Positions 1 to 64,000 of a stretch of 64,000 nucleotides of DNA are shown here, piece by piece. Origin of the DNA: Streptomyces tardus (lineage in GTDB: Bacteria; Actinomycetota; Actinomycetes; Streptomycetales; Streptomycetaceae); NCBI RefSeq assembly GCF_018101125.2, contig NZ_JAELVF020000001.1, positions 186,001 through 250,000 of the forward strand. Reading direction: 5' to 3'. A program made the translations under genes and the position numbers. The notes beneath the pieces were generated by a model. That model had not been told where the DNA came from. It did no database searches and saw nothing but the letters and a program-made list of their open reading frames with translations. Each line of letters begins with the position of its first letter. Positions within the stretch are counted from its first letter, which is position 1.

Positions 1-1679
1 GGGCTCTCGCAGCGGATGCCGACGCAGCCCATGGCCTCGGCCAGCTTGACGAAGTCCGGGCAGCGGGTGCCCTGCGGCGGGGCCTCGGCGGCCTGATCCG
101 CCCCCGGCCCGCTGTGCAGCACGGTGTTGGAGTAGCGCTGGTTGTAGAAGAGGGTCTGCCACTGGCGGACCATGCCCAGAGCGCCGTTGTTGATGATGGC
201 GACCTTGATGGGGATGTTGTTCAGTGCGGCGGTGACCAGCTCCTGGTTGGTCATCTGGAAGCAGCCGTCGCCGTCGATCGCCCAGACCGTACGGTCCGGC
301 GCGCCCGCCTTGGCGCCGAGCGCCGCGGGCACGGCGTATCCCATCGTGCCCAGGCCGCCGGAGTTCAGCCAGGTCGCCGGCTGCTCGTAGTTGATGAAGT
401 GCGCCGCCCACATCTGGTGCTGGCCCACGCCCGCGGCGAAGATCGTGTCCCGCGGGGCGAGTTGGCCGATGCGCTGGATGACCTGCTGCGGGGAGAGCGA
501 GCCGTCCTCCGGCTGGTCGTAGCCGAGCGGGTAGGTCTCGCGCCAGCGGTTGAGCAGCGCCCACCACTGCGTGTAGTCCGCCGGGCCGTCCGCCGCGTGG
601 TCGGTCTGCACGGCGACCACGATGTCCGCGATGACCTCGCGGGCGTCGCCGACGATCGGGACGTCCGCCACCCGGTTCTTACCGATCTCCGCCGGGTCGA
701 TGTCGGCGTGGATGACCTTGGCGTACGGGGCGAACGAGTCGAGCTTTCCGGTCACCCGGTCGTCGAACCGGGCACCGAGCGCGATGATCAGGTCCGACTT
801 CTGCAGTGCGGTGACCGCCGCGACCGCGCCGTGCATACCCGGCATTCCGACGTGCTGCGGGTGGCTGTCGGGGAAGGCACCGAGCGCCATCAGCGTGGTG
901 ACCACCGGCGCGCCGGTCAGCTCGGCCAGGACCTTCAGCTCCGCCGTGGCGTGCGCCTTCAGCACTCCGCCGCCGACGTAGAGGACCGGCCGACGGGCCT
1001 CGGAGATGAGCTTGGCCGCCTCGCGGATCTGCTTGGCGTGCGGCTTGGTGACCGGCCGGTACCCCGGCAGGTCCGGGGTGGGCGGCCAGCTGAAGGTCGT
1101 ACGGGCCTGGAGGGCGTCCTTGGCGATGTCGACCAGCACCGGGCCCGGGCGTCCCGAGGAGGCGATGTGGAAGGCCTCGGCGATCGTGCGGGGGATGTCG
1201 GCCGGGTCGGTGACCAGGAAGTTGTGCTTGGTGACCGGCATGGTGATGCCGCAGATGTCCGCTTCCTGGAAGGCATCCGTGCCGATCGCCCGGGACGCGA
1301 CCTGACCGGTGATCGCGACCAGCGGGACGGAGTCCATGTGCGCGTCCGCGATCGGGGTGACGAGGTTGGTGGCGCCGGGGCCCGAAGTGGCCATGCACAC
1401 ACCGACCTTGCCGGTGGCCTGCGCGTAGCCGGTGGCGGCGTGCCCTGCGCCCTGCTCGTGCCGGACGAGGACGTGACGGACCTTGGCCGAGTCCATCATC
1501 GGGTCGTAGGCGGGCAGGATCGCCCCGCCCGGAATGCCGAATACGGTCTCGGCGCCGACCTCCTCAAGAGAACGAATGAGGGACTGGGCGCCCGTGAGGT
1601 GCTCGAGGGGGGCGGACTGATGTCCGCCGCTACGGGCCCGCGGCTGCGGCCTCGGTGCCCCGGTGGCCTGCTCGGTCAT
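1..1679 (-). CDS. ilvB: Acetolactate synthase large subunit, C-terminus cut by window edge
   Basis: Condenses two pyruvates, or pyruvate with 2-oxobutyrate, in the first common step of valine, leucine and isoleucine synthesis; uses thiamine diphosphate (TPP) and FAD. The visible 559 codons start [18 protein letters not shown]. They show the TPP-activating glutamate in [11 protein letters not shown], a run from [13 protein letters not shown], and the TPP-binding motif [10 protein letters not shown] followed by INN. Full-length actinobacterial IlvB is about 610-620 residues, so roughly 50-60 are missing to the left. The ATG at 1679 was chosen because the conserved domain begins about 25 residues later. 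The gene lies about 460 nt downstream of a leader peptide and attenuator. ilvN and ilvC would be expected further left, which is inference. Confidence 0.96.
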
Positions 1680-2067
1680 CGCTTTTCTCTTCCCGGCTGA
1701 GTGAGGGTGGTGACGCTTCGGTCCTGCGGTGTGCTGCGGTGTTCTCTGGTGCTCTTCGGTGCTCTGCGGTCGGGCGGTGTGCCTGGGCGCTGCGGTGGTG
1801 CGTGCCCGCCGGCGCTGCGGGGGACGCTGCCGCGATGGCTCCGCTGCTCCTGAACCGCCGGTGTGAAACCGTCGGTTCGGGCCACCGGTACCGGAACCCG
1901 CACTACGGGAGCTGTCGTTGCCGAGCTGCTCTCCCGAAACCGCCCACCGCGAAACCGCGGTGAGGCACAACTCCGGTACCGAGTGTCACGCACCGTACGG
2001 CTCCTCGAGACCAACCCTGGGTGAAGGATGGTGGTTTGGGGTAGTTGCTCCAGATCGTTGGTGCAAC
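1680..2067 (-). promoter_or_regulatory. Long ilvB leader between attenuator and start codon
   Basis: About 390 bases between the attenuator and ilvB with no convincing gene. Short open frames cross it on both strands, but none has recognisable protein sequence or a ribosome site. It is the untranslated leader of ilvB if the attenuator is read through. A second promoter here cannot be excluded, but I see no clear -35/-10 pair. Confidence 0.55.
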
Positions 2068-2101
2068 AAAAAACCCCTCGTGCCGTGAGGCAAGCGAGGG
2101 G
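2068..2101 (-). terminator. Transcription attenuator (intrinsic terminator) of ilvB
   Basis: On the minus strand a 7-bp GC stem (2095-2101 with 2074-2080) encloses a second 4-bp stem (TGCC/GGCA) and is followed by six T residues at 2073-2068. It lies 38 nt after the leader-peptide stop codon, the layout of ribosome-mediated attenuation. With charged branched-chain tRNAs plentiful the terminator should form. With them scarce, a stalled ribosome should favour read-through to ilvB. Confidence 0.9.
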
Positions 2102-2139
2102 AGCGCGTCCGCTGTGAGATCCAGACGGGTGTGTCCGGC

Positions 2140-2181
2140 TCAGCCGACGCGCTTTCCAATTACGAGAAGTCGGGTGCGCAT
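2140..2181 (-). CDS. ilvB leader peptide MRTRLLVIGKRVG
   Basis: A 13-codon gene with ribosome site GGAGGAAGG eight bases before the ATG. It encodes MRTRLLVIGKRVG, with Leu-Leu-Val-Ile in a row and a later Val, so its translation senses all three branched-chain amino acids. Leader peptides of nearly this sequence (MRTRILVLGKRVG) are known upstream of ilvB in streptomycetes. The ATG lies 34 nt after the stop codon of the cyclic-di-GMP gene on the same strand. Some leader transcription could therefore be read-through from that gene. Confidence 0.92.
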   Translation of the reverse strand: MRTRLLVIGKRVG

Positions 2182-2214
2182 GCCACAGACCTTCCTCCGA
2201 GCAGGCACTCAGTG

Positions 2215-5139
2215 TCAAGTGGGTGGGACCGGCGTCTCAGAATGTGGGCGCAGCGGGGAATGGATGACGGGATCGGGGCTGGCCGCGCCCCCGCGGCGGA
2301 CCGGGAGCGCGCCCGCGACCACCACCGAGCGGCCACCGCCGCGGGCGGGCTGCGTGGGCACTCCGACGGGCGGCAGGGGATACACGCCCGAAGTCAGCGC
2401 CCGCCGCAGCCGATGCTCGTCCAGCGGCCCGGTGAAGACCTCGCCCTGCGCGTGCGTACAGCCCATCGCCCGCAGCGCGGCGGCCTGTTCGGGCAGATCG
2501 ACGCCGTCGGCATAGGAGTCCACCCCCAGCTCGCCGGCGATCCTCAGCAGCCCCGACGTCAGCTTCCGCAGTCGCGGCGACTCGATGACGCCCTGCACCA
2601 GGTCGCGGTCGAGCCGCAGTACGTCCACGGGCAGTGCCCGCAGCGCGGCCACGGTGCCATAGCCGCTGCCCAGCGCGTCCACGGAGATACGGACCCCGAG
2701 CCGGCGCAGCGCCGTCAGCCTGGACTCCAGGTCCTCCAGCGGGACCCGCGGATCGTGCTCGCACAGCTCCAGCATCACCGACTCCGGAGCCAGTCCGTGG
2801 CGGGTGAGCAGCTGCTCGAAGGCGGCACGGTCCAGCGCCCGGTCGGCGAGCCGCGCCGTGGGCACCCGCACGGCGACCGGGACCTCGGCGCCCCTGCCCC
2901 GACGCGCGGCGGCCATCGCCACCGCCTCCCGGAGCAGCCAGCGGTCCACTTCGGCGATACGGTCCGCCGCACGGCCCGAGCTGCCGCGCCGCTCGCCCTC
3001 CCGCAGGAACTCCGCCGGCGTGAAGAGCACTCCCTGCGAGGAGCGCCACCGCGCCTGGGCCGCCACGGCCGACACCTCGCCGCTGTTCAGCGAGACCACC
3101 GGTTGGTGCAGCAGTACGAACTCGCCCTCGCTCAGCGCGGTGCGCAGCCGGCTGGTCAGCTGGGTGCGACGGGCCATCTCGGCCTGCAGCTGCGGCGCGT
3201 AGAGCTCCACCCGCCCCTTGCCGGCCTGTTTGGCGCGGTACATGGCCAGGTCGGCGTTGCGCGTCAGCTCCGCGGGCTCGATACCGGGTTCGGCGAAGGC
3301 GACGCCGATCGAGGCGGCGACCCGCACCTCGTTGTCGCCCTCCAGACGGTACGGCTCACTGAGCTTGACCCGCAGCCGGTCGGCGATCTCCAGAACCCGC
3401 ATCTCGCGCTCGGCCCGGTCGTACTCGCCCTCACCCAGGATCAGGGTGGCGAACTCGTCCCCGCCGAGCCTGGCCGCCGTGTCCTGGGCGCGGATCGAGT
3501 CCAGCAGCCGACGGCCGGCCTGCACCAGCAGCTCGTCGCCGGCCTGGTGGCCGACGGTGTCGTTGACTGCCTTGAAGCCGTCGAGGTCGATGTAGAGAAC
3601 GGCGGCGTCCCGGTCGGGGCCGTCGCTGCCTCTGCGCCCGCTCAGCGCCTGCTTGACCCGCTCGGTGAACAGCGCCCTGTTGGGCAGGTCGGTGAGTGCG
3701 TCGTGCGAGGCGCTGTGCTGCAACTGGGCCTGGAGGCGGACCCGTTCGGTGACGTCCCGACTGTTGAAGATCAGGCCGTCCCGGTAGCGGCTGACGGTCG
3801 ACTCGACATTGAGCCAGCTGCCGTTGCCGTGCTGGAAGCGGCACTCGATCCGGGCGGAGGTCTCCCGCTCGGGCGGGGTGGTCAGGTAGCGGCGCACCTC
3901 GTGCAGAAAGCGCCCCAGGTCCTCGTGGTGGATCAGCGCGGACAGCGGAGAGCCCACCAGCTCGTCGGCCGGTCGACCGTACACGCCGGCGGCGGCGGGG
4001 CTCACATAGGTCAGGACACCGTCGGAGGAGGCGATCATGATCACATCGCTCGAACCCTGTACCAGTGAACGGAAGTGGCTCTCCTTCTGGGCCAGTTCAC
4101 GGGTGAGCCGCACGTTGTCGAGCAGCATCACCCCCTGTCGGACCACCAGCGCGAGCACGACGCTGCAGGCCGCCACGATCACCACGTGGTCGACCTCGCG
4201 GCCGTCGCCGAAGTTGTAGAGCACCCCCAGGGTGCAGACCGCGGCGGCGAGATACGGAGTGAGCGCGGCCAGCGGGCTGGTCGCGAGCCGGGGATCACCC
4301 GGGCCCACCTCGCCCTGCTGAGTGGCGGCCGGTGCGCCCGAGCCGCCGGCGGGCCCGCCCGCCCACGGCGCGTAGGCCAGCAGCAGCGAACCGGCGAACC
4401 AGCCCGCGTCGAGCAACTGCCCGGACTGGTAGCTCTGCTGGAACAGCGGCGTGGTGAAGAGGGCGTCGCACAGCACCGTGAGCGCGAGCGCGCCGATCGC
4501 GGTGTTGATCGCCGAGCGGTGCGCGCCGGTGCGCCGGAAGTGCAGCGCCAGGACCATGCTGACCAGTGCGATGTCCATGAGCGGGTAGGCCAGTTGAAGA
4601 GAGGCGTGCATCATCGAGCCGTGCCGCCAGGTGTCGCCGTGCGCGAGCGCCAGGCTCCAGGAGAGGGTGACCAGGGAGCCGGCGATCAGCCAGGCGTCGA
4701 GGCCCAGGCAGAGCCAACCCGCCCTGTTCGCCGGACGCTTGGCGAGCACCAGGAGGCCGATGACCGCCGAGGGTGCGAAGGCCAGGAAGAAGAAGTCGGC
4801 CAGCGAGACGGTGGGTACGGGCAGGCCGAGGACCACCTCGTACCAGCCCCACACCGCATTGCCCAGGCAGACCATCGAGGACGAGAGACCGAAGAGCAGC
4901 CACGCCGTACGGTGACGGTCGCGCGACCTGCGCGCGTAGAGCAGGCAGGAGCACGCGGCGACCATGGCCGCGGCGGCGAGGCCGAAGTCACCCATCACCA
5001 GGGCGAGTCGGTCCGATCCCCAGCCCATCGAGGCGCCCGCGGCGTAGCCCGCGCAGGCGATGATCAGCACGCACTGGAGTGCGAGCTGCGGCGGAAAGCC
5101 CACGGCGTGGCGCACCACTGCCGGCTGCTGAGCACTCAT
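2215..5139 (-). CDS. Membrane PAS-GGDEF-degenerate EAL protein (cyclic-di-GMP signalling)
   Basis: Likely makes the second messenger cyclic-di-GMP. The N-terminal ~345 residues carry several membrane segments (about 18-40, 50-70, 75-100, 110-133, 150-167, 180-200, 210-230, 290-345). A PAS domain follows (about 351-465), then GGDEF (about 470-645) and an EAL-type domain (about 660-920). The GGDEF signature is intact at 559-563, with an RxxD inhibitory-site motif at 550-553. The EAL domain looks dead: the EAL position reads AAQ in VAAQARW, the DDFGTGYSS loop reads DALGSGYGT, KIDRSFV reads RLDRDLV and VAEGVE reads YADGVD. The start was placed at 5139 because GGGGAGG lies seven bases upstream; an earlier in-frame ATG exists. 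I recall a cdgF-type protein at this locus in S. coelicolor but am not sure of the name. Confidence 0.93.
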   Translation of the reverse strand: MSAQQPAVVRHAVGFPPQLALQCVLIIACAGYAAGASMGWGSDRLALVMGDFGLAAAAMVAACSCLLYARRSRDRHRTAWLLFGLSSSMVCLGNAVWGWYEVVLGLPVPTVSLADFFFLAFAPSAVIGLLVLAKRPANRAGWLCLGLDAWLIAGSLVTLSWSLALAHGDTWRHGSMMHASLQLAYPLMDIALVSMVLALHFRRTGAHRSAINTAIGALALTVLCDALFTTPLFQQSYQSGQLLDAGWFAGSLLLAYAPWAGGPAGGSGAPAATQQGEVGPGDPRLATSPLAALTPYLAAAVCTLGVLYNFGDGREVDHVVIVAACSVVLALVVRQGVMLLDNVRLTRELAQKESHFRSLVQGSSDVIMIASSDGVLTYVSPAAAGVYGRPADELVGSPLSALIHHEDLGRFLHEVRRYLTTPPERETSARIECRFQHGNGSWLNVESTVSRYRDGLIFNSRDVTERVRLQAQLQHSASHDALTDLPNRALFTERVKQALSGRRGSDGPDRDAAVLYIDLDGFKAVNDTVGHQAGDELLVQAGRRLLDSIRAQDTAARLGGDEFATLILGEGEYDRAEREMRVLEIADRLRVKLSEPYRLEGDNEVRVAASIGVAFAEPGIEPAELTRNADLAMYRAKQAGKGRVELYAPQLQAEMARRTQLTSRLRTALSEGEFVLLHQPVVSLNSGEVSAVAAQARWRSSQGVLFTPAEFLREGERRGSSGRAADRIAEVDRWLLREAVAMAAARRGRGAEVPVAVRVPTARLADRALDRAAFEQLLTRHGLAPESVMLELCEHDPRVPLEDLESRLTALRRLGVRISVDALGSGYGTVAALRALPVDVLRLDRDLVQGVIESPRLRKLTSGLLRIAGELGVDSYADGVDLPEQAAALRAMGCTHAQGEVFTGPLDEHRLRRALTSGVYPLPPVGVPTQPARGGGRSVVVAGALPVRRGGAASPDPVIHSPLRPHSETPVPPT

Positions 5140-5645
5140 CGCGTCGCCTCCCCGCATGGTGGACGTGCGCTTGGCGTCACCCAACCGCCCGCCCTTATCC
5201 GGCAGTTCGTCCATTGACCGCACATTCGCCCGTCGCCCCCCTGGGTGTCCCGGTATCGACCCGTCCGGACGATACACCAGATCCGTCACTCAGGGACATA
5301 GCACCTCTACGCAGCGTGACTTACTCGGGGTATTCTGCTACGCAGCGCACACATCCGCGTTCGAAGCGTGCTGTATGAGCGGCCCAAAGACCCCGTACGC
5401 CCCCATGTCAGCGCGCTGCACCGGCCCGCCGAGGCTTCGGCGCACGGCTCCCCGGCAGAGCGCGGGTCGTCACCGCGCGTACCGGGTCAACAGAGCCCGG
5501 CATCGTCCGTCACACGTCCGGGGCCTCAACACGGGGCCGATCGCACGCCCCGGCCCGGGCCGCCGAGCGGCCGGCCCGGGTCCGGGTCACAGCCGAAGTC
5601 CGGGGCCCGCCAGGTCTGTCAGGCCTGCCAGGTCTGTCAGGTCTG
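5140..5645. other. Intergenic region upstream of the GGDEF gene
   Basis: About 500 bases with no supportable gene. It holds the promoter side of the PAS-GGDEF gene and, around 5552-5580, GC-rich inverted repeats (GGCCCGGGCC and a second GGCCCGGG) that may terminate the dehydrogenase transcript arriving from the right. A relatively AT-rich stretch near 5310-5345 is a plausible promoter location. A 9-bp repeat array closes the region. Confidence 0.5.
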
Positions 5646-5655
5646 TCAGGTCGTG
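5611..5655. repeat. 9-bp tandem repeat at the 3' end of the dehydrogenase gene
   Basis: Units read CAGGTCTGT (5611), CAGGCCTGC (5620), CAGGTCTGT (5629), CAGGTCTGT (5638) and a partial CAGGTCGTG (5647). The stop codon of the neighbouring minus-strand gene (5648-5646) falls at the junction of the last two units, so the array is essentially its 3' untranslated region. Confidence 0.85.
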
Positions 5656-6584
5656 GCGACCACATGCTCCAGCTCCTCCCCCGCTGCGAACCGGCCGATC
5701 TGGGCAGCCAGAAGCCGCCGCGCACGAGGCATGAACGCGGACGACAGACCACCGACATGGGGAGTGAGCAGCAGACCCGGCGCATCCCACAACGGGTGGT
5801 CGGCGGGGAGTGGTTCAGGATCTGTCACATCCAGCGCGGCCCGCAGCCGGCCGGAACCCAGCTCCGCAAGCAGCGCGCCGGTGTCCACCACGGGGCCGCG
5901 GCCGACATTCACCAGCAGCGCCCCGTCCTTCATCCGCCCGAGGAACGCGGCGTCCACCATCCCCCGCGTCTGCTCGGTGAGCGGAGTCACCAGGATCACC
6001 ACGTCCGCCGAGGGCAGCAGGCCGGCCAACTCACCCAACCCGTGCACCGGACCGTGCTCCGACTCGCGGGATGTGCGCGCGATCCGGTCGACCCGGGCCA
6101 CCTCGAAGGGAATCAGCCTCTCCTCGACCGCGCGGCCGATCGAGCCGTAACCGACGATCAGCACCCGCTTGTCCGCCAGGGCCGGCAGCCTGACCGCCTG
6201 CCAGCGCCTCTCCGCCTGGTCCCGCACAAAACCGGGCACCCCGCGCAGCGAGGCGAGAGTGAGAGTGAGGGCGAGCTCCGAGGTGCTCGCGTCGTGCACA
6301 CCTCGCGCGTTGCACAACCGCACCCCCGGCGCCAACCCCGCCAGCCCCGGCGTGACATGGTCGATGCCCGCGGTCACCGTCTGGATCACCCGGAGCTGCT
6401 TCATCTCCGGCAGCGGACGCACCGCGACATCCGGCCCCTTCATGTAGGGGACGACATAGAACGCGCACTCCGCGGGGTCCGCGGGAAAGTCCTTCGAGCC
6501 GTCCCAGAAGCGGTACTGGAAGGAGGACGGCAGACCCTCTGTCTCAGAGGCCGGGAACGGAAGCCATACGTCAAGTGGGGACAT
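5646..6584 (-). CDS. D-isomer-specific 2-hydroxyacid dehydrogenase family protein
   Basis: A 312-residue NAD(P)-dependent oxidoreductase of the family that reduces 2-keto acids to D-2-hydroxyacids. The nucleotide site is GYGSIG. The catalytic residues of the family are visible: Arg in NVGRGPVVD, Glu in DPEPLP and His in LLTPHVGG. Length is normal for the glyoxylate/hydroxypyruvate reductase-like branch. The exact substrate cannot be read from sequence. The gene is divergent from the aldo-keto reductase gene, with about 150 bases between starts. Its 3' end runs into a 9-bp repeat array. Confidence 0.93.
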   Translation of the reverse strand: MSPLDVWLPFPASETEGLPSSFQYRFWDGSKDFPADPAECAFYVVPYMKGPDVAVRPLPEMKQLRVIQTVTAGIDHVTPGLAGLAPGVRLCNARGVHDASTSELALTLTLASLRGVPGFVRDQAERRWQAVRLPALADKRVLIVGYGSIGRAVEERLIPFEVARVDRIARTSRESEHGPVHGLGELAGLLPSADVVILVTPLTEQTRGMVDAAFLGRMKDGALLVNVGRGPVVDTGALLAELGSGRLRAALDVTDPEPLPADHPLWDAPGLLLTPHVGGLSSAFMPRARRLLAAQIGRFAAGEELEHVVATT

Positions 6585-6736
6585 ACCAGCAGGCTAGCCG
6601 TCCCTGCCGACAGCGGGCAGGGCTGCACGGGAGCGTGCGGGGGCGGGCGTCCGAGCTCTCCTCAGGGCACCACGGGACGGCGCGGGACGACCGGTTAGTT
6701 TGGGGCCTCGAACGGCCAGGGAGGGAGCACGTCCAG

Positions 6737-7774
6737 GTGGAGCGCAGAACGATCGGCGCGGGGGCGCTGGAGGTGGCGGCGATCGGTCTGGGCTGCATGC
6801 CGATGAGTTGGGCGTACACGACCTCGCAGCAGAGCGGTGAGGAGTCGCTGCGCGCGCTCAACGCGGTCCTGGACACCAACGCGGAGATGCGGCCGGGGGT
6901 CGTGGCACCCACCCTCCTCGACACCGCCGACATGTACGGGCCGTTCACCAACGAGCTGCTGGTCGGACGGCTGCTGAGGGCGCGCCGGACGGAGGTGTTC
7001 GTCTCGACCAAGGTCGGGCTTCTGGTGGGCGAGCAGCATCTGGTCGCCGACGGCCGTCCGAGCCATGTGAAGCGCGCCTGCGACGCCTCGTTGCGACGGC
7101 TCGGCACGGATGTCATCGACCTCTACCAGCTCCACCGGGCCGACCCCGAGGTACCGGTCGAGGAGACCTGGGGTGCGATGGCCGAACTCGTACAGGCCGG
7201 CAAGGTGCGCGCGCTGGGCCTGTGCGCGGTCGGTGCGCGTGCGCACCGTCGCGCACGAGGTGGCACGCTGCACGACCCGACCGTACGGCTGCTCGGGCGG
7301 CTCCAACAGGTGTTCCCGGTGAGTGCCGTGGAAGCGGAGTTGTCGGTGTGGTCACCGGACGCCCTGGGAGCGCTGCTGCCCTGGTGCTCGGCGCGCGGCG
7401 TGACGCTGCTGGCCGCGATGCCGCTCGGCAACGGTTTCCTCACCGGCCGGCTGACACCCGGCAGCGGCTTCGAACCCGACGACCTGCGGGCCCGACACCC
7501 GCGCTTCACCGCCGAGATGATGGCCGAGAACCAGCCCATAGTTGCCGGTCTGCGGCGCATCGCCCAACGGCACAGCACGGCCGGCGCCGAGACCACCACC
7601 GCGCAGATCGCGCTGGCGTGGCTGTTGGCCCAGGGGTCGGCGGTCATCCCCGTACCGGGCACCAAGAAAGCGGCCTGGGCGAGCGAGAACGCCAGGGCCG
7701 CCGCAGTGCGGCTGAACGAAGCCGATCTGCACGAGATAGCCGAACTCCCCGCCGCCCGGGGCTCCTGGGACTGA
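6737..7774 (+). CDS. Aldo/keto reductase
   Basis: A 345-residue (beta/alpha)8-barrel NADPH-dependent oxidoreductase. The family tetrad is visible: Asp and Tyr in LLDTADMYG, Lys in VSTKVG and His in LYQLHRAD. The C-terminal cofactor region contains IPVPGTKK. The start is taken as GTG 6737, about ten bases after an AGGGAGGG ribosome site. The frame stays open upstream, but that sequence is not protein-like. Nothing in the context fixes the substrate. A 16-bp tandem repeat follows 25 bases after the stop codon. Confidence 0.92.
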   Translation: MERRTIGAGALEVAAIGLGCMPMSWAYTTSQQSGEESLRALNAVLDTNAEMRPGVVAPTLLDTADMYGPFTNELLVGRLLRARRTEVFVSTKVGLLVGEQHLVADGRPSHVKRACDASLRRLGTDVIDLYQLHRADPEVPVEETWGAMAELVQAGKVRALGLCAVGARAHRRARGGTLHDPTVRLLGRLQQVFPVSAVEAELSVWSPDALGALLPWCSARGVTLLAAMPLGNGFLTGRLTPGSGFEPDDLRARHPRFTAEMMAENQPIVAGLRRIAQRHSTAGAETTTAQIALAWLLAQGSAVIPVPGTKKAAWASENARAAAVRLNEADLHEIAELPAARGSWD

Positions 7775-7799
7775 GCCGCCTCGCCCTCCGCCCCGCCCG

Positions 7800-7863
7800 G
7801 ATGGGGCGCGACCCCGATGGGGCGCGATCCAGATGGCGCGCGACCCCGATGGCGCGCGACACG
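7800..7863. repeat. Four-copy 16-bp tandem repeat
   Basis: Exact 16-bp period: GATGGGGCGCGACCCC (7800), GATGGGGCGCGATCCA (7816), GATGGCGCGCGACCCC (7832) and GATGGCGCGCGACACG (7848). It sits between the aldo-keto reductase stop and the next gene. The rest of the 7775-8072 gap contains no supportable gene. Confidence 0.92.
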
Positions 7864-8072
7864 TCCGGGCGGATGAGCGGTGGGGTCGGGTGGGGGGGCG
7901 CCCGCCCGGGGCAGGACACGGCGGACGGAGCGTACGGGCGGCCCTTGCGACACGGGGCCCCGTGGCAAGGAGGGCGGGAGAGCGCGACGCGGTTCGGGAA
8001 CTTCCGCGGGCCTGCCGGACGTACCCCTCGTGTGGTGTGCTGGAGGCCACCGCCCGAGGAGAGGATCACGCT

Positions 8073-9257
8073 GTGCGACGCTCTGGTTCGACCGCGCTGC
8101 TGGCCGCCACCGTCATGCTGGCCGCCACCGCGTGCGCCGGCGGCCCGGCCGCGAAGGACGAGGACGGCGAGGCCGGGAGCGGCAGCCCGACCACACCCTC
8201 CGAGCAGCAGAGCAGCCCGGAGGCGAGCTCGGAGAACTCCCCCTCCGCCGGCCGGCGTCTGCCCCCCGCCAAGGGCAAGGTGGAGGTCACCACCACGGTC
8301 ACCACCGGTCTCGACTCTCCCTGGGGGCTCGCCGCCCTGCCGGAAGGGGATCTGCTGGTCTCCTCCCGCGACAGCGGCAAGATCGTCCGGGTCGACGGGG
8401 AGAGCGGCAAGAAGACCGAGCTGGGCGAGGTCCCGGGTGTGGAGGCAGAGGGCGAAGGCGGCCTGCTGGGCCTCGCGGTGAACGACAACTACGTCTACGC
8501 CTACTACACCAGCGCCTCCGACAACCGCATCGTGCGGATGCTCTACAACCCCAAGAAGTCGCAGGGCCAGCAACTGGGCGCCCCCAGCAAGGTGTTCAGC
8601 GACCTCCCCAAGTCCGGCACACACAACGGCGGCCGTATCGCCTTCGGCCCCGACGAGATGCTCTACGTCGGCACCGGGGACGCAGGGGCTCCCGACCGCT
8701 CTCAGGACAAGGAGTCCCCCGCCGGCAAGATCCTGCGGATGCAGCCGGACGGATCCCCGCCCGAGGACGGCAACGCGGAGGACGACTCGGTCGTCCTCTC
8801 GCTCGGCCACCGCAACGTGCAGGGGCTCGCCTGGGATCGCGAGAAGCGGCTCTGGGCCTCGGAGTTCGGGCAGAACGAGTGGGACGAGCTGAACCTCGTC
8901 AAGCCCGGCAAGAACTACGGCTGGCCCGAGGTCGAGGGCAAGGGCGAGGGCGGGCAGACGGGCTTCACCGACCCGGTGGCGCAGTGGACCACCGAAGAGG
9001 CCTCACCCAGCGGGCTCGCCTGGGCCAAGGGATCGCTGTGGATGGCGGGCCTGCGCGGCGAACGGCTGTGGCGCATCCCGCTGGACGGCGAAAAGCCGCT
9101 GGCGAAGCCCGAGGCGTTCCTCGAGGGTGATCACGGGCGGCTTCGCACCGTGGTGTCCGACGGCAGCGACGGTCTGTGGCTGGTGACCAGCAACACAGAC
9201 GGCCGCGGGGACCCCGAGAAGGGCGACGACCGTATTCTGAAGCTGAAGGTGCGCTGA
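8073..9257 (+). CDS. Lipoprotein, glucose/sorbosone dehydrogenase-like (PQQ-type beta-propeller)
   Basis: A 394-residue exported lipoprotein. The N-terminus MRRSGSTALLAATVMLAA is followed by TACAGG, a lipobox with Cys near residue 22, then a Ser/Glu/Pro-rich linker to about residue 65. The rest matches the soluble glucose/aldose sugar dehydrogenase propeller: PWGLAALPEGDLLVSSR, GLLGLAV, GTHNGGRIAFGPDEMLYVG, LGHRNVQGLAW and KPGKNYGWPEVEG. Members oxidise sugars outside the membrane using pyrroloquinoline quinone, though many actinobacterial homologues have unknown substrates. The start is GTG 8073 with GGAGAGG upstream. A 75-bp gap separates it from the next small gene, so the two may be co-transcribed. 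Confidence 0.92.
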   Translation: MRRSGSTALLAATVMLAATACAGGPAAKDEDGEAGSGSPTTPSEQQSSPEASSENSPSAGRRLPPAKGKVEVTTTVTTGLDSPWGLAALPEGDLLVSSRDSGKIVRVDGESGKKTELGEVPGVEAEGEGGLLGLAVNDNYVYAYYTSASDNRIVRMLYNPKKSQGQQLGAPSKVFSDLPKSGTHNGGRIAFGPDEMLYVGTGDAGAPDRSQDKESPAGKILRMQPDGSPPEDGNAEDDSVVLSLGHRNVQGLAWDREKRLWASEFGQNEWDELNLVKPGKNYGWPEVEGKGEGGQTGFTDPVAQWTTEEASPSGLAWAKGSLWMAGLRGERLWRIPLDGEKPLAKPEAFLEGDHGRLRTVVSDGSDGLWLVTSNTDGRGDPEKGDDRILKLKVR

Positions 9258-9332
9258 CTCCGATTTCGGCCCGCCGGCCCGGCCGCGCACGGTGGACAGC
9301 CACGCTGCCCTCGACCGGGAAGGAGCCCGAGA

Positions 9333-9587
9333 GTGTTCGGTCCCATGGAGGAAGTGTTCAACCCCGGCGCCCAGCTTGCCGAGGACGAGAAGCAGCAGCT
9401 GGAGCACACGCGTTACGAGGACGGCAGCAACGACCCGGCGAGGGGTCAGGTCGATCTGGACTCCGGCCGCATTCTCATTTCTCTGCCCGAGCAGCAGGCG
9501 GTGCTGCCGCCGAGGCACCGCCACTCGGAGAACCTGCCGATCGACTCCGCGCAGGCGCCTCGGCAGCGGGACCCGGAAGCAGTCTGA
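9333..9587 (+). CDS. Small DUF6191-like protein
   Basis: An 84-residue hydrophilic protein starting MFGPMEEVFNPGAQLAEDE, with GGAAGGAG upstream of the GTG start. The central part (QQLEHTRYEDGSNDPARG, then VDLDSGRILI) resembles the DUF6191 family of short streptomycete proteins; this assignment is from memory and moderate. No function is known. Its last 113 bases overlap, tail to tail, the end of the LAL regulator gene on the other strand. Confidence 0.7.
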   Translation: MFGPMEEVFNPGAQLAEDEKQQLEHTRYEDGSNDPARGQVDLDSGRILISLPEQQAVLPPRHRHSENLPIDSAQAPRQRDPEAV

Positions 9588-12500
9588 GGCGGTGCGCCAT
9601 CGCGGCTGCCTCTCCCCTGCCGGTCACCGAGAGCTTCGACAGAATGTTGGAGACGTGCACGCTCGCTGTCTTGGGTGAGATGAAGAGCTCCTGGGCGATC
9701 TGGCGGTTGGTGCGCCCGACGGCCACCAGCGCGAGCACCGCCCGCTCCCGGCGGGTGAGGCCGAACGCCTCCAGCTCCTTCTCCCGCTCCTCGACGGCGT
9801 CCTCCTCCTGCTCGCAGGCGCTCTCGGTGACCTGCTCGGCGGCGCCGTGCTCCGGCTCCGCCAGCGAGATACGGGCCCGCAGTGCGAGCTGCTCGATCCG
9901 CTCGCTCAGTGGACGGGCGTCCAGCCGGGACGAGACGCGGTAGGCGTCGACCAGCACCCGCGCCGCCTTCCCGCGCCACTCCGGCCCTTCCTTCTCCCCG
10001 AGAAGCGCCTCGGCCAGGCGGTACCGGGCCTGGGCCAGCGGGAACGGACAGGGCATCGCCTCCAACGCCACCACCGCCTCCGCCCAGCGGTCCGAACGGG
10101 ACTTCCCGGCCGCCCGCAGCAACTCCGCGTCGGTCAGCAGTCCGTAGGCGGCGGAGAGCGGGACCAGCCGGGGCAGCCGCCGGGCCGCCTCTTCGATCAG
10201 CTCGAGCACTTCCGCCCGCGCCGGCTCAGCGGACGGCAGGCCCCGCAGGTCGGATTCGGCGGACGCGGCGGCGAAGAGCAACGGCCAGCCGTACCCCTCC
10301 ATGCCCATGGGGAAGCCGTTCTCCACGGCCTGCCTGAGGATGGCCCGGGTCTCCTCGACCCTCCCCCTGGCCGCCTCGATCTCCAACTCCAGCCGAGCCA
10401 GCGGGATGACGTACTGCGGCTGCGGATCGTGCGGGCCGTACCATTTGCGCGCCTCGGCGAGCTCCTGTGAGGCGAGGCCGGTGTCTCCCCGGTAGACGGC
10501 GAGCTGGCCGGCACGCAGCGCCGCGAAGGCGCGGGGCTTGACCCCCTGGGCAAGCCGACGGATCTGCTCGATCGCCTCGGTCACCTCGTCCCACCGACCG
10601 AGCATGCACAGCGTCGCGGCGCGGTTGCCGTGCAGCCATGCCTTGGTGTCCTGGAGGCCGTACTCGTGGGCGCGCGCGATGCCGTCCTCCAGGACCTCCA
10701 GCGCCTGCTCGTAGCGGCCGACGTGGTCCAGGGTGCCCGCGTAGTTGATGTGGGCACGGCCCAGGATCGCCACATAGCCGCGCTCGCAGACCCGCTTGAC
10801 CGCCTCCGCCATCACCTCCAGGCCCTCGGTGATGTCCCCGGAATCGACCATCCGCCCGCCGAGGGTCAGCCTGGCGTGCAGCTCGACGCTCTCGGCCCCG
10901 ACGACGGAGGCGAGCTCGACCGCGCGCTGCGCGGTGGCCAGATTGTCGGCGCGGGGGTTGTGATTGGCCTCCCAGGCCGCCGTATGGGCCAGCACCTCGG
11001 CGTGCACCGGGGACGGGTCCAGCCCGTGCACCAGATCCTGCGCCTGGCTCAACTCCGGCCAGCCGTCACCCTTTCCGGTGCCCTCCATCAACTTCGAGCG
11101 CTGAATCCAGAACCACGCCTTGCGCAGCGGATCGTCGTGCTTGTCCAGCAGCCGCTGGGCCTGCTTGATCACAGCGAGCGCACGCTTGCGCTCTCCGGCC
11201 ATCAGCGCCGCATGCGCGGCCTCCGCGAGAAGATCCAGATAGCGAACCGACTCGTCCGTCGCGCCGCAGACCGGGTAAGCGCCGACCTGGTCCGGCGGAC
11301 GCACATCCAGACGTGTCTCCCAGTCCGCGTCCTCCCACTGCTCCAGCGCCCTGTCCAGCAGGCGCAGCTGCTCGGCGAAGGCATAGCGGCGCCTCGCCTG
11401 CACTGCGGCCTCCAGCACCGCAGGCAGCGCCTTGGCGACGTCGTGCGCGTAGTACCAGTAGCTGGCGAGACGAGCGGCGCGCTGATCGGTCCTGACCAGC
11501 TCGGGAGTTGAGGCGAGAGCCTCGGCGTATCTGCGGTTGAGCGCGCTGCGCTCGCCCGGCAGCAGATCGTCGCAGACCGCTTCACGGACCAAGGCGTGGC
11601 GGAAGCGATAGCCTTCGCCGTCCTCCGTGGGTGCCAGCACCTTTGCCTCGACGGCTGCGCGCAGGGCGCCTATCAACTCGCTCTGCGTCTCCTCGGCCAC
11701 CTCGGCGAGCAGCTGGTACTCCACAGTGGACCCGCCTTCGGCCACCAGCCGGACCACCTGCTGGGCGATCTCGGGCAGCGCCTCCACCCGGACCAGCAGC
11801 AGATCGCGCAGCGAATCGCTGATGTCGGAGTCGCCACGGCTGGTGGCCAACTCCTCGACGAAGAACGGGTTTCCCTCGGACCGCTCGAATATCTGCTCCA
11901 CCAGCTCGGGCTCGGGCTCGCGCACCCCCTGGATACCGGCGATCTGAGCACGCACCTCGTCCTGGCTGAGCCGGGGCAGCTCGATCCGCTGCACGGAACG
12001 CAGTCGGTCGAGCTCGGCGAGGAAGGGCCTCAGCGGGTGCCGTCGGTGGATGTCGTCGGAACGGTAGGTGGCGACGAGCACCAGCCGCGAACGGTGCAGC
12101 GATCGGAGGAGGTAGGCGAGCATCTCGCGGGTGGAGCGGTCCGCCCAGTGCAGGTCCTCGATCACGAGAACCAGGGTTCGATCCTGCGCAAGGGCTTCCA
12201 GCAGCCGACCGCTCAACTCGAAGAGTCGCGCACGACCGTCCTCCTCGCGGAACTCCCGGGCGGCGTCGCCCAACTCGGGCAACAGCCGCGCGAGCTCGCC
12301 CTCCTGTCCGGCGGCGGCGTCGGTGAGCTCTTCACCCAGCTCTCGGTGCAGTGAACGCAGCACGGTCGACACCGGCGCGAACGGCAGCCCTTCGGCTCCG
12401 ATCTCGATGCAGCCGCCCACAGCGGCGACCGCACCGGACTCCCGCACGACATCGAGGAACTCCTCGATGAGCCGGCTCTTGCCCACTCCAGCCTCGCCAC

Positions 12501-12645
12501 CGACGACCAGGAGCTGTGGCTCACCGGTGCCGGCACGGGAGAGGGCTCGTTCGAGGGTGGACAACTCGGCCTGGCGGCCGACGAATACGGGGCTGATGCT
12601 CGATGCCTGCACAGGTCCGAGCATCGCATGGGGCACAGGAAACAC
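9475..12645 (-). CDS. Large LAL/LuxR-family transcriptional regulator with AAA ATPase
   Basis: A 1056-residue STAND-type activator. An N-terminal AAA module has Walker A GGEAGVGKS at 49-57 and a Walker B-like segment VLVIEDLHWADRS. A long helical tetratricopeptide-like middle follows. The C-terminal LuxR helix-turn-helix (about 960-1022) contains LTRRERAVLALVAVGRTN, QIAQELFISPKTASVHV and NILSKLSV. Such proteins bind an inducer and ATP and activate nearby genes. The final ~30 residues are Ala/Gly/Ser/Pro-rich and lie in the overlap with the DUF6191-like gene. The start is uncertain: ATG 12645 and ATG 12624 are both possible and neither has a clear ribosome site. Confidence 0.93.
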   Translation of the reverse strand: MFPVPHAMLGPVQASSISPVFVGRQAELSTLERALSRAGTGEPQLLVVGGEAGVGKSRLIEEFLDVVRESGAVAAVGGCIEIGAEGLPFAPVSTVLRSLHRELGEELTDAAAGQEGELARLLPELGDAAREFREEDGRARLFELSGRLLEALAQDRTLVLVIEDLHWADRSTREMLAYLLRSLHRSRLVLVATYRSDDIHRRHPLRPFLAELDRLRSVQRIELPRLSQDEVRAQIAGIQGVREPEPELVEQIFERSEGNPFFVEELATSRGDSDISDSLRDLLLVRVEALPEIAQQVVRLVAEGGSTVEYQLLAEVAEETQSELIGALRAAVEAKVLAPTEDGEGYRFRHALVREAVCDDLLPGERSALNRRYAEALASTPELVRTDQRAARLASYWYYAHDVAKALPAVLEAAVQARRRYAFAEQLRLLDRALEQWEDADWETRLDVRPPDQVGAYPVCGATDESVRYLDLLAEAAHAALMAGERKRALAVIKQAQRLLDKHDDPLRKAWFWIQRSKLMEGTGKGDGWPELSQAQDLVHGLDPSPVHAEVLAHTAAWEANHNPRADNLATAQRAVELASVVGAESVELHARLTLGGRMVDSGDITEGLEVMAEAVKRVCERGYVAILGRAHINYAGTLDHVGRYEQALEVLEDGIARAHEYGLQDTKAWLHGNRAATLCMLGRWDEVTEAIEQIRRLAQGVKPRAFAALRAGQLAVYRGDTGLASQELAEARKWYGPHDPQPQYVIPLARLELEIEAARGRVEETRAILRQAVENGFPMGMEGYGWPLLFAAASAESDLRGLPSAEPARAEVLELIEEAARRLPRLVPLSAAYGLLTDAELLRAAGKSRSDRWAEAVVALEAMPCPFPLAQARYRLAEALLGEKEGPEWRGKAARVLVDAYRVSSRLDARPLSERIEQLALRARISLAEPEHGAAEQVTESACEQEEDAVEEREKELEAFGLTRRERAVLALVAVGRTNRQIAQELFISPKTASVHVSNILSKLSVTGRGEAAAMAHRLRLLPGPAAEAPARSRSAGSPSGGASAAAPPAARAEK

Positions 12646-12682
12646 GGCAGGGCCTGTCGCGGGTGAGCTGCCGGACCGCCGG

Positions 12683-12853
12683 TCAGGCAGCCTTCACCCA
12701 GCGACGGGCGCGCTCGGCAACGCGCTCTGCCACGCGGTCGGCAAGCGACTGGGCCGCCTCGGCCCGCACGACCTCACGGGCAAGCCGGTCTGCCTCTGCC
12801 GCGGCGTGCAGGTCGGCGATACGGGACTGGTAGACGATCGTGTGCTGCTGCAT
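12683..12853 (-). CDS. 56-residue Ala/Arg-rich helical protein, unknown function
   Basis: A short gene with ribosome site GAGGAGAG seven bases before the ATG. The product begins MQQHTIVYQSRIADLHAAAE and ends RARRWVKAA. It is almost entirely predicted amphipathic helix, rich in Ala, Arg and Glu, with heptad-like spacing (VVRAEAAQSLADRVAERVAE). It lies just upstream of the LAL regulator gene on the same strand, about 37 bases before that frame opens. I do not recognise a family. Good codon bias and a good ribosome site support a real gene. Confidence 0.75.
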   Translation of the reverse strand: MQQHTIVYQSRIADLHAAAEADRLAREVVRAEAAQSLADRVAERVAERARRWVKAA

Positions 12854-13091
12854 GACGGGCTCTCCTCTTCACCGGATTCACCGGCTCCTCGTTGTGATGA
12901 CTCAAGAATCCCCTCTGAGGTGGCCTGGTCACATCGGGCGACTGCCTGATCTATCGACCCGATATGCCTTAGAGAAGGCGCCTCAACTAAGCAAGCCTCC
13001 TTAGATGCCTAGGCATTCAGGCGTTTCTCCTCCTTAGTCGATGAACGAGACCCCCGCGATCACCGCCTTCCCCCACCCCCACACCACACCA
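12854..13091. promoter_or_regulatory. Regulatory region upstream of the 56-residue gene
   Basis: This gap is less GC-rich than its surroundings between about 12900 and 13040. It contains the hairpin GCCTTAGAGAAGGC (12967-12980), the perfect palindrome ATGCCTAGGCAT (13006-13017) and two copies of CTCCTTAG (near 12993 and 13029). These look like protein-binding sites or a structured leader. No gene is supported here. Confidence 0.5.
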
Positions 13092-13138
13092 CGAGGGCCG
13101 GACCGTACGCCGCAACGCGACGTACCGCCCGGCCCTCG
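13092..13138. terminator. Stem-loop terminator after gatB
   Basis: An 18-bp inverted repeat (13092-13109 with 13121-13138, two mismatches) with an 11-base loop lies 38 bases past the gatB stop codon. It lacks a T tract, as is usual for Streptomyces terminators. Confidence 0.8.
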
Positions 13139-13175
13139 CCGACCGTGCTCCGAGACCACTGTCCCGGCAGCGGCC

Positions 13176-14684
13176 TCAGCCCTCGACGCCCAGCTTCTCC
13201 AGGATCAGCTCCCGGACCCGCGCGGCGTCCGCCTGGCCCCTGGTGGCCTTCATGACAGCTCCGACCAGGGCTCCGGCCGCCGCGACCTTGCCCCCGCGGA
13301 TCTTGTCCGCGATGGCGGCGTTGCCCTCGATGGCCTCGTCCACCGCCTTGCCGAGCGCGCCCTCGTCGGAGACGACCTTCAGGCCGCGCTTGTCGACGAC
13401 CTCGTCGGGCGTGCCCTCTCCGGCCAGCACGCCCTCGATGGTCTGCCGCGCCAGCTTGTCGTTGAGCGAGCCCTCTGCCACCAACTCGCAGAGCCGCGCG
13501 ACCTGTTCGGGCGTGATCGGCAACGACCCGAGGTCGACGCCGTCCTCGTTGGCACGGCGGGCGAGCTCGCCCATCCACCACTTGCGGGACTGGTCGGCCG
13601 GCGCACCGGCGTCGATCGTGGCGAGGATCGGGTCCAGCGCCCCGGCGTTCAGGACCGACTGCATCTCGTGCTCGGAGATGCCCCACTCCTCGCGCAGCCG
13701 GTTGCGGCGAAGACGCGGCAGCTCAGGCAGTGTGCCGCGCAGCTCCTCCACCCATTCCCGGCTCGGCGCCACCGGCACCAGGTCGGGCTCGGGGAAGTAC
13801 CGGTAGTCCTCCGCCTCCTCCTTGATCCGGCCCGAGGTGGTGGAGCCGTCCTCCTCGTGGAAGTGGCGGGTCTCCTGGAGGATGGTGCCGCCGGCGTTCA
13901 GCACGCCCGCGTGGCGCTGCATCTCGAAGCGGGTGGCCCGCTCCACGCTGCGCAGCGAGTTGACGTTCTTCGTCTCGCTGCGGGTGCCGAACTTCTCCCG
14001 GCCGATCGGCCGCAGCGAGAGGTTCACGTCGCAGCGCATCTGGCCCATCTCCATGCGCGCTTCGGAGACTCCGAGCGCCTTGATGAGCTCGCGCAGCTCG
14101 GCGACGTACGCCTTGGCCACCTCGGGCGCGCGGGCGCCCGCGCCGACGATCGGCCTGGTGACGATCTCGATGAGCGGGATGCCGGCCCGGTTGTAGTCGA
14201 GCAGCGAGTGCGAGGCGCCGTGGATACGGCCCGTGGCACCGCCGATGTGCGTCGACTTCCCGGTGTCCTCCTCCATGTGGGCGCGCTCGATCTCCACGCG
14301 GAAGACCTCGCCGTCCTCCAACTGGACGTCGAGGAAGCCGTTGAAGGCGATCGGCTCGTCGTACTGGGAGGTCTGGAAGTTCTTCGGCATGTCCGGATAG
14401 AAGTAGTTCTTCCGGGCGAAGCGGCACCACTGTGCGATCTCGCAGTTCAGCGCGAGGCCGATACGGATCGCGGACTCGACCCCGGTCGCGTTGACCACCG
14501 GCAGCGAGCCGGGCAGTCCCAGGCAGGTGGGGCAGGTCTGGGTGTTGGCGTCGGCGCCGAGCGTCGTCGAACACCCGCAGAACATCTTGGTGTTGGTGCC
14601 GAGCTCGACATGGACCTCGAGGCCCATGACGGGGTCGTAGGACGCGAGCACGTCCTCGTACGACACCAGGTCAGTGACAGTCAC
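13176..14684 (-). CDS. gatB: Asp-tRNA(Asn)/Glu-tRNA(Gln) amidotransferase subunit B
   Basis: A 502-residue subunit of GatCAB, which converts misacylated Glu-tRNA(Gln) or Asp-tRNA(Asn) to the correct amide using ammonia delivered by GatA. GatB binds and activates the tRNA. Signatures include [55 protein letters not shown] and the C-terminal YqeY-like tail domain from about residue 350. Cys residues in FCGC and TCPTC are the expected zinc site. The start is GTG 14684, preceded by GAAAGG. It lies 66 bases downstream of the small membrane-protein gene and closes the gat operon. Confidence 0.97.
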
Positions 14685-14750
14685 GGAAGTTTGCCTTTCA
14701 CCTTGCTCGAAGCGCTCAGCGCGGGGCGGGTGCCCCTCGCGCCGTGCGTT

Positions 14751-14999
14751 TCAGTCCGCGAGTACATCGAGGTCGCCCTCGTTGCTGATCCGGCGCAGCT
14801 CACGCACCAACAGCGCGATACCGGTGGCGATGGCCGCCGCGGAGACGACCGCGTCCACGAGCTGGAGCCTGTCGTGCTCGTAGCGGGCGGTCTTCAGCTG
14901 CTTCGCGACGCTCACCGCGCCGAACAGCGTGGTGCCGATGGACAGGTAGGTGCCGGCCTTGGACTTCTTGAAGCTCTTGGCCTTGTTGATCTTGCTCAC
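14751..14999 (-). CDS. 82-residue small membrane-associated protein inside the gat operon
   Basis: Begins [20 protein letters not shown], a basic N-terminus, followed by one or two weakly hydrophobic helices (about 18-33 and 50-66). The GTG start overlaps the gatA stop codon as GTGA, implying translational coupling. A gene of this kind between gatA and gatB is, as I recall, conserved in streptomycetes, but I know of no function. Its position suggests co-expression with the amidotransferase, not necessarily a role in it. Confidence 0.85.
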
Positions 15000-16498
15000 A
15001 GTGACGGTGCCTCCTCAAGCAGCGGGTGTCCCCACCGTGCCTGGAAAGCGGCCTCCACGGCCGCACCCACACGGTAGAGGCGGTCATCGGCCATGGCGGG
15101 GGCGATGATCTGCAGCCCCACCGGCAGCCCGTCCTCGGGCGCCAGACCGCACGGCAGGGACATCGCCGCGTTGCCGGCCAGGTTGGACGGGATGGTGCAC
15201 AGGTCGGCGAGGTACATCGCCATCGGGTCGTCCGCCCGCTCACCGATCGGGAAGGCGGTGGTCGGGGTGGTCGGCGAGACGAGCACGTCCACCGACTCGA
15301 AGGCCCGCTCGAAGTCCCGGGTGATCAGGGTGCGGACCTTCTGCGCCGAGCCGTAGTACGCGTCGTAGTAGCCCGAGCTGAGCGCGTAGGTGCCCAGCAT
15401 GACGCGCCGCTTGACCTCGTCACCGAAGCCCGCCTCACGGGTGAGCGCGGTGACGTCCTCGGCCGAACGCGTGCCGTCGTCGCCGACCCGCAGGCCGTAG
15501 CGCATGGCGTCGAAGCGGGCCAGGTTGGAGGAGCACTCGCTGGGCGCGATCAGGTAGTACGCGGCCAGGGCCTTGGTGAAGGACGGGCAGGAGATCTCGA
15601 CGATCTCGGCGCCCAACTCCCGCAGCAGCTCCACCGATTCCTCGAACCGCTGCATCACGCCGGCCTGGTAGCCCTCGCCGGCGAACTCCTTGACGACGCC
15701 GACGCGCATACCGCCGACGCCGCCCTCACGGCCCTCCCGCGCCGCGGCGACGACCTGCGGGACAGCGGCGTCGATGGAGGTGGAGTCCATCGCGTCGTGT
15801 CCGGCGATCGCCTCGTGCAGCAGCGCGGCGTCAAGGACGGTACGGGCGCAGGGGCCGCCCTGGTCGAGCGAGGAGGAGAAGGCGACCATGCCGTAGCGGG
15901 AGACACCGCCGTACGTCGGCTTCACACCCACGGTCGCGGTCACGGCGGCCGGCTGGCGGATGGATCCGCCGGTGTCGGTGCCGATCGCCAGCGGGGCCTG
16001 GAAGGAGGCGAGCGCGGCAGAGGAACCGCCGCCGGAGCCGCCCGGAATGCGGGTGAGGTCCCAGGGGTTGCCGGTGGGGCCGTACGCGCTGTTCTCCGTG
16101 GAGGAGCCCATCGCGAACTCGTCCATGTTGGTCTTGCCGAGGATCACCACGTCGGCTTCCTTGAGCCTGCGGGTGACCGTCGCGTCGTACGGTGGGATCC
16201 ACCCTTCGAGGATCTTGGAGCCGACCGTCGTCGGCACTCCCTCGGTGGTGAAGATGTCCTTCAGCGCCAGCGGGACGCCGGCCAGCGGGCCGAGCTTCTC
16301 GCCGCGCTCCCGCTTCTCGTCCACCCGGCGGGCGGCGGCCAGCGCGCCCTCCCGGTCGACGTGCAGGAAGGCGTGCACCTTCTCGTCGACGGCCTCGATA
16401 CGGGCCAGGTGGGCCTCGGCGACCTCGACGGCGGTGACGTCGCCGGCAGCGATGCGCGCCGCGGTCTCGGCCGCGGTCAGTCTGGTCAGATCAGCCAT
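14996..16498 (-). CDS. gatA: Glu-tRNA(Gln) amidotransferase subunit A (amidase)
   Basis: A 500-residue amidase-signature subunit that hydrolyses glutamine or asparagine and feeds ammonia to GatB. The Ser-cisSer-Lys triad is visible as Lys in VPLALKDIF, Ser in [13 protein letters not shown] and Ser in [14 protein letters not shown] 16498 is chosen because GAGGAG lies eight bases upstream. GTG 16507 in the same frame would overlap the gatC stop. Overlap with the next gene suggests a single tightly coupled operon. Confidence 0.97.
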
Positions 16499-16503
16499 GC
16501 CGG

Positions 16504-16800
16504 TCACTCCTCGCCCAGGATCTGCGGGACCTTGAAACGCTGCTGCTCCTGCGCGGGGGCGCCGGAGAGCGCCTGGTCCGCGGTGAGACTCGGCCGGACC
16601 TCGTCCGGGCGCATCACGTTGGTCAGTGGAAGCGGGTGCGAGGTCGGCGGAACATCCTCGTCGGCGACCTCGGAGACGGCGGCGACCGCTCCGATGATGT
16701 CGTCGAGCTGTCCGGCGAAGTGGTCGAGCTCCTCGTCCTTCAGCTCCAGGCGAGCCAGCCGGGCGAGGTGAGCGACCTCCTCGCGCGTAATGCCAGGCAT
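16504..16800 (-). CDS. gatC: Glu-tRNA(Gln) amidotransferase subunit C
   Basis: A 98-residue subunit that stabilises GatA and bridges it to GatB. It shows the family pattern [20 protein letters not shown] followed by [19 protein letters not shown] and the PTSHP segment. Normal length. First gene of gatC-gatA-82aa-gatB. About 130 bases separate it from the RmdB-type gene upstream on the same strand, enough for its own promoter. Confidence 0.96.
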
Positions 16801-16933
16801 GCGGCGATCCTTAGGGGTTCTCGGCAGTCTGGTCCGGAGTGGCTCCGGATCGGTTGCCCAATCCTATGGCGCGCGGCGCACTGGATGCCGCCCGCCCGTG
16901 GGGAGCGGGCCGCGGCAGGAGCCGGCGCGGGCC

Positions 16934-19231
16934 TCAACTCCGGCCGCGGCCCGCTCTGCCCTGCTGCGACAGCGGCTTGCGCATCGGCTGGGTCTCGGCG
17001 GGGTCCCGCTCCGCGCCCGTGCTCTCCGCGGGCGGCTCGGCCGGGGCCGGAACCGACGCGGGCTCGGCCCGCTCCGGGTCCTGGTCGAGCGCTGGCGGCG
17101 CCGGCGCCGGCGCCGGCGCCCGCACCGAGTCGCGGGCCCTCAGCCAGGACGTCGCCTCGGCCGGCGGCAGCGCGGCCGAGACCAGCCAGCCCTGTACGGC
17201 GTCGCAGCCCAGGTCCCGGAGGCGCTCCCAGGTCTCGTCGTCCTCCACGCCCTCGGCCACCACCAGCAGGCCGAGCGAGTGGGCGAGGTCGATGGTGCAG
17301 CGGACGATCTCGGCGTCCTGGGTGTCGATCGCCAGCCGGGCGACGAAGGAGCGGTCGATCTTCAACTCGCTGACCGGCAGCCGTCGCAGATGCACCAGCG
17401 AGGAGTATCCGGTGCCGAAGTCGTCCAGGGACATCTTGACGCCGTGGCCGGTCAACGCGGCCAGGGTGGCCGCCGCCTGCTGGGGCTCCTCCAGGAGCAC
17501 GTGCTCGGTGATCTCCAACTGGAGCGCGGAGGCCGGTACGCCGTGCCGGGCGAGCCGGGCTGCGACGGAACCGGCGAAGCCCGGGCTGTGCACATCCCTC
17601 GGGGAGACGTTGACAGCGACCGGGACGTCCAGGCCGGCCGCCCGCCAGTTGGCGACCTGGAGCAGCGCGGTCTCCAGCACGTACTCGGTCAGCCGCGGCA
17701 TCAGCCCGGAGCTCTCCGCTATGGCGATGAACTCGTCCGGCGGTACCCTGCCGCGCTCCGGGTGCCGCCACCGCACCAGTGCCTCCAGCCCTGCGACCTC
17801 ACCGTTGAACCGCACCTTGGGCTGGTAGTGCAGCTCCACCTCGCCGGCGTCCAGGGCGCGGCGCAGATCGCCCAACAGGCCAAGCCGGTCCGGGGTGTTG
17901 CCGTCGCGGTGGCTGTCGTAGACCTCCACGCCGCTGCGGTCCCGCTTCGCCGCGTACATGGCCACGTCGGCACGGCGCAGCAGCCCCTCCGCCTCGTCCG
18001 CGTGGTCGGGGAAGACCGCGACGCCGGCACTCGCCTCCAGGACCAGCGTCAGCCCGTCCAGGTCCAGCGGTGAACCGAGCGCGGCCACCAGGGTGCGGGC
18101 GGAGCGCTGGGCGCTCGTGGCCGAGTGGGTCTGCGGCAGCAGTACGGCGAACTCGTCGCCGCCGAGACGGGCCGCCTCCGCGCCCCGGGGCAGTGCGAGG
18201 CGGAGCCGGTCGGCGATCTGCAACAGCAGCCGGTCGCCGGCGAGATGACCGAGGGTGTCGTTGACGGAGCGGAACCGGTCGAGGTCTATCAGGACGAGAG
18301 CGGACTTCGCCTGCTGCCGCTCGGCCTCGTCCAGAGCCACGCGGGCCCGCTCCAGGAGCCACATGCGGTTCGGCAGACCGGTCAGGGGGTCGCGCAGCTG
18401 CTCCTCGGCGCGCGCCCGCGCCATCCACAGGGTGGAGTCGACGGCGATCAGCGGTATGGCGAACAGCGGGAGCAGCAGCGGCATATGGGCCGCCACCACC
18501 ACGATCAGCGGCGAGAGCCCGAGCAGGGCGACGCAGAGCAGGGCCTGACGGACCAGGGCGCCCCGCGTGGCAGTCGGCAGGCCGCCGCCGCGCGGTGAGA
18601 GGCAGAACCACAACAGCAGCCGGGTGACCAGCAGATAGGTGCAGGCGGCGATGAGCACCTCGGGAACCGCCGCCGGCTGCCAGTCCCCCGGCGTCCAGGG
18701 TGACTCGACCGAGTGGGAGGTGCCGAAGGCGGCCATGGTGAGCGCCGAGGCGCCGATGCCGAGGATGTCGGCGGCGCCGTGCACCAGCGCCTCCCGGCGA
18801 CGGCTGCGGCGGGCGACCGCGACCAGGACGACCAGGACGAGGCTGACGAGCGCGGCCGGCACCCAGCCGTACAGCAGCAGCACCGCCAGAGTGAGGGCGG
18901 CACCCGAACCGGTGCCGCCCCACCAGCGGTCGCGCCCGAGCGCGACGAGATGGCCGACGATGATGCCGGTCAGGATGGCCAGGCCCCAACCGACCGTGCT
19001 GCCGGGGAAGAGCGCCCGGCCGTCGTCGAGCACCCGGTAGACACCGATCAGCAGTGCGAGGAGCGCGCCGACGACGGCCAGAGCGGGCAGCGCGAAGCGC
19101 TGGTCCTCCCGCGCACCGTACAACCGAGAAGGCTTCACTCTCTGTGAGTGCCGCTCCTGGGGACCCGCGAAACCGGGACGGGGAGGGCGAGTTCTCGCTC
19201 GCGCCGCCCGGTCCTGCGGATTCTGCTGCAT
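16934..19231 (-). CDS. rmdB: Membrane GGDEF-EAL protein, RmdB type (cyclic-di-GMP turnover)
   Basis: A 765-residue protein with an N-terminal membrane domain of about six to eight segments (residues 46-265), GGDEF (about 275-440) and EAL (about 450-705). The GGDEF motif (357-361) is intact, but the RxxD product-inhibition site is absent (PRGAEA instead). The EAL domain keeps EAL (483-485), DDFGTGYSS, KIDRSFV and VAEGVE, so phosphodiesterase activity is expected. The domain plan and position between gatC and ligA match RmdB of S. coelicolor (SCO5495, from memory), a phosphodiesterase affecting development. The C-terminal ~60 residues are Pro/Ala-rich. ATG 19231 has GGGAGAGGG upstream; GTG 19138 is an alternative. 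Confidence 0.92.
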   Translation of the reverse strand: MQQNPQDRAARARTRPPRPGFAGPQERHSQRVKPSRLYGAREDQRFALPALAVVGALLALLIGVYRVLDDGRALFPGSTVGWGLAILTGIIVGHLVALGRDRWWGGTGSGAALTLAVLLLYGWVPAALVSLVLVVLVAVARRSRRREALVHGAADILGIGASALTMAAFGTSHSVESPWTPGDWQPAAVPEVLIAACTYLLVTRLLLWFCLSPRGGGLPTATRGALVRQALLCVALLGLSPLIVVVAAHMPLLLPLFAIPLIAVDSTLWMARARAEEQLRDPLTGLPNRMWLLERARVALDEAERQQAKSALVLIDLDRFRSVNDTLGHLAGDRLLLQIADRLRLALPRGAEAARLGGDEFAVLLPQTHSATSAQRSARTLVAALGSPLDLDGLTLVLEASAGVAVFPDHADEAEGLLRRADVAMYAAKRDRSGVEVYDSHRDGNTPDRLGLLGDLRRALDAGEVELHYQPKVRFNGEVAGLEALVRWRHPERGRVPPDEFIAIAESSGLMPRLTEYVLETALLQVANWRAAGLDVPVAVNVSPRDVHSPGFAGSVAARLARHGVPASALQLEITEHVLLEEPQQAAATLAALTGHGVKMSLDDFGTGYSSLVHLRRLPVSELKIDRSFVARLAIDTQDAEIVRCTIDLAHSLGLLVVAEGVEDDETWERLRDLGCDAVQGWLVSAALPPAEATSWLRARDSVRAPAPAPAPPALDQDPERAEPASVPAPAEPPAESTGAERDPAETQPMRKPLSQQGRAGRGRS

Positions 19232-19453
19232 GCGTCCCTCTCCCGGCCTTCAGTGCCATGCCACGGCGGGCGCGCGGAAGCTGCTGGTGGCGCCCGCTTC
19301 GCGGCAGCAGTCGCCGGGTGGCCGAAAGCCCGGCCCCGCGGACCCGGACACCGCCCCACCAGGCCCCTCTCCCGCGTCCACCGGAAAGGTGACGGCGAGT
19401 CAACCAGGGCGCTCCGTACGGCCGTTCAGTCGAACGTTACCCAACTGCCCAGG

Positions 19454-21646
<2,193 letters not shown>

Positions 21647-22669
21647 TTACTCAGGGTCGTTGGCGAGGGATCTCGCCGACCGGGCGCAGTGGGCGAGGGC
21701 GCGCCGGGCGTACGCCGGAGAGGCCCCGGCGAGCCCGCACGAAGGGGAGACCACCACCGATTCGGTGAGCAGCCCCGGCGACAGGCCCAACCTGCGCCAC
21801 AGCGACCTGACTCCCGAGACGCTACCGTCCGGGTCTGACAATTCCGCCGCGTCGCTCCCGGCGCCCGGTACGACGCCCGCGAACAGCGCCGTGCCGCCCT
21901 CGACGGCCTCGCCCAGCGTCTCGTCGTCACGCTCGGTCAGCAGGGCCGCGTCGAAGGAGATGCCCGTGACCCCCGCTCTGCACAGCAGCGCGAACGGCAC
22001 GTCCGGAGCGCAGGAGTGCACCACCACGGGCGCCCCGTCGGCCACCGCGACGAAGTCCCGCAGCACGCCCTCCACCACCGCGCGGTCCACGGCACGGTGG
22101 GTGCGGTAGCCGCTCGCACTCGCCACCCGGCCGGCCAGCACCGCGGTCAACGAGGGCTCGTCGAGCTGGAGTACGGGCTCGGCGCCGGGGACCCGGCGCC
22201 GCAGCTCGGCGAGGTGGCCGCGCAGTCCCTCGGCGAGTGAACCGGCCAGGTCGCGGCAGGCACCGGCGTCCGAGAGCATCGCCTCCCCGCCGCGCAGCTC
22301 CATCGAGGCGGCGAGCGTCCACGGTCCGACGGCCGAGACCTTGAGCGGGCCCCGGTAGCCCTGGGTGAACTCCTCCAGCGCGTCCAGGTCCTCGCCCAGC
22401 CAGGCGCGCGCCCGCCGGGTGTCCCGGCCGGGCCGGTCGGCGATCCGCCAACCGCTGGGCTGGAGGTGCGCGTACAGCTCCACCAGCAGCCCCGCAGTGC
22501 GGCCGACCATGTCGGCGCCCGGCCCCCGGGCGGGCAGTTCGGGCAGATACGGCAGCGCATCGAGGCTCTCGACGACGGTCTTGACCGACTCCCTGACGTC
22601 CTCGCCGGGCATCGAACCGATCCCGGTCGCGGTGCCGGGGCCCCAGCTGAACTTCCCTGTCTCACTCAC
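21647..22669 (-). CDS. Cobalamin-independent methionine synthase-like protein (C-terminal domain only)
   Basis: A 340-residue protein matching the catalytic barrel of MetE but without the N-terminal half found in the ~750-residue enzyme. The metal ligands His and Cys in VHSCAPDVP and Cys in SPSCGLAGA are present, and TGIGSMPGED is the usual family start. Stand-alone MetE-core proteins transfer methyl groups to homocysteine in some prokaryotes, but activity of the actinobacterial form is uncertain. It lies directly upstream of ligA with a 15-base gap. Confidence 0.85.
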   Translation of the reverse strand: MSETGKFSWGPGTATGIGSMPGEDVRESVKTVVESLDALPYLPELPARGPGADMVGRTAGLLVELYAHLQPSGWRIADRPGRDTRRARAWLGEDLDALEEFTQGYRGPLKVSAVGPWTLAASMELRGGEAMLSDAGACRDLAGSLAEGLRGHLAELRRRVPGAEPVLQLDEPSLTAVLAGRVASASGYRTHRAVDRAVVEGVLRDFVAVADGAPVVVHSCAPDVPFALLCRAGVTGISFDAALLTERDDETLGEAVEGGTALFAGVVPGAGSDAAELSDPDGSVSGVRSLWRRLGLSPGLLTESVVVSPSCGLAGASPAYARRALAHCARSARSLANDPE

Positions 22670-22824
22670 GCCCGAAGCCTACGGAATCCCGTACCGGCCC
22701 CCGCTCCCGCCTGCCTGCTCCGACGGCCGGGCGCGGCCGGTGGCCGTCCGCCGGCCGCCGTCAGTCGCCCGTCGCCCGTCGTCAGTCGCCCGTCGTCTCC
22801 GGCCGCCGTGTCCGTCGCCCGCCG

Positions 22825-23538
22825 TCAGGAGCCGGGGCGCACCGTGAGGTCGGTCAGGTGCGCGTCGCGCGGCAGGTCGATCGCGGCGAGGACGGTCCTG
22901 GCCACCGAAGCCGGGTCGATCCACGCCTGCGGGTCGTACTCCTTGCCCTCCTGCCGGTGCACCTTGACCTGCATGGGGGTGGCGGTGCGGCCCGGATAGA
23001 CGCTGGTGACACGTACGCCCGCCGCGGCCTCCTCGCCCCGCAGGGAGTCGGCGAGCGCCTTGAGCCCGTGCTTGCTCGCGGCGTAGGCGCTCCAGTGCGG
23101 GTTTGCGTGGAGGCCGGCGCCGGAGTTGACGAACACGACGTGCCCGCGCACCAGGCGCACCTGCGGGAGCATCAGCCGGGTCAGCTCGGCCGGCGCCACC
23201 AGATTGGCGGCAAGCGTCGCGTCCCACACCTTCGGGGTGAGTTCGTCCACTCGGCCGAGGTCGACGACTCCCGCGATGTGCAGCAGCGAGTCCAGCTCGG
23301 CGGGCATCGTCTGGTGTCCGAACGCCCAGGAGAGCCGGGACGGTTGGGCCAGGTCGCCGACGAGTGTGCGCAGCCGCCCGCCGTGCTCCTCGGCCACCGG
23401 CGCGAACTGCGCCGCCGTCTCCTTCGCCCGGCCGGCGTTCCTGGCGAGCAACCAGACCTCATCACCCCGCTCCAGCAGTGCGCGCGCCACCTCCGCTCCG
23501 ATGCCCGAGCCGGCTCCCGTGATCAGATGCGTTGCCAT
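22825..23538 (-). CDS. Short-chain dehydrogenase/reductase
   Basis: A 237-residue Rossmann-fold NAD(P) oxidoreductase. The N-terminal cofactor site is TGAGSGIG, the catalytic Tyr-Lys pair is YAASK, and the active-site Ser is in VFVNSGAGL. The start is ATG 23538 (MATHLITGAG). The same frame stays open to 24237 but only as non-coding sequence antisense to the MreB-like gene. The substrate is unknown. It is divergent from the MreB-like gene, with 178 bases between starts. Confidence 0.9.
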   Translation of the reverse strand: MATHLITGAGSGIGAEVARALLERGDEVWLLARNAGRAKETAAQFAPVAEEHGGRLRTLVGDLAQPSRLSWAFGHQTMPAELDSLLHIAGVVDLGRVDELTPKVWDATLAANLVAPAELTRLMLPQVRLVRGHVVFVNSGAGLHANPHWSAYAASKHGLKALADSLRGEEAAAGVRVTSVYPGRTATPMQVKVHRQEGKEYDPQAWIDPASVARTVLAAIDLPRDAHLTDLTVRPGS

Positions 23539-23716
23539 GCCCACATGATGACGCACCGGCAGGCGTCGTGGCGCCCGGCACCCATATGCCAGTGCGGCGC
23601 CCGATTGCGGGAGGCGGCACATCTCGCTGGTCAGCCAGCGCGTCGCGGGCCCGCTCGGTATGCTGCACGAGCAGTTCCGACATAAAGCGCAAATCCCACG
23701 GAGTAGCGGGGTCGAA

Positions 23717-24739
23717 ATGGCAAAGCGCACGTCGTTCAGCACTCGGGACATCGGCATAGACCTCGGCACCACCAACACCCTGGTCTGCAGCCGAGGCAGA
23801 GGAATCATCCTGAACGAACCGTCCATCGTCGCGGTCGACTCCGCGAACGGCAAGGTGAGGGCCGTGGGCAGGGAAGCGGCGGACGCGGTGGGCCGCGCCT
23901 CGGGCTCGGTCGTCGCGACCCGTCCCCTCGGCAAAGGAGTCATCACCGACCTGGACGCCGCGGAGGCACTGCTGAGGCGCTGTCTGCGCAGGGCCCGCAC
24001 CGCCCGCGCCCGCGCACCCCGTGCAATCGTCTCGGTTCCCCGGGGCATCACCGAGGTCGAACGACAAGCCGTGCTCCAGACCACCGCACGAGCCGGGGCC
24101 AGGTCCGTCCACCTGGTGGAGCAGCCGATGGCCGCCGCGATCGGCGCCGGCCTGCCGGTGTACGAGCCGCAGGGTTCAATGGTCGTCGACCTGGGCGGCG
24201 GCTCCACCGAACTGTCGATCATCTCGCTGGGCGGCACCGTCGTCTCCCGCTCCTGCCGGGTCGCCGGCGACTCGCTGGACGCGGCGATCGTCGCTCACGC
24301 AGACCGCGAGCACTCCGTGACCATCGGCGAAAGCACCGCCGAGCGCGTCAAGTTGGAACTCGGCCGGGGCGCGGGCGTCCAGGTGCACGGACGCGACAAG
24401 TCGACCGGCATGCCCAAGTACGCGGACCTCACCACCGCCGAGCTGCTGGAGGTCATCGAGCCGGCGCTGGAGACCATCACCGAGATGGTCACCTCCGCCT
24501 TCGACGAGTGCCCGCCCGAGCTCTACAGCGACATCATGGAGCGCGGCATCGTCCTCACCGGCGGCGGCGCCCTGCTGCGCGGCCTGGACGAACGCATCTC
24601 CCGCACCACCGGAATGCCGGTGGTGGTCGCGGACGACCCGACGACCTGCGTCGCTCTGGGCACCGCGCGCTGCCTCGCCGAGTACGACCAGCTGGCCGCC
24701 CTCTTCGGTCGCCCGCGCCTGCTGGCACACGCCGCCTGA
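23717..24739 (+). CDS. MreB/Mbl-like actin-family protein
   Basis: A 340-residue full-length bacterial actin homologue. ATP-binding motifs are present: phosphate 1 IGIDLGTTNTLV, connect 1 near ITDLDAAEALLR, phosphate 2 MVVDLGGGSTELSI and adenosine motif GIVLTGGGALLRGLD. MreB polymerises under the membrane; in Streptomyces MreB and Mbl act mainly in spore-wall formation. No mreC, mreD or penicillin-binding gene adjoins it, so this is probably an extra paralogue rather than the primary mreB. The N-terminal MAKRTSFSTRDIG lacks an obvious amphipathic membrane helix. ATG 23717 follows a GGGG element. Confidence 0.9.
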   Translation: MAKRTSFSTRDIGIDLGTTNTLVCSRGRGIILNEPSIVAVDSANGKVRAVGREAADAVGRASGSVVATRPLGKGVITDLDAAEALLRRCLRRARTARARAPRAIVSVPRGITEVERQAVLQTTARAGARSVHLVEQPMAAAIGAGLPVYEPQGSMVVDLGGGSTELSIISLGGTVVSRSCRVAGDSLDAAIVAHADREHSVTIGESTAERVKLELGRGAGVQVHGRDKSTGMPKYADLTTAELLEVIEPALETITEMVTSAFDECPPELYSDIMERGIVLTGGGALLRGLDERISRTTGMPVVVADDPTTCVALGTARCLAEYDQLAALFGRPRLLAHAA

Positions 24740-24871
24740 GCCTCCGCCGCCCGGTCCGGCCGCCCCGCGTCCGGTGCGCGAGCCGCGCACACGCGGGTGC
24801 CGTCGACAGGTCGTACGCTGGCGAACGGGGTCCGAGAATCCACGAGCAGCACGAAAGTGAGTGGTCCAAGG

Positions 24872-25345
24872 ATGTACGCCGTCAAGAGCACGCTTCCGGA
24901 CGAAGACCTCAGGGTGGTGGCCGGGGCCCTGCAGGGCGCGCTGGTCGACCTCGTCGACCTGTCACTGGTCGCCAAGCAGACCCACTGGAACATCGTCGGC
25001 CCGCGGTTCCGCTCGATCCACCTCCAGCTCGACGAGGTGGTCGACACCGCACGCCAGTACAGCGACACCGTGGCCGAGCGCGCCTCGGCCCTCGGAGTGC
25101 CCCCCGACGGCCGAGTGGGGACCGTCGCCGCGACGACGGGCATCAGCACCGTCGCGGAGGGCTGGCAGCGGGACACCGACGCGGTCGGCGCGATGGTCGA
25201 CTCGCTGAGCGGGATCGTCGGCCGCATGCGCGACCGGATGAAGGCCGCGGGCAAGGCCGACCCGGTCACCGAGGACATCTTCATCAGCCTCACCGGCGAG
25301 CTGGAGAAGCACCACTGGATGTTCCAGGCCGAGAACGGCAGCTGA
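24872..25345 (+). CDS. Dps-family ferritin-like protein
   Basis: A 157-residue member of the Dps family, which forms dodecamers that oxidise and store iron with peroxide and may bind DNA. The ferroxidase motif is visible as LVAKQTHWNIVGPRFRSIH followed by LDEVVDTARQY. The start is ATG 24872 (MYAVKSTLPDEDL), with only a weak AAGG close by. It is followed by two strong hairpins, so it is likely the last gene of its transcript. Streptomycetes carry several dps genes and I cannot say which this is. Confidence 0.92.
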   Translation: MYAVKSTLPDEDLRVVAGALQGALVDLVDLSLVAKQTHWNIVGPRFRSIHLQLDEVVDTARQYSDTVAERASALGVPPDGRVGTVAATTGISTVAEGWQRDTDAVGAMVDSLSGIVGRMRDRMKAAGKADPVTEDIFISLTGELEKHHWMFQAENGS

Positions 25346-25350
25346 CGCCG

Positions 25351-25373
25351 CGCTCTCGGTCATACCGAGAGCG
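25351..25373 (+). terminator. Hairpin terminator after the Dps gene
   Basis: Perfect 10-bp stem (CGCTCTCGGT with ACCGAGAGCG) and a 3-base loop, starting five bases after the Dps stop codon. Confidence 0.85.
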
Positions 25374-25385
25374 GCCCGACCGATC

Positions 25386-25434
25386 CGACCGCGCCCGGCG
25401 CCCGTGCACACACCACGGGCGCCGGGCGCGGTCG
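25386..25434. terminator. Second, 21-bp perfect hairpin after the Dps gene
   Basis: Positions 25386-25406 pair perfectly with 25414-25434 around a 7-base loop CACACAC. Being symmetrical, it could block transcription both ways. Together with the preceding hairpin it forms a double terminator insulating Dps from the next gene. Confidence 0.85.
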
Positions 25435-25546
25435 TGCCGGCAGTGCGGTGCGGGGCGCGGTGCGACAGTGCGCGACAGGTCGGTGCGACGGCGGGGCCGG
25501 CCGCCCGGCGGCACCGTTGTCAGTGGCGGTCGCTAGGTTGGGTCGC

Positions 25547-26188
25547 GTGCTCACACTGATGACTTACGCAGGCCCCGAGGACACCGCACGTGCGACCCGC
25601 ACCGGCGGTGTCCCGCTGGTGCCCCCGGGGTTCGAGTGGCCGGCCTGTGGCGAGTGCGGGCTGCCCATGCGGTTTATCGCCCAACTGCGCCTGGACGAGC
25701 TGGCGGAGCAGGGCCCGAAGGGGTCCGCCGAGGGCAGCGGCACCCTCGCCGTCTGGATGTGCCAGAACGACCCGGGCATGTGCGACGAGTGGGACCCGGA
25801 CTCGGGTGGCAACACTGCGCGGCTCTTCCCCGCCGAGGCGGCGCTCACGGCCGCCGAGCCGCCGCAGGGGGAGACGCTGGTGGCCGCGAGCAGCGGCATC
25901 GCGTACCAGCAGGTCGAGGCCGACAACTACGACGAGGCGAGAGGCAGTTGGGCCGAGAGCCGAGGCGTTTCGCCGCGGCAGGTACTCGGGGCCTGGGGCG
26001 GCGAGCCCAGTTGGCTCCAGGGCGAGGAAGTACCCGAGTGCCCGGCGTGCGACCGCCGGATGTCCTTCGCGGCGCAGCTCGAGGAGGGGCACGACCACGA
26101 GGCGGAGCTGGGGTTCGGCGGGGGCGGGTGCGGCTACGCGTTCTTCTGTGCGCCGTGCGGCGAGGCCGCGTTCCTCTGGCAGTGCTGA
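25547..26188 (+). CDS. YwqG/DUF1963-like protein with cysteine pairs
   Basis: A 213-residue protein. The N-terminal stretch GGVPLVPPGFEWPACGECGL, followed by PMRFIAQLRLDEL, matches the DUF1963/YwqG pattern (GG-x-P-LP-x-G-x-WP ... PL-x-F-x-x-Q). Two Cys pairs (CGEC near residue 34 and CPAC near 167) and later Cys residues could bind a metal. Function is unknown. GTG 25547 is chosen; ATG 25559 is an alternative, and neither has a strong ribosome site. Confidence 0.8.
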   Translation: MLTLMTYAGPEDTARATRTGGVPLVPPGFEWPACGECGLPMRFIAQLRLDELAEQGPKGSAEGSGTLAVWMCQNDPGMCDEWDPDSGGNTARLFPAEAALTAAEPPQGETLVAASSGIAYQQVEADNYDEARGSWAESRGVSPRQVLGAWGGEPSWLQGEEVPECPACDRRMSFAAQLEEGHDHEAELGFGGGGCGYAFFCAPCGEAAFLWQC

Positions 26189-26257
26189 CGACCCGACGGG
26201 GCGCCCCGCCGGGCACCCTCTCGGCGGCCTCGAAGGACGTACGCCGCGGCGGCGCGG

Positions 26258-27319
26258 TCAGGAGGCCCGCTTGCGGCTCGCGGTCTTCTTCGCCGGCTCG
26301 GCGCGCTTGGCCGCGGCTTTCTTGGTACCGCCGCGAGCAGCTGTTTTCTTGGCGGTCGCGGAGCGTCCCGCGCCGCCGCTCGCCGCCGACTTCTTGGCCG
26401 CCTTCCCCGCCTGCCGCTTGGCCGTCTTCGCGGCCGTCCCCTTCTCGCCGCCCCCGCTCGACTTTCCGGTCGAGGAGCGCGCCGAAGTCGCCTTCTTCTG
26501 CGGCGACTTCAGCTCTGTCACGGTCGCCTCGGACTCTCCCCTGGCCTCCCGGGCGGCGGCGACGCTGCTCTCCAGCGCGGACATCAGATCGATCACCTTG
26601 CCCCCGCTCGGCGCCGCTGCCGGTTCCGAGGGCGAGCGGCCCTGCTGCTTGGCGGCGACAAGCTCCCGCACCGCCTCCCGGTACTCGTCGTGCAGCTCGC
26701 TCCAGTCCAGCTCGCCGAGCGACTCCATCAGCGTCTCCGCCATGTCCAGTTCCGCCTCACGCACGGTCACCGAGGCATCGGGCGCCATCCCGCCGGCGGA
26801 GCGGACCTCGTCGGGCCAGAGCATGGAGTGCAGTACGAGCGTGTCGTCCACCACCCGCAGCAGGCCGAGCGCCTCCCGGCCGCGCAGCGCGAACTTGGCG
26901 ACGGCGGCCTTGCCCGAGCGGGTCAGGGCCGAGCGGAGCAGCACGTACGGTTTCGCCGCTGCCGCGTGGTCGGTCGCCAGGTAGTAGGGCTTGTCCAGCT
27001 GGATCGGGTCGATCTCGGAGGCCGGCAGAAAGCTCAGGATCTCGATGGTCTTGGCGGTGGGCAGCGGCAGCGAGCCCAGGTCCTCCTCGGTGAGCACGAC
27101 GGTGGAACCGTCGTCCGCGGTGTAGCCCTTGCCGATCTCGTCGGACTGGACCTCGACGTCCTCCAGGTCGCAGAACTTCCGGTAGCGGATACGGCCGCCG
27201 CAGCCCTCCTTGGTGTGCACCTGGTGGAAGCTGACCCGATGGTTCTCGGTGGCGCCGTACAGCTGGATCGGGATGCTGACCAGCCCGAAGGAGAGAGACC
27301 CCTTCCAGATCGATCGCAC
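26258..27319 (-). CDS. ku: Ku protein, non-homologous end joining
   Basis: A 353-residue homodimeric DNA-end-binding protein. The Ku core runs from MRSIWKGSLSFGLVSIP to about residue 245, with IRYRKFCDLEDVEV and LDKPYYLATDHAAAKPYVLL-type segments (one residue differs). The last ~100 residues are Lys/Ala-rich tails (KKTAARGGTKKAAAKRAE) that in streptomycetes bind DNA. It is divergent from the LigD-type polymerase gene with 40 bases between starts, which pairs the two functions under one control region. Confidence 0.96.
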   Translation of the reverse strand: MRSIWKGSLSFGLVSIPIQLYGATENHRVSFHQVHTKEGCGGRIRYRKFCDLEDVEVQSDEIGKGYTADDGSTVVLTEEDLGSLPLPTAKTIEILSFLPASEIDPIQLDKPYYLATDHAAAAKPYVLLRSALTRSGKAAVAKFALRGREALGLLRVVDDTLVLHSMLWPDEVRSAGGMAPDASVTVREAELDMAETLMESLGELDWSELHDEYREAVRELVAAKQQGRSPSEPAAAPSGGKVIDLMSALESSVAAAREARGESEATVTELKSPQKKATSARSSTGKSSGGGEKGTAAKTAKRQAGKAAKKSAASGGAGRSATAKKTAARGGTKKAAAKRAEPAKKTASRKRAS

Positions 27320-27359
27320 GAGATCACCTCACTTGACCGCTTTGTGCGATTCTCAGGGT

Positions 27360-28250
27360 ATGTCGCCAATGACGGTCGTGGAGGGTCGGCGGGTAGCGCT
27401 GAGCAACCTGGACAAGGTGCTGTATCCGGACGGCACCACCAAGGGGGAGCTGCTGCACTTCCACGCTGCCTGCGCCTGGGCGGTGCTGCCGCACCTCGCG
27501 GGGCGGCCGGTCAGCTTTCTGCGCTTCCCGGACGGCCCCTCCGGCCAGCGCTTCTTCGCCAAGAACGTGCCACCGGGCACACCCTCCTGGGTCGCGACGG
27601 CGCCGGTGCCGAGGCGGGACGCCCCGCACGCACGACAGGTGTTGCTCAACGATCTGCCGAGCCTGATCTGGTCTGCCAATCTGGTGACCGAGCTGCATGT
27701 ACCGCAGTGGCGGGCCGCGGCGCCGGAGACGGCCGACCGGCTCGTGGTCGACCTCGACCCCGGTAGTCCGGCGACGATCGTGGAATGCTGCACGGTCGCG
27801 CTCTGGCTGCGGGAGCGACTGGCCGCGGACGGCATCCCTGCACTTCCCAAGACATCCGGCTCGGCCGGGCTCCACCTGCTCGCGGCGATCGACCCCACCC
27901 CCTCGGAGGAGGTGGTGGCGTACACGCGCGGCCTCGCGCAGGAGGCGGAGGCCGCGCTGCCCGGACTCGCGGTGCACCGAATGGACAAATCGCTGCGGCG
28001 CGGCCGGGTTTTCATCGACTACAGCCAGAACGCCCGCGCGAAAACGACAGCCGCCCCGTACACCGTGCGCGCCGGCGCACACGCACCCACCGTCTCCACC
28101 CCCGTGACCTGGGACGAGGTTGCCGACTGCACCGAAGCCGGCGAGCTGAGCTTCGACATCCGCTCGGTTCCCGAGCGACTGGAGGAGTTCGGCGACCTCT
28201 GCGCGCCGCTGTCCGACGAGACCACGGCGCACTCCCTGCCGAAACCCTGA
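27360..28250 (+). CDS. Stand-alone LigD-type polymerase/primase domain protein (NHEJ)
   Basis: A 296-residue archaeo-eukaryotic-primase-fold polymerase corresponding to the PolDom of LigD, without the ligase or nuclease domains. Metal ligands are visible as DxD in VVDLDPGS and Asp in VFIDYSQNARAKTT. KTSGSAGLHL and PYTVRA are typical PolDom motifs. The domain fills DNA ends during Ku-dependent joining, with a preference for ribonucleotides. No ATP-dependent ligase gene is in the window. The start at ATG 27360 is preferred over ATG 27369, which also fits. Confidence 0.93.
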   Translation: MSPMTVVEGRRVALSNLDKVLYPDGTTKGELLHFHAACAWAVLPHLAGRPVSFLRFPDGPSGQRFFAKNVPPGTPSWVATAPVPRRDAPHARQVLLNDLPSLIWSANLVTELHVPQWRAAAPETADRLVVDLDPGSPATIVECCTVALWLRERLAADGIPALPKTSGSAGLHLLAAIDPTPSEEVVAYTRGLAQEAEAALPGLAVHRMDKSLRRGRVFIDYSQNARAKTTAAPYTVRAGAHAPTVSTPVTWDEVADCTEAGELSFDIRSVPERLEEFGDLCAPLSDETTAHSLPKP

Positions 28251-28480
28251 CCGTCACGACCCGGTCAGCCACGCCCCGTCTCTCCACACCGCGGACCGCC
28301 ACAGCCGAGGCGGGTCGACCACCGGGGCAGTCGGGCCGACCGCAGGCAGCCGGCCCCAAGTGGCCCCGACCCCTCGCAGCCCGGAACTGACGCTTCGTCA
28401 GCAACACCCGCTCTCTCCCTCGCCGTTCCGCGTACGGGTGCCCGCGGCGGCTCCAAGCGGAACCGTAGAATCGAGGAATC

Positions 28481-29653
28481 ATGGCCTACCTCGATCACGC
28501 CGCCACCACGCCGATGCTCCCGGAGGCGGTACGGGAGATGACCGCCCAACTGCCCCTCGCCGGCAACGCCTCCTCCCTGCACAGCGCGGGGCGCAGGGCT
28601 CGCCGCGCGGTCGAGGAGTCGCGCGAGCGGCTGGCCGCCGCACTGGGCGCACGCCCCTCCGAGGTCGTCTTCACCGCCGGCGGGACCGAGGCGGACAACC
28701 TCGCGGTCAAGGGCCTGTACTGGTCCCGGCGAGCAGCCGATCCGGCCCGGAGGAAGCTGCTGGTCAGCCCGGTCGAGCACCACGCGGTGCTCGACGCGGC
28801 GCACTGGCTCGCCGATCACGAGGGCGCGGAGATCGTGTGGATCGAGGTGGACGGCCACGGCCGGGTCCGTCCCGAGGCGCTGCGCGCGGCCGTCGAACAC
28901 GCGGACCCGCGCGAGATCGCGCTGATCACCGCGATGTGGGCGAACAACGAGATCGGGACCCTGCTGCCGGTGCCCCGACTGGCCGCGGTGGCGGCCGAGT
29001 TCGACATCCCGCTGCACTCCGACGCGATCCAGGCGGTCGGCCAGGTGGAGGTCGGCTTCGACCATCCGGGGCTGGCGGCGATGACCGTCAGCGGCCACAA
29101 GATCGGCGGCCCCTACGGCGTCGGCGCGCTCCTGCTGGGCCGCGACCAGACCCCGGAGCCGCTGCTGCACGGCGGCGGCCAGGAGCGCGACGTACGGTCC
29201 GGAACGCTCGACGTGCCCGCGATCGCCGCCTTCGCGGTGGCGGCGGAGCTGGCCGCCGAGCGGCGCGGCGAGTTCGCCGCGCGGGTGGCGGGGCTGCGTG
29301 ACGAGCTGGTGACGGCGGTGCGCACCGCGGTGCCGGACGCGGTCCTCGGCGGCGATCCGGACCCGGCCGGCCGGCTGCCCGCCAACGCCCACTTCTCCTT
29401 TCCCGGCTGCGAGGGCGACTCGCTCCTCCTGCTGCTGGACGCCCAGGGCATCCAGGCCTCCACCGGATCGGCCTGCACCGCGGGGGTCGCGCAGCCCAGC
29501 CACGTGGTGCTCGCCACCGGCGCCGACCCGACGCTGGCGCGCGGCACGCTGCGCTTCTCGCTGGGGCACACCTCGACCGCCGAGGACGTCACCGAAGTGG
29601 CGAAGGTGATCGGCCCGGCCGTGGAGCGCGCACGCACGGCGGGGCTGAGCTGA
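28481..29653 (+). CDS. Cysteine desulfurase (IscS/NifS family)
   Basis: A 390-residue PLP enzyme that removes sulfur from cysteine as a protein persulfide. The PLP lysine is in VSGHKIGGPYG, the cofactor-ring histidine in SPVEHHAVLD, and the persulfide cysteine in STGSACTAGV. It lies about 1 kb upstream of mnmA on the same strand. That suggests it supplies the sulfur for 2-thiouridine in tRNA, as in other actinobacteria. A minus-strand amidase gene lies between them. Confidence 0.94.
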   Translation: MAYLDHAATTPMLPEAVREMTAQLPLAGNASSLHSAGRRARRAVEESRERLAAALGARPSEVVFTAGGTEADNLAVKGLYWSRRAADPARRKLLVSPVEHHAVLDAAHWLADHEGAEIVWIEVDGHGRVRPEALRAAVEHADPREIALITAMWANNEIGTLLPVPRLAAVAAEFDIPLHSDAIQAVGQVEVGFDHPGLAAMTVSGHKIGGPYGVGALLLGRDQTPEPLLHGGGQERDVRSGTLDVPAIAAFAVAAELAAERRGEFAARVAGLRDELVTAVRTAVPDAVLGGDPDPAGRLPANAHFSFPGCEGDSLLLLLDAQGIQASTGSACTAGVAQPSHVVLATGADPTLARGTLRFSLGHTSTAEDVTEVAKVIGPAVERARTAGLS

Positions 29654-29842
29654 GCCGGCACCCACCGCGTACGCCCCGGGCCAAGCGCCGAACGGCCGCA
29701 CACTCACCCGGGCGCACGCCATCAAGCCGCGCGCACCGAGCCCGCCCACACCCCCGAGCCCATACCACCCGCGCACACACCACTCGGCCGCAACCGGGCG
29801 GGCACGCACCGCCGCCCCGGCGCACGTCCGGCGGCGCGGGGC

Positions 29843-30598
<756 letters not shown>

Positions 30599-30708
30599 GG
30601 CTCGCGCCCCTGCCCTGATGGTGTGCCGGTGGTGTTGGTGCTTCCTGCAAGCAGGACGTCTGCGCCGCCCCCAGGGTTCCCCGGACGGCCCCGTACCCTT
30701 GAGTGGCT

Positions 30709-31839
30709 ATGACTGATTCGACTGTGCCGCCCGGGCGGCTACGCGTACTGGCCGCCATGTCCGGCGGCGTGGACTCCGCCGTCGCCGCCGCCCGTGCGAC
30801 CGAGGCGGGGCACGAGGTCACCGGGGTGCACCTGGCGCTCTCGGCGAACCCGAAGTCCTTCCGCACCGGCGCACGGGGCTGCTGCACGATCGAGGACTCC
30901 AGGGACGCCCGCCGCGCCGCGGACGTGCTCGGCATCCCGTTCTACGTCTGGGACATGGCCGAGCGCTTCCGCGAGGACGTGGTCGAGGACTTCGTCGCGG
31001 AGTACGAGGCGGGCCGTACTCCCAACCCGTGCCTGCGGTGCAACGAGAAGATCAAGTTCGCTGCCCTGCTGGACAAGGCGCTGGCCCTGGGGTTCGACGC
31101 GGTGTGCACGGGCCACTACGCGACCGTCGTGACGGGCGAGGACGGAGCCCGCGAGCTGCACCGGGCGTCGGACATGGCCAAGGACCAGTCGTACGTGCTC
31201 GGGGTGCTGGACGAGCGGCAGCTGGCGCACGCGATGTTCCCGCTCGGCGACACCCTGACCACCAAGGAGGAGATCAGGGCGGAGGCCGAGCAGCGCGGCC
31301 TCGCGGTCGCGAAGAAGCCGGACAGCCACGACATCTGCTTCATCGCCGACGGTGACACCCAGGGCTTCCTGGCCCGGCGGCTGGGCGTCGCCGAGGGCGA
31401 CATCCTGGACGAGGACGGCAACCGGGTCGGCGGCCACGAGGGTGCGTACGGCTTCACCGTCGGCCAGCGCAAGGGGCTGCGGATCGGCCATCCCGCCGCC
31501 GACGGCAAGCCGCGCTACGTGCTGGACATCTCCCCGGTGGAGAACACCGTCACGGTGGGCCCGCGGGAGGCGCTGGACGTCGTGGGGCTCACGGCGATCA
31601 GCCCACGCTGGTGCGGCACGCCGCCGCAGGGCCCCGGCACCTACACCGCCCAACTGCGCGCGCACGGCGGCGAGACCACGGTGACGGCGGAGCTGGTGGC
31701 GGAGCGGCTGGAGGTCGACTTCACCGAGCCGGTGCGCGGGGTCGCACCCGGCCAGGCGATCGTGCTGTACGACGGCACCCGGGTCGTCGGCTCGGCGACC
31801 ATCGCCCGCACCCGGCGCCCGGAGCGGGTCGGCGGCTGA
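30709..31839 (+). CDS. mnmA: tRNA-specific 2-thiouridylase
   Basis: A 376-residue enzyme that thiolates U34 in the wobble position of Lys, Glu and Gln tRNAs. The PP-loop is [11 protein letters not shown]. The catalytic cysteines are in [13 protein letters not shown] and [11 protein letters not shown]. The C-terminal beta-barrel starts near [17 protein letters not shown] 30709 is chosen; GTG 30703 is an alternative. It functions with the nearby desulfurase. A tandem repeat and hairpin follow. Confidence 0.96.
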
Positions 31840-31887
31840 ACTCCCCTGCCGCGCACGGCACTTCGCGCCGCCCGACCGACGCACCCC

Positions 31888-31925
31888 CGCACACGGGGCC
31901 GACGCACCGCACACGGGGCCGACGC
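31888..31925. repeat. Two-copy 18-bp direct repeat
   Basis: CGCACACGGGGCCGACGC occurs at 31888-31905 and again at 31908-31925, immediately before and partly inside the terminator hairpin. Confidence 0.85.
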
Positions 31926-31952
31926 GGGCGCCTGCTCGGCGGCCCGCGTCGG
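31919..31952. terminator. Convergent terminator between mnmA and the thioesterase gene
   Basis: Perfect 11-bp stem (CCGACGCGGGC with GCCCGCGTCGG) and a 12-base loop, eight bases from the thioesterase stop codon. The symmetrical position suggests use from both sides. Confidence 0.8.
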
Positions 31953-31959
31953 CGTACGG

Positions 31960-32817
31960 TCACTGGCTGCGGAAGTGCGAGGGCTTCGGCTTGATCTTCG
32001 CCAACTGCCGCGACTGGGCGACCAGTCGGTCCTCGCTGTCCCACACCTCGGCGTCCTCCTCGAGGTAACCGCCGGCCACGTTGCGGGTGGTGAGCGCGAC
32101 CCGTACCGGGCCCGGCGCCGGCCTCGCCCGTACGTGCGCGGTGAGCTCGACGGTCGGCACCCAGGCGTCGATGCCCAACTCGAAGGCCACCGAGGGCAGT
32201 CCGTCCACGGCCAGCAGCAGCGAGAGCGGGTCGTGGTCCCGACCGTCGGGGAGCGCGAACCAGGCGCGCATCTCCCCCTTGCCGCTGGGCTCGCCGATCG
32301 CCCAGCCGAGGGTGGCCGGGTCGAGCCGCAGGCGGAGCCGGTGCACGATGGGCGGCATCCGCTCCGCGTCGTGCGGGCTGTGCTCCGCGCCGACGCAGTG
32401 CTCCCAGGGCGGGATCTCCGGCGGTTTGGCGGTGGTGTGGACGTCCGCGGGCAGCGCGGAGAGGTCGCCGCAGGTGCCGAGCACCCGTACGCGCTCGACC
32501 TCGTTGCCGTCCGCGTCCGGCTGGAGCAGCCGGGCCGAGCCGGTGGCCGTGCTGTGCCTGCGGGCCGCCACATCGGTGCGGATGACGGCAGGTCCGGGGG
32601 TGGTGCCGCTCAGGTAGTGGGCCGTGATCGTGAAGGGGTCGGGCCGCTCCAGCGCCTCGCCCAGCGCCCGGCCGAGGAGGGCGAGCAGATATCCGCCGTT
32701 GAGCCCGGCTCCGACGCTCCAGCCCTCGGGGAGGTCCGCGTCGAAGACTCCGTCCGTACGGAGCCGCACCCGGGTGTCACGGTCGAACTCGCTCGATCCG
32801 ATCGTTGCTTGGGTCAT
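31960..32817 (-). CDS. TesB-like acyl-CoA thioesterase (double hot-dog fold)
   Basis: A 285-residue protein with the two-domain thioesterase pattern. The N-terminal part contains GWSVGAGLNGGYLLALLGRA and FTITAHYLSGTTPGPA. The C-terminal part contains LSLLLAVDGLPSVAFELG, PTVELTAHVRARP and GYLEEDAEVWD. Members hydrolyse acyl-CoA or act as acyl-CoA binding proteins; substrate length is not readable. ATG 32817 gives MTQATIGSSEFDRD. The frame upstream is antisense to the TRIC gene and not coding. Confidence 0.88.
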   Translation of the reverse strand: MTQATIGSSEFDRDTRVRLRTDGVFDADLPEGWSVGAGLNGGYLLALLGRALGEALERPDPFTITAHYLSGTTPGPAVIRTDVAARRHSTATGSARLLQPDADGNEVERVRVLGTCGDLSALPADVHTTAKPPEIPPWEHCVGAEHSPHDAERMPPIVHRLRLRLDPATLGWAIGEPSGKGEMRAWFALPDGRDHDPLSLLLAVDGLPSVAFELGIDAWVPTVELTAHVRARPAPGPVRVALTTRNVAGGYLEEDAEVWDSEDRLVAQSRQLAKIKPKPSHFRSQ

Positions 32818-32896
32818 GCGGATGACGGTACCCGCTCGCCTTACTGACGGGTAGGTCAGCAAGGGTGCCCGCACAGCCGAGTGGGATGATTTCGTC

Positions 32897-33520
32897 ATGC
32901 TGCACGTCCTGTACCTGGTGGGTGTCTCCGCCTTCGCCGCCAGCGGCGTCCTCGCCGCGCACCGGGCGAACATGGACCCCTTCGGGGGTCTGGTGCTCGC
33001 CTTCGCCGCGGCCGTCTCCGGCGGCACCCTGCGCGACCTGATCCTGGACCGTCACCCGCTCTACTGGACGCAGGACTGGGTGCTGCTGACCGTGGTGGCC
33101 GGCGTCGGTGTCGGCACCATTTGCTATCTGCGGTTCTGGAAGCTTCCGCACCGCTCGCTGCTGGTCGTCGACGCGATCGGGCTCGCGGTGGTCACCGTCA
33201 TCGGCGCCCGCGCGGCGATCGACTCCGGGGTAACGCCGGTGGCCGTCCTCATCCTCGCGGTGCTGACCGGGGTGACCGGCGAAGTCGTACGGGACGTGCT
33301 GTGCGGCGAGTTCCCCCCGCTGCTGCTCCGCGAGGACGTCTACGCGACGGCAGCGTTCGCCGGCGCGCTCTGCTACCTGCTGCTGGACACCCTGGACGTG
33401 GCTCGGACCCCGGCGACGGTCGTCTCGGCGGGGCTGGTCTTCGCGCTGCGGCTGGGCGCGATGTTCCTGGGCCTCTCGCTGCCCCGTCCGCACCGCGAGG
33501 ACGAGCACGGCAACAGCTGA
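32897..33520 (+). CDS. TRIC-family (UPF0126) cation channel membrane protein
   Basis: A 207-residue integral membrane protein of about seven helices, with two repeats bearing the family motif: SGGTLRDLILDR near residue 40 and TGEVVRDVLCGEFP near 125. Bacterial TRIC proteins form trimeric monovalent-cation channels; older annotation is YadS/YicG-like. The N-terminus MLHVLYLVGVSAFAASG begins directly in a membrane helix. It is divergent from the thioesterase gene with 79 bases between. Confidence 0.92.
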   Translation: MLHVLYLVGVSAFAASGVLAAHRANMDPFGGLVLAFAAAVSGGTLRDLILDRHPLYWTQDWVLLTVVAGVGVGTICYLRFWKLPHRSLLVVDAIGLAVVTVIGARAAIDSGVTPVAVLILAVLTGVTGEVVRDVLCGEFPPLLLREDVYATAAFAGALCYLLLDTLDVARTPATVVSAGLVFALRLGAMFLGLSLPRPHREDEHGNS

Positions 33521-33532
33521 GCACGACTGCGA

Positions 33533-33558
33533 CCCGGCACCCCCAAAGGGCTGCCGGG
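33533..33558. terminator. Weak convergent hairpin between TRIC and ABC operon
   Basis: CCCGGCA (33533-33539) pairs with TGCCGGG (33552-33558), with a partly paired outer stem. It lies between two convergent stop codons only 54 bases apart. Confidence 0.5.
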
Positions 33559-33574
33559 CCGCGGTCGCGAACGG

Positions 33575-34774
33575 CTATCCCTCGCGCGCCGGGGCGGGTT
33601 CGTCGCCCCCGGAAGCTCCGGAGCCCGGCCCCTTCTGCCCCTTTTGCACCTTCTGCGCCGTGTCCACCGCGCGCTCCTCCTGCTCCTCCTGCTCCTCGCG
33701 CTCGTGCATCTCGTGCATCTCGTGCGTGAGCGAGGGCGGGCCGGGAAGCGTCGCGGGGACCGATTCGCCGGAACGCCGGAGCCTGCCCTCGGCGATCTCG
33801 GTCGCGTAGTGGCACGCCACCCGGTGGCCGTCGCCGAGGTCCTTCAGCTCGGGCCGGTCGGTCGCGCAGAGCGTGTCCTGCTTCCACGGGCACCTGGTGT
33901 GGAAGCGGCAGCCGGAGGGCGGGTTGGCCGGCGAGGGCAGGTCCCCGGTGAGCAGGATGCGCTCGCGGTTGTCCTCCACCTCCGGGTCCGGCACCGGTAC
34001 GGCCGACATCAGCGCCTTGGTGTACGGGTGCTTGGGCTCCGCGTAGAGCAGGTCACTCGGCGCCTCCTCGACCAGCGAACCCAGGTACATCACGCCGATC
34101 ACGTCGGAGATGTGCCGGACCACGGCCAGGTCGTGGGCGATGACGACGTACGTCAGCCCCATCGAGTCCTGGATCTCCTCCAGCAGGTTGAGGACCTGGG
34201 CCTGGATGGAGACGTCGAGCGCGGAGACCGGTTCGTCGCAGATGATGACGTCCGGTTCGAGCACCAGAGCCCGGGCGATACCGATGCGTTGGCGCTGTCC
34301 GCCGGAGAACTCGTGCGGGTAGCGCGCCAGCGCGTTGGTGGGCAGGCCGACCTTGGCGAGGATCTCCTTGATCTTCTCGCGCCGCTCGTCCTGGTTGGCG
34401 CCGATACCGTGCGCCGCCATGCCCTCGGAGAGGATCGACTCGATGTTCTGCCGCGGGTTGAGGCTGCCCAGCGGGTCCTGGAAGACCATCTGGAGGCGCT
34501 GGCGCTGACGGCGCATCTCCTCCTCGGGGAGGCTCGCCAGGTCGGTGCCGTCGAAGACGACCTCGCCCTCGGTGATGTCGTTCAGGCGCAGCACGGCACG
34601 GCCGAGCGTCGTCTTGCCGCAGCCGGACTCGCCGACCAGACCGTAGGTCTGCCCGGCCTCCACCGACAGGGAGATTCCGTCGACGGCGTAGACGTGCCCC
34701 ACCACCCGGTCGAAGAAGATGCCCTTCTTGACCGGGAAGTGGACCTTCACGCCCTTCAGTTCGAGCAGGCTCAT
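33575..34774 (-). CDS. Peptide ABC transporter ATP-binding protein (DppF/OppF type)
   Basis: A 399-residue ATPase that powers peptide uptake. Walker A is [14 protein letters not shown], the signature LSGGQ appears as [14 protein letters not shown], and Walker B is [14 protein letters not shown]. The oligopeptide-type C-terminal domain ([13 protein letters not shown]) is present. The last ~70 residues are an unusual Glu/Gln/His/Met-rich low-complexity tail ([18 protein letters not shown] and QKVQKGQKG). Its ATG overlaps the stop of the preceding ATPase gene as ATGA. Last gene of a five-gene operon. Confidence 0.94.
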
Positions 34775-35871
34775 GAGCTGGCCTCCGTTGTGTCCGCCTT
34801 CTCGATGTCCGCGGACTTGCCGTCGCGGGCGTCGCCCACGGCGTCCTCGCCCGCGGACTCCGCCCGGCCCGCGTCCCCGTCGTCGTTCGGGGTCGAGCCC
34901 TCCACCACCGGGTTCACGCAGCGGACCTGGTGGCCGGCGGTCAGCGGCTCGGTGAGCTGCGGCGTACCGGTCAGGCACTCCATCGTGTAGTAGTCGCACC
35001 GCGGGGCGAAGGCGCAGCCGTCCGCCCACTCGATGTTGTCGTTGATGGAGCCGCGGATCGGGTTCAGCTTCTCGCCGCGCGGGGCGTCGAGCCGGGGAAT
35101 CGATCCGAGCAGCCCGTGCGAGTACGGGTGGGTCGGCGCCGCGAAGAGCGGCCTGCGCTCGGCGGACTCGACGACACGACCCGCGTAGAGCACGTTCACC
35201 TTGTCGCAGAGCCCGGCGACCACGCCGAGGTCGTGGGTGATCATCAGCAGTCCGGTGCCCTCCTGGTCGACCAACTCCTTGAGGAGTTCCAGGATCTGGG
35301 CCTGAATGGTGACGTCGAGGGCGGTCGTCGGCTCGTCCGCGATGAGCATCCGCGGCGCACAGGCCACGGCCATCGCGATCAGCGCCCGCTGGCGCATACC
35401 GCCGGAGAGCTGGTGCGGGTACTCCTTGAGCCGCCTGGTCGGGTCGGGGATGCCGACCCGGTCCAGCAGATCGGCCGCTTCCTTGCGCGCGGCCTCACCC
35501 TTCATCCCCCGGTGCCGCTTGAGGATCTCGGTGACCTGGACACCGATGGGGACCACCGGGTTCAGCGAGGAAAGCGGGTCCTGGAAGATCATCGCCAGCT
35601 GGGTGCCGCGCATGTCGCGCATGCGGTTCTTGCTGAGCGAGAGCAGGTCGGTGCCGTCGTAGTCGGCGGTACCGCCGATGCGTACGCCCTTGTCGGGGAG
35701 CAGGCCCATCAGCGCGAGCGAGGTGACGCTCTTGCCGCAGCCCGACTCCCCCACCAGACCGACGACCTGGCCGGGATCGATGTCGAAGGAGACCCCGGAC
35801 ACCGCCTTCGCGTCGCGTTGCCCGCGACGGGTGAAGGTGATGCTCAGTTCGTCCACGGAAAGCAGTGCCAT
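34771..35871 (-). CDS. Peptide ABC transporter ATP-binding protein (DppD/OppD type)
   Basis: A 366-residue ATPase partner of the preceding entry. Walker A is [14 protein letters not shown], the signature is LSGGMRQRALIA and Walker B is RMLIADEPTTALD. The oligopeptide C-terminal domain has cysteines in CAFAPRCDYYTMEC. An acidic tail follows residue 310. ATG 35871 (MALLSVDELSITF) lies four bases after the permease stop. An upstream start would run into the permease gene. Confidence 0.94.
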   Translation of the reverse strand: MALLSVDELSITFTRRGQRDAKAVSGVSFDIDPGQVVGLVGESGCGKSVTSLALMGLLPDKGVRIGGTADYDGTDLLSLSKNRMRDMRGTQLAMIFQDPLSSLNPVVPIGVQVTEILKRHRGMKGEAARKEAADLLDRVGIPDPTRRLKEYPHQLSGGMRQRALIAMAVACAPRMLIADEPTTALDVTIQAQILELLKELVDQEGTGLLMITHDLGVVAGLCDKVNVLYAGRVVESAERRPLFAAPTHPYSHGLLGSIPRLDAPRGEKLNPIRGSINDNIEWADGCAFAPRCDYYTMECLTGTPQLTEPLTAGHQVRCVNPVVEGSTPNDDGDAGRAESAGEDAVGDARDGKSADIEKADTTEASS

Positions 35872-35875
35872 GTCA

Positions 35876-36832
35876 TCAGCTCCGCAGTTTCGGGTCGAGT
35901 GCTTCCCGCATGGCCTCACCGAGCAGGGTGAAGCCGAGAGCGGTGATGATGATGCCCACCGCCGGGTAGACCGCGAGCATGGGCGCGTCGTCGAAGAACG
36001 CCTGGGACTCCGCCAGCATGACGCCCCACTCCGGGGTCGCCGGGTTGGGGTTGCCCAGTCCGAGGTACGACAGCGCCGCCGCCTCGATGATGGCGGTCGC
36101 CAGACAGAGCGTCGCCTGGACGATCACGGGGCTGAGCGAGTTCGGCAGGATCTGCGAGAAGACGATCCGGCGCTTGCGCACGCCCAGTGCCTTGGCTGCG
36201 AGCACGTAGTCCGCACCGCCCTGCGCCAGCATCGCACCGCGCAACAGCCGGGCGAAGATGGGGATCTGGACCACACCCACGGCGATCATCACCGTGGTGA
36301 GGCTCTGTCCGAGCACCGCCGCGATGGAGACCGCGAGCAGCAGCGAGGGCATCGCGAGCATCATGTCGATGACACGCATGATCACGGTGTCGACCTTGCG
36401 CCCCGTGTTGCCACCGAGGGTGAGGGCCGCGCCGGAGAGTCCACCGAGGATCGCGCCGACGGTCAGACCGAGCAGGGTGGCGACGACGCCGACCATCAGG
36501 GTCTGGCGCGCACCGACCAGCATTCGGGAGAACTCGTCGCGGCCGAGCTGGTCGAGTCCGAACCAGTTGCCGTCGCGCGGGCCGACGAAGATGCCCCTGT
36601 TGCGGAACACCTCGCCCCGCCACATCTGGGTGGGGTCGTGCGGTGCGACCCACGGGCCGACGACGGCCAGCACCACGAAGAGGCCGATGACGACCGCACC
36701 GATGAGGGCCATCTTGCTGGTGCGCAGACGTCGGTACGCCTCCACCCAGAGGCTGGCGCCGGTGCTGGTCTCCTGCTTCGCGGTGAGCTCGGCCAGCCGG
36801 TCGATCTTGGCTGCTTTCGTGTCGAGACTCAT
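35876..36832 (-). CDS. Peptide ABC transporter permease (DppC/OppC type)
   Basis: A 318-residue inner-membrane permease. An N-terminal ~35-residue cytoplasmic segment is followed by helix 1 (LIGAVVIGLFVVLAVVGPWV), the periplasmic loop HDPTQMWRGEVF, and the binding-protein-dependent transport domain. The EAA-type loop is near YVLAAKALGVRKRRIVFSQI. The ATG overlaps the preceding permease stop as ATGA, so the two are translationally coupled. Confidence 0.94.
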   Translation of the reverse strand: MSLDTKAAKIDRLAELTAKQETSTGASLWVEAYRRLRTSKMALIGAVVIGLFVVLAVVGPWVAPHDPTQMWRGEVFRNRGIFVGPRDGNWFGLDQLGRDEFSRMLVGARQTLMVGVVATLLGLTVGAILGGLSGAALTLGGNTGRKVDTVIMRVIDMMLAMPSLLLAVSIAAVLGQSLTTVMIAVGVVQIPIFARLLRGAMLAQGGADYVLAAKALGVRKRRIVFSQILPNSLSPVIVQATLCLATAIIEAAALSYLGLGNPNPATPEWGVMLAESQAFFDDAPMLAVYPAVGIIITALGFTLLGEAMREALDPKLRS

Positions 36833-37836
36833 CAGTGCACCCGCACTCTCGGGTCGATCAGGCTGTACGCCACGTCGACCAGCAGATTGATGATGACGAA
36901 CGTGGCGGCGATGAACATGATGAAGCCCGTGAGCACGGGGTAGTCACGGTTGTCGATCGCATCCTTGAGGAAGGAGCCGATCCCGCCGAAGGAGAACACC
37001 GATTCGGTCAGCACCGCTCCCGACAGCAGACCACCGGTGAGCAGACCGATCGCTGTGACGATCGGCAGCAGGGCGTTGCGCAGGACGTGCCGGATGCGGA
37101 CCACGCTCTTGTTGAGGCCCTTGGACTCGGCGGTGCGGATGTAGTCCTCGCCGAGCACCTCCAGAACACTGGCCCTGGTCATGCGCACCACGATGGCGAG
37201 CGGGATGGAGGCGAGCGCGATCGCCGGCAGCGCCAGGTGGTTGATGGCCCCCCAGGCCGCGTCCAACTCGCCGGTCAGCAGGCCGTCGAGGACGTAGAAC
37301 CCGGTGACTTCCGTCGCGTTCATCCCGGTCTCCTGGCGACCGCCCGCGGGGAACCAGCCGAGGTTCACCGCGAAGAGGGCGCGCAGCAGGAAGGCCAGGA
37401 AGAACACCGGGATGCAGATACCGAGAAGAGAGCCGGAAACGGCCGCGACATCGAGCCAGCCACCGCGTCTGCGGGCGGCGAAATAGCCGAGCGGAATTCC
37501 GACCACAACGGCGAGGAGCATCGCGGAGAGAGCGAGCTCGACAGTCGCCGGAAAACGAAGCAGGAGTTCGTCGAGAACCGGCTGCCCGGTCTGGCTCGAC
37601 GTGCCCAGATCACCTTGGACTATTCGTTGGAGAAACAGCCAGTACTGCTCCATCACGGGTTTGTCGAGGCCCAGTTGCTCCTCGATCCTCGCCTTTGATT
37701 CGGCGGTGGCGCGTTCCCCCAGCATGGCCGCGGCGGGTCCGCCGGGAAGCCGATGCACCCAGAGGAACAGCAGGATCGACAGGCCAGCCAGGGTGGGAAT
37801 GAGTTGCAGCAGTCTTCGGATCACAAGACGCAGCAC
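36832..37836 (-). CDS. Peptide ABC transporter permease (DppB/OppB type)
   Basis: A 334-residue permease. The classic start MLRLVIRRLLQLIPTLAGLS is followed by the HRLPGGPAAAMLG loop. The EAA-type segment is YIRTAESKGLNKSVVRIRHV, followed by RNALLPIVTAIG. It forms the channel with the DppC-type permease. It is separated from the upstream binding-protein gene by 85 bases containing a very stable hairpin. Confidence 0.94.
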   Translation of the reverse strand: MLRLVIRRLLQLIPTLAGLSILLFLWVHRLPGGPAAAMLGERATAESKARIEEQLGLDKPVMEQYWLFLQRIVQGDLGTSSQTGQPVLDELLLRFPATVELALSAMLLAVVVGIPLGYFAARRRGGWLDVAAVSGSLLGICIPVFFLAFLLRALFAVNLGWFPAGGRQETGMNATEVTGFYVLDGLLTGELDAAWGAINHLALPAIALASIPLAIVVRMTRASVLEVLGEDYIRTAESKGLNKSVVRIRHVLRNALLPIVTAIGLLTGGLLSGAVLTESVFSFGGIGSFLKDAIDNRDYPVLTGFIMFIAATFVIINLLVDVAYSLIDPRVRVH

Positions 37837-37864
37837 GCTCGTTCCCCCTTTCTTTCGTCATAAG

Positions 37865-37910
37865 GCAGGTCCGCCCGGCCACGAGTGGTGCCGTGGCCGG
37901 GCGGACCTGC
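37865..37910 (-). terminator. Perfect 19-bp stem-loop between binding-protein and permease genes
   Basis: Positions 37865-37883 pair without mismatch with 37892-37910 around an 8-base loop. In binding-protein operons such hairpins act as partial terminators or protect the upstream message from 3' exonucleases, so the binding protein is made in excess over the membrane parts. No T tract follows. Confidence 0.85.
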
Positions 37911-37921
37911 GCAATCTGCTG

Positions 37922-39580
37922 TTACTTGAAGGAGGCCTCCGCGAAGTTCTCCTGCGTCAGCGGGGAGACCTTCGGGGGGTTGACGTCCTTGCCGAACGCA
38001 ATGGACGGCGGCGAGGAGGAGACCGGAAGGCCGGGCAGGTAGTCCATGACGACCTCGTTGGCCTTCTTGTACAGCTCGACGCGCTTCTCCAGGTCCGGCT
38101 CGGAGCCGGAGTCCTTCACCGCGTCGAACACCTTCTTGTCCTTGAAGCCCCACTCCTTCAGGGGCTCGGCGAACCAGGTGCCGAGGAAGTTGTACGCGTC
38201 GTTGAAGTCACCGGTCCAACCCAGCAGGTACAGACCGCACTTGCCGTCGCGGACACTGTCGGAGTAGGTCGGGTTCCACTTCATCGGGTGGGTCTTGACC
38301 TTGATGCCGACGTTCTCCAGATCCTTCTGCATGATCTGGTACATGTCCTTCGGCGCCGGCATGTAGGGGCGGGTGACCTCGGTCGGGTAGCAGAAGTCGA
38401 CCGTCAGGTTCTCCTCGCCGGCTTCCTTCAGAAGCTTCTTGGCGTTCTCCGGGTCGTGCTTGATCTCCGGAACCTTGTCGGAGTAGCCCTCGATCGTGTC
38501 GGGCACGAACTGCGAGGCTATCTTTCCGCCTTCGGGCAGCTGCGTGTCGACGATGTTCTGCCGGTCGATGGCCTGCGAGACGGCCTGGCGGACCTTCTTA
38601 TCCTTCAGCGCCGGGTTCTTCTCCTGCGCCATTCCGACGTAGAAGAGGTTGAACACCTTGCGGACCGGAACCTGGAAGCCCTCCTTCTCCAGGCTCGCCA
38701 CGTCACCGGGCGCCACCAGGTCGTACCCCTGAATGCCACCGGACTCGAGGGCCTGCTTGCGGCCGTCCTCGGTGTCGATGGTCCGGAAGACGAGGGTGTC
38801 CGTCTTGGCCTTGTCGCCGTGGTACCCGTCGAACTTCTTGAGGGTGATCTCCTTGTTGCCCTTGTTCCACTTCTCGACCTCGAAGGGACCGGTGCCCGCG
38901 ACCGTGCCCGCTTCCTGCGTGTACTTGGGCCGGCTGATCGCGTCGCCGCTGCCGGAGGCGTTCTCCTTCTCGTACTTCTCGATGGCCTTCGGCGAGTGGA
39001 TCGCCATGGCCTGGAGCGAGAAGCCGCCGGGAAGGTTGGCGGTCGCCTTCTTCACCTTGATGACGGCGGTGTGCTCGTCCTTGGCCTCGCAGCCGACGTA
39101 GTTCGACGCCGGGAGGCTGTCGTTCTCGTTCTTCTTGAAGCCGCCGAAGACCTTCTGCCAGTAGTACGACAGCAGGTCGGACTGGTAGGTGCCGGTCCAG
39201 TTGTACCAGCGGTCGTAGTTGGCGCAGACCGCGTCGGCATTGAACTTCTCGCCGTCGTGGAACTCGACGTCCTTCTTGAGGTCGAAGGTCCACTCGGTGG
39301 CGTCCTTGTTGCTCGACCACTTCGTGGCCAGGCCCGGACTGAACTCCGTGCCGCCGGGCTCGTGTTCGATGAGGGCTTCGAAAGACTGACGTGTGACCCG
39401 GAAGGTCTCGCCATCGCTGGAGATGGACGGGTCAAGAGAATCGGGGTCGCCAGCGGCGCCGAACACGAACGGCTTGTCGCCGTTGTCGTCGCCTCGTTCA
39501 CTGGCACAACCAGTGGCGATCACACCGACCGCAAGGGCTGCCGCGAGCGTACGGGCCACCCTCGATCTGGTTTTACGCAT
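37922..39580 (-). CDS. Peptide-binding lipoprotein of ABC transporter (DppA/OppA type)
   Basis: A 552-residue extracellular solute-binding protein family 5 member. The signal peptide MRKTRSRVARTLAAALAVGV runs into lipobox IATGC, with Cys near residue 25. Family motifs include VTRQSFEALIEHEPGGTEFS, GLATKWSSN, VEFHDGEKFNADAV and VRQAVSQAIDRQNIV. It captures peptides outside the membrane for the four downstream proteins. The ribosome site GAGGTGG precedes the ATG. It is the first gene of the operon and probably the most abundant product. Confidence 0.94.
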   Translation of the reverse strand: MRKTRSRVARTLAAALAVGVIATGCASERGDDNGDKPFVFGAAGDPDSLDPSISSDGETFRVTRQSFEALIEHEPGGTEFSPGLATKWSSNKDATEWTFDLKKDVEFHDGEKFNADAVCANYDRWYNWTGTYQSDLLSYYWQKVFGGFKKNENDSLPASNYVGCEAKDEHTAVIKVKKATANLPGGFSLQAMAIHSPKAIEKYEKENASGSGDAISRPKYTQEAGTVAGTGPFEVEKWNKGNKEITLKKFDGYHGDKAKTDTLVFRTIDTEDGRKQALESGGIQGYDLVAPGDVASLEKEGFQVPVRKVFNLFYVGMAQEKNPALKDKKVRQAVSQAIDRQNIVDTQLPEGGKIASQFVPDTIEGYSDKVPEIKHDPENAKKLLKEAGEENLTVDFCYPTEVTRPYMPAPKDMYQIMQKDLENVGIKVKTHPMKWNPTYSDSVRDGKCGLYLLGWTGDFNDAYNFLGTWFAEPLKEWGFKDKKVFDAVKDSGSEPDLEKRVELYKKANEVVMDYLPGLPVSSSPPSIAFGKDVNPPKVSPLTQENFAEASFK

Positions 39581-39893
39581 GGGTCCACCTCAGGGGTCAG
39601 TGGTGGTGCAGGAGCTCTAGTCGCCCGCACATTACTGTGCATCCACATAGGTGTGAACCGTCCGCATGTCGGTGATACCGAGCTGAGACCAGAGGCCCGC
39701 GCAGAGTTGTCGTTTACCTGCCCATACCGCCCATTCGGACCGTCATGAACAAGGCGCCGGGCAGTAATGAAGCCGTTATGAAAGGCCCTTCGGGTCGCCC
39801 GAACGCCCCTGGACGAAAGCCACGGAATTCCCGACCCGTGCCCCGCGCAAGGAAGTTGGCCGGGCGCCCCGTCGCCGGAGATGCCGTCCGCTC
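39581..39893. promoter_or_regulatory. Promoter region of the peptide ABC operon
   Basis: About 310 bases without a gene, noticeably AT-richer near 39615-39670 and 39740-39790, where the operon promoter is likely. On the minus strand TAATGT (near 39634) could serve as a -10 element, but I cannot pair it with a good -35. No strong terminator for the sseB-type gene is visible. Confidence 0.45.
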
Positions 39894-40664
39894 TCAGTAC
39901 GCGCGCGGGTAGCCGTACCCGTATCCGGGCGCCGCGGCGGTGGCGGGCGCGCCCTGGGCGTCGCGGTCGAAGAACGGCCGGGCGCTGGCCCGCAGCCACA
40001 TGGCCACCTGGTCGTACTCGTCCGACATCACCACGGTGGACACCGGCAGCCCCTCGGGCACCGAGGCGACCGCCTGACGCATCATCTGCCGCACGGCCTC
40101 CACCGACTGGTGGCCGCTGTCGTACAGGTCCAGTCCGATGGCCAGGTACGCGGCGCCGACTGCCGGCTGCACCCAGGCGCGACGCAGGCTGCGCACCGCG
40201 GGCGTGTACTGCGCGCCGTGCGTGAGCTGGGCGTAGAAGTGCGGGATCTCCAGGCTCGGTTCACTGATCCGCAGCGGTCCGGCGGGCAGCAGGTCGAGGC
40301 CGCCGTGGATCCGGCGCAGATCCAGCCACGGCACCCCGACGCCGCCGCCGGGTGCGTGCGGGTTGATCCACAGGCCCCACCGCCCCGGGTAGAGCGCGGC
40401 GGCGATCTCCGCACCGGTCGACACCTCGTGGGACCGGCTCCAGCCGGAGACGGCGAGCTCCTGGGCGGAGGTCACACAGGGGACGTAGCCGTGGCCGGCC
40501 ACCTCCATGTTGCCGAACTGGGCGTCCGGGGTGCCGGGGCTGCCGTGCCAGAGCAGCATCCAGAGCCTGCCGGCGCCCAACGCGCCCAGCAGCGCTTCGT
40601 ACGCGTCGTATCTGCCAGGAGTCACCTGGTGCAGCAGCTGTTCGACGCTCTCACCCGCGCTCAC
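39894..40664 (-). CDS. SseB family protein (first copy)
   Basis: A 256-residue protein related to the C-terminal half of SseB, named for enhanced serine sensitivity in E. coli. It shows EQLLHQVTPGRYDAYEALLG near the start, then LWINPHAPGGGVGVPWLDLR and the SseB C-terminal domain from about residue 150 (YLAIGLDLYDSGHQSVEAVR). The tail GYGYGYPRAY is Tyr/Gly-rich. GTG 40664 has AAGGG upstream. Function is unknown. Position beside glycine/serine genes may be meaningful. Confidence 0.82.
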   Translation of the reverse strand: MSAGESVEQLLHQVTPGRYDAYEALLGALGAGRLWMLLWHGSPGTPDAQFGNMEVAGHGYVPCVTSAQELAVSGWSRSHEVSTGAEIAAALYPGRWGLWINPHAPGGGVGVPWLDLRRIHGGLDLLPAGPLRISEPSLEIPHFYAQLTHGAQYTPAVRSLRRAWVQPAVGAAYLAIGLDLYDSGHQSVEAVRQMMRQAVASVPEGLPVSTVVMSDEYDQVAMWLRASARPFFDRDAQGAPATAAAPGYGYGYPRAY

Positions 40665-40840
40665 GTCGGCCGCCCTTCTCCGCTTCGTACCTGCCACCGG
40701 GCACCGGCGTGCCCCCGCCCCGACATCCAACCAGCTTACGAGGCGCGAGGCGCGGGCCCGGGGTACTCATTCGGATACTCATCCGCGCCTGAGCATCCCG
40801 ACCCGGTCGGCCGGTGAAGTCCCGCTCCACCCGCACCGGT

Positions 40841-41638
40841 TCAGTCCGCGCGCACGTAGAAGGGCCGTACGCACTGACGCATCCAGTCGACCACCGGGTC
40901 GTGGGCGGCGTCGAGAAGCACGAGCTGCACGGTCCAGTTGATCTGGTGGAGGTTCAACGCCCGGGCGAGCGCGTCATGGGCCTGCTGGCGCACACCGGGC
41001 TCCAGGTGGTCGAGCTCCACGCCGACGAAAAGCGCCGGCGCCTCGCCCTCGACGCTCGCCAACCCCCGCCGGGCGGTGCGCACCTGGGCCACCCCGGCGA
41101 ACTCCCGGCCGGCCGCGGAGAGGAAGTCGACCGGGTCGTCCTGCCAGTCGGGCTCGAAGAGGCGCACCCGCGCGCCGCCGCGGGCACCGGTCAGTACGTC
41201 CCCGCCGCCCTCCTTGCAGAGCTCGGCGACCGCCTCGGGCGGCAGCGGAACACCCACCGCACCCTCGGGGTTGACCGCGACGCCCAGCCGCGGCGGCAGC
41301 CCTCGGGCGAACTCCCGGGCCGGCACCACGGCACACGGCATGTCCATCCGCACGCACGCCTGGAACTGCTGGAGCGAGCTGTACACCGGCACATAGGGCT
41401 TGCCGTCCAGCTCCACGGTCGGCAGCTCCAGGTTCTCGCTCTCCGGGCCTCCGCCCTCGGGCAGCGGCACCCAGAAACTGCTGCGGCCCAGCACTTCCAG
41501 CAGACGCCCGCCCGCGTGCGCGGAACCGAGCGCCGCCGCGAGCGTCTCCTCCAGCTCGTTCCCCGGCCAGCCGCCACCGTGCCCCGGTCCGACGGGGTGT
41601 GGCTGGTGCGGCTGCGCGGGCTGCGGAGATGCGGTCAT
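40841..41638 (-). CDS. SseB family protein (second copy)
   Basis: A 265-residue SseB-type protein. An N-terminal Pro/His-rich leader (residues 1-25) is followed by the SseB N-terminal domain (NELEETLAAALGSAHAGG to about 145) and a C-terminal domain with ALFVGVELDHLEPGVRQQAH and DPVVDWMRQCVRPFYVRAD. That end resembles the end of the neighbouring gene (AMWLRASARPFFDRD), so the pair is a tandem duplication. ATG 41638 is chosen. The gap between the two genes is 176 bases. Confidence 0.83.
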   Translation of the reverse strand: MTASPQPAQPHQPHPVGPGHGGGWPGNELEETLAAALGSAHAGGRLLEVLGRSSFWVPLPEGGGPESENLELPTVELDGKPYVPVYSSLQQFQACVRMDMPCAVVPAREFARGLPPRLGVAVNPEGAVGVPLPPEAVAELCKEGGGDVLTGARGGARVRLFEPDWQDDPVDFLSAAGREFAGVAQVRTARRGLASVEGEAPALFVGVELDHLEPGVRQQAHDALARALNLHQINWTVQLVLLDAAHDPVVDWMRQCVRPFYVRAD

Positions 41639-41677
41639 GGGCAAAACCCTAGCCCGCGCGCAGTGCCTTCGGGCACG

Positions 41678-41700
41678 GGGTGCGCCCGCCGGGCGCACCC
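41678..41700. terminator. Hairpin between ATPase and sseB-type genes
   Basis: A near-perfect palindrome: 11 bases GGGTGCGCCCG pair with CGGGCGCACCC across a single base. A smaller hairpin (GTGCC/GGCAC) precedes it at 41663. It probably ends the ATPase transcript coming from the right. Confidence 0.65.
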
Positions 41701-41866
41701 CCGGCGGGCGCTCGGCCGGCTCCCGTGCGCACCGCAGGAGGCGCACGGCGGGCCGCACTCCCCCGCCTCCGCCGGGCGACTGACGGCCGCCCGCGGGAGC
41801 CGGGAGCCGCAGCCCTCGGGACGCGCGGCTGCCCGGGCGCGGGTGCCGGGTGCCGGAGGCCGTCCT

Positions 41867-42709
41867 TCAGGGCGTGCGGGAGCAGCGCGGGCCGGGCAGC
41901 GAAGGACCGCCGGGCCGCCTGTCGACGGGTGGCAGCGCCAGGGAGGGGCCCGGCGGCCCGCCGACCGCGTGCGCGCCCTTCTCGAACGCGGCCCGGCGCA
42001 GCGTCGCGGCGGCGGTGCGGTCCAGCAGCAGCGCCGACGAACAGCCTACGGGCAGCCGTCCCGCCGACAGCTCGGCGTGGAGCGCGGCCATCGCCCGTAC
42101 ATGACGGTCGAACGCCCCTTCGGAGACTCCGCGGCTGCGGGACCACTGCCCCGCCCGGGCCTCCTGCGCGCTGACGTCGAGCAGCAGCAGATGCGCCCGC
42201 CCGCCGCGTCGAGCGGCCTCCCTGCCGAGCCAGCGTCGCACCCAGCCCCACTGCCCGCAGTCGTGCACCGCGACGCCGGCTCCCGGCAGTCGCAGCACCC
42301 ACCACAGGCGCAGGTAGTGCGCCACCCGCGCCAGCGGCCGGAGCAGGGCGTACGGCATCCGCCCGACCGCCCGCTCCAGCCGCTCGCGCACATCCTGGGA
42401 GTCGATGAGGTGCAGCGGCCCCGTCGGTGCGGTGAAGCGGCGCAGCAGCGTCGACTTCCCCCCTCCCGGCAGCCCGGAGAGGATCACGATGTCGCCCGGT
42501 GGCCAGCACAGCTCGGCACCGCGTACGCCTCTGACGTCCCGCACCGCAACCTCCCGGACCGCTGCCGCGCGGACCTCGCCGCGGAGCGCCGGGCGGGCAT
42601 CGCCGGCGTCCGCCTGCCGCCCGGCGCGGTCGGGCACGTCCGAGCGCCGTATGTGAGCACGCCCCTTGTCCGGGTGTCGGTCCTGTCCTCGCCCGTCCAC
42701 CGCTCGCAT
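41867..42709 (-). CDS. P-loop ATPase/kinase-like protein
   Basis: About 280 residues. A clear Walker A motif, ILSGLPGGGKSTLLRRF, lies near residue 80, followed by LIDSQDVRERLERAVG and a later arm with LLLLDVSAQEARAGQWSRSR. This is typical of the AAA_33/zeta-like kinase group that phosphorylates small molecules or nucleic-acid ends. The C-terminal ~30 residues are Pro-rich. The start is uncertain: ATG 42709 lacks a ribosome site and the true start may be a downstream GTG nearer VREVAVRDVRGVRG. It is divergent from the glycine riboswitch and gcvT. The partner substrate is unknown. Confidence 0.78.
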   Translation of the reverse strand: MRAVDGRGQDRHPDKGRAHIRRSDVPDRAGRQADAGDARPALRGEVRAAAVREVAVRDVRGVRGAELCWPPGDIVILSGLPGGGKSTLLRRFTAPTGPLHLIDSQDVRERLERAVGRMPYALLRPLARVAHYLRLWWVLRLPGAGVAVHDCGQWGWVRRWLGREAARRGGRAHLLLLDVSAQEARAGQWSRSRGVSEGAFDRHVRAMAALHAELSAGRLPVGCSSALLLDRTAAATLRRAAFEKGAHAVGGPPGPSLALPPVDRRPGGPSLPGPRCSRTP

Positions 42710-42887
42710 GATGCGCACCGCCGATTCCCGCCGCCCACGCACGAGTTGGGCGTCGCGCTTGTGGCCTGCCGGACCCGGTGTCCGACCGCTGCAGTCGACC
42801 TCGGGCAGAGTGCCACAGGCCGGGGGTGCCGCAGCAGTGCGTCTCCGTGTCATGATGAAGCGGCCAACTGCATACCGGCCGTTCGAA

Positions 42888-43106
42888 TCCGCGCGGGAGA
42901 GTCCCCCACCGCCTCTGGCACCGCCAGTGGACCGGGGGCGCCGAAGGAGCAAGTCCTCCCTTGAATCTCTCAGGCCCCGTACCGCGCGGGCGAGGCAGAT
43001 CTGAAAAGCGGGCGTCCCCCGGGCGTCCCACCCAAGGTGCAAGCCGGGCCCCGTACAGGGGATCAGGCGAACCTCTCAGGTTCCGATGACAGATGGGGAG
43101 GACATG
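42888..43106 (+). ncRNA. Glycine riboswitch (tandem gcvT-type aptamers)
   Basis: The first aptamer is clear: GCGGGAGAGTCC near 42892, GCGCCGAAGGAGCAA near 42938, AATCTCTCAGGCCCC near 42964 and GAGGCAGATCTGAAAAGCG near 42992. A second aptamer follows, with GGTGCAAGCCGGGCCCC near 43036, CGAACCTCTCAGGTTCCGATGACAGA near 43068 written in parts (CGAACCTCTCAGG then TTCCGATGACAGA), and GGGGAGGAC. It lies just before gcvT, so glycine should turn on gcvT and probably the downstream gcvH. The second aptamer has a long GC-rich linker. Confidence 0.93.
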
Positions 43107-43132
43107 TCCGCCCCCTGCCTGGGAGCCTGAAA

Positions 43133-44284
43133 ATGACTGAAAATCCCCGTCTCACCGCGCTCGATTCCGTGCACCGCGCCCTCGGCGCGACCATGACCGA
43201 CTTCGCCGGCTGGGACATGCCGCTGCGGTACGGCAGCGAGCGCGACGAGCACCAGGCCGTACGCACCAGGGCCGGGCTCTTCGACCTCTCCCACATGGGT
43301 GAGATCGCGGTCACCGGCCCGCAGGCCGGACTGCTGCTCGACCACGCGCTGGTCGGCAACCTCTCCAGGCTCGCGCAGGGCCGCGCCCGTTACACCATGA
43401 TCTGCGACGAGCGCGGCGGCATCATGGACGATCTGATCGTCTACCGCCTGGCCGACGAGCAGGACACCCCGCGCTACATGGTGGTCGCCAACGCCGGAAA
43501 CGCACAGACCGTGCTGGACGCGCTGGTCGCCCGCCAGGCCGGCTTCGACGCCGCTGTGCGCGACGACCGGGACGCGTACGCGCTGCTGGCGATCCAGGGG
43601 CCGGAGGCCGCCGGTGTGCTGGCGCAGCTGACCGACGCGGATCTGGAGGGTCTCAAGTACTACGCCGGGCTGCCGGGAACGGTCGCCGGGGTCGAGGCGC
43701 TGATCGCCCGCACCGGGTACACCGGCGAGGACGGCTTCGAGCTGTTCCTCGCCCCCGGTGACGCCGACAAGGTCTGGGCGGCGCTGCTGGACGCGGGCCG
43801 GGACGCGGGCGTCGTGCCCTGCGGGCTGTCCTGCCGGGACACACTCCGGCTGGAGGCCGGAATGCCCCTGTACGGCAACGAACTCACCCGCGCCACCACC
43901 CCGTTCGACGCGGGGCTGGGCCGGGTGGTGAAGTTCGAGAAGGAGACCAACGGCGGTGACTTCGTCGGCCGCGGGCCGCTGGAGGAGGCCGCCCGGCAGG
44001 CTGAGCAGAACCCGCCGCGGAAGCTGGTCGGTCTCGTCGCACAGGGCCGCAGGGTGCCCCGATCCGGCTACTCGGTCGTCTCGGCCGCCGACGGCACGGT
44101 CATCGGTGAGGTCACCTCCGGCGCCCCCTCCCCCACCCTCGGCAAGCCGATCGCCATCGCCTACGTCGACGCCGCCTTCGCCGAGCCGAACGAGGACGGA
44201 GCGAGCCGCGTCGCGGTCGACATCCGCGGCAGCCACGAGGCGTACGACGTCGTCGCGCTGCCGTTCTACAAGCGTCAGCGCTGA
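43133..44284 (+). CDS. gcvT: Glycine cleavage system T protein (aminomethyltransferase)
   Basis: A 383-residue tetrahydrofolate-dependent enzyme that releases ammonia from the lipoyl-bound aminomethyl group and forms methylene-THF. Motifs include [61 protein letters not shown] and the catalytic Asp region near LSHMGE. ATG 43133 has GGGAG eight bases upstream, and the riboswitch ends about 25 bases before it. It works with GcvH (next gene), GcvP and Lpd, which are not in the window. Confidence 0.96.
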
Positions 44285-44472
44285 ACCACCGCGCTTCGGG
44301 GACGAACCGGGCCGACCGGTCCCGCGCACCTGCGCGTCACACGGACGCGGTCACTGAGCCAGACTGGTGCCGTCCGTCGTGCCCGCGTGCGGGTGTGCGT
44401 GCCGACCGACGCGGTCGTCCCAGCAGGCAGACCGTTCCACCCTCACCATCCTTCTTCCGGGAGAATCCAGAC

Positions 44473-44850
44473 ATGAACAACCCCCAGCAGCTGCGCTACA
44501 GCAAGGAGCACGAGTGGCTGTCGGACGCCGCGGAAGGCGTCTCGACGGTGGGCATCACCGAGCACGCCGCCAACGCGCTCGGCGACGTCGTCTTCGTGCA
44601 GCTCCCCGAGGTCGGCGACACGGTCACCGCGGGCGAGACCTGCGGCGAGCTGGAGTCGACCAAGTCCGTCAGCGACCTGTACTCGCCCGTCACCGGCGAG
44701 ATCACGGAGATCAACCAGGACGTGGTGGACGACCCGGCGCTGGTCAACACCGCCCCGTTCGAGGGCGGTTGGCTGTTCAAGGTGAAGGTGAGCGGCGAGC
44801 CGGACGACCTGCTCTCCGCCGAGGAGTACACCGCCTTCGCCGGGGGCTGA
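44473..44850 (+). CDS. gcvH: Glycine cleavage system H protein
   Basis: A 125-residue lipoyl carrier that shuttles the aminomethyl group between GcvP and GcvT. The lipoylated Lys sits in [20 protein letters not shown]. The fold signature [10 protein letters not shown] opens the protein and GWLFKVKV closes it. ATG 44473 has GGGAGAATCC upstream. The 188-base gap after gcvT contains no other gene and no strong terminator, so the riboswitch transcript probably continues. Confidence 0.97.
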
Positions 44851-44944
44851 CCCAGTCCGCCGGCACCTCGGCCTCCTCACCGGTGGCTGACCGCCTTCGC
44901 CGAACCCGTCCGTCCAGCCGACCCAGATCGGACTCGAAGTTCTG

Positions 44945-46225
44945 ATGTCGCTTCTGAACAGTTCACTCCACGAGGTGGACCCGGACGTCGCCGCCGCCGT
45001 CGACGCCGAGCTCCACCGCCAGCAGTCCACCCTCGAGATGATCGCCTCGGAGAACTTCGCTCCGGTGGCCTCCCTCCAGGCGCAGGGCTCCGTTCTCACC
45101 AACAAGTACGCCGAGGGCTACCCCGGCCGCCGCTACTACGGCGGCTGCGAGCACGTCGATGTCATCGAGGACATCGCCCGCAACCGGGTCAAGGAACTCT
45201 TCGGCGCCGAGGCCGCCAACGTCCAGCCGCACTCGGGCGCTTCGGCCAACGCCGCCGCGATGTTCGCGCTGCTCAAGCCGGGCGACACGATCATGGGCCT
45301 GGACCTGGCACACGGCGGCCACCTGACCCACGGCATGCGGATCAACTTCTCCGGCAAGCTCTACAACGTGGTCGCCTACCACGTCGACGAGAAGACCAAC
45401 CTGGTCGACATGGAGGAGGTCGAGCGCCTGGCCAGGGCCGAGCGCCCGCAGCTGATCATCGCCGGCTGGTCCGCGTACCCGCGCCAGTTGGACTTCGCCG
45501 CCTTCCGCCGCATCGCGGACGAGGTCGGCGCGCTGCTGATGGTCGACATGGCGCACTTCGCCGGTCTGGTCGCCGCCGGGCTCCACCCCAACCCGGTGCC
45601 GTACGCGGACGTGGTCACCACCACGACCCACAAGACCCTCGGCGGCCCGCGCGGCGGTGTCATCCTCTCCAAGAAGGAGCACGCCAAGAAGATCAACTCC
45701 GCGGTCTTCCCCGGCCAGCAGGGCGGCCCGCTGGAGCACGTCATCGCCGCGAAGGCGGTCTCCTTCAAGATCGCGGCGACCGAGGAGTTCAAGGAGCGGC
45801 AGGAGCGGGTGCTGGAGGGCGCCAAGCTCCTCGCCGAGCGGCTGACGCAGCCCGACGCCGTGGACGCCGGCGTCTCGGTCCTCTCCGGCGGCACCGACGT
45901 CCATCTCGTCCTGGTCGACCTTCGCCACAGCGAGCTCGACGGTCAGCAGGCCGAGGACCGGCTGGACGAGGTCGGTATCACGGTCAACCGCAACGCCGTC
46001 CCCAACGACCCCCGGCCGCCGATGGTCACCTCGGGTCTGCGGATCGGCACCCCGGCACTGGCCACCCGCGGTTTCGCGGCCGAGGACTTCCGCGAGGTCG
46101 CGGACGTCATCGCCGAGGCGCTGAAGCCCGGGTTCGACGAGGCCAAGGCCAAGTCGCTGGCCGGCCGCGTCTCGGCGCTCGCCGAGAAGCACCCGCTCTA
46201 CCCGGACCTCGTCCAGGGACGCTGA
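44945..46225 (+). CDS. glyA: Serine hydroxymethyltransferase
   Basis: A 426-residue PLP enzyme interconverting serine and glycine with THF. It shows [20 protein letters not shown], the PLP-lysine motif [14 protein letters not shown], the Asp in [19 protein letters not shown], and the C-terminal [16 protein letters not shown]. The spacing to gcvH is 94 bases. A strong hairpin follows the stop codon, which ends the gcvT-gcvH-glyA unit. Confidence 0.97.
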
Positions 46226-46256
46226 CACGTCGACTCCCTGACGGCCGGGACCATTC

Positions 46257-46289
46257 CGGGTCGCTCCGCCTCTCGCGCGGAGCGACCCG
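46257..46289 (+). terminator. Terminator hairpin after glyA
   Basis: Perfect 13-bp stem (46257-46269 with 46277-46289) and a 7-base loop, 31 bases after the glyA stop codon. Confidence 0.85.
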
Positions 46290-46353
46290 GGCCCGGACCA
46301 CCGAACCGCCCCGCACCACCCCTGCGGTCCACGAGCCGACGAAGGAGTCCCCC

Positions 46354-47736
46354 GTGGCCATCTCCGTTTTCGATCTCTTCTCCATCGGCATCGGCCCCTC
46401 CAGTTCTCACACGGTCGGCCCGATGCGCGCCGCGCGGATATTCGTCCGCCGACTGAAGAACGAGGGCCTGCTCGCCCACACCTCCTCGGTACGCGCCGAG
46501 CTGTTCGGCTCCCTCGGCGCCACCGGGCACGGCCACGGCACTCCGAAGGCCGTACTCCTGGGGCTGGAGGGCCACGCACCGCAGGACGTCGACGTGCTGG
46601 CGGCGGACACCTGGGTGGCGCGCATCAAGGAGACCGGGCGGCTTCGGCTGCTGGCCGCCGACATAGGCGACAGCCACGAGATCGCCTTCGACTTCCAGGA
46701 CGACCTGATCCTGCACCGCCGCCGCTCGTTGCCGTACCACGCCAACGGGATGACGCTCTTCGCCTACGACGAGGCCGGACGCCCGCTCCTGGAGAAGACG
46801 TACTACTCGGTCGGCGGCGGCTTCGTCGTCGACGAGGACGCGGTCGGCGAGGACCGGATCAAGCTCGACGACACCCCGCTGAAGTACCCCTTCCGCACCG
46901 GCGACGAACTGCTGCGACTCACCCGGGACACCGGCCTGTCGGTCTCCGCGCTAATGCTGGAGAACGAGAAGGCCTGGCGCTCCGAGGCCGAGATCAGGGC
47001 CGGTCTGCTGGAGATCTGGCGGGTCATGCGGGAGTGCGTGAGCCGCGGCATGAGCCAGGAGGGCATCCTGCCTGGCGGTCTCAAGGTCCGCCGCAGGGCC
47101 GCGAGTTCGGCCCGGCAGCTGCGCGCGGAGGGCCGCGCCGACGCGCTGGCGATGGAGTGGATCACCCTCTACGCCATGGCCGTCAACGAGGAGAACGCCG
47201 CCGGCGGACGCGTCGTCACCGCCCCCACCAACGGCGCCGCCGGCATCATCCCGGCCGTCCTTCACTACTACGCCAACTTCGTGCCCGGCGCCGACGACGA
47301 CGGAGTGGTCCGCTTCCTGCTCACCGCGGGCGCGGTCGGCATGCTCTTCAAGGAGAACGCCTCCATCTCCGGCGCCGAGGTCGGCTGCCAGGGCGAGGTC
47401 GGCTCCGCCTGCTCGATGGCCGCCGGCGCCCTCGCCGAGGCCCTCGGCGCCTCCCCCGAACAGGTCGAGAACGCCGCCGAGATCGGCATCGAGCACAACC
47501 TCGGCCTCACCTGCGACCCGGTCGGCGGCCTGGTGCAGATCCCCTGCATCGAGCGCAACGGCATGGCAGCCGTCAAGGCCGTCACCGCCGCCCGTATGTC
47601 CCTGCGCGGCGACGGACGCCACCACGTCAGCCTGGACAAGGCGATCAAGACCATGAAGGAAACCGGCGCCGACATGAGCGTCAAGTACAAGGAGACCGCC
47701 CGCGGCGGCCTCGCGGTGAACATCATCGAGTGCTGA
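46354..47736 (+). CDS. sdaA: L-serine ammonia-lyase (single-chain, iron-sulfur)
   Basis: A 460-residue enzyme deaminating serine to pyruvate and ammonia. It begins [20 protein letters not shown], the typical N-terminus of the one-chain form. Cysteines for the catalytic [4Fe-4S] cluster are in [17 protein letters not shown] and [22 protein letters not shown] 46354 has GAAGGAG upstream. It draws off serine made by glyA. The intervening terminator suggests its own promoter. Confidence 0.96.
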
Positions 47737-47748
47737 ACAAAGGATTCT

Positions 47749-47773
47749 GCGGGAAGCGTTCACCGCTTCCCGC
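47749..47773 (+). terminator. Terminator hairpin after sdaA
   Basis: Perfect 10-bp stem GCGGGAAGCG with CGCTTCCCGC around TTCAC, 12 bases past the sdaA stop. Confidence 0.85.
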
Positions 47774-47976
47774 CACCGGGGCCGCCTCCGCTCGCACAGC
47801 AGAGAAGGCCCCGGAGGCGCTCTCCGGAACAGACACGGAAGTGCCTGAGAAGTCCCGTGATGCGTCCGCTGTTTGCCGCTCCATCCGCGCACGGGGACGG
47901 TCCGGCCCCTCGACACGCGCCGTCCGGCCGGACGGGGGATCGCCGACCCCCTGCGCGGACCCTCGATTTCGCGAGG

Positions 47977-48684
47977 TCAGGGGCTGAGTCCCTCGGTCTC
48001 GATGTCCACGATCCTGTGGTGCCGGAATGTGAGCGCTCGCTCGGTCGCCGCGAGCGCCGCGGTCACGGTGAGGATCGTGTTCAACCACACCGGCAGACTG
48101 ACCGGAGAGACAGATGGCGGGAACCGATCGGACCGGACCGACAGGTGGGCGACCACCTCGAGCAGCTGCGGTGCGAGCAGGACCAGGTTCACCACCAGCA
48201 CCGCCACGGCACCAACGGCCGTCGCGCGACTGACCTTCGGGTGCCGCTGGGAGAGGCGTTCGCGCCAGTGCTCGGGAGTACCCGGCGCCGGGTCGAGACG
48301 CTCTTGAGCGCCATCGGCACGGGTCAGACAGATCCTGCGCATGCCGTACGGACTCACGGCCACCTCGATCCGCTCCGATCCGAGAGTGAACCCCGTCGGC
48401 ATCTCGGCAGTGCGCACATGCCGGTTGTTTCGGTAGAGGGACGCGCGGCCCGACGCGTGATCGATATCGACCGTCGCGATCGACTCGTCAGCGAGATCGG
48501 CCGTGAATCGCGTGCGCTGCAACGAAAGGGACGGGCGAAACGGAGGAAGCTCCGCCCCCGGAGCCGGGGCGGGACACCACTCCTCCTCCGAGCTCCCATC
48601 GGTTGCCTCAAGCCCCCACGGGTCCTCTGCGTGACGGGTACGGCCGCTCACGACGCACACGCGCGAGTCAGCGAGGGAAGGCAC
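47977..48684 (-). CDS. Unknown protein with C-terminal two-helix membrane anchor
   Basis: A 235-residue protein I do not recognise. Residues 1-145 are hydrophilic, with beta-rich stretches (TRFTADLADESIATVDIDH, ASLYRNNRHVRTAEMPTGF) that look like a compact domain. Two membrane helices follow (about 148-170, VGAVAVLVVNLVLLAPQLL; and about 196-215, WLNTILTVTAALAAT). The GTG start lies only eight bases from a TetR-type operator, so the message is nearly leaderless and very likely under TetR control. It is divergent from the TetR gene with 66 bases between starts. Confidence 0.75.
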   Translation of the reverse strand: MPSLADSRVCVVSGRTRHAEDPWGLEATDGSSEEEWCPAPAPGAELPPFRPSLSLQRTRFTADLADESIATVDIDHASGRASLYRNNRHVRTAEMPTGFTLGSERIEVAVSPYGMRRICLTRADGAQERLDPAPGTPEHWRERLSQRHPKVSRATAVGAVAVLVVNLVLLAPQLLEVVAHLSVRSDRFPPSVSPVSLPVWLNTILTVTAALAATERALTFRHHRIVDIETEGLSP

Positions 48685-48692
48685 ACACCTTG

Positions 48693-48708
48693 TAGCATGG
48701 TCATGCTA
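48693..48708. promoter_or_regulatory. TetR-type operator 1, perfect palindrome
   Basis: TAGCATGGTCATGCTA: two 7-base arms, TAGCATG and CATGCTA, around GT. It is in the divergent promoter between the 235-aa gene and the TetR gene, followed by ATAAAAC, the most AT-rich point in the area and a likely -10. Confidence 0.8.
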
Positions 48709-48714
48709 TAAAAC

Positions 48715-48730
48715 TAGCACGCCCATGCTG
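48715..48730. promoter_or_regulatory. TetR-type operator 2, imperfect copy
   Basis: TAGCACGCCCATGCTG lies exactly 22 bases (two helical turns) from operator 1, keeping TAGCA and ATGCT. Two regulator dimers could bind side by side on one face of the DNA. Confidence 0.7.
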
Positions 48731-48750
48731 GCTTCGGCTAAACTGGAGGC

Positions 48751-49371
48751 GTGCCCAAACGAGTTGATCCGGACGTTCGCAGGGAAGAAGTCGCCGACGC
48801 AGTGATCGAGGAGATCGCCGCGCACGGCCTCCGATCCATCACCCTCGCTCGCATCGCCGCCCGGAGCGGCTTCGCGATCGGGAGTATCCGGCACTACTTC
48901 GGGGACACCTTGACCGAGGTGATGCGCTTCACGCTGAGCGTCCTGGTCCAGCGCGCGCAGAATCGCGCCCCCGAGCTGCCCAGCGACCCGGCGACCCGAA
49001 TGATCAACTTGATCACCTTCGCCGCGCCGACGACCGAACAGGAACGCAAAGAGAACACCGCCCTCGTCGAATACCGAGTGCTGGGGCGCACCGACCCGGA
49101 GATCGGAGCAGAGATCGCTGCGGCATCTGTCGCGGCAGAAGCGGCGATTCGTTCCATCCTGAGCGAGTTCTTGGCCGACCGCGCAGTCGACGAGGAAGCG
49201 CTCCGACGGGAAGCGCTCCTCCTGGTCACCCTCACCGAGGGTTTCTCACTGAGCTCCGCACTGCTCTCAGCGCCCCTGCAGGAGTCCGACGTACGCGCCG
49301 TGGTGACGTCATCCGTACAGCGTCTCCGCGACGCGTATCCGATCACCGACCGGTCCGCCCCGACTTCCTGA
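48751..49371 (+). CDS. TetR family transcriptional regulator
   Basis: A 206-residue dimeric repressor. The DNA-binding domain runs from about 8 to 55: VADAVIEEIAAHGLRSITLA, RIAARSGFAIGSIRHYFGD. The C-terminal ligand domain is helical (EVMRFTLSVLVQRAQ and on). GTG 48751 sits only one base after GGAGG, an unusually tight spacing, but no other start fits the domain. The paired palindromes 20-58 bases upstream suggest autoregulation. The ligand is unknown. Confidence 0.92.
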   Translation: MPKRVDPDVRREEVADAVIEEIAAHGLRSITLARIAARSGFAIGSIRHYFGDTLTEVMRFTLSVLVQRAQNRAPELPSDPATRMINLITFAAPTTEQERKENTALVEYRVLGRTDPEIGAEIAAASVAAEAAIRSILSEFLADRAVDEEALRREALLLVTLTEGFSLSSALLSAPLQESDVRAVVTSSVQRLRDAYPITDRSAPTS

Positions 49372-49401
49372 CGGCCCGTCGTCGCCGCCGACGACGGGCC
49401 G
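49372..49401 (+). terminator. Terminator hairpin after the TetR gene
   Basis: Perfect 13-bp stem CGGCCCGTCGTCG with its complement around CCGC, starting right after the TetR stop codon. Confidence 0.88.
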
Positions 49402-49664
49402 CACGCCCGAGGCCCTTCAGCGAGAAGGCGTGGGAACCGCTGGCCCGAACGCCTCGACACTCACCCCGACCCACCGACGACGCACCGGCTGCACATCGGA
49501 CCCGAAGAGCCCCGTACGGTCCGGAAAGTTGGAAACCACGGGCGTCCTCCCGCCGCTTGACGGATCTCCGGGGATCGATGACCGATGAGCCACCCTGTCG
49601 ACGCACTGTCCGACGGCGAACTGAACGCTTGCAGCAGCGCCTTGTGTCATATGGGCAGAGCCGA
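49402..49664. other. Gene-free spacer between TetR terminator and CPBP gene end
   Basis: About 260 bases. A short plus-strand frame begins at 49585 but runs antisense into the protease gene. I see no supportable coding sequence, repeat or clear promoter. Confidence 0.5.
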
Positions 49665-50702
49665 TCAATGCATCCGGGAGTTCACCGGCTCGCCGGGTGG
49701 TCGGCGGACGGATCCGCGGAGCCGGGCGACAGCACGGCGCTGCGCCCAGAGCCAGACCCCTGCGGTGGCCAGCACCATCAGAATGATTCCGGGCACCATC
49801 GCCTCACCGTGTCCGGAACTGCGGTCGATGGTGACCTCGCTGGAGAAGAAGGAGGCGACCAGGAACAGGATGGTGTTGTTCACTGCGTGCAGCACGACGG
49901 CCCCCTCGATTCCGCCGGTGCGCCAGGTGATCACCGCACACGCAAACCCTGCGACGAACGTGTAGACGACCAGCCACGGGTCTGCCAGACCGTGAATCAC
50001 GGTGAACATCAGGTTCGGCACAAGCAGAGCCAACAGCAGGGCGAGTGCGGGCTGCTTGGCGAAGGAGCCGAAGCTTCGCGCCAGGAGACCGCGCGCGGCG
50101 TACTCCTCACCGGCGGCCTGCAGGGGGCTGGTGAGCAGCACGACCACGAACAGAACAAAGGTGCTCATCAGCGTGGCCGGCGGCCCGCTGACACCGGCCG
50201 CCTCGCGATTCAGGGTGGTCCAGACGATGCCGTACGCGATCCACACCGGCACCAGTGCGCCGGCCAGGGTCAGCGCGAGCTTCCACCGGAAACGGCCGTG
50301 CACCGAGTGCATCCATCGCCCGGACTGCCCGAACAGGAGCCGCTGCAGACCGAGGGAAACCGGGACCATCAGTGCGATGGCGAGATTACTGGCGAGCAGC
50401 CGAGCCGGGCTCATCGTCACCACTCCGTCGCCCGGCGTCTCCGGCGGCACCAGGCCGAGGTCGAACGACTCCGAGACGAAGACAAGTCCCCAGGTGAGCG
50501 TGAAGGTGCTCACGACATAGGCGACGGGGATCAGCACGATCGCCAGCACCGCTTTCCACCAGCGGTAGTCAGGGGCGAGCAGGAACCGATGGTATTCGGT
50601 CGGCCCCGAAGGCAGGGACTCCGAGCCCTCGCGATCGCCGTCAACGACGCTCCCGTTCGTCGCGGGTATGGATGAGCGGGGACGGCGGTGGTCTCGTGGC
50701 AT
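49665..50702 (-). CDS. CPBP family intramembrane metalloprotease
   Basis: A 345-residue polytopic membrane protein of the CAAX-protease/bacteriocin-processing (Abi) family. A hydrophilic N-terminus to about residue 45 is followed by about eight helices. The family motifs are intact: EExxxR in AAGEEYAARGLLAR, the second-motif histidine in FTVIHGLADPW and HxxxN in VLHAVNNTILF. Members process lipidated or peptide substrates and often give self-immunity or stress functions. The ribosome site GAGGAG precedes the ATG. A TetR-type operator copy lies 167 bases upstream. Confidence 0.92.
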   Translation of the reverse strand: MPRDHRRPRSSIPATNGSVVDGDREGSESLPSGPTEYHRFLLAPDYRWWKAVLAIVLIPVAYVVSTFTLTWGLVFVSESFDLGLVPPETPGDGVVTMSPARLLASNLAIALMVPVSLGLQRLLFGQSGRWMHSVHGRFRWKLALTLAGALVPVWIAYGIVWTTLNREAAGVSGPPATLMSTFVLFVVVLLTSPLQAAGEEYAARGLLARSFGSFAKQPALALLLALLVPNLMFTVIHGLADPWLVVYTFVAGFACAVITWRTGGIEGAVVLHAVNNTILFLVASFFSSEVTIDRSSGHGEAMVPGIILMVLATAGVWLWAQRRAVARLRGSVRRPPGEPVNSRMH

Positions 50703-50814
50703 GTGCTTCTCCTCGACTCGTACGGCATGCGCCGCGCGAGATGGTGGGTGCGCTGTCGTGGAGCCGACGAGCGTTCCTCCCCCAGCAACTGAAGTCGATC
50801 GGCCCCCTTGAACC

Positions 50815-50857
50815 CGCGGGTCCGCCGGCCGCGTGCAGCACGGCCGGCGGACCCGCG
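50815..50857. terminator. Perfect 17-bp hairpin in the leader of the CPBP gene
   Basis: Positions 50815-50831 pair perfectly with 50841-50857 around CGTGCAGCA. It lies between operator copy 3 and the protease start, so on the minus strand it would be in the 5' leader, as an attenuator or mRNA cap structure. No T tract follows on the minus strand. It may instead terminate traffic in the other direction. Confidence 0.65.
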
Positions 50858-50868
50858 TGGAGCTATAT

Positions 50869-50884
50869 TAGCACCACCATGCTA
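50869..50884. promoter_or_regulatory. TetR-type operator 3, upstream of CPBP gene
   Basis: TAGCACCACCATGCTA matches operator 1 at 12 of 16 positions and keeps the TAGCA...TGCTA arms. It is flanked by AT-rich DNA on both sides, including TATATTAG, with TAATAT as a possible minus-strand -10. Confidence 0.7.
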
Positions 50885-50898
50885 GAAAAAAGCAGCAG

Positions 50899-51265
50899 TT
50901 GCAGTACGTGGACGTGTTCAGCCCGCCCCGCGCGGACCTGGCCGAGACGCACACCTGGGCCCCGCGGCGTCGGGAACAGCCGCTGACCGTGGACCGGGCC
51001 ACCTGCCACGCGGCGATGTCGCGACGCACCTTCATTCGCCGGTTCGGCGAGGACCGGGGTTCCGCCCGTGCGCCGGCTCACGCTGCAGCGAGTGCTGGTG
51101 GCCCGACGCCCCCTGGAGACCTCGGGCAGGTCCATCGAACGCATCGTGGCGGCCTCCGGCCTGGGCACCGCCGCCAACTTCCGCATCGGCTTCCGCCGCG
51201 AAACCGGATCACTGCCCAGCGACCACCGCCGTCGACACCGCCTCTCGACAGACGGGCGGGGCTGA
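50899..51265 (+). pseudogene. Frameshifted AraC/GlxA-type regulator remnant
   Basis: One frame carries TWAPRRREQPLTVDRATCHA followed by AMSRRTFIRRFGEDRG, the first half of an AraC helix-turn-helix pair. After about 51060 the continuation appears in the next frame as RRLTLQRVLVARRPLETSGR, SIERIVAASGLGTAANF, RIGFRRETG, the second half. Intact GlxA-like regulators read through this region without a break, and the N-terminal DJ-1-like domain is missing altogether. So this is a truncated, frameshifted relic. Confidence 0.85.
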
Positions 51266-51785
51266 GTACGCCGGGTGAAGCCCGCGCAGGGGCGCGCCGC
51301 TCTGCGGGTGACGATCCCTCAACCGGCCGGTGTGGCAAGCACGTTGAGTGCGCGCAGTCGACAGGCCGAGACCGGCGAGGCCGGCCGAGACCGCCGAAGT
51401 CGGCTGGGTCCGCCGCCCGTGGAGCGCTGGGCGCCGCTTTCTCGCCCTCGGACTACCCCGCGTTCCCGCTTGCGCCAGTCTCGACCATTGTCGCGGTGCA
51501 ACAGAGAAGCGGTCCTGGCCTTCTTTGCTGTCGCGGGGCCGTCTTCGTATTGGCGATCATCATTGAATGACACAAATGAAGAAACTCGATCGCGGCGCAA
51601 TTCCGCACTCCGCGGGCCGGCCACGTCACAGGAGTGCTCGGCCGCCCCTGGAGCACCAGATCGACTTACCGACCCGCTCGCAGAAGAGCGCACAGATGAT
51701 GCTGCTCGAATTCGCCCTTCGGTTCTTGCGCTCTGAATAGCCTTGTCGTGTCAGGTATTTCGCATCGAGGCCGACAGGGAGCGCC
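51266..51785. other. Gene-free region upstream of the three-gene operon
   Basis: About 520 bases with no convincing gene. The stretch 51480-51760 is visibly less GC-rich than its surroundings and probably carries the operon promoter; TTGCTG (51525) and TATTGG (51548) are 17 bases apart, a weak candidate pair. The sequence TCGACCATTGTCGCG near 51481 recurs with one change near 54836, past the operon. Confidence 0.45.
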
Positions 51786-53609
51786 TTGCGTACCCACCAG
51801 GTTCCGCCACAGCCGCAGGCCCCCTCACCGGCGGGCACCCCCGCAGAGGCCGAGGCTGCACGGAGAAGCGAAGCAAGCAGGCTGCTGTGCGCGGGAACGT
51901 ATCTGGATCACCGGTACCGCGACCGGGTGATCGACACGTTGTACCGCAACGACCACCGAGTCGTGGCGCCCTCCTTCGGTTTCGACGCCTCCCGCGTCCT
52001 GACCCACGCACTCAAGGCGCGGCGGGTGGCAACGGCCTGGGCCCTGGCGGTGACCGCCCTCATGGCCATCGGAGTGGCCGCCACCGGCACCTGGATGCTG
52101 ATCCTGATCCTTCCCGGACTGCTGCTGACACTGAGCGCCCATGCCGATCGGCTCGCCCTCAGCTCGCCGGGCCGTCGCCGCCGCCTGTCGTCCTTCGCTC
52201 TGCGCTGGTTCAGCCGGCTGCTCCTCACCTGGCTGGTACTCGTCACGGTGTGGCAGGCACTGGGCGTGTCAACGGATGATGACGTGAAGGACTCCGAGGG
52301 GAAGAGCGCGGACGCGGAGCAGACCAAAACGAGTGATATCGACGCGAACAATGCCGGTGCGGACGGTACGGGCACTCTGCAGAACGACGAACAGGAAACG
52401 GGCTTCGAGTTTGGGGATCTGTTCCCCGAAGCGCTCCTACCTCCCGACCAGTTGGAAGCGTGGCTCGGGTTGCTGGTGCTGCTGGCGCTGGGGGCGTGTG
52501 TCGCCGGCCGGCAGCTGCAGTTCGTCCAGCTGCTCCGCAGCGACCTCTCCGCGCGGGTGTTCTCCGACGTCTCCGCAGATCCCGCGGAGCGGGCCCGGAA
52601 ACCCCGTTTGTCCTGGGTTCTGCGCCGCATCCGGAGCGAGCAGCACTCGCCGCTGGTCATGTACCACGAGGCGCGCCCCTTCTGCGGCGCCGGCGTCGCC
52701 CGTGACCCCTGGTCCCTGGCGGTCGAACTGCGGCAGGAGCGCCCGGGCGCGGGCCGACCGATCGGGAACGCCGCCGTCCTCGCGGCGGTGCGGCCGTACA
52801 TCGAGCAGCTGCGCGAGGTGGCCGGCTCCTCGCAGAGGGACGGCCATCCCGTCCGGGACCGCCTGCGTCAGCTGGAGATCGACGAGTGCGTCTTCCTCCC
52901 GATGGAGGGGCTGCGCCGCCGTGAGGAGGCGCCGTACGACCGTGCCTCGTTCGAGGAGCACCGGGCACGCGCGACCGAGGAGGGCGGCGAGATGCGCCGT
53001 CACTTTCTGCGGATCAGAGTCAGCGGGTGGGAACAGGGCCTGGTCGTCACCGTGTTCGTACGGGTCCACACACAGGGCAGGATGCTGATGCTCGAGGTCG
53101 CGCCGCACACGCTTCTGCCGGTGCGGGCCGATTTCAAGGACGCCGACCATCTGCTCTACCGGTTCGCCGACGTGAACAGGTTCGGCAAAGCGGTCCACAT
53201 CTTCACCATGGTGGCCGGCGCGCCGGGAAGTGCCCTGATGACGTTGGGCCATCAAGGTCTCAGCGCCTGGCGTCGAATGACCGGTGAGGACGACCGGTCG
53301 CAGACGGACGGGCCTGCCCTCTCGGTGCGCGAACTCGCCTCGGAGCCGAAGGGTTCGCTGTTCCAGACCATGGACGTCGATCGGTATCTGAAAAGCATTC
53401 AGGACCGCATCGCTTACGGAGTGAAGACCGCACTCGCAGAAGCCGGTTACGAGACGGACGAGTTCACGCAGAAGGTGATCCACGTCAGCAACGGCGGCGT
53501 CAACATCGACTCCGTCGTGGACAGCACTTTCGCCGTCGGCACGCACGCGCACGCCACCACCGACGGCGCGCAGTCGCCGTCCCCGAGGGGAGCCAGCAGT
53601 GGCCAGTGA
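51786..53609 (+). CDS. Unknown 607-residue membrane protein, first gene of a three-gene operon
   Basis: I do not recognise a family. Residues 1-75 are cytoplasmic-looking, with two helices at about 81-98 and 101-118 and a third at 137-160. A strongly acidic, Asn/Glu-rich loop spans 162-218, and a fourth helix is at 222-242. A large soluble domain (250-560) contains FVRVHTQGRMLMLEVAPHT and ADHLLYRFADVNRFGKA. The C-terminus has VNIDSVVDSTFAVGTHAHA (572-590), also found at the start of the next protein. The apparent start is TTG 51786, with AGGGAG four bases upstream; no ATG or GTG fits. The next gene overlaps its end by 11 bases. Confidence 0.8.
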   Translation: MRTHQVPPQPQAPSPAGTPAEAEAARRSEASRLLCAGTYLDHRYRDRVIDTLYRNDHRVVAPSFGFDASRVLTHALKARRVATAWALAVTALMAIGVAATGTWMLILILPGLLLTLSAHADRLALSSPGRRRRLSSFALRWFSRLLLTWLVLVTVWQALGVSTDDDVKDSEGKSADAEQTKTSDIDANNAGADGTGTLQNDEQETGFEFGDLFPEALLPPDQLEAWLGLLVLLALGACVAGRQLQFVQLLRSDLSARVFSDVSADPAERARKPRLSWVLRRIRSEQHSPLVMYHEARPFCGAGVARDPWSLAVELRQERPGAGRPIGNAAVLAAVRPYIEQLREVAGSSQRDGHPVRDRLRQLEIDECVFLPMEGLRRREEAPYDRASFEEHRARATEEGGEMRRHFLRIRVSGWEQGLVVTVFVRVHTQGRMLMLEVAPHTLLPVRADFKDADHLLYRFADVNRFGKAVHIFTMVAGAPGSALMTLGHQGLSAWRRMTGEDDRSQTDGPALSVRELASEPKGSLFQTMDVDRYLKSIQDRIAYGVKTALAEAGYETDEFTQKVIHVSNGGVNIDSVVDSTFAVGTHAHATTDGAQSPSPRGASSGQ

Positions 53610-53955
53610 CCACACCCAGCCGCACGTCAACATCGGCGACGTCTCCGGCAGTACGTTCGCCATCGGCAGTCACGCACGGGCCGAGACCAATCACGGCGCC
53701 GGAACACGCGACGAGAGCAGCGAGGAGCTCCTCGTTGCGGTCCGGGAGTTGAGGGCGGACCTGACCCGTGTTCGGGCGAGTCCGCAGACCGCCGACCTGG
53801 ACGCGACCCTGGCCGACACGGAGGAGGAGATCGCCCGCACCGGGAGCGCGGGCGAGGGTCGTCTGGCGCGGTTGCGGGAGCTGCTGAGCTCCGAAGCCTC
53901 CCTGGCCACCGTGCTGGCGTCGGCGGGGGCCGTCGCAGGTCTGCTGGGTCTGTGA
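53599..53955 (+). CDS. Small DUF5955-like coiled-coil protein, second gene of operon
   Basis: A 118-residue protein. The N-terminal motif VNIGDVSGSTFAIGSHARA (10-28) matches 12 of 19 residues of the C-terminal motif of the upstream protein. A charged helical segment follows (about 40-85: SSEELLVAVRELRADLTRVR and on), then an Ala/Leu-rich hydrophobic end (LATVLASAGAVAGLLGL) that could insert in or lie on a membrane. It resembles DUF5955 proteins of streptomycetes, as I recall; no function is known. The GTG start overlaps the preceding stop codon, with AGGGGAG upstream. Confidence 0.78.
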   Translation: MASDHTQPHVNIGDVSGSTFAIGSHARAETNHGAGTRDESSEELLVAVRELRADLTRVRASPQTADLDATLADTEEEIARTGSAGEGRLARLRELLSSEASLATVLASAGAVAGLLGL

Positions 53956-53964
53956 GCCGGCGGG

Positions 53965-54828
53965 ATGAGTGAGTCGGAGCGCTACTGGAACGAGGACGCG
54001 CAGCAGTGGGAGGAGCGCGGCGGTCGCGGCACGCCCGTCGTCACGGACGCGTCCCGCACAACGGCTTCGAAGGGGCGGCTCGGCGCTTCCCGTTCGGTTG
54101 ACCTCCGAGCGTTGGTGGCTGCGGTCGTGGCCATCGGTGTCGTCGTGGTGGTGGTCGTCGCGCTGGCCACAAAGGGCCCGTCGGGCGAGGAGTCGAAGAA
54201 GCCCGCCTCCTCCGATTCTCCTTCCCCCTCCGACTCTCCGCTCCCGACCGACTCCGGCTCGCCGTCCCCCTCGGCCACCGGGCCGCCTCCCGGCGGCGAT
54301 CCGTCCTCCCTGCCCTCCACACCTCCCGCTCCCGGTGTTCCCGACGGATACGAAGCGGTCGCGGACCCGACAGAGGGGTTCAGCACTGTGATTCCCCAGG
54401 GCTGGAGACGGGTCGAGCATTACGTGCCCGGAAGCGATCTCTTCACTGTCACGTACAAGGACCGCGCTGTCAGCAAACTTGTCGAGGCGAATCAGGTGCT
54501 CCGAGTCCTCCGTCTGAGCGAGCCCACCGTCGATGAATCCGTCAAGGACCTGACCGAGTTCGCCGGGAATTTCAGTTCACCTCCCGATCCGAAGCCGTTC
54601 CACTCCGGCGCCCTCCACGGCAAACGGATGGAGTACGTGCTCACCGAGCCGAGCGGCCCGAGACCCCACCGCGTCGACATCCACTTCAAGGCGGACGACG
54701 GGAACCTCTACCGGGTGCTCGTGGAACACGACGGTGGAGACGCGCAACGGGCGAGGTGGAGGGCAACCTCAGCCGCAGAGCACTTCTGCTCCCCCAACGC
54801 GTCCTGCGGCAGGCTGGGAAGCCCCTGA
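53965..54828 (+). CDS. Unknown single-pass membrane protein with extracellular domain, third gene of operon
   Basis: A 287-residue type II-like protein. A short cytoplasmic N-terminus (MSESERYWNEDAQQWEER) is followed by one membrane helix (about 48-68, Val/Ala-rich) and a Ser/Pro/Asp-rich linker to about 125. An outer domain (130-280) with GFSTVIPQGWRRVEHYVPGS follows, and two Cys near the end (HFCSPNASC) could form a disulfide. Similar outer domains occur on streptomycete Ser/Thr kinase and sensor proteins, but no kinase is here. It starts nine bases after the previous gene, so the three are one operon. Confidence 0.78.
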   Translation: MSESERYWNEDAQQWEERGGRGTPVVTDASRTTASKGRLGASRSVDLRALVAAVVAIGVVVVVVVALATKGPSGEESKKPASSDSPSPSDSPLPTDSGSPSPSATGPPPGGDPSSLPSTPPAPGVPDGYEAVADPTEGFSTVIPQGWRRVEHYVPGSDLFTVTYKDRAVSKLVEANQVLRVLRLSEPTVDESVKDLTEFAGNFSSPPDPKPFHSGALHGKRMEYVLTEPSGPRPHRVDIHFKADDGNLYRVLVEHDGGDAQRARWRATSAAEHFCSPNASCGRLGSP

Positions 54829-54890
54829 CTCGCTTCGACCGTTGTCGCGACCGTCCGCCCGGCGACCAACCTCCTTGCTGGGGCGCCGGT

Positions 54891-56126
54891 TCAGCGCACC
54901 GCGCGGTCGGTTGCGAGGGGACCGGGGGCCGGGGTGCCGGCCGTCGGGCCCGGGGCTCGTGTGGCGCGGCGGTGGCCGGTGAGGTGGAGGAGGAGGGCGG
55001 CCAGGGCGAAGGCAGCCCCGAGTGGGCCGAGCGCCGCAGCGGAGCCGGCGGAGAGGACGACGCCGCCGAGGAGACTGCCCAGGGCCATGCCGGCGTAGAT
55101 CACCGAGGCGTTGGCGGTCGCGAGCAGCCCGGCCGCGGCCGGACGGAGCGTCAACAGCTCGCTCTGCAGCGCCGGTACGACCATCCAGCCGCTGACGCCC
55201 CAGACCACCACGACCACGGCGACCGGCGCGAGATGCCGGGCGCCTGGCATGGCCGCCGTGGACAGACCGAGGAGCACCAGCGAGGTGACCACGGTGCGGC
55301 GCGGCCCCCAGCGGTCGGCGAGTTGGCCACCCAGCAGGTTGCCCGCCACGCCCGCGCAGCCGTACAGGAAGAGCAGCCCGGCGACCACGGCCGGACCGGC
55401 GGAGATGAGGTGGTCGAGCAGCGGCACGACGTAGGTGTACACCGCGAAGTCGGCCACCGAGAGCAGCAGCGAGACGAGCAGCAGCGGGCCTGCGACCCGG
55501 GCGCAGTCCACCACCTCGGCTCTCGCACCGCTTCCCGGCGCGGGGGTCAGGGCGGGCAGCGCGGCGAGGGCCAGGCAGGCCGCCGCCGAGAGGCCGACGA
55601 CCGACCACAACACCGGCCGGAAGCCGGCCAGTTCGCCGACGACGTTGCCGACGGGTACGGCGAGCACGGTGGCCGCCGCCAGTCCTCCGATCACCGCCGC
55701 CACCGCACGTGCCCGCCACCGCACCGGCACCAGCTCGACCGCCGAGGCACTGGCCGCCGGGGTGAACATTCCGGCGCCGGCGCCCGCCAGCACGCGGGAG
55801 AGCGTCATGTCGGAGTACGAGGAGGCCATCGCGGTCAGCGCCGTACCCGCAGCGAACAGGGTCAGGCCGGCGACCAGCGTCAGGCGGCGGTCCCAGCGGC
55901 GCGTGAGCACACCGGAGAGCGGCGCCCACACCGCGTACGCCAGAGTGAAGGCGAAGGTCAGCCGACCGACCTGGGCGGCGCTGACGTCCAACTCCCGCTG
56001 GATGGCCGGCAACAGGCCGGCCAGCACGAATGTGCCGGTACTGATGACGAAGGTGCCGAGCGCCAGGATCGCGAGCCGCAGCCCGGCCACCACGCCGATG
56101 CCGGTGCCCTCCCCAGCCGCCGTCAT
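54891..56126 (-). CDS. Major facilitator superfamily exporter
   Basis: A 411-residue transporter with about 12 membrane helices. The DHA1-type motif A between helices 2 and 3 appears as APLSGVLTRRWDRRL. Motif C-like sequence, AAVIGGLAAATVLAVPVGNV, is in helix 5. The C-terminus is a Pro/Ala-rich cytoplasmic tail. It is probably a drug or sugar-efflux type antiporter; the substrate is unknown. ATG 56126 (MTAAGEGTGIGVVAGLRL) is chosen although the frame continues for 113 codons upstream, because that extension is just the 18-bp repeat. Confidence 0.92.
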   Translation of the reverse strand: MTAAGEGTGIGVVAGLRLAILALGTFVISTGTFVLAGLLPAIQRELDVSAAQVGRLTFAFTLAYAVWAPLSGVLTRRWDRRLTLVAGLTLFAAGTALTAMASSYSDMTLSRVLAGAGAGMFTPAASASAVELVPVRWRARAVAAVIGGLAAATVLAVPVGNVVGELAGFRPVLWSVVGLSAAACLALAALPALTPAPGSGARAEVVDCARVAGPLLLVSLLLSVADFAVYTYVVPLLDHLISAGPAVVAGLLFLYGCAGVAGNLLGGQLADRWGPRRTVVTSLVLLGLSTAAMPGARHLAPVAVVVVVWGVSGWMVVPALQSELLTLRPAAAGLLATANASVIYAGMALGSLLGGVVLSAGSAAALGPLGAAFALAALLLHLTGHRRATRAPGPTAGTPAPGPLATDRAVR

Positions 56127-56190
56127 CTCGGACCGCCGCTCAGGCGCATACGACCGTAGCGAGGCCCGAAAGCCGGACAGGACGCAGGAC

Positions 56191-56352
56191 CGGAGCAGAG
56201 TGCACGGCCGGAGCAGGACGCACGGCCGGAGCAGGGTGTACACCCGGATCGGGGTGCAGGACCGGATCGGGACACGTGACCGGAGCGAGACGTCCGAACG
56301 AACCGGGACGCGCGACCGCAGCAAAACGCAGGACCGAACCGAGAGGCTGTAC
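56191..56352. repeat. 18-bp minisatellite, nine consecutive degenerate units
   Basis: Units begin CGGAGCAGAGTGCACGGC (56191), CGGAGCAGGACGCACGGC (56209) and CGGAGCAGGGTGTACACC (56227), and continue at 18-base steps to 56352, with further decayed copies on both sides (about 56174-56410). It lies between the MFS start and the XRE regulator. The rest of the 56127-56691 gap holds the two divergent promoters and no gene. Confidence 0.9.
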
Positions 56353-56691
56353 CGAAGGGGCGTCTGCGCACTGGACGCTGTGCGGGACCGGAGCAGCGTC
56401 TGCACGCGGGTCGCTGCGGAGCCCACGCCGAGTGCGCGTCGACCGGGCCCGCGTCGGCCGAGCACGGCGACTGTGCGTCGACCCGGCCTGCCGCGTCACG
56501 CCGGGCCCGTTTCCGGGCCCGGCTCGGTGTGGGCCTGGGTCCGCATCCTGGGTGCCGCGACGGCCGGAGGCAAACGACTTTCCAGGTCGACGGGCACGTT
56601 CAGCCCGGGGCGGGAAACCCGGTGTCGCCTGCGCGTTTACCTCCGAGGCAAGTTTGTTGCCCGGGTGGAAGGGCGGCACTTCAATGGGGGC

Positions 56692-57330
56692 ATGGCTACC
56701 GAGTCGACCGACCGGCCGGAGGAGGTCCCCGCCGTCGCACCGCGGCTGCGGGAGCTGCGCCGCCGCGCCGGGCTCACGCTGGAGGACGCCGCCCGGCGGC
56801 TGAACCTCTCCCCCGCGCACCTCTCCCGTCTGGAGACCGGCCGTCGGCAGCCGTCGCTGCCGCTGCTGCTCACGCTCTCGCGCGGGTACGGCACCACGGT
56901 CTCGGACCTGCTCGGCGAGACGCCGCCGGAGGGCTCCCCGGTGGTGCGGGGCGGCAGCACCGCCGAGGCGTCGGCCGCGGGCTGGCACTACCGGGAGGTC
57001 TCCCGGCGCGGTCGCGCCATGCAGGCGCTGCGTCTGCGCCTGGCCCCGCAGACCCAGCGCGAACTGGTCCGCACCCACCCCGGCGAGGAGTGGCTCCATG
57101 TGCTGGAGGGGCGCGTACGGCTGGTGCTGGGCGAGACCTCGTACCTGCTCGAGCCGGGCGACTCGGCGCACTACGACAGCCTCACCCCGCACCGTCTGAG
57201 CGCGGTGTCGGCGGAGGGCGCGGAGCTGCTCTTCGTGCACACCCTGCTGCGCGGTGCGGCGAACGAACTGTGCGTCGCCGACGAGCCGTCGGGCGACAAG
57301 GGCTGGAGGGACGGGCGACATGGGCGGTAG
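56692..57330 (+). CDS. XRE family regulator with C-terminal cupin
   Basis: A 212-residue transcription factor. The helix-turn-helix (about 15-72) contains LRELRRRAGLTLEDAARRLN, LSPAHLSRLETGRRQPSLP. The cupin (about 115-190) contains HPGEEWLHVLEGRVRLVLGE and EPGDSAHYDSLTPHRLSA. The cupin probably senses a small metabolite or metal. ATG 56692 has GGGGG just upstream. It overlaps the next small gene by 11 bases. It may control itself and the divergent MFS exporter; that is inference from position. Confidence 0.92.
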   Translation: MATESTDRPEEVPAVAPRLRELRRRAGLTLEDAARRLNLSPAHLSRLETGRRQPSLPLLLTLSRGYGTTVSDLLGETPPEGSPVVRGGSTAEASAAGWHYREVSRRGRAMQALRLRLAPQTQRELVRTHPGEEWLHVLEGRVRLVLGETSYLLEPGDSAHYDSLTPHRLSAVSAEGAELLFVHTLLRGAANELCVADEPSGDKGWRDGRHGR

Positions 57331-57469
57331 CTGGAGCAGGGACACCGGGCTGGAGCGCGGCGACGGGCGGTTCCCCCGCGGGCTGCCGCTGCGACTGTTC
57401 GCCTACATCGTGGCGGGACACGTGCTGGCCGGCTTCCTCTTCCTTCTCTTCTCGGTCGGCGCCGGCTGA
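57320..57469 (+). CDS. 49-residue DUF6126-like small membrane protein
   Basis: Begins MGGSWSRDTGLERGDGRFPR and ends in one membrane helix (about residues 25-46, LPLRLFAYIVAGHVLAGFLF). GGAGGGAC precedes the ATG, which lies inside the end of the XRE gene, so translation is coupled. Streptomycetes often pair a cupin XRE regulator with such a peptide (DUF6126, from memory). A role as membrane partner of the regulator is plausible but unproven. Confidence 0.82.
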   Translation: MGGSWSRDTGLERGDGRFPRGLPLRLFAYIVAGHVLAGFLFLLFSVGAG

Positions 57470-57611
57470 CCACCGCGCGGCCGGTGCGCGTGCACGGGCG
57501 TACGTCGCCGCCGTGCCCCCGCGCGCCGTACCCGCGTCCCGGTGCCCGTACGGGCCCGTACGCGCCCGTACCGTACGCGGGCGGGTCCGGTCCGGGCGAG
57601 TGGCTCGGTGG

Positions 57612-58445
57612 TCAGTCTGCGGGGGCGGTGGAGCCGAGGAGTTCGCGGACGCGGCTGGTGATGCGTTGGAACTCCGCGTTCTTCAGGGTGCGTTCGTAGT
57701 CGCGGTGGCCGGGCAGCTCGACCGGGAACTCCTCGATCACACGGCCGGGGCGGGGCCCCATGACGACGGTGCGGGAGGCGAGATAGACGGCCTCGGCGAC
57801 CGAGTGGGTCACCAGGACGACGGTCATGCCGGTCCGTTCCCAGATGCGGCGCAGCTCGATGTTCATGTTCTCCCGGGTGAGCGCGTCCAGGGCGCCGAAG
57901 GGTTCGTCCATGAGGAGCACATCGGGTTCGTGGAGCAGGGCCCGGCAGAGCGAGACGCGCTGCTGCATCCCGCCGGAGAGTTCGAAGGGCATGGCCTTCT
58001 CGAAACCGGTGAGGCCGGTCAGCTCCATGAGTTCGTCGGCGCGTTTGCGGGCCCAGGCCTTCGGCAGTCCGCGCATCTCGGCCTGGAAGAGGATGTTGCC
58101 CCGGGCGGTGCGCCAGTCCAGCAGCGCGGCACGCTGGAAGACGAAGCCGACATCGCGGCGGGGCCCGAGCACCGGGCTGCCGCGCAGCGCCACCTCGCCG
58201 GCGGTCGGCGAGGTGAGCCCGGCGACGACCCGCAGCAGCGTCGACTTCCCGCAGCCCGAGGGCCCGGCGATGCTGAGGAACTCGCCGCGCTCCACGGTCA
58301 GTTCGATGCTGCTGAGCGCCTGCACCGTACGGTCCCCGGTGCGGAAGGCGACGTCCACGCCGCGGATCTCGACCATCGGGCCGCCGGGGCGGTGGGCTGC
58401 GGGTTCGGCGCCGCTTCCGGCGCCCTCCCCGGTCTTGGCGAACAT
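57612..58445 (-). CDS. ABC transporter ATP-binding protein (NMT1/SsuB/TauB type)
   Basis: A 277-residue ATPase. Walker A is IAGPSGCGKSTLLR, the signature is FELSGGMQQRVSLCRAL and Walker B is PDVLLMDEPFGALD. It matches the nitrate/sulfonate/taurine/thiamine-precursor subfamily. ATG 58445 starts two bases after the binding-protein stop. Last gene of a permease, binding-protein, ATPase operon. The frame stays open leftward-upstream through the other two genes, but only as an out-of-frame shadow. Confidence 0.94.
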   Translation of the reverse strand: MFAKTGEGAGSGAEPAAHRPGGPMVEIRGVDVAFRTGDRTVQALSSIELTVERGEFLSIAGPSGCGKSTLLRVVAGLTSPTAGEVALRGSPVLGPRRDVGFVFQRAALLDWRTARGNILFQAEMRGLPKAWARKRADELMELTGLTGFEKAMPFELSGGMQQRVSLCRALLHEPDVLLMDEPFGALDALTRENMNIELRRIWERTGMTVVLVTHSVAEAVYLASRTVVMGPRPGRVIEEFPVELPGHRDYERTLKNAEFQRITSRVRELLGSTAPAD

Positions 58446-58447
58446 GC

Positions 58448-59500
58448 TCACTTCCCCTCGGTGGTGAAGCCGGCGTCGTAGTAGGTGTCGGTCTCCCTGG
58501 CCTGTTTGATCAGTCCGGCCTCGGCGAGCACCTCGACGGTCTCCCGCCAGTCCTTCTCGGCCGCGTTGCCCGGTGCGCTGCCCTTGGTGTTCTCGGTGGT
58601 GAGCAGTGGGATCGTCTCCTGCCACTGCTGGAGGAGCACCTTGGTGCCGGGCATCTGCGGATCGTCGCCCGCCATGGACTCGACGGCGTCCTCGGGCGAC
58701 TTCTGTGCGGCGGCGAAGGACTCGGAGGTGGCGGCGACCATGCGCTTCACCAGGTCGGGGTCCTTGGCGATGGTGGAGGTGTGGGCGAGCAGACCGTTGC
58801 TGAAGAAGTTCAACCCGGCGTCGCTGTACCGCAGATAGGTGACCTTCTTGCCGCTCTCGTCGGAGATCTTCGGGCCCTGGTCGTGGGCGAATCCGATGAG
58901 CCCGTCCACCCGGCCGTGCATCATCGCGGCGTTCTTGCCGGCGGAGTCCAGGTTCTGCTGGGTGACGTCGCTCTTGGCCAGGCCGACCGCGTCGAGGTAC
59001 ATGGGGAAGGTGAGGGTGACCGCGTCCCCCGCGGAGGTGGCGATCTTCTTGCCCTTGAGGTCCTTGGGCGACTTGATGCCCGTGTCGCTGAAGACCTGGA
59101 CGGCCGAGGGGGTGGACTGGAGGAAGACGCCGACGGACTTGACCTTCACGCCCTGGTCGACGTTGGCGAGCAGAGCCGGGGTGTCCGCCCAGCCGAAGTC
59201 GAAGTCCCGCTGGCCGACGGACTGCACGGTCCTGGCGGAGCCCTGTCCGGCCTCGACCTTGAGGGCGATGCCGTGCTTCTCGAATATCCCCTCGTCGACC
59301 CCGTAGTAGAACGGCGCGTGCTCGCCGTAGGGGTACCAGTTGAGCTGGAGGCTGACCTGGTCGAGATCGGGGTTCTGGGCCGCGTCGCCACCGCCTCCGC
59401 AGGCGGTCAGCGTCCAGGTGCAGGCGCCGGCGAGGAGAACGGCCGTGGTGCGGCGGGCGGTTCGGGAGGAGCGTGCGGTGCGGGGGGCGCGTGTGGCCAT
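58448..59500 (-). CDS. NMT1/THI5-like substrate-binding lipoprotein
   Basis: A 350-residue binding protein. An Arg-rich signal start (MATRAPRTARSSRTARRTTA) leads to lipobox LTACGG with Cys near 34. The mature domain has LQLNWYPYGEHAPFYYGVDE, GIFEKHGIALKVEAGQGS, DFDFGWADTPALL and LKGKKIATSAGDAVTLTFP. Relatives bind thiamine pyrimidine precursors, riboflavin or pyrimidines (ThiY/RibY-like). The exact ligand here is not readable. Confidence 0.92.
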   Translation of the reverse strand: MATRAPRTARSSRTARRTTAVLLAGACTWTLTACGGGGDAAQNPDLDQVSLQLNWYPYGEHAPFYYGVDEGIFEKHGIALKVEAGQGSARTVQSVGQRDFDFGWADTPALLANVDQGVKVKSVGVFLQSTPSAVQVFSDTGIKSPKDLKGKKIATSAGDAVTLTFPMYLDAVGLAKSDVTQQNLDSAGKNAAMMHGRVDGLIGFAHDQGPKISDESGKKVTYLRYSDAGLNFFSNGLLAHTSTIAKDPDLVKRMVAATSESFAAAQKSPEDAVESMAGDDPQMPGTKVLLQQWQETIPLLTTENTKGSAPGNAAEKDWRETVEVLAEAGLIKQARETDTYYDAGFTTEGK

Positions 59501-59533
59501 GACGGATACCTTCCGTTGGCTCGGTCGGTGGGT

Positions 59534-60394
59534 TCAGACCCGGTTGCGGCGCGAGGCGTGCCACGGGATGAGGAGCATCTCGGCGAGCTGGATCAGCGCG
59601 AAGAGCAGGACGCCGAGCGCGGACATGATGATGAGCGCGGCGAAGAGCATCGGGGTGTCGATGTTGCCGTTGGCCTGGAGGATCACGTAGCCCAGACCGG
59701 AGTTGGCGCCGACGAACTCGCCGACGACCGCGCCGGTGACCGCCAGGGTCGCGGCGACCTTGAGGCCGGAGAGCAGTTCGGGCAGCGCGGCGGGAAAGCG
59801 GACCTTCCAGAACGTCTTCAGCCGGGACGCGCCCATGGTGGAGGTGAGTTCGAGGAGTTCGGGGTCGACCGAGCGCAGTCCGCTGATCCCGGAGATCACC
59901 ACCGGGAAGAACGCCATCAGCACGGCGACGAGGATCTTCGGGCTGGTGCCGAAGCCGAGCCATACGACGAACAGCGGGGCGATCGCGATCTTCGGCACGA
60001 CCTGGGCGAAGAGGATGAGCGGGTAGAACGTCTTCTCCAGCGCCGGTGAGTAGACCATCAGCACGGCGACCAGGATGCCGACCACGGCGGCGATCACGAA
60101 GCCGGCGACGGTCTCCCCCGTCGTCACGAGCGTGTGCTCCCACAGGTAGGCCCCGTGGTCGGTGAAGGTGCTCCAGGTGTCTCCCGGCGACGGGATGATG
60201 TACGGCTGCACCAGCTCGGTGGCGGTCACCACGAACCACGCGACCGTCAGCAGCGCGAGGAAGGTGACCGGGTAGACCGCGCCGGTGACCGCACTCGGCG
60301 GACGGCGACGGCGTACGGGCTTGGTGGCGGTCCGGTCGTCGTCGGCGACGGCTGCGGACGGAGGATCGGATACGTGCTGTGCCTGTGGAGCCAT
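59534..60394 (-). CDS. ABC transporter permease (NMT1/SsuC type)
   Basis: A 286-residue permease with about six helices after a charged ~35-residue N-terminus. The transport-domain loop reads ELTSTMGASRLKTFWKVRFP followed by AALPELLSGLKVAA. IIPSPGDTWSTF is typical of the subfamily. First gene of the ABC operon. Its start lies 137 bases from the divergent LacI gene, across two operator-like palindromes. Confidence 0.94.
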   Translation of the reverse strand: MAPQAQHVSDPPSAAVADDDRTATKPVRRRRPPSAVTGAVYPVTFLALLTVAWFVVTATELVQPYIIPSPGDTWSTFTDHGAYLWEHTLVTTGETVAGFVIAAVVGILVAVLMVYSPALEKTFYPLILFAQVVPKIAIAPLFVVWLGFGTSPKILVAVLMAFFPVVISGISGLRSVDPELLELTSTMGASRLKTFWKVRFPAALPELLSGLKVAATLAVTGAVVGEFVGANSGLGYVILQANGNIDTPMLFAALIIMSALGVLLFALIQLAEMLLIPWHASRRNRV

Positions 60395-60446
60395 GCGGAC
60401 CTCGCGTCGCGCCTCGGGGGAAAAGACAGGGAAGCCACAGCTTGTT

Positions 60447-60460
60447 AGAAAGCGCTTACT
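60447..60460. promoter_or_regulatory. LacI-type operator A
   Basis: AGAAAGCGCTTACT: a GC-centred palindrome with one mismatch, typical of LacI-family sites. It lies in the promoter between the ABC operon and lacI. Confidence 0.75.
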
Positions 60461-60477
60461 CGAACTGCTGGAAGAAT

Positions 60478-60493
60478 GGGATAGCGCTTTCCC
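60478..60493. promoter_or_regulatory. LacI-type operator B
   Basis: GGGATAGCGCTTTCCC: a GC-centred palindrome with one mismatch. Its centre is 32 bases from that of operator A, about three helical turns, which favours looping or joint binding. Confidence 0.75.
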
Positions 60494-60530
60494 GTTTCGG
60501 GGATATTAAGTTGACGCGAAGGGGGCGTCA

Positions 60531-61622
60531 ATGCCCCCGCGAAGGATGGGAAGTGATGTGCGCAGGACGAGGCCCAGGGCATCCAGCAGCGGCAATCCGA
60601 CGCTCGCGGACGTGGCCGCCCGCGCCGGGGTCTCCCTGGCGACCGCCTCCCGAGTGCTCAACGACAGCACCCGGAAGGTCGGACCCGAGCACCGCGAGCG
60701 GGTGGTCCGCGCGGCCCGGGAGCTCAACTACCGCACCGACCTCTCGGCACAGGCGATCGCGCGCGGCAGCGCCCCGGTGCTCGCGCTCCTCGTCAGCAGC
60801 ATCGACGACCCGTACTTCTCCGCCATCGCGGAGGGCGTCGCCGAATCGGCGCACGCCCACGGGGTCATCGTCACCATCGCGATCACCGCGCGCGACAGCG
60901 AGCGGGAGCTGACCTCGGTGCGCACCATCAGGGGGCAGCGACCGAGGGCCATCCTGATCAGCGGCAGCCGCATCTCGGGGAACCCGCACACCGGTGAACT
61001 CCTGGAGGAGCTGCGGGCGTTCACCGCCGGCGGCGGTCGGACGCTCTTCCTCAGCCAGTCGGTGGGCGGGCTCGGCGCGGTGCGACCGGCCAACTCCACC
61101 GGCGCCCAGGACCTCGGGATCGCGGTCTCCCGGCTCGGATACCGCCGGGCGGCGGTGGTCACCGGCGCCGCCCACCTGGAGAGCGTCGCGGAGCGAACGG
61201 AGGGGCTGCGCAGGGGACTTGCGACCGGCGGCGGCAAGATCGCGCTGGTGGAGGGCGACAGCTTCGACCGTTCCGGCGGCTACCGGGCGACGCGGCGACT
61301 GATCGAGTCGGGCCGGATCGAGGAGGTCGACGTGCTCTGCGCGGGCAACGACTTCATGGCGGTCGGCGCGATGACGGCGCTGCGGGACAGCGGCATCCAG
61401 CCGGGCCGGGACGTCGCGATCACCGGGTTCAACGACATCGAGACGGCGGCGGACGTCACCCCGCAGCTGACGACGGTGCGCTTCCCGCTCGCAGAGATCG
61501 GACGGCGCGGCGCGGACCTCGCGCTCGACCCGTCGACTCCGCTCACCGAGGACATCTGCGTACCGGGCGAGGTGATCCTGCGCGCCTCATGCCCGCCGCG
61601 CACCCCGCACCGCACGGCGTAG
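60531..61622 (+). CDS. LacI family transcriptional regulator
   Basis: A 363-residue regulator. The DNA-binding domain (about 23-75) reads PTLADVAARAGVSLATASRV, LNDSTRKVGPEHRERV. The periplasmic-binding-protein fold follows, with VLALLVSSIDDPYFSAIAEG and AITGFNDIETAADVTPQLTT. ATG 60531 has AAGGGGG upstream; GTG 60558 with GAAGG is an alternative. It most likely binds the palindromes in its own promoter and the copy upstream of the cupin gene. The effector, possibly a sugar or the ABC ligand, is unknown. Confidence 0.93.
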   Translation: MPPRRMGSDVRRTRPRASSSGNPTLADVAARAGVSLATASRVLNDSTRKVGPEHRERVVRAARELNYRTDLSAQAIARGSAPVLALLVSSIDDPYFSAIAEGVAESAHAHGVIVTIAITARDSERELTSVRTIRGQRPRAILISGSRISGNPHTGELLEELRAFTAGGGRTLFLSQSVGGLGAVRPANSTGAQDLGIAVSRLGYRRAAVVTGAAHLESVAERTEGLRRGLATGGGKIALVEGDSFDRSGGYRATRRLIESGRIEEVDVLCAGNDFMAVGAMTALRDSGIQPGRDVAITGFNDIETAADVTPQLTTVRFPLAEIGRRGADLALDPSTPLTEDICVPGEVILRASCPPRTPHRTA

Positions 61623-61630
61623 CGAGCGGT

Positions 61631-61663
61631 CGCCGACTCCCTTGCGGGACACGGGAGTCGGCG
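61631..61663 (+). terminator. Terminator hairpin after lacI
   Basis: Perfect 11-bp stem CGCCGACTCCC with GGGAGTCGGCG and an 11-base loop, starting eight bases after the lacI stop. Confidence 0.85.
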
Positions 61664-61790
61664 GAGCACGGGAGCACGCGGGCAGCGGGCAAGCGGGCGG
61701 GCAGTTGCCGTCGACTTCTTCGACCGCCCGGGCAGCGACCGCTTTCGTGCGACTTCTGAGCACGTGTCAGAACCTTGCGTGTCCGTGTCA

Positions 61791-61820
61791 TTGACAACGA
61801 CTGGGGCGCGTCCGTACTTT
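61791..61820 (+). promoter_or_regulatory. Candidate promoter of the cupin gene
   Basis: TTGACA (61791-61796) and TACTTT (61815-61820) are separated by 18 bases. A LacI-type operator starts seven bases further on, where a bound repressor would block initiation. Confidence 0.6.
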
Positions 61821-61827
61821 CCTCGAC

Positions 61828-61841
61828 AGTAAACGCTTTCT
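61828..61841. promoter_or_regulatory. LacI-type operator C upstream of the cupin gene
   Basis: AGTAAACGCTTTCT equals the reverse complement of operator A except for one base. The rest of the 61623-62064 gap is GC-rich leader; a 36-codon frame from 61861 (MHPPSPARTGLPRC...) has no ribosome site or family. Confidence 0.75.
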
Positions 61842-62064
61842 ACGAGCGATCGAGGATCCCCATGCATCCACCATCGCCAGCCCGCACCGGCCTCCCCCGG
61901 TGCACCGGTAGCGCCGTGCGCACCGCCGGAAGCGCCGCCGTTCGCCCCCGCCGCAGCCTCGGCCCTCCGTAACCCCGCCCTCCGGGGCACGGGCCCCGAC
62001 ACCGACATCGCGACCGGGAACAGCGCGGCGCGGACACAGGAAGTGCGAGGGAGGGAGAGCGCAG

Positions 62065-62817
62065 ATGACCGCCGACCCCGAGAAGGACGACCCCGGCGCA
62101 GCCTTGCCGGGCGGTATCGGCCTGTCCCGGCTGCGGGTCTACGACTGGCCCGCCCCGCCCGGCGCCGACGGCGTGTGCGGCGGCACTCCCCACATGCATC
62201 TGGCCTGCACCGAGGCGTACGCCGTGGTGGGCGGCCGGGGGGCGGTGCAGACCCTGACCGCCGCCGGGGGTTTCGCCTCGACGCCGCTGCGCGAGGGCGA
62301 TCTGGTGTGGTTCACCCCGGGGACCGTGCACCGCCTGGTCAACGACGGCGGTCTGCGCATCCTGGTGCTGATGCAGAACTCCGGCCTGCCGGAGGCCGGC
62401 GACGCGGTGTTCACCTTTCCGAGCGAAGTGCTCGCCGACCCGGAGGCCTACGCACGCGCCGCGGCTCTCGGTCGCGAGGACCCGGCGCACGACGCCAGGA
62501 ATCGGCGCGATCTCGCCCTCACCGGCTTCACCGAACTGCGCCGCCGGCTGGACGCGGGCGACCCGGCGGCGCTGACCGAATTCCACCACGCGGCCCTGCG
62601 GATCGTCCGCGACCGACTCCCGGACTGGCGCGCCCGGTTCGCCGAAGGGCCGGCCGCCGAAGTCGCCCGTACCTCCTCCCACCTCGACGCACTCGCCACC
62701 GGCGACACCTCCCATCTGCAGTCCGCGGCCGTCCACCGCGGTGACCCGTCCCCGGCCTGGGGGATGTGCGGACGGCTCGACAAGTACGGCCGGGAAGGCG
62801 TCACCCGGATCGTCTGA
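62065..62817 (+). CDS. Cupin-domain protein
   Basis: A 250-residue protein with one conserved cupin (about 20-115). Metal-ligand residues are visible in PHMHLACTEAYAVVGGRGAV and GDLVWFTPGTVHRLVNDGG. The C-terminal half is helical, without recognised motifs (FTELRRRLDAGDPAALTEF). GGGAGGGAG precedes the ATG. Such proteins can be sugar isomerases, epimerases or dioxygenases; the function is open. The LacI-type operator upstream puts it in the same putative regulon as the ABC operon. Confidence 0.82.
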   Translation: MTADPEKDDPGAALPGGIGLSRLRVYDWPAPPGADGVCGGTPHMHLACTEAYAVVGGRGAVQTLTAAGGFASTPLREGDLVWFTPGTVHRLVNDGGLRILVLMQNSGLPEAGDAVFTFPSEVLADPEAYARAAALGREDPAHDARNRRDLALTGFTELRRRLDAGDPAALTEFHHAALRIVRDRLPDWRARFAEGPAAEVARTSSHLDALATGDTSHLQSAAVHRGDPSPAWGMCGRLDKYGREGVTRIV

Positions 62818-63310
62818 CCGCTCTGGGGGTACGAGCCGCCGCTCCGTACCCGGCCGCCCCGGCGGTACGCCGCTGCGGCGCGTGCAGCACACCCGCCCCC
62901 GACGCGTACAGCGCAACCGTGCGAGCGGCTGCCCGCGCGCTTCCGCCCCGCCGGCGGCTGGGCGCGCACGACCGCGCAGCCGCACCGCGAGCACGCCCTG
63001 CCCCACCGCCGCAACGCCGACCGCGTCCCACCACCGCACCCGACGGCCCTGTTCGCCGACGCCCGTACCGCACCCGTACCGCACCCGGACGGCTCCGGGC
63101 ACTCGGTCGCTCACCCCTGCCCGCGCTCCGATCCCTCCCGCGCACCCCGTTCCACCCGCCCGGATCAGCGCAGACCGCCAACGTCGGGCCACAGACCGCG
63201 AATCGAGCGGACCGCACACCGCACACCGCGAGTCGCGGACCGCACACCGCACACCACACAGCACACACCACACAGCAGATCGATCACTGCTCACCGAAGG
63301 AGCGCATCGC
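62818..63310. other. Intergenic region before the PA14 gene
   Basis: About 490 bases with no supportable gene. A 21-base unit, GCGGACCGCACACCGCACAC plus C, occurs at 63207-63227 and 63235-63255, followed by CACACAG-rich sequence to about 63280. Several frames are open through it only because of this repetitiveness. It presumably holds the promoter of the PA14 gene near 63280. Confidence 0.5.
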
Positions 63311-64000
63311 ATGCTGCCAGGACCACGCCGATCACGCCGATATCCGGCGACGACTCTGGGGCTCGCCCTGGTCGCCGCCCTGACCATCCCCCTGGGTACG
63401 GCGGTCGCCGCCGCACCCGACGACGAACTGCCGCCCCAGGAGCCGGGGGTGACGCTGCGCGCCTTCGATGTCGGCTTCGAGCCGCAGAAGATCTGCGCAC
63501 TGACCGAGGGGCAGACCCCCAACATCGACGTGCTGCGCAAGACCGTCGACTGGAAGACCGACGAGGACTTCGGCGGCATCGCCAACAACTTCATGGCGCA
63601 CGTCATCGCCAACATCCACGTCCCCGAGGACGGCAGCTACGACTTCCGGATCATCAGCGACGACGGCTCGCGCCTCTACCTCAACGGCGACCAGATCATC
63701 GAGAACGACCAGCGCCAGCCGCCGACGCCGGCCGACGGCACCGCCGAACTCACCGAAGGCGCGCACGCGTTGCGGGTCGACTACTTCCAGGGCGCGCACG
63801 GCAAGGAGCTGCGGCTGGAGTGGAGCCCGCCGGGCGCGGACGGGTTCTCCCTCGTTCCCGAGTCCGCGCTGACCACGGACTCGGGCGTCACCCGCGTCAC
63901 CTCCCCGGGTGTGAAGTCGTGCGTCGACGGCGACCAGAGCCCCGGCGACGGCGCACCGCTGGCCGAGCTGCACCCGGACTTCACCCTCACCGACCTCCGA
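63311..64000 (+). CDS. Secreted PA14-domain protein, C-terminus cut by window edge
   Basis: The visible 230 codons start MLPGPRRSRRYPATTLGLAL and continue with a signal peptide ending near AVAAAPDDE (residues ~30-35). A PA14 domain follows (about 50-170) with NIHVPEDGSYDFRIISDDGS, RLYLNGDQIIENDQ and AHALRVDYFQGAHGKELRLE. PA14 domains bind carbohydrate. The last visible residues (LAELHPDFTLTDLR) resemble the linker into a sugar-dehydrogenase-like propeller or ThuA-type domain in large streptomycete proteins, which is inference. AAGGAG lies eight bases before the ATG. Confidence 0.9.
   Translation, partial: MLPGPRRSRRYPATTLGLALVAALTIPLGTAVAAAPDDELPPQEPGVTLRAFDVGFEPQKICALTEGQTPNIDVLRKTVDWKTDEDFGGIANNFMAHVIANIHVPEDGSYDFRIISDDGSRLYLNGDQIIENDQRQPPTPADGTAELTEGAHALRVDYFQGAHGKELRLEWSPPGADGFSLVPESALTTDSGVTRVTSPGVKSCVDGDQSPGDGAPLAELHPDFTLTDLR

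What the first reader, a model, noticed from the sequence alone, without database searches (positions are those of the whole stretch)
53499..53682. Shared 19-residue motif joins two neighbouring proteins of an unknown three-gene operon
The last part of the 607-aa membrane protein (VNIDSVVDSTFAVGTHAHA) and the first part of the next protein (VNIGDVSGSTFAIGSHARA) are identical at 12 of 19 positions, with conservative changes at three more. The genes overlap by 11 bases. A common short motif at the C-terminus of one protein and the N-terminus of its operon partner is the layout of bacterial amyloid signalling motifs and of effector-associated modules in actinobacterial conflict systems. The third gene gives an extracellular sensor-like domain. 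I infer that these proteins contact each other through the motif, perhaps by stacking, to pass a signal from the membrane to the coiled-coil protein. This is the strongest candidate in the window for an undescribed system.
Basis: partly seen in the sequence, partly recalled or inferred. Interest (0 to 1): 0.78.

Follow-up and report, generated by a model that had tools for sequence, protein, structure and literature searches.

The report
Membrane receptor–effector pair with matched motifs
In Streptomyces and related bacteria, a membrane protein and the small protein encoded by the next gene carry nearly the same short peptide at their facing ends, and the two peptides change together from species to species, as expected if they recognise each other; the layout resembles prion-like immune signalling, but without the receptor type (NLR) that such bacterial systems were known to use.

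Summary
In detail: 12/19 identities, coordinates and 11-base overlap all check out. The motif is part of a family-wide pattern. In 116 of 118 evaluable Streptomycetaceae loci, protein A (4 TM helices, cytosolic domain, disordered C-terminal tail) is followed by a B gene, and in the 114 pairs where the motif was scored on both sides the two motifs co-vary (own pairs 62.3 versus 41.1 swapped; 14 diverged representatives 55.2 versus 28.8, 0/50,000 permutations). Distant A homologs in other actinobacterial families keep the arrangement with unrelated-looking motifs, each shared within its own pair (45 pairs: 72.5 versus 36.5). Control junctions show nothing. In 17 distant loci the partner is motif + nucleoside phosphorylase; in one it is motif + EAD1. 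An unbiased scan of 41 genomes found the motif almost only in this gene pair. No A protein has a Walker A motif. Best reading: by mechanism a non-NLR relative of bacterial amyloid-signalling pairs, in which a membrane protein recruits or nucleates a cytosolic effector through a homotypic beta-type motif. Specific contact is strongly inferred; amyloid formation and a defence or cell-death role are untested.

The parts
51786..53609 (+). Gene A: 607-aa membrane protein (TTG start, stop included)
   Evidence: no Pfam/NCBIfam/PADLOC family
51987..52259 (+). A: TM helices 1-3 (model helices 68-100, 102-126, 130-158)
   Evidence: Hydropathy; AlphaFold2 model, block pLDDT mostly above 90
52449..52544 (+). 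A: TM helix 4 (residues 222-253), after a low-complexity acidic loop
   Evidence: cytosolic C-terminus inferred from an even number of TM helices
52545..53480 (+). A: alpha/beta cytosolic domain (residues about 254-565), highly conserved
   Evidence: no significant PDB fold match
53499..53555 (+). A-side motif VNIDSVVDSTFAVGTHAHA in the disordered C-terminal tail
53599..53609 (+). 11-base overlap of gene A end and gene B start
53599..53955 (+). Gene B: 118-aa partner (GTG start)
53626..53682 (+). B-side motif VNIGDVSGSTFAIGSHARA in the disordered N-terminus
53713..53892 (+). B: helical body (helices 39-57, 62-81, 86-98); weak DUF5955 similarity in relatives
53890..53952 (+). B: C-terminal hydrophobic segment (residues about 98-118)
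   Evidence: hydrophobic character conserved in alignment
53965..54828 (+). Gene C: 287-aa single-TM protein, N-terminal RYWNEDAQQWEE signature, presumed extracellular PsbP-like part (below Pfam cut-off)

Best explanation
A and B form a cognate receptor/scaffold-effector module. A sits in the membrane by four TM helices and holds out, on the cytosolic side, a disordered tail ending in a short beta-forming motif. B carries the matching motif at its N-terminus, followed by a helical domain with a hydrophobic C-terminal segment (replaced in relatives by a nucleoside phosphorylase or an EAD1 adaptor). When A is triggered (by a cue through its own domains, or through C in Streptomyces), clustered A tails recruit B by homotypic pairing of the motif, probably by in-register beta stacking of the amyloid-signalling type. 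This would concentrate or polymerise the effector at the membrane; in the Streptomyces form the hydrophobic segments would act on the membrane. Shown by sequence: the conserved pair, motif co-variation, confinement to the pair, partner swaps, predicted disorder of both motif regions. Inferred: physical contact, cytosolic location, direction A to B. Speculative: amyloid polymer, membrane damage, defence or cell-death role.
For: A followed by B in 116 of 118 evaluable loci. Own motifs more alike than swapped: 109 non-redundant pairs 62.3 versus 41.1, highest of 20,000 permutations 45.4; 14 representatives under 60% identity 55.2 versus 28.8, 0/50,000. Distant homologs with different motifs: 45 pairs 72.5 versus 36.5; 32 representatives under 50% identity 71.4 versus 35.0, permutation maximum 47.4 of 100,000, own partner best in 22. 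Controls: B end versus C start and A end versus C start show no matching in the same operons. Co-variation concentrates on core positions (own-minus-swapped identity +0.2 to +0.4) and is near zero at positions 2, 3, 13, 17. Unbiased motif scan: 36 hits in 21 of 41 genomes; 15 genomes have exactly two adjacent hits, three more have an A-B pair with a partner below threshold. Partner swaps: PNP_UDP_1 (68.8 bits, 41.6 and 45.5 bits, cut-off 25.1; 17 loci by ORF layout) and EAD1 (52 bits, cut-off 24.2). Both motif regions predicted disordered as monomers.
Against: No complex prediction or biochemistry. The motif could pair as a small beta complex without polymerising. Codon identity at identical residues is slightly higher in own pairs (0.658) than between genomes of similar relatedness (0.616-0.646), so a minor part of the similarity may come from shared base composition or rare conversion. 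Orphan A genes with intact motif exist (L103; L203; L321). A few pairs differ in indel register (L120, L174, L137). A has no recognised sensor or enzyme fold.
Confidence: 0.65

Rival explanations
1. Non-amyloid homotypic contact: the motifs form a stoichiometric beta-arch or beta-augmentation complex that permanently tethers B to A (a scaffold), with no templated polymer.
For: All co-variation data require only specific recognition. B is encoded immediately next to A.
Against: Motif length, Gly/Ser/Asn/Val/Ala-rich composition, facing termini, predicted disorder and tandem copies in 19 B proteins match the reported layout of amyloid signalling motifs (PMC8086366, PMC7889193, PMC9815663); partner domains PNP_UDP and EAD1 are effector or adaptor domains of conflict systems (PMC7159879).
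Confidence: 0.24
2. Gene conversion or recent duplication keeps the two neighbouring sequences alike, without a protein-level function for the match.
For: The motifs start only 127 bases apart; own-pair codon identity is slightly raised.
Against: Synonymous codons differ nearly as often within own pairs (0.658 same) as between different genomes (0.616-0.646). Matching is strongest at core positions and absent at others. It persists in families with quite different motif sequences.
Confidence: 0.04
3. The motif is a localisation or self-association tag that each protein uses independently (for example to cluster at hyphal septa), and the match reflects a shared third partner.
For: Both motif regions are predicted disordered tails; a common ligand could impose similar sequences.
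Against: A single third partner would have to change in step in each lineage; the motif profile found no third gene carrying it in 41 genomes.
Confidence: 0.07

Closest known systems
BASS1-10 bacterial amyloid signalling pairs (NLR + Bell; Dyrka et al. 2020, described in PMC7889193 and PMC8086366)
   Same: Similar short motif (20-40 residues reported) at facing ends of two adjacent-gene products; actinobacterial; helical partner with a hydrophobic segment; single or repeated copies.
   Different: No NLR: the partner is a 4-TM membrane protein without Walker A. Motif is C-terminal on the receptor-like protein and N-terminal on the effector-like one, the reverse of NLR/Bell. BASS profiles were not available, so motif family membership was not tested.
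Fungal PUASM pairs (PNP_UDP effector + NLR, PMC9815663)
   Same: Short matched motif linking a PNP_UDP domain protein to its adjacent-gene partner; amyloid and prion behaviour shown there.
   Different: Here the motif is N-terminal on the PNP protein and the partner is a bacterial membrane protein.
EAD/EACC1 conflict systems of multicellular bacteria (Kaur et al. 2020, PMC7159879)
   Same: Small coupling module shared by adjacent genes, proposed to act homotypically; same adaptor and effector domains (EAD1, PNPase superfamily); one of those systems is a membrane-associated two-gene system.
   Different: Coupling is by a roughly 20-residue motif, not a folded EAD; no EACC1, caspase, vWA or MoxR match.
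DUF5955 (PF19380)
   Same: B helical body resembles it; distant partners L271 and L275 exceed the cut-off.
   Different: Window B does not match; the strong-scoring DUF5955 proteins that I read carry no such motif.

Membership tests
BASS NLR/Bell amyloid signalosome | Similar short motif at facing termini of adjacent-gene products | tested here: met
BASS NLR/Bell amyloid signalosome | Receptor is an NLR (NACHT/NB-ARC NTPase) | tested here: not met
   No Pfam hit in 27 A homologs nor in three distant ones; no Walker A in 109 + 45 A proteins
BASS NLR/Bell amyloid signalosome | Effector has a Bell domain with the motif at its C-terminus | tested here: not met
   Motif is at B's N-terminus; Bell homology itself could not be tested, no profile held
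BASS NLR/Bell amyloid signalosome | Motif belongs to BASS1-10 | not testable with these tools
   Profiles not held; only one BASS3 peptide (PMC8086366) seen; L275/L276 motifs carry a VQxG/IQxG-like core
BASS NLR/Bell amyloid signalosome | Motif forms seedable amyloid | not testable with these tools
   Needs peptides and cells
EAD-coupled conflict systems | Partner contains an effector-associated domain | tested here: inconclusive
   EAD1 in one distant locus only (L267); none in window B
EACC1 membrane-associated two-gene system | EACC1 domain in the 5' gene | tested here: not met
   No Pfam match in A; assumes EACC1 is in the Pfam copy
DUF5955 | Score above Pfam cut-off 27.1 | tested here: not met
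   Window B no match; distant partners L271 34.3 and L275 47.9 bits

The most novel reading that the evidence does not exclude
A widespread actinobacterial class of amyloid-type signalling that does not use NLRs: a membrane-embedded receptor nucleates diverse cytosolic effectors (membrane-active helical proteins, nucleoside phosphorylases, EAD1 adaptors) through rapidly diversifying, pair-specific prion-like motifs, possibly as an abortive-infection or cell-death device.
Probability: 0.42. Interest if true: 0.9.

Novelty: new variant of a known kind. Interest (0 to 1): 0.8.

Why it matters
A 2021 review of the field (PMC7889193) asks whether bacteria have signalling amyloids outside NLR pathways. 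This family is a concrete candidate, with about 160 loci examined here, many pair-specific motif types and several partner types. If right, it gives a natural library of orthogonal peptide pairs for studying amyloid specificity, and puts a transmembrane receptor at the head of such a pathway. A, B and C of the window fall in no curated family of the libraries searched.

Tried and rejected
Class-wide search with the A1 alignment failed; replaced by single-protein queries. Foldseek of the A model gave only insignificant Bet v1/START-like hits (E 0.12 or worse) and of the B model nothing significant; neither is used as evidence. PDB sequence profiles: only chance-like hits. Gene conversion as cause: tested at codon level and set aside. 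Of the single-gene motif hits, L200 looked like chance, L201 is a truncated A with B retained, and L203 is an A with no B found near an apparent IS605-type transposase. Literature on DUF5955: no paper held.

Full report
OBSERVATION. Gene A (51786-53609) and gene B (53599-53955) overlap by 11 bases. The motif VNIDSVVDSTFAVGTHAHA lies at 53499-53555 (A residues 572-590) and VNIGDVSGSTFAIGSHARA at 53626-53682 (B residues 10-28): 12 of 19 identical, as reported. Whole A against whole B scores 64 by local alignment; 1000 shuffles of B reach at most 62 (Gumbel P about 4e-4). Taken alone this is suggestive, not conclusive.

ANATOMY. A has three TM helices at residues 68-158 and a fourth at 222-253, then an alpha/beta domain, then a low-confidence (predicted disordered) tail from residue 566 that contains the motif. 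Four TM helices put both ends on the same side; cytosolic is inferred. B starts with about 38 disordered residues containing the motif, then helices 39-57, 62-81, 86-98 and short helices to the end; residues about 98-118 are hydrophobic. C has one TM segment (42-75) and a weak PsbP match below the Pfam cut-off. No Pfam or NCBIfam family covers A, B or C above its cut-off, and PADLOC gives only weak partial matches to the low-complexity part of C. None of 27 A homologs has a Pfam match.

FAMILY. A matches were found in 98 of 150 genomes sampled from the window's family (this count includes the motif-less paralog) and in 80 named loci, nearly all titled Streptomyces. Of 119 loci with A, 116 have a B gene immediately downstream; of the three others one (L099) is cut by a contig end, one (L077) has an eroded motif, and one (L103) keeps the motif but has an unrelated gene next. 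A third gene with the W-[ND]...[QR]xW signature follows 97 of 101 pairs with enough flanking sequence.

CO-VARIATION. If A and B motifs merely descended from one ancestral copy and then drifted apart, an A motif would resemble its own B no more than other B motifs. In fact it resembles its own more: 109 non-redundant pairs score 62.3 on average against 41.1 for swapped pairs, and no permutation of 20,000 exceeded 45.4. The main confounder, one change inherited by many loci, was handled by thinning: with 88, 58, 28 and 14 representatives (below 90, 80, 70 and 60% A identity) no permutation in 50,000 reached the observed mean; with only 5 representatives 838 did. Examples: SAFSVGGSG/SAFSIGGTG, VGGNVQGNGIAIG/VGGSVTGNGIAVG, SAVNFG/SAVNFG, RADNSSFAFG/RADNSSFAFG, ISGSNNNVAAG/ISGSNNNVAAG. 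Position by position, own-pair identity exceeds swapped identity by 0.2-0.4 at positions 1, 4, 5, 6, 8, 10, 11, 12, 16 and by about zero at 2, 13, 17 and 0.08 at 3 (for loci with two B copies the better one was taken, a small bias). Other junctions of the same operons show no matching (B end versus C start 20.5 versus 20.5; A end versus C start 24.1 versus 23.8).

GENE CONVERSION. At identical residues of own pairs 65.8% of codons are identical, against 61.6-64.6% between genomes at 50-90% A identity. Recent conversion would push this towards 100%. The matching is therefore mainly at protein level.

MOTIF ELSEWHERE. A profile of 30 motifs, searched through 41 Streptomyces genomes, gave 36 hits in 21 genomes. 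Fifteen genomes have exactly two adjacent hits. Of six genomes with a single hit, three are A-B pairs with a partner below threshold (L192, L198, L202), one has a truncated A beside B (L201), one an A with no B found near an apparent IS605-type transposase (L203), and one looks like chance (L200). No genome had more than two hits.

DISTANT HOMOLOGS. Diverged A relatives (down to about 25-30% identity in local matches), including other actinobacterial families, were taken and read. They keep the layout but with quite different motifs, each shared by its own pair: ITGGTFNGPVAAGTGAHATQN/ITGGTFNGPMAAGAGAHAVQN (L261), GGVQSGSIAGGHTVAQTNQT/GGTQHGPIAGGYHVQQTNQT (L270), INGGNYGPINTGSGRQDNRGMTI/ISGGNQGPINTGSGTQDNRNMTI (L324), NSGIVNMGGTNDFTNTAVGDQA/NSGIVNMGGTNSFTNTAVGDQA (L279), NVTGNVQSGAHARA/SVTGNVQTGSHARA (L275). 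For 45 pairs own score 72.5 versus 36.5 swapped, permutation maximum 46.0 of 100,000; for 32 representatives below 50% identity 71.4 versus 35.0, with the own partner best in 22. Partner starts were chosen by hand from the ORF lists. The paralog in the window's own genome (L265) has neither motif nor partner. One distant A (L321) keeps its motif with no motif partner next to it.

PARTNER SWAPS. In 17 distant loci the partner is the motif followed by a nucleoside-phosphorylase-like protein of 276-325 aa; the three checked match PNP_UDP_1 above cut-off. In L267 the partner is motif + EAD1 (52 bits). Several helical partners resemble DUF5955, two above cut-off; the strong-scoring DUF5955 proteins read carry no such motif. 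EAD1 and PNPase-superfamily domains are described as adaptor and effector or signalling domains of conflict systems in multicellular bacteria (PMC7159879). PNP_UDP proteins are paired with fungal NLRs by an amyloid motif with demonstrated prion behaviour (PMC9815663). This suggests that B is on the effector or adaptor side; that is inference from domain content.

MECHANISM. Specific recognition between A tail and B N-terminus is the simplest account of the co-variation. Short Gly/Ser/Asn/Ala/Val-rich motifs in facing termini of adjacent-gene products, sometimes repeated, are the reported layout of amyloid signalling motifs (PMC8086366, PMC7889193, PMC9815663). I therefore judge templated beta stacking more likely than a simple stoichiometric contact, but nothing here measures it. 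The trigger is unknown; C may contribute in Streptomyces.

NOVELTY. All A proteins tested lack Walker A (0 of 109 and 0 of 45) and have no NTPase Pfam match where scanned, so this is not an NLR system. The motif order is the reverse of NLR/Bell. I found no description of this family in the papers searched, but the primary BASS paper and subscription literature are not in the library, so some pairs may be listed there. I file it as a new variant of a known kind: it works like amyloid signalling pairs, but is not a member of the NLR/Bell class as defined.

Noticed in passing
L103:10311-12668 (Streptomyces griseus NCTC13033): About 1.5 kb beyond an orphan A gene lies a protein that reads as an NB-ARC-type NTPase with TPR-like repeats and an N-terminal 'ELSGTVHGFVVQTGSVHGGIHVSG', which resembles a RHIM/BASS3-type motif; read by eye only.
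   Followed up: no
L260:6044-6937 and L278, L303-L316: A sub-family in which the motif partner is a nucleoside-phosphorylase-like protein; in L260 the next gene (5345-5998, minus) reads as one TM plus a phospholipase-D-like part.
   Followed up: partly
L203, minus strand: An A gene with intact motif but no B found; an apparent IS605-type transposase fragment lies just downstream.
   Followed up: partly
L265 (own genome C2, about 4786116-4786700): A motif-less A paralog, matched at 25-30% identity in many Streptomyces genomes; a motif-free relative of unknown function.
   Followed up: no
L078-L096 B proteins: In one clade B carries two copies of the motif separated by a proline-rich linker.
   Followed up: partly
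window 57612-60394, minus strand: Reads as an ABC importer (permease, substrate-binding lipoprotein, ATPase) of the NitT/TauT/NMT1 type; by reading only.
   Followed up: no

Follow-up and report, generated by a model that had tools for sequence, protein, structure and literature searches.

Matched motifs on neighbouring proteins of a candidate NLR-independent signalling operon in Streptomyces tardus

The window, the 64,000-nucleotide stretch of the Streptomyces tardus genome analysed here, contains three co-oriented genes that we refer to as A, B, and C (Table 1). As a sequence-only reading of the window had noted, A and B overlap by 11 bases: B begins at a GTG (53599) inside A, and the stop codon of A ends at 53609. 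A ribosome-binding-like sequence lies six bases 5' of this GTG, and a scan of the operon for a sigma-70 promoter and a terminator found neither. Upstream of the operon, and divergent from it (49668-50702, minus strand), is a gene for a 345-aa multi-pass membrane protein, which we take to be CPBP/CAAX-type protease-like and which is not a conserved neighbour.

TABLE 1 Features of the A-B-C operon, in window coordinates
Feature	Position	Strand	Description and basis
Gene A	51786..53609	+	607 aa, ORF; constant membrane-anchored component
Gene A membrane part	52056..52508	+	Hydropathy and AF2 helices 68-158, 222-252
Gene A tail motif, VNIDSVVDSTFAVGTHAHA	53499..53555	+	Residues 572-590
Ribosome-binding-like sequence before B, GAGGGGAG	53585..53592	+	Read from the sequence
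Gene B	53599..53955	+	118 aa, ORF; N-terminal motif, helical body, hydrophobic C-terminus
B head motif, VNIGDVSGSTFAIGSHARA	53626..53682	+	Residues 10-28
B helical body	53713..53952	+	AF2, hydropathy, hhalign; hydrophobic end at residues 100-118
Gene C	53965..54828	+	287 aa, ORF; TM residues 49-67 (hydropathy), low-complexity linker, extracellular PsbP-like domain

The AF2 model of A (pLDDT, 82.7; pTM, 0.81) consists of an N-terminal helical membrane part, a mixed alpha/beta domain at residues ~290 to 555, and a disordered tail that bears the motif. Hydropathy marks residues 91-118, 145-163, and 223-241 as hydrophobic, the last two of these segments being separated by an acidic loop; together with the arginine-rich flanks, this loop points to a cytosolic position of the C-terminal domain and motif of A, on the same side of the membrane as B. 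Domain searches found no recognized sensor domain in A, and no Pfam match above the cut-off was obtained for any of 43 A relatives. When A, B, and C of the window were compared with Pfam, NCBIfam, PADLOC, and PHROGs, nothing was significant except a weak likeness of C to PsbP and T7SS-associated proteins. PDB sequence profiles likewise gave nothing significant for A or for B, and Foldseek returned no match at an E value of <0.001 with the A model as the query. A START/Bet v1 fold was considered for residues ~300 to 555 of A, for which VIA re-alignment gave weak matches (1ifv and 5yqp), and was set aside because a resemblance at Z scores of 5 to 6 is too weak to claim.

In B, AF2 places helices at residues 39-117, and the motif is disordered in the predicted monomers of both A and B. 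The gene is conserved 3' of A in relatives, the closest of which share its design of motif, helices, and hydrophobic end. Foldseek, queried with the B model, found generic helical bundles only (none at an E value of <0.001), and no known effector fold was recognized in window B. Profile comparisons make a relationship between the helical body and DUF5955 probable: the DUF5955 profile did not match window B itself at an E value of <0.1, matched 9 of its 39 relatives weakly (best, 1.1e-3), and matched 13 of 35 partners from sister clades (best, 3.8e-12), while hhalign aligned window B to the DUF5955-like partner proteins with a probability of 76 and an E value of 2.3e-5. An additional, truncated B-like copy with a motif lies between A and B in L046 (genome G072) and also in L013, near position 2667.

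The third gene had been described as giving an extracellular sensor-like domain. C is a conserved operon member: of 56 loci in the wider clade to which the window locus belongs, about 42 carry it 3' of B in the same orientation. It was not found in any of the 12 TIR-type loci described below, and a role as the sensor for the helical-B type is plausible but a guess. Its N-terminus, predicted to be cytosolic, contains RYWNEDAQQWE (53980-54012), and homologues share W[ND]xxxQxW[EV] before the transmembrane helix. C is dispensable for the pairing principle set out below. A second protein of the W[ND]xxxQxW[EV] type is encoded upstream of A in L041.

The tail of A and the head of B are identical at 12 of 19 motif positions, in agreement with the original observation. 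In a BLASTP comparison of whole A with whole B, this region stood out (13 of 22 residues identical, 16 of 22 positive; E value, 2e-5), the second-best local match having an E value of 1.4. A 22-column profile of the motif, searched against the whole 6.2-Mb genome, found only the A and B sites (1.6e-11 and 5.6e-9) before the next hit at 0.41; both window sequences sit in the profile, so their own E values are flattering and the missing third site is the informative part. The same profile gave 37 matches in 22 of 61 genomes of the genus Streptomyces. Thirteen genomes had two or three matches no more than 400 bases apart, and 8 of these 13 were judged by spacing and frame lengths, which fit A-B pairs. 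Nine matches appeared to be single, and all nine proved to be at A loci once the sequence was inspected. In eight of them, a downstream B is present whose motif falls below the threshold, having drifted together with that of its partner (for example, SAKDSAIGIGDHNTLT in A and SVTGSAFAIGDHNTVT in B of L118, and IGRADNSSFAFGDHARAET in A and IGRADNSAFAFGANARAET in B of L119); in the ninth, L121, the contig stops just past A. The motif is thus confined to adjacent A-B pairs and does not occur mostly in unpaired genes, and we rejected the idea of a common, stand-alone motif because the genome-wide and Streptomyces matches fall at such pairs.

To compare loci, we gathered them by homology to A, without using the motif. 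A matched motif was present in the gene next to A across 89 A loci. Its type differs radically among loci (GSTFAVG, GNGIAIG, SAFSVGGSG, MSGGAVATG, and NNNGGTVNSGTQ are examples) and is matched inside each locus, and the aligned segments are rich in G, A, S, V, N, T, and Q. The mean local score of the A tail against the B head was 77 for own partners and 40 for others over the 89 loci. For the first 39 pairs, the own-partner mean was 72.6, compared with 49.3 after permutation, and none of 10,000 permutations scored as high; restricting the exchange of partners to similar A proteins still left 72.2 against 64.4 (0 of 5,000). By clade, matching was strongest in the TIR clade (104 against 44), followed by the remaining clades (73 against 45) and the window clade (72 against 48 when exchanged), each with 0 of 10,000 permutations as high, and a uniform clade with two repeats showed a small excess (72 against 68.5; 100 of 10,000). 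Among 35 divergent loci, 33 pairs beat all 200 shuffles, L141 and L148 being the exceptions; B was chosen in these loci as the best-scoring downstream frame, and the scores are therefore inflated a little. Five motif-less control paralogues given the same treatment never beat the shuffles. The two motifs of L072 are poorly matched. In seven genomes that carry two systems, the average score was 75 for own pairs and 36, close to background, for cross pairs. This covariation is what direct or shared recognition would require, and homotypic recognition between A and B is well supported by these comparisons.

The motif-less control is a paralogue of A that occurs in the window genome and elsewhere in the Streptomyces family and forms a separate clade (support, 100). 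Six of these paralogues (L078 and L159-L163) have neither a matched partner nor a B-like neighbour. The paralogue, whose copy in the window genome is at L078 (G000:C2:4782500-4791000), may reveal what the A core does alone.

The partner of A is replaced in several relatives. In 12 loci of one A clade (support, 99), B consists of the motif and a CAP12/Pycsar-type TIR domain, with E values down to 6.2e-29; these proteins are also matched by the PADLOC candidate models PDC-S35. Our literature search found no paper on PDC-S35 or DUF5955. In a single case, the partner is the motif joined to EAD1 (L169:2953-3438, minus strand; E value, 1e-13), which links this type of motif to EAD conflict systems. 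Another clade has two copies of the motif per B. The gene after A in L147, L150, and L153 encodes a short protein of motif-like repeats without a recognized domain, which is perhaps a pure scaffold with the effector elsewhere.

The closest named relatives of the operon are in Streptomyces. At an E value of ≤1e-10, relatives of A are patchily distributed within the order (62 of 119 genomes); a class-wide survey, which was a single-protein search, found them in 10 of 118 genomes and added four further families. In many relatives (L036, L041-L044, L047, L049, L052, and L053, among others), although not in the window genome, the operon lies directly 3' of malate dehydrogenase. Plasmid copies are rare, with 4 records. 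This adjacency and the rarity of plasmid copies favour an old chromosomal system over a mobile island gene.

The sequence-only reading had likened the arrangement of A and B to that of bacterial amyloid signalling motifs and effector-associated modules. The comparison holds in that a motif is paired between tail and head and relatives carry TIR or EAD1 as B. The short amyloid signalling motifs BASS1-10 belong to two-gene clusters of the Bell/NLR type (Dyrka et al. 2020; PMC7889193, PMC8086366). As described there, such clusters resemble A-B in having a motif of ~20 to 25 residues common to one C-terminus and the neighbour's N-terminus, in their overlapping genes, in their presence in filamentous actinobacteria, and in the use of TIR among the effectors (PMC7889193, PMC8086366). 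On the same accounts, they differ in that the constant partner in A-B is a membrane protein without an assigned family and no NLR/STAND protein is present, and in that the output protein has its motif at the N-terminus, whereas the BASS output has it at the C-terminus. No match to NB-ARC/NACHT or any other NTPase was found among 43 members of the A family or 39 of the B family. Effectors of amyloid signalosomes include Bell, CHAT, and TIR proteins (PMC7889193); set beside Bell, a helical domain with a hydrophobic helix and a C-terminal motif, window B consists of helices that finish in a hydrophobic stretch, and its motif is N-terminal. In a RHIM/BASS3 comparison, a single BASS3 peptide scored against all motifs at a mean z of 0.48, which is chance level.

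EAD systems join a constant core to a swappable effector through a matched module (Kaur et al. 2020, PMC7159879). Like them (PMC7159879), A-B has the same module on the core and the adjacent effector, with adjacent copies most alike, and one partner is a fusion of the motif with EAD1. Unlike them, A-B is coupled by a short, highly variable motif, the EADs being folded domains of the alpha-helical or alpha+beta kind. The published EAD cores VMAP, GAP1, and iSTAND were not found, and EAD models did not match window A or B, EAD1 occurring only in L169, beside the motif. The two-gene EACC1 system is also membrane linked and actinobacterial, with a constant and a variable component (PMC7159879). 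It differs from A-B in that A has several hydrophobic segments, no EACC1 match, and no caspase partner; no EACC1 or caspase-type Pfam match was obtained in the A or B families. TIR effectors of CBASS and Pycsar (PF10137) are of the same family as the TIR of sister-clade B proteins in the 12 loci, but in the latter the motif and TIR form one protein, which is the partner of A, and PF10137 was not found in window B. HET-s/NWD2 is a fungal amyloid signalling system (PMC7889193). A-B resembles it in motif layout and, in one clade, in having tandem motif copies on one partner.

We propose, with a probability of roughly 0.6, that A and B, together with C where it is present, form an NLR-independent signalling operon in which a constant, membrane-anchored A recruits a swappable B by homotypic amyloid-like motifs. 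A would be the constant component, with the motif on its predicted cytosolic C-terminal tail, and B would be the output, with the matching motif at its N-terminus: a helical protein with a hydrophobic end in the window, and TIR or EAD1 in relatives. Upon activation of A, possibly together with C and its extracellular domain, clustered A tails would recruit and template B via like-with-like beta (amyloid-type) stacking, and B would then act, the simplest outcome being that the cell is killed or halted. The sequence comparisons document near-exclusive pairing, matched diversification, insulation of two systems within genomes, and swapping of the output. From these patterns, we strongly infer direct contact between the A tail and the B head. 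We hold with moderate confidence that this recognition is of a beta or amyloid nature, since the segments are rich in G, A, S, V, N, T, and Q, near-self-identical, tandem in one clade, and arranged in the layout of known amyloid motifs. The direction of the signal, its trigger, the activation of membrane-located A, and an output of cell death or growth arrest are put forward more weakly.

The motif might instead be a docking strand that pairs by beta-augmentation, 1:1 or in a small oligomer, without forming amyloid, in which case A would simply hold B at the membrane or regulate it there. Covariation and insulation demand specific recognition only and not polymerization, and the motif is disordered in both predicted monomers; the A and B segments, however, are near-copies of each other and not complementary, share the composition given above, and are repeated in some B proteins, like self-templating motifs. 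We regard this explanation as unlikely, although it deserves real weight. That both motifs bind one third protein, and stay alike without mutual contact, is improbable. A shared ligand would likewise force matched change, and C or an unlinked protein could serve, but C is absent from the TIR loci, where matching is strongest, and the ligand would need to keep pace with motifs of dozens of types. There is also no third carrier of the motif in the genome, although a binder need not carry it. The likeness could, finally, be a functionless relic of duplication or a product of gene conversion, as neighbouring copies in the same orientation could recombine. Identical A and B residues used the same codon 278 times, with 294 expected, in the window clade and 391 times, with 365 expected, in the first set; same-codon use near the expectation from codon usage indicates that the likeness is kept at the protein level and not by recent conversion, the amino acids being matched despite divergent DNA, and we consider this explanation very improbable.

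A further question is whether the operon is an immune or cell-death module at all, or instead regulates the envelope-stress response or development of Streptomyces. The frequent, stable site beside malate dehydrogenase, which is not a defence island, counts against the proposed signalling module and would suit a regulator, as would the few plasmid copies and the lack of a PADLOC match for window A and B. Also weighing against the module are the lack of a recognized sensor domain in A and of a known effector fold in window B, and the poor or small matching in L072, L141, L148, and the two-repeat clade. Patchiness, fast matched change of the motif, and replacement of B by TIR or EAD1 are, on the other hand, conflict-system-like, and a regulator has, in our judgement, a lesser but appreciable chance of being correct. 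Returning to the NLR-independent signalling operon, the family might tentatively be viewed as a new class of bacterial innate-immune signalosome, with membrane-anchored non-NLR receptors, swappable TIR, helical hydrophobic, or EAD1 outputs, amyloid-type templating, and many mutually insulated motif channels, two of which sometimes share a genome.

A literature search that was thin on subscription papers and did not extend to preprints found no paper on the A family or the operon. The layout itself is of a known kind, that of amyloid signalosomes and EAD coupling, and the proposed receptor family is new. Whether bacterial signalling amyloids exist independently of NLRs has been posed as an open question in a review (PMC7889193). 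The operon family is a candidate for such a system, because no NLR was found on testing, coupling does not run through a folded EAD, and no paper was found. It offers two small genes, a motif-less control paralogue, and naturally occurring variants of the motif with which specificity could be swapped; its TIR versions offer a measurable enzymatic output. If the proposal is true, the family would provide a new receptor family for bacterial immunity and a naturally occurring collection of self-recognition tags that are insulated from one another.
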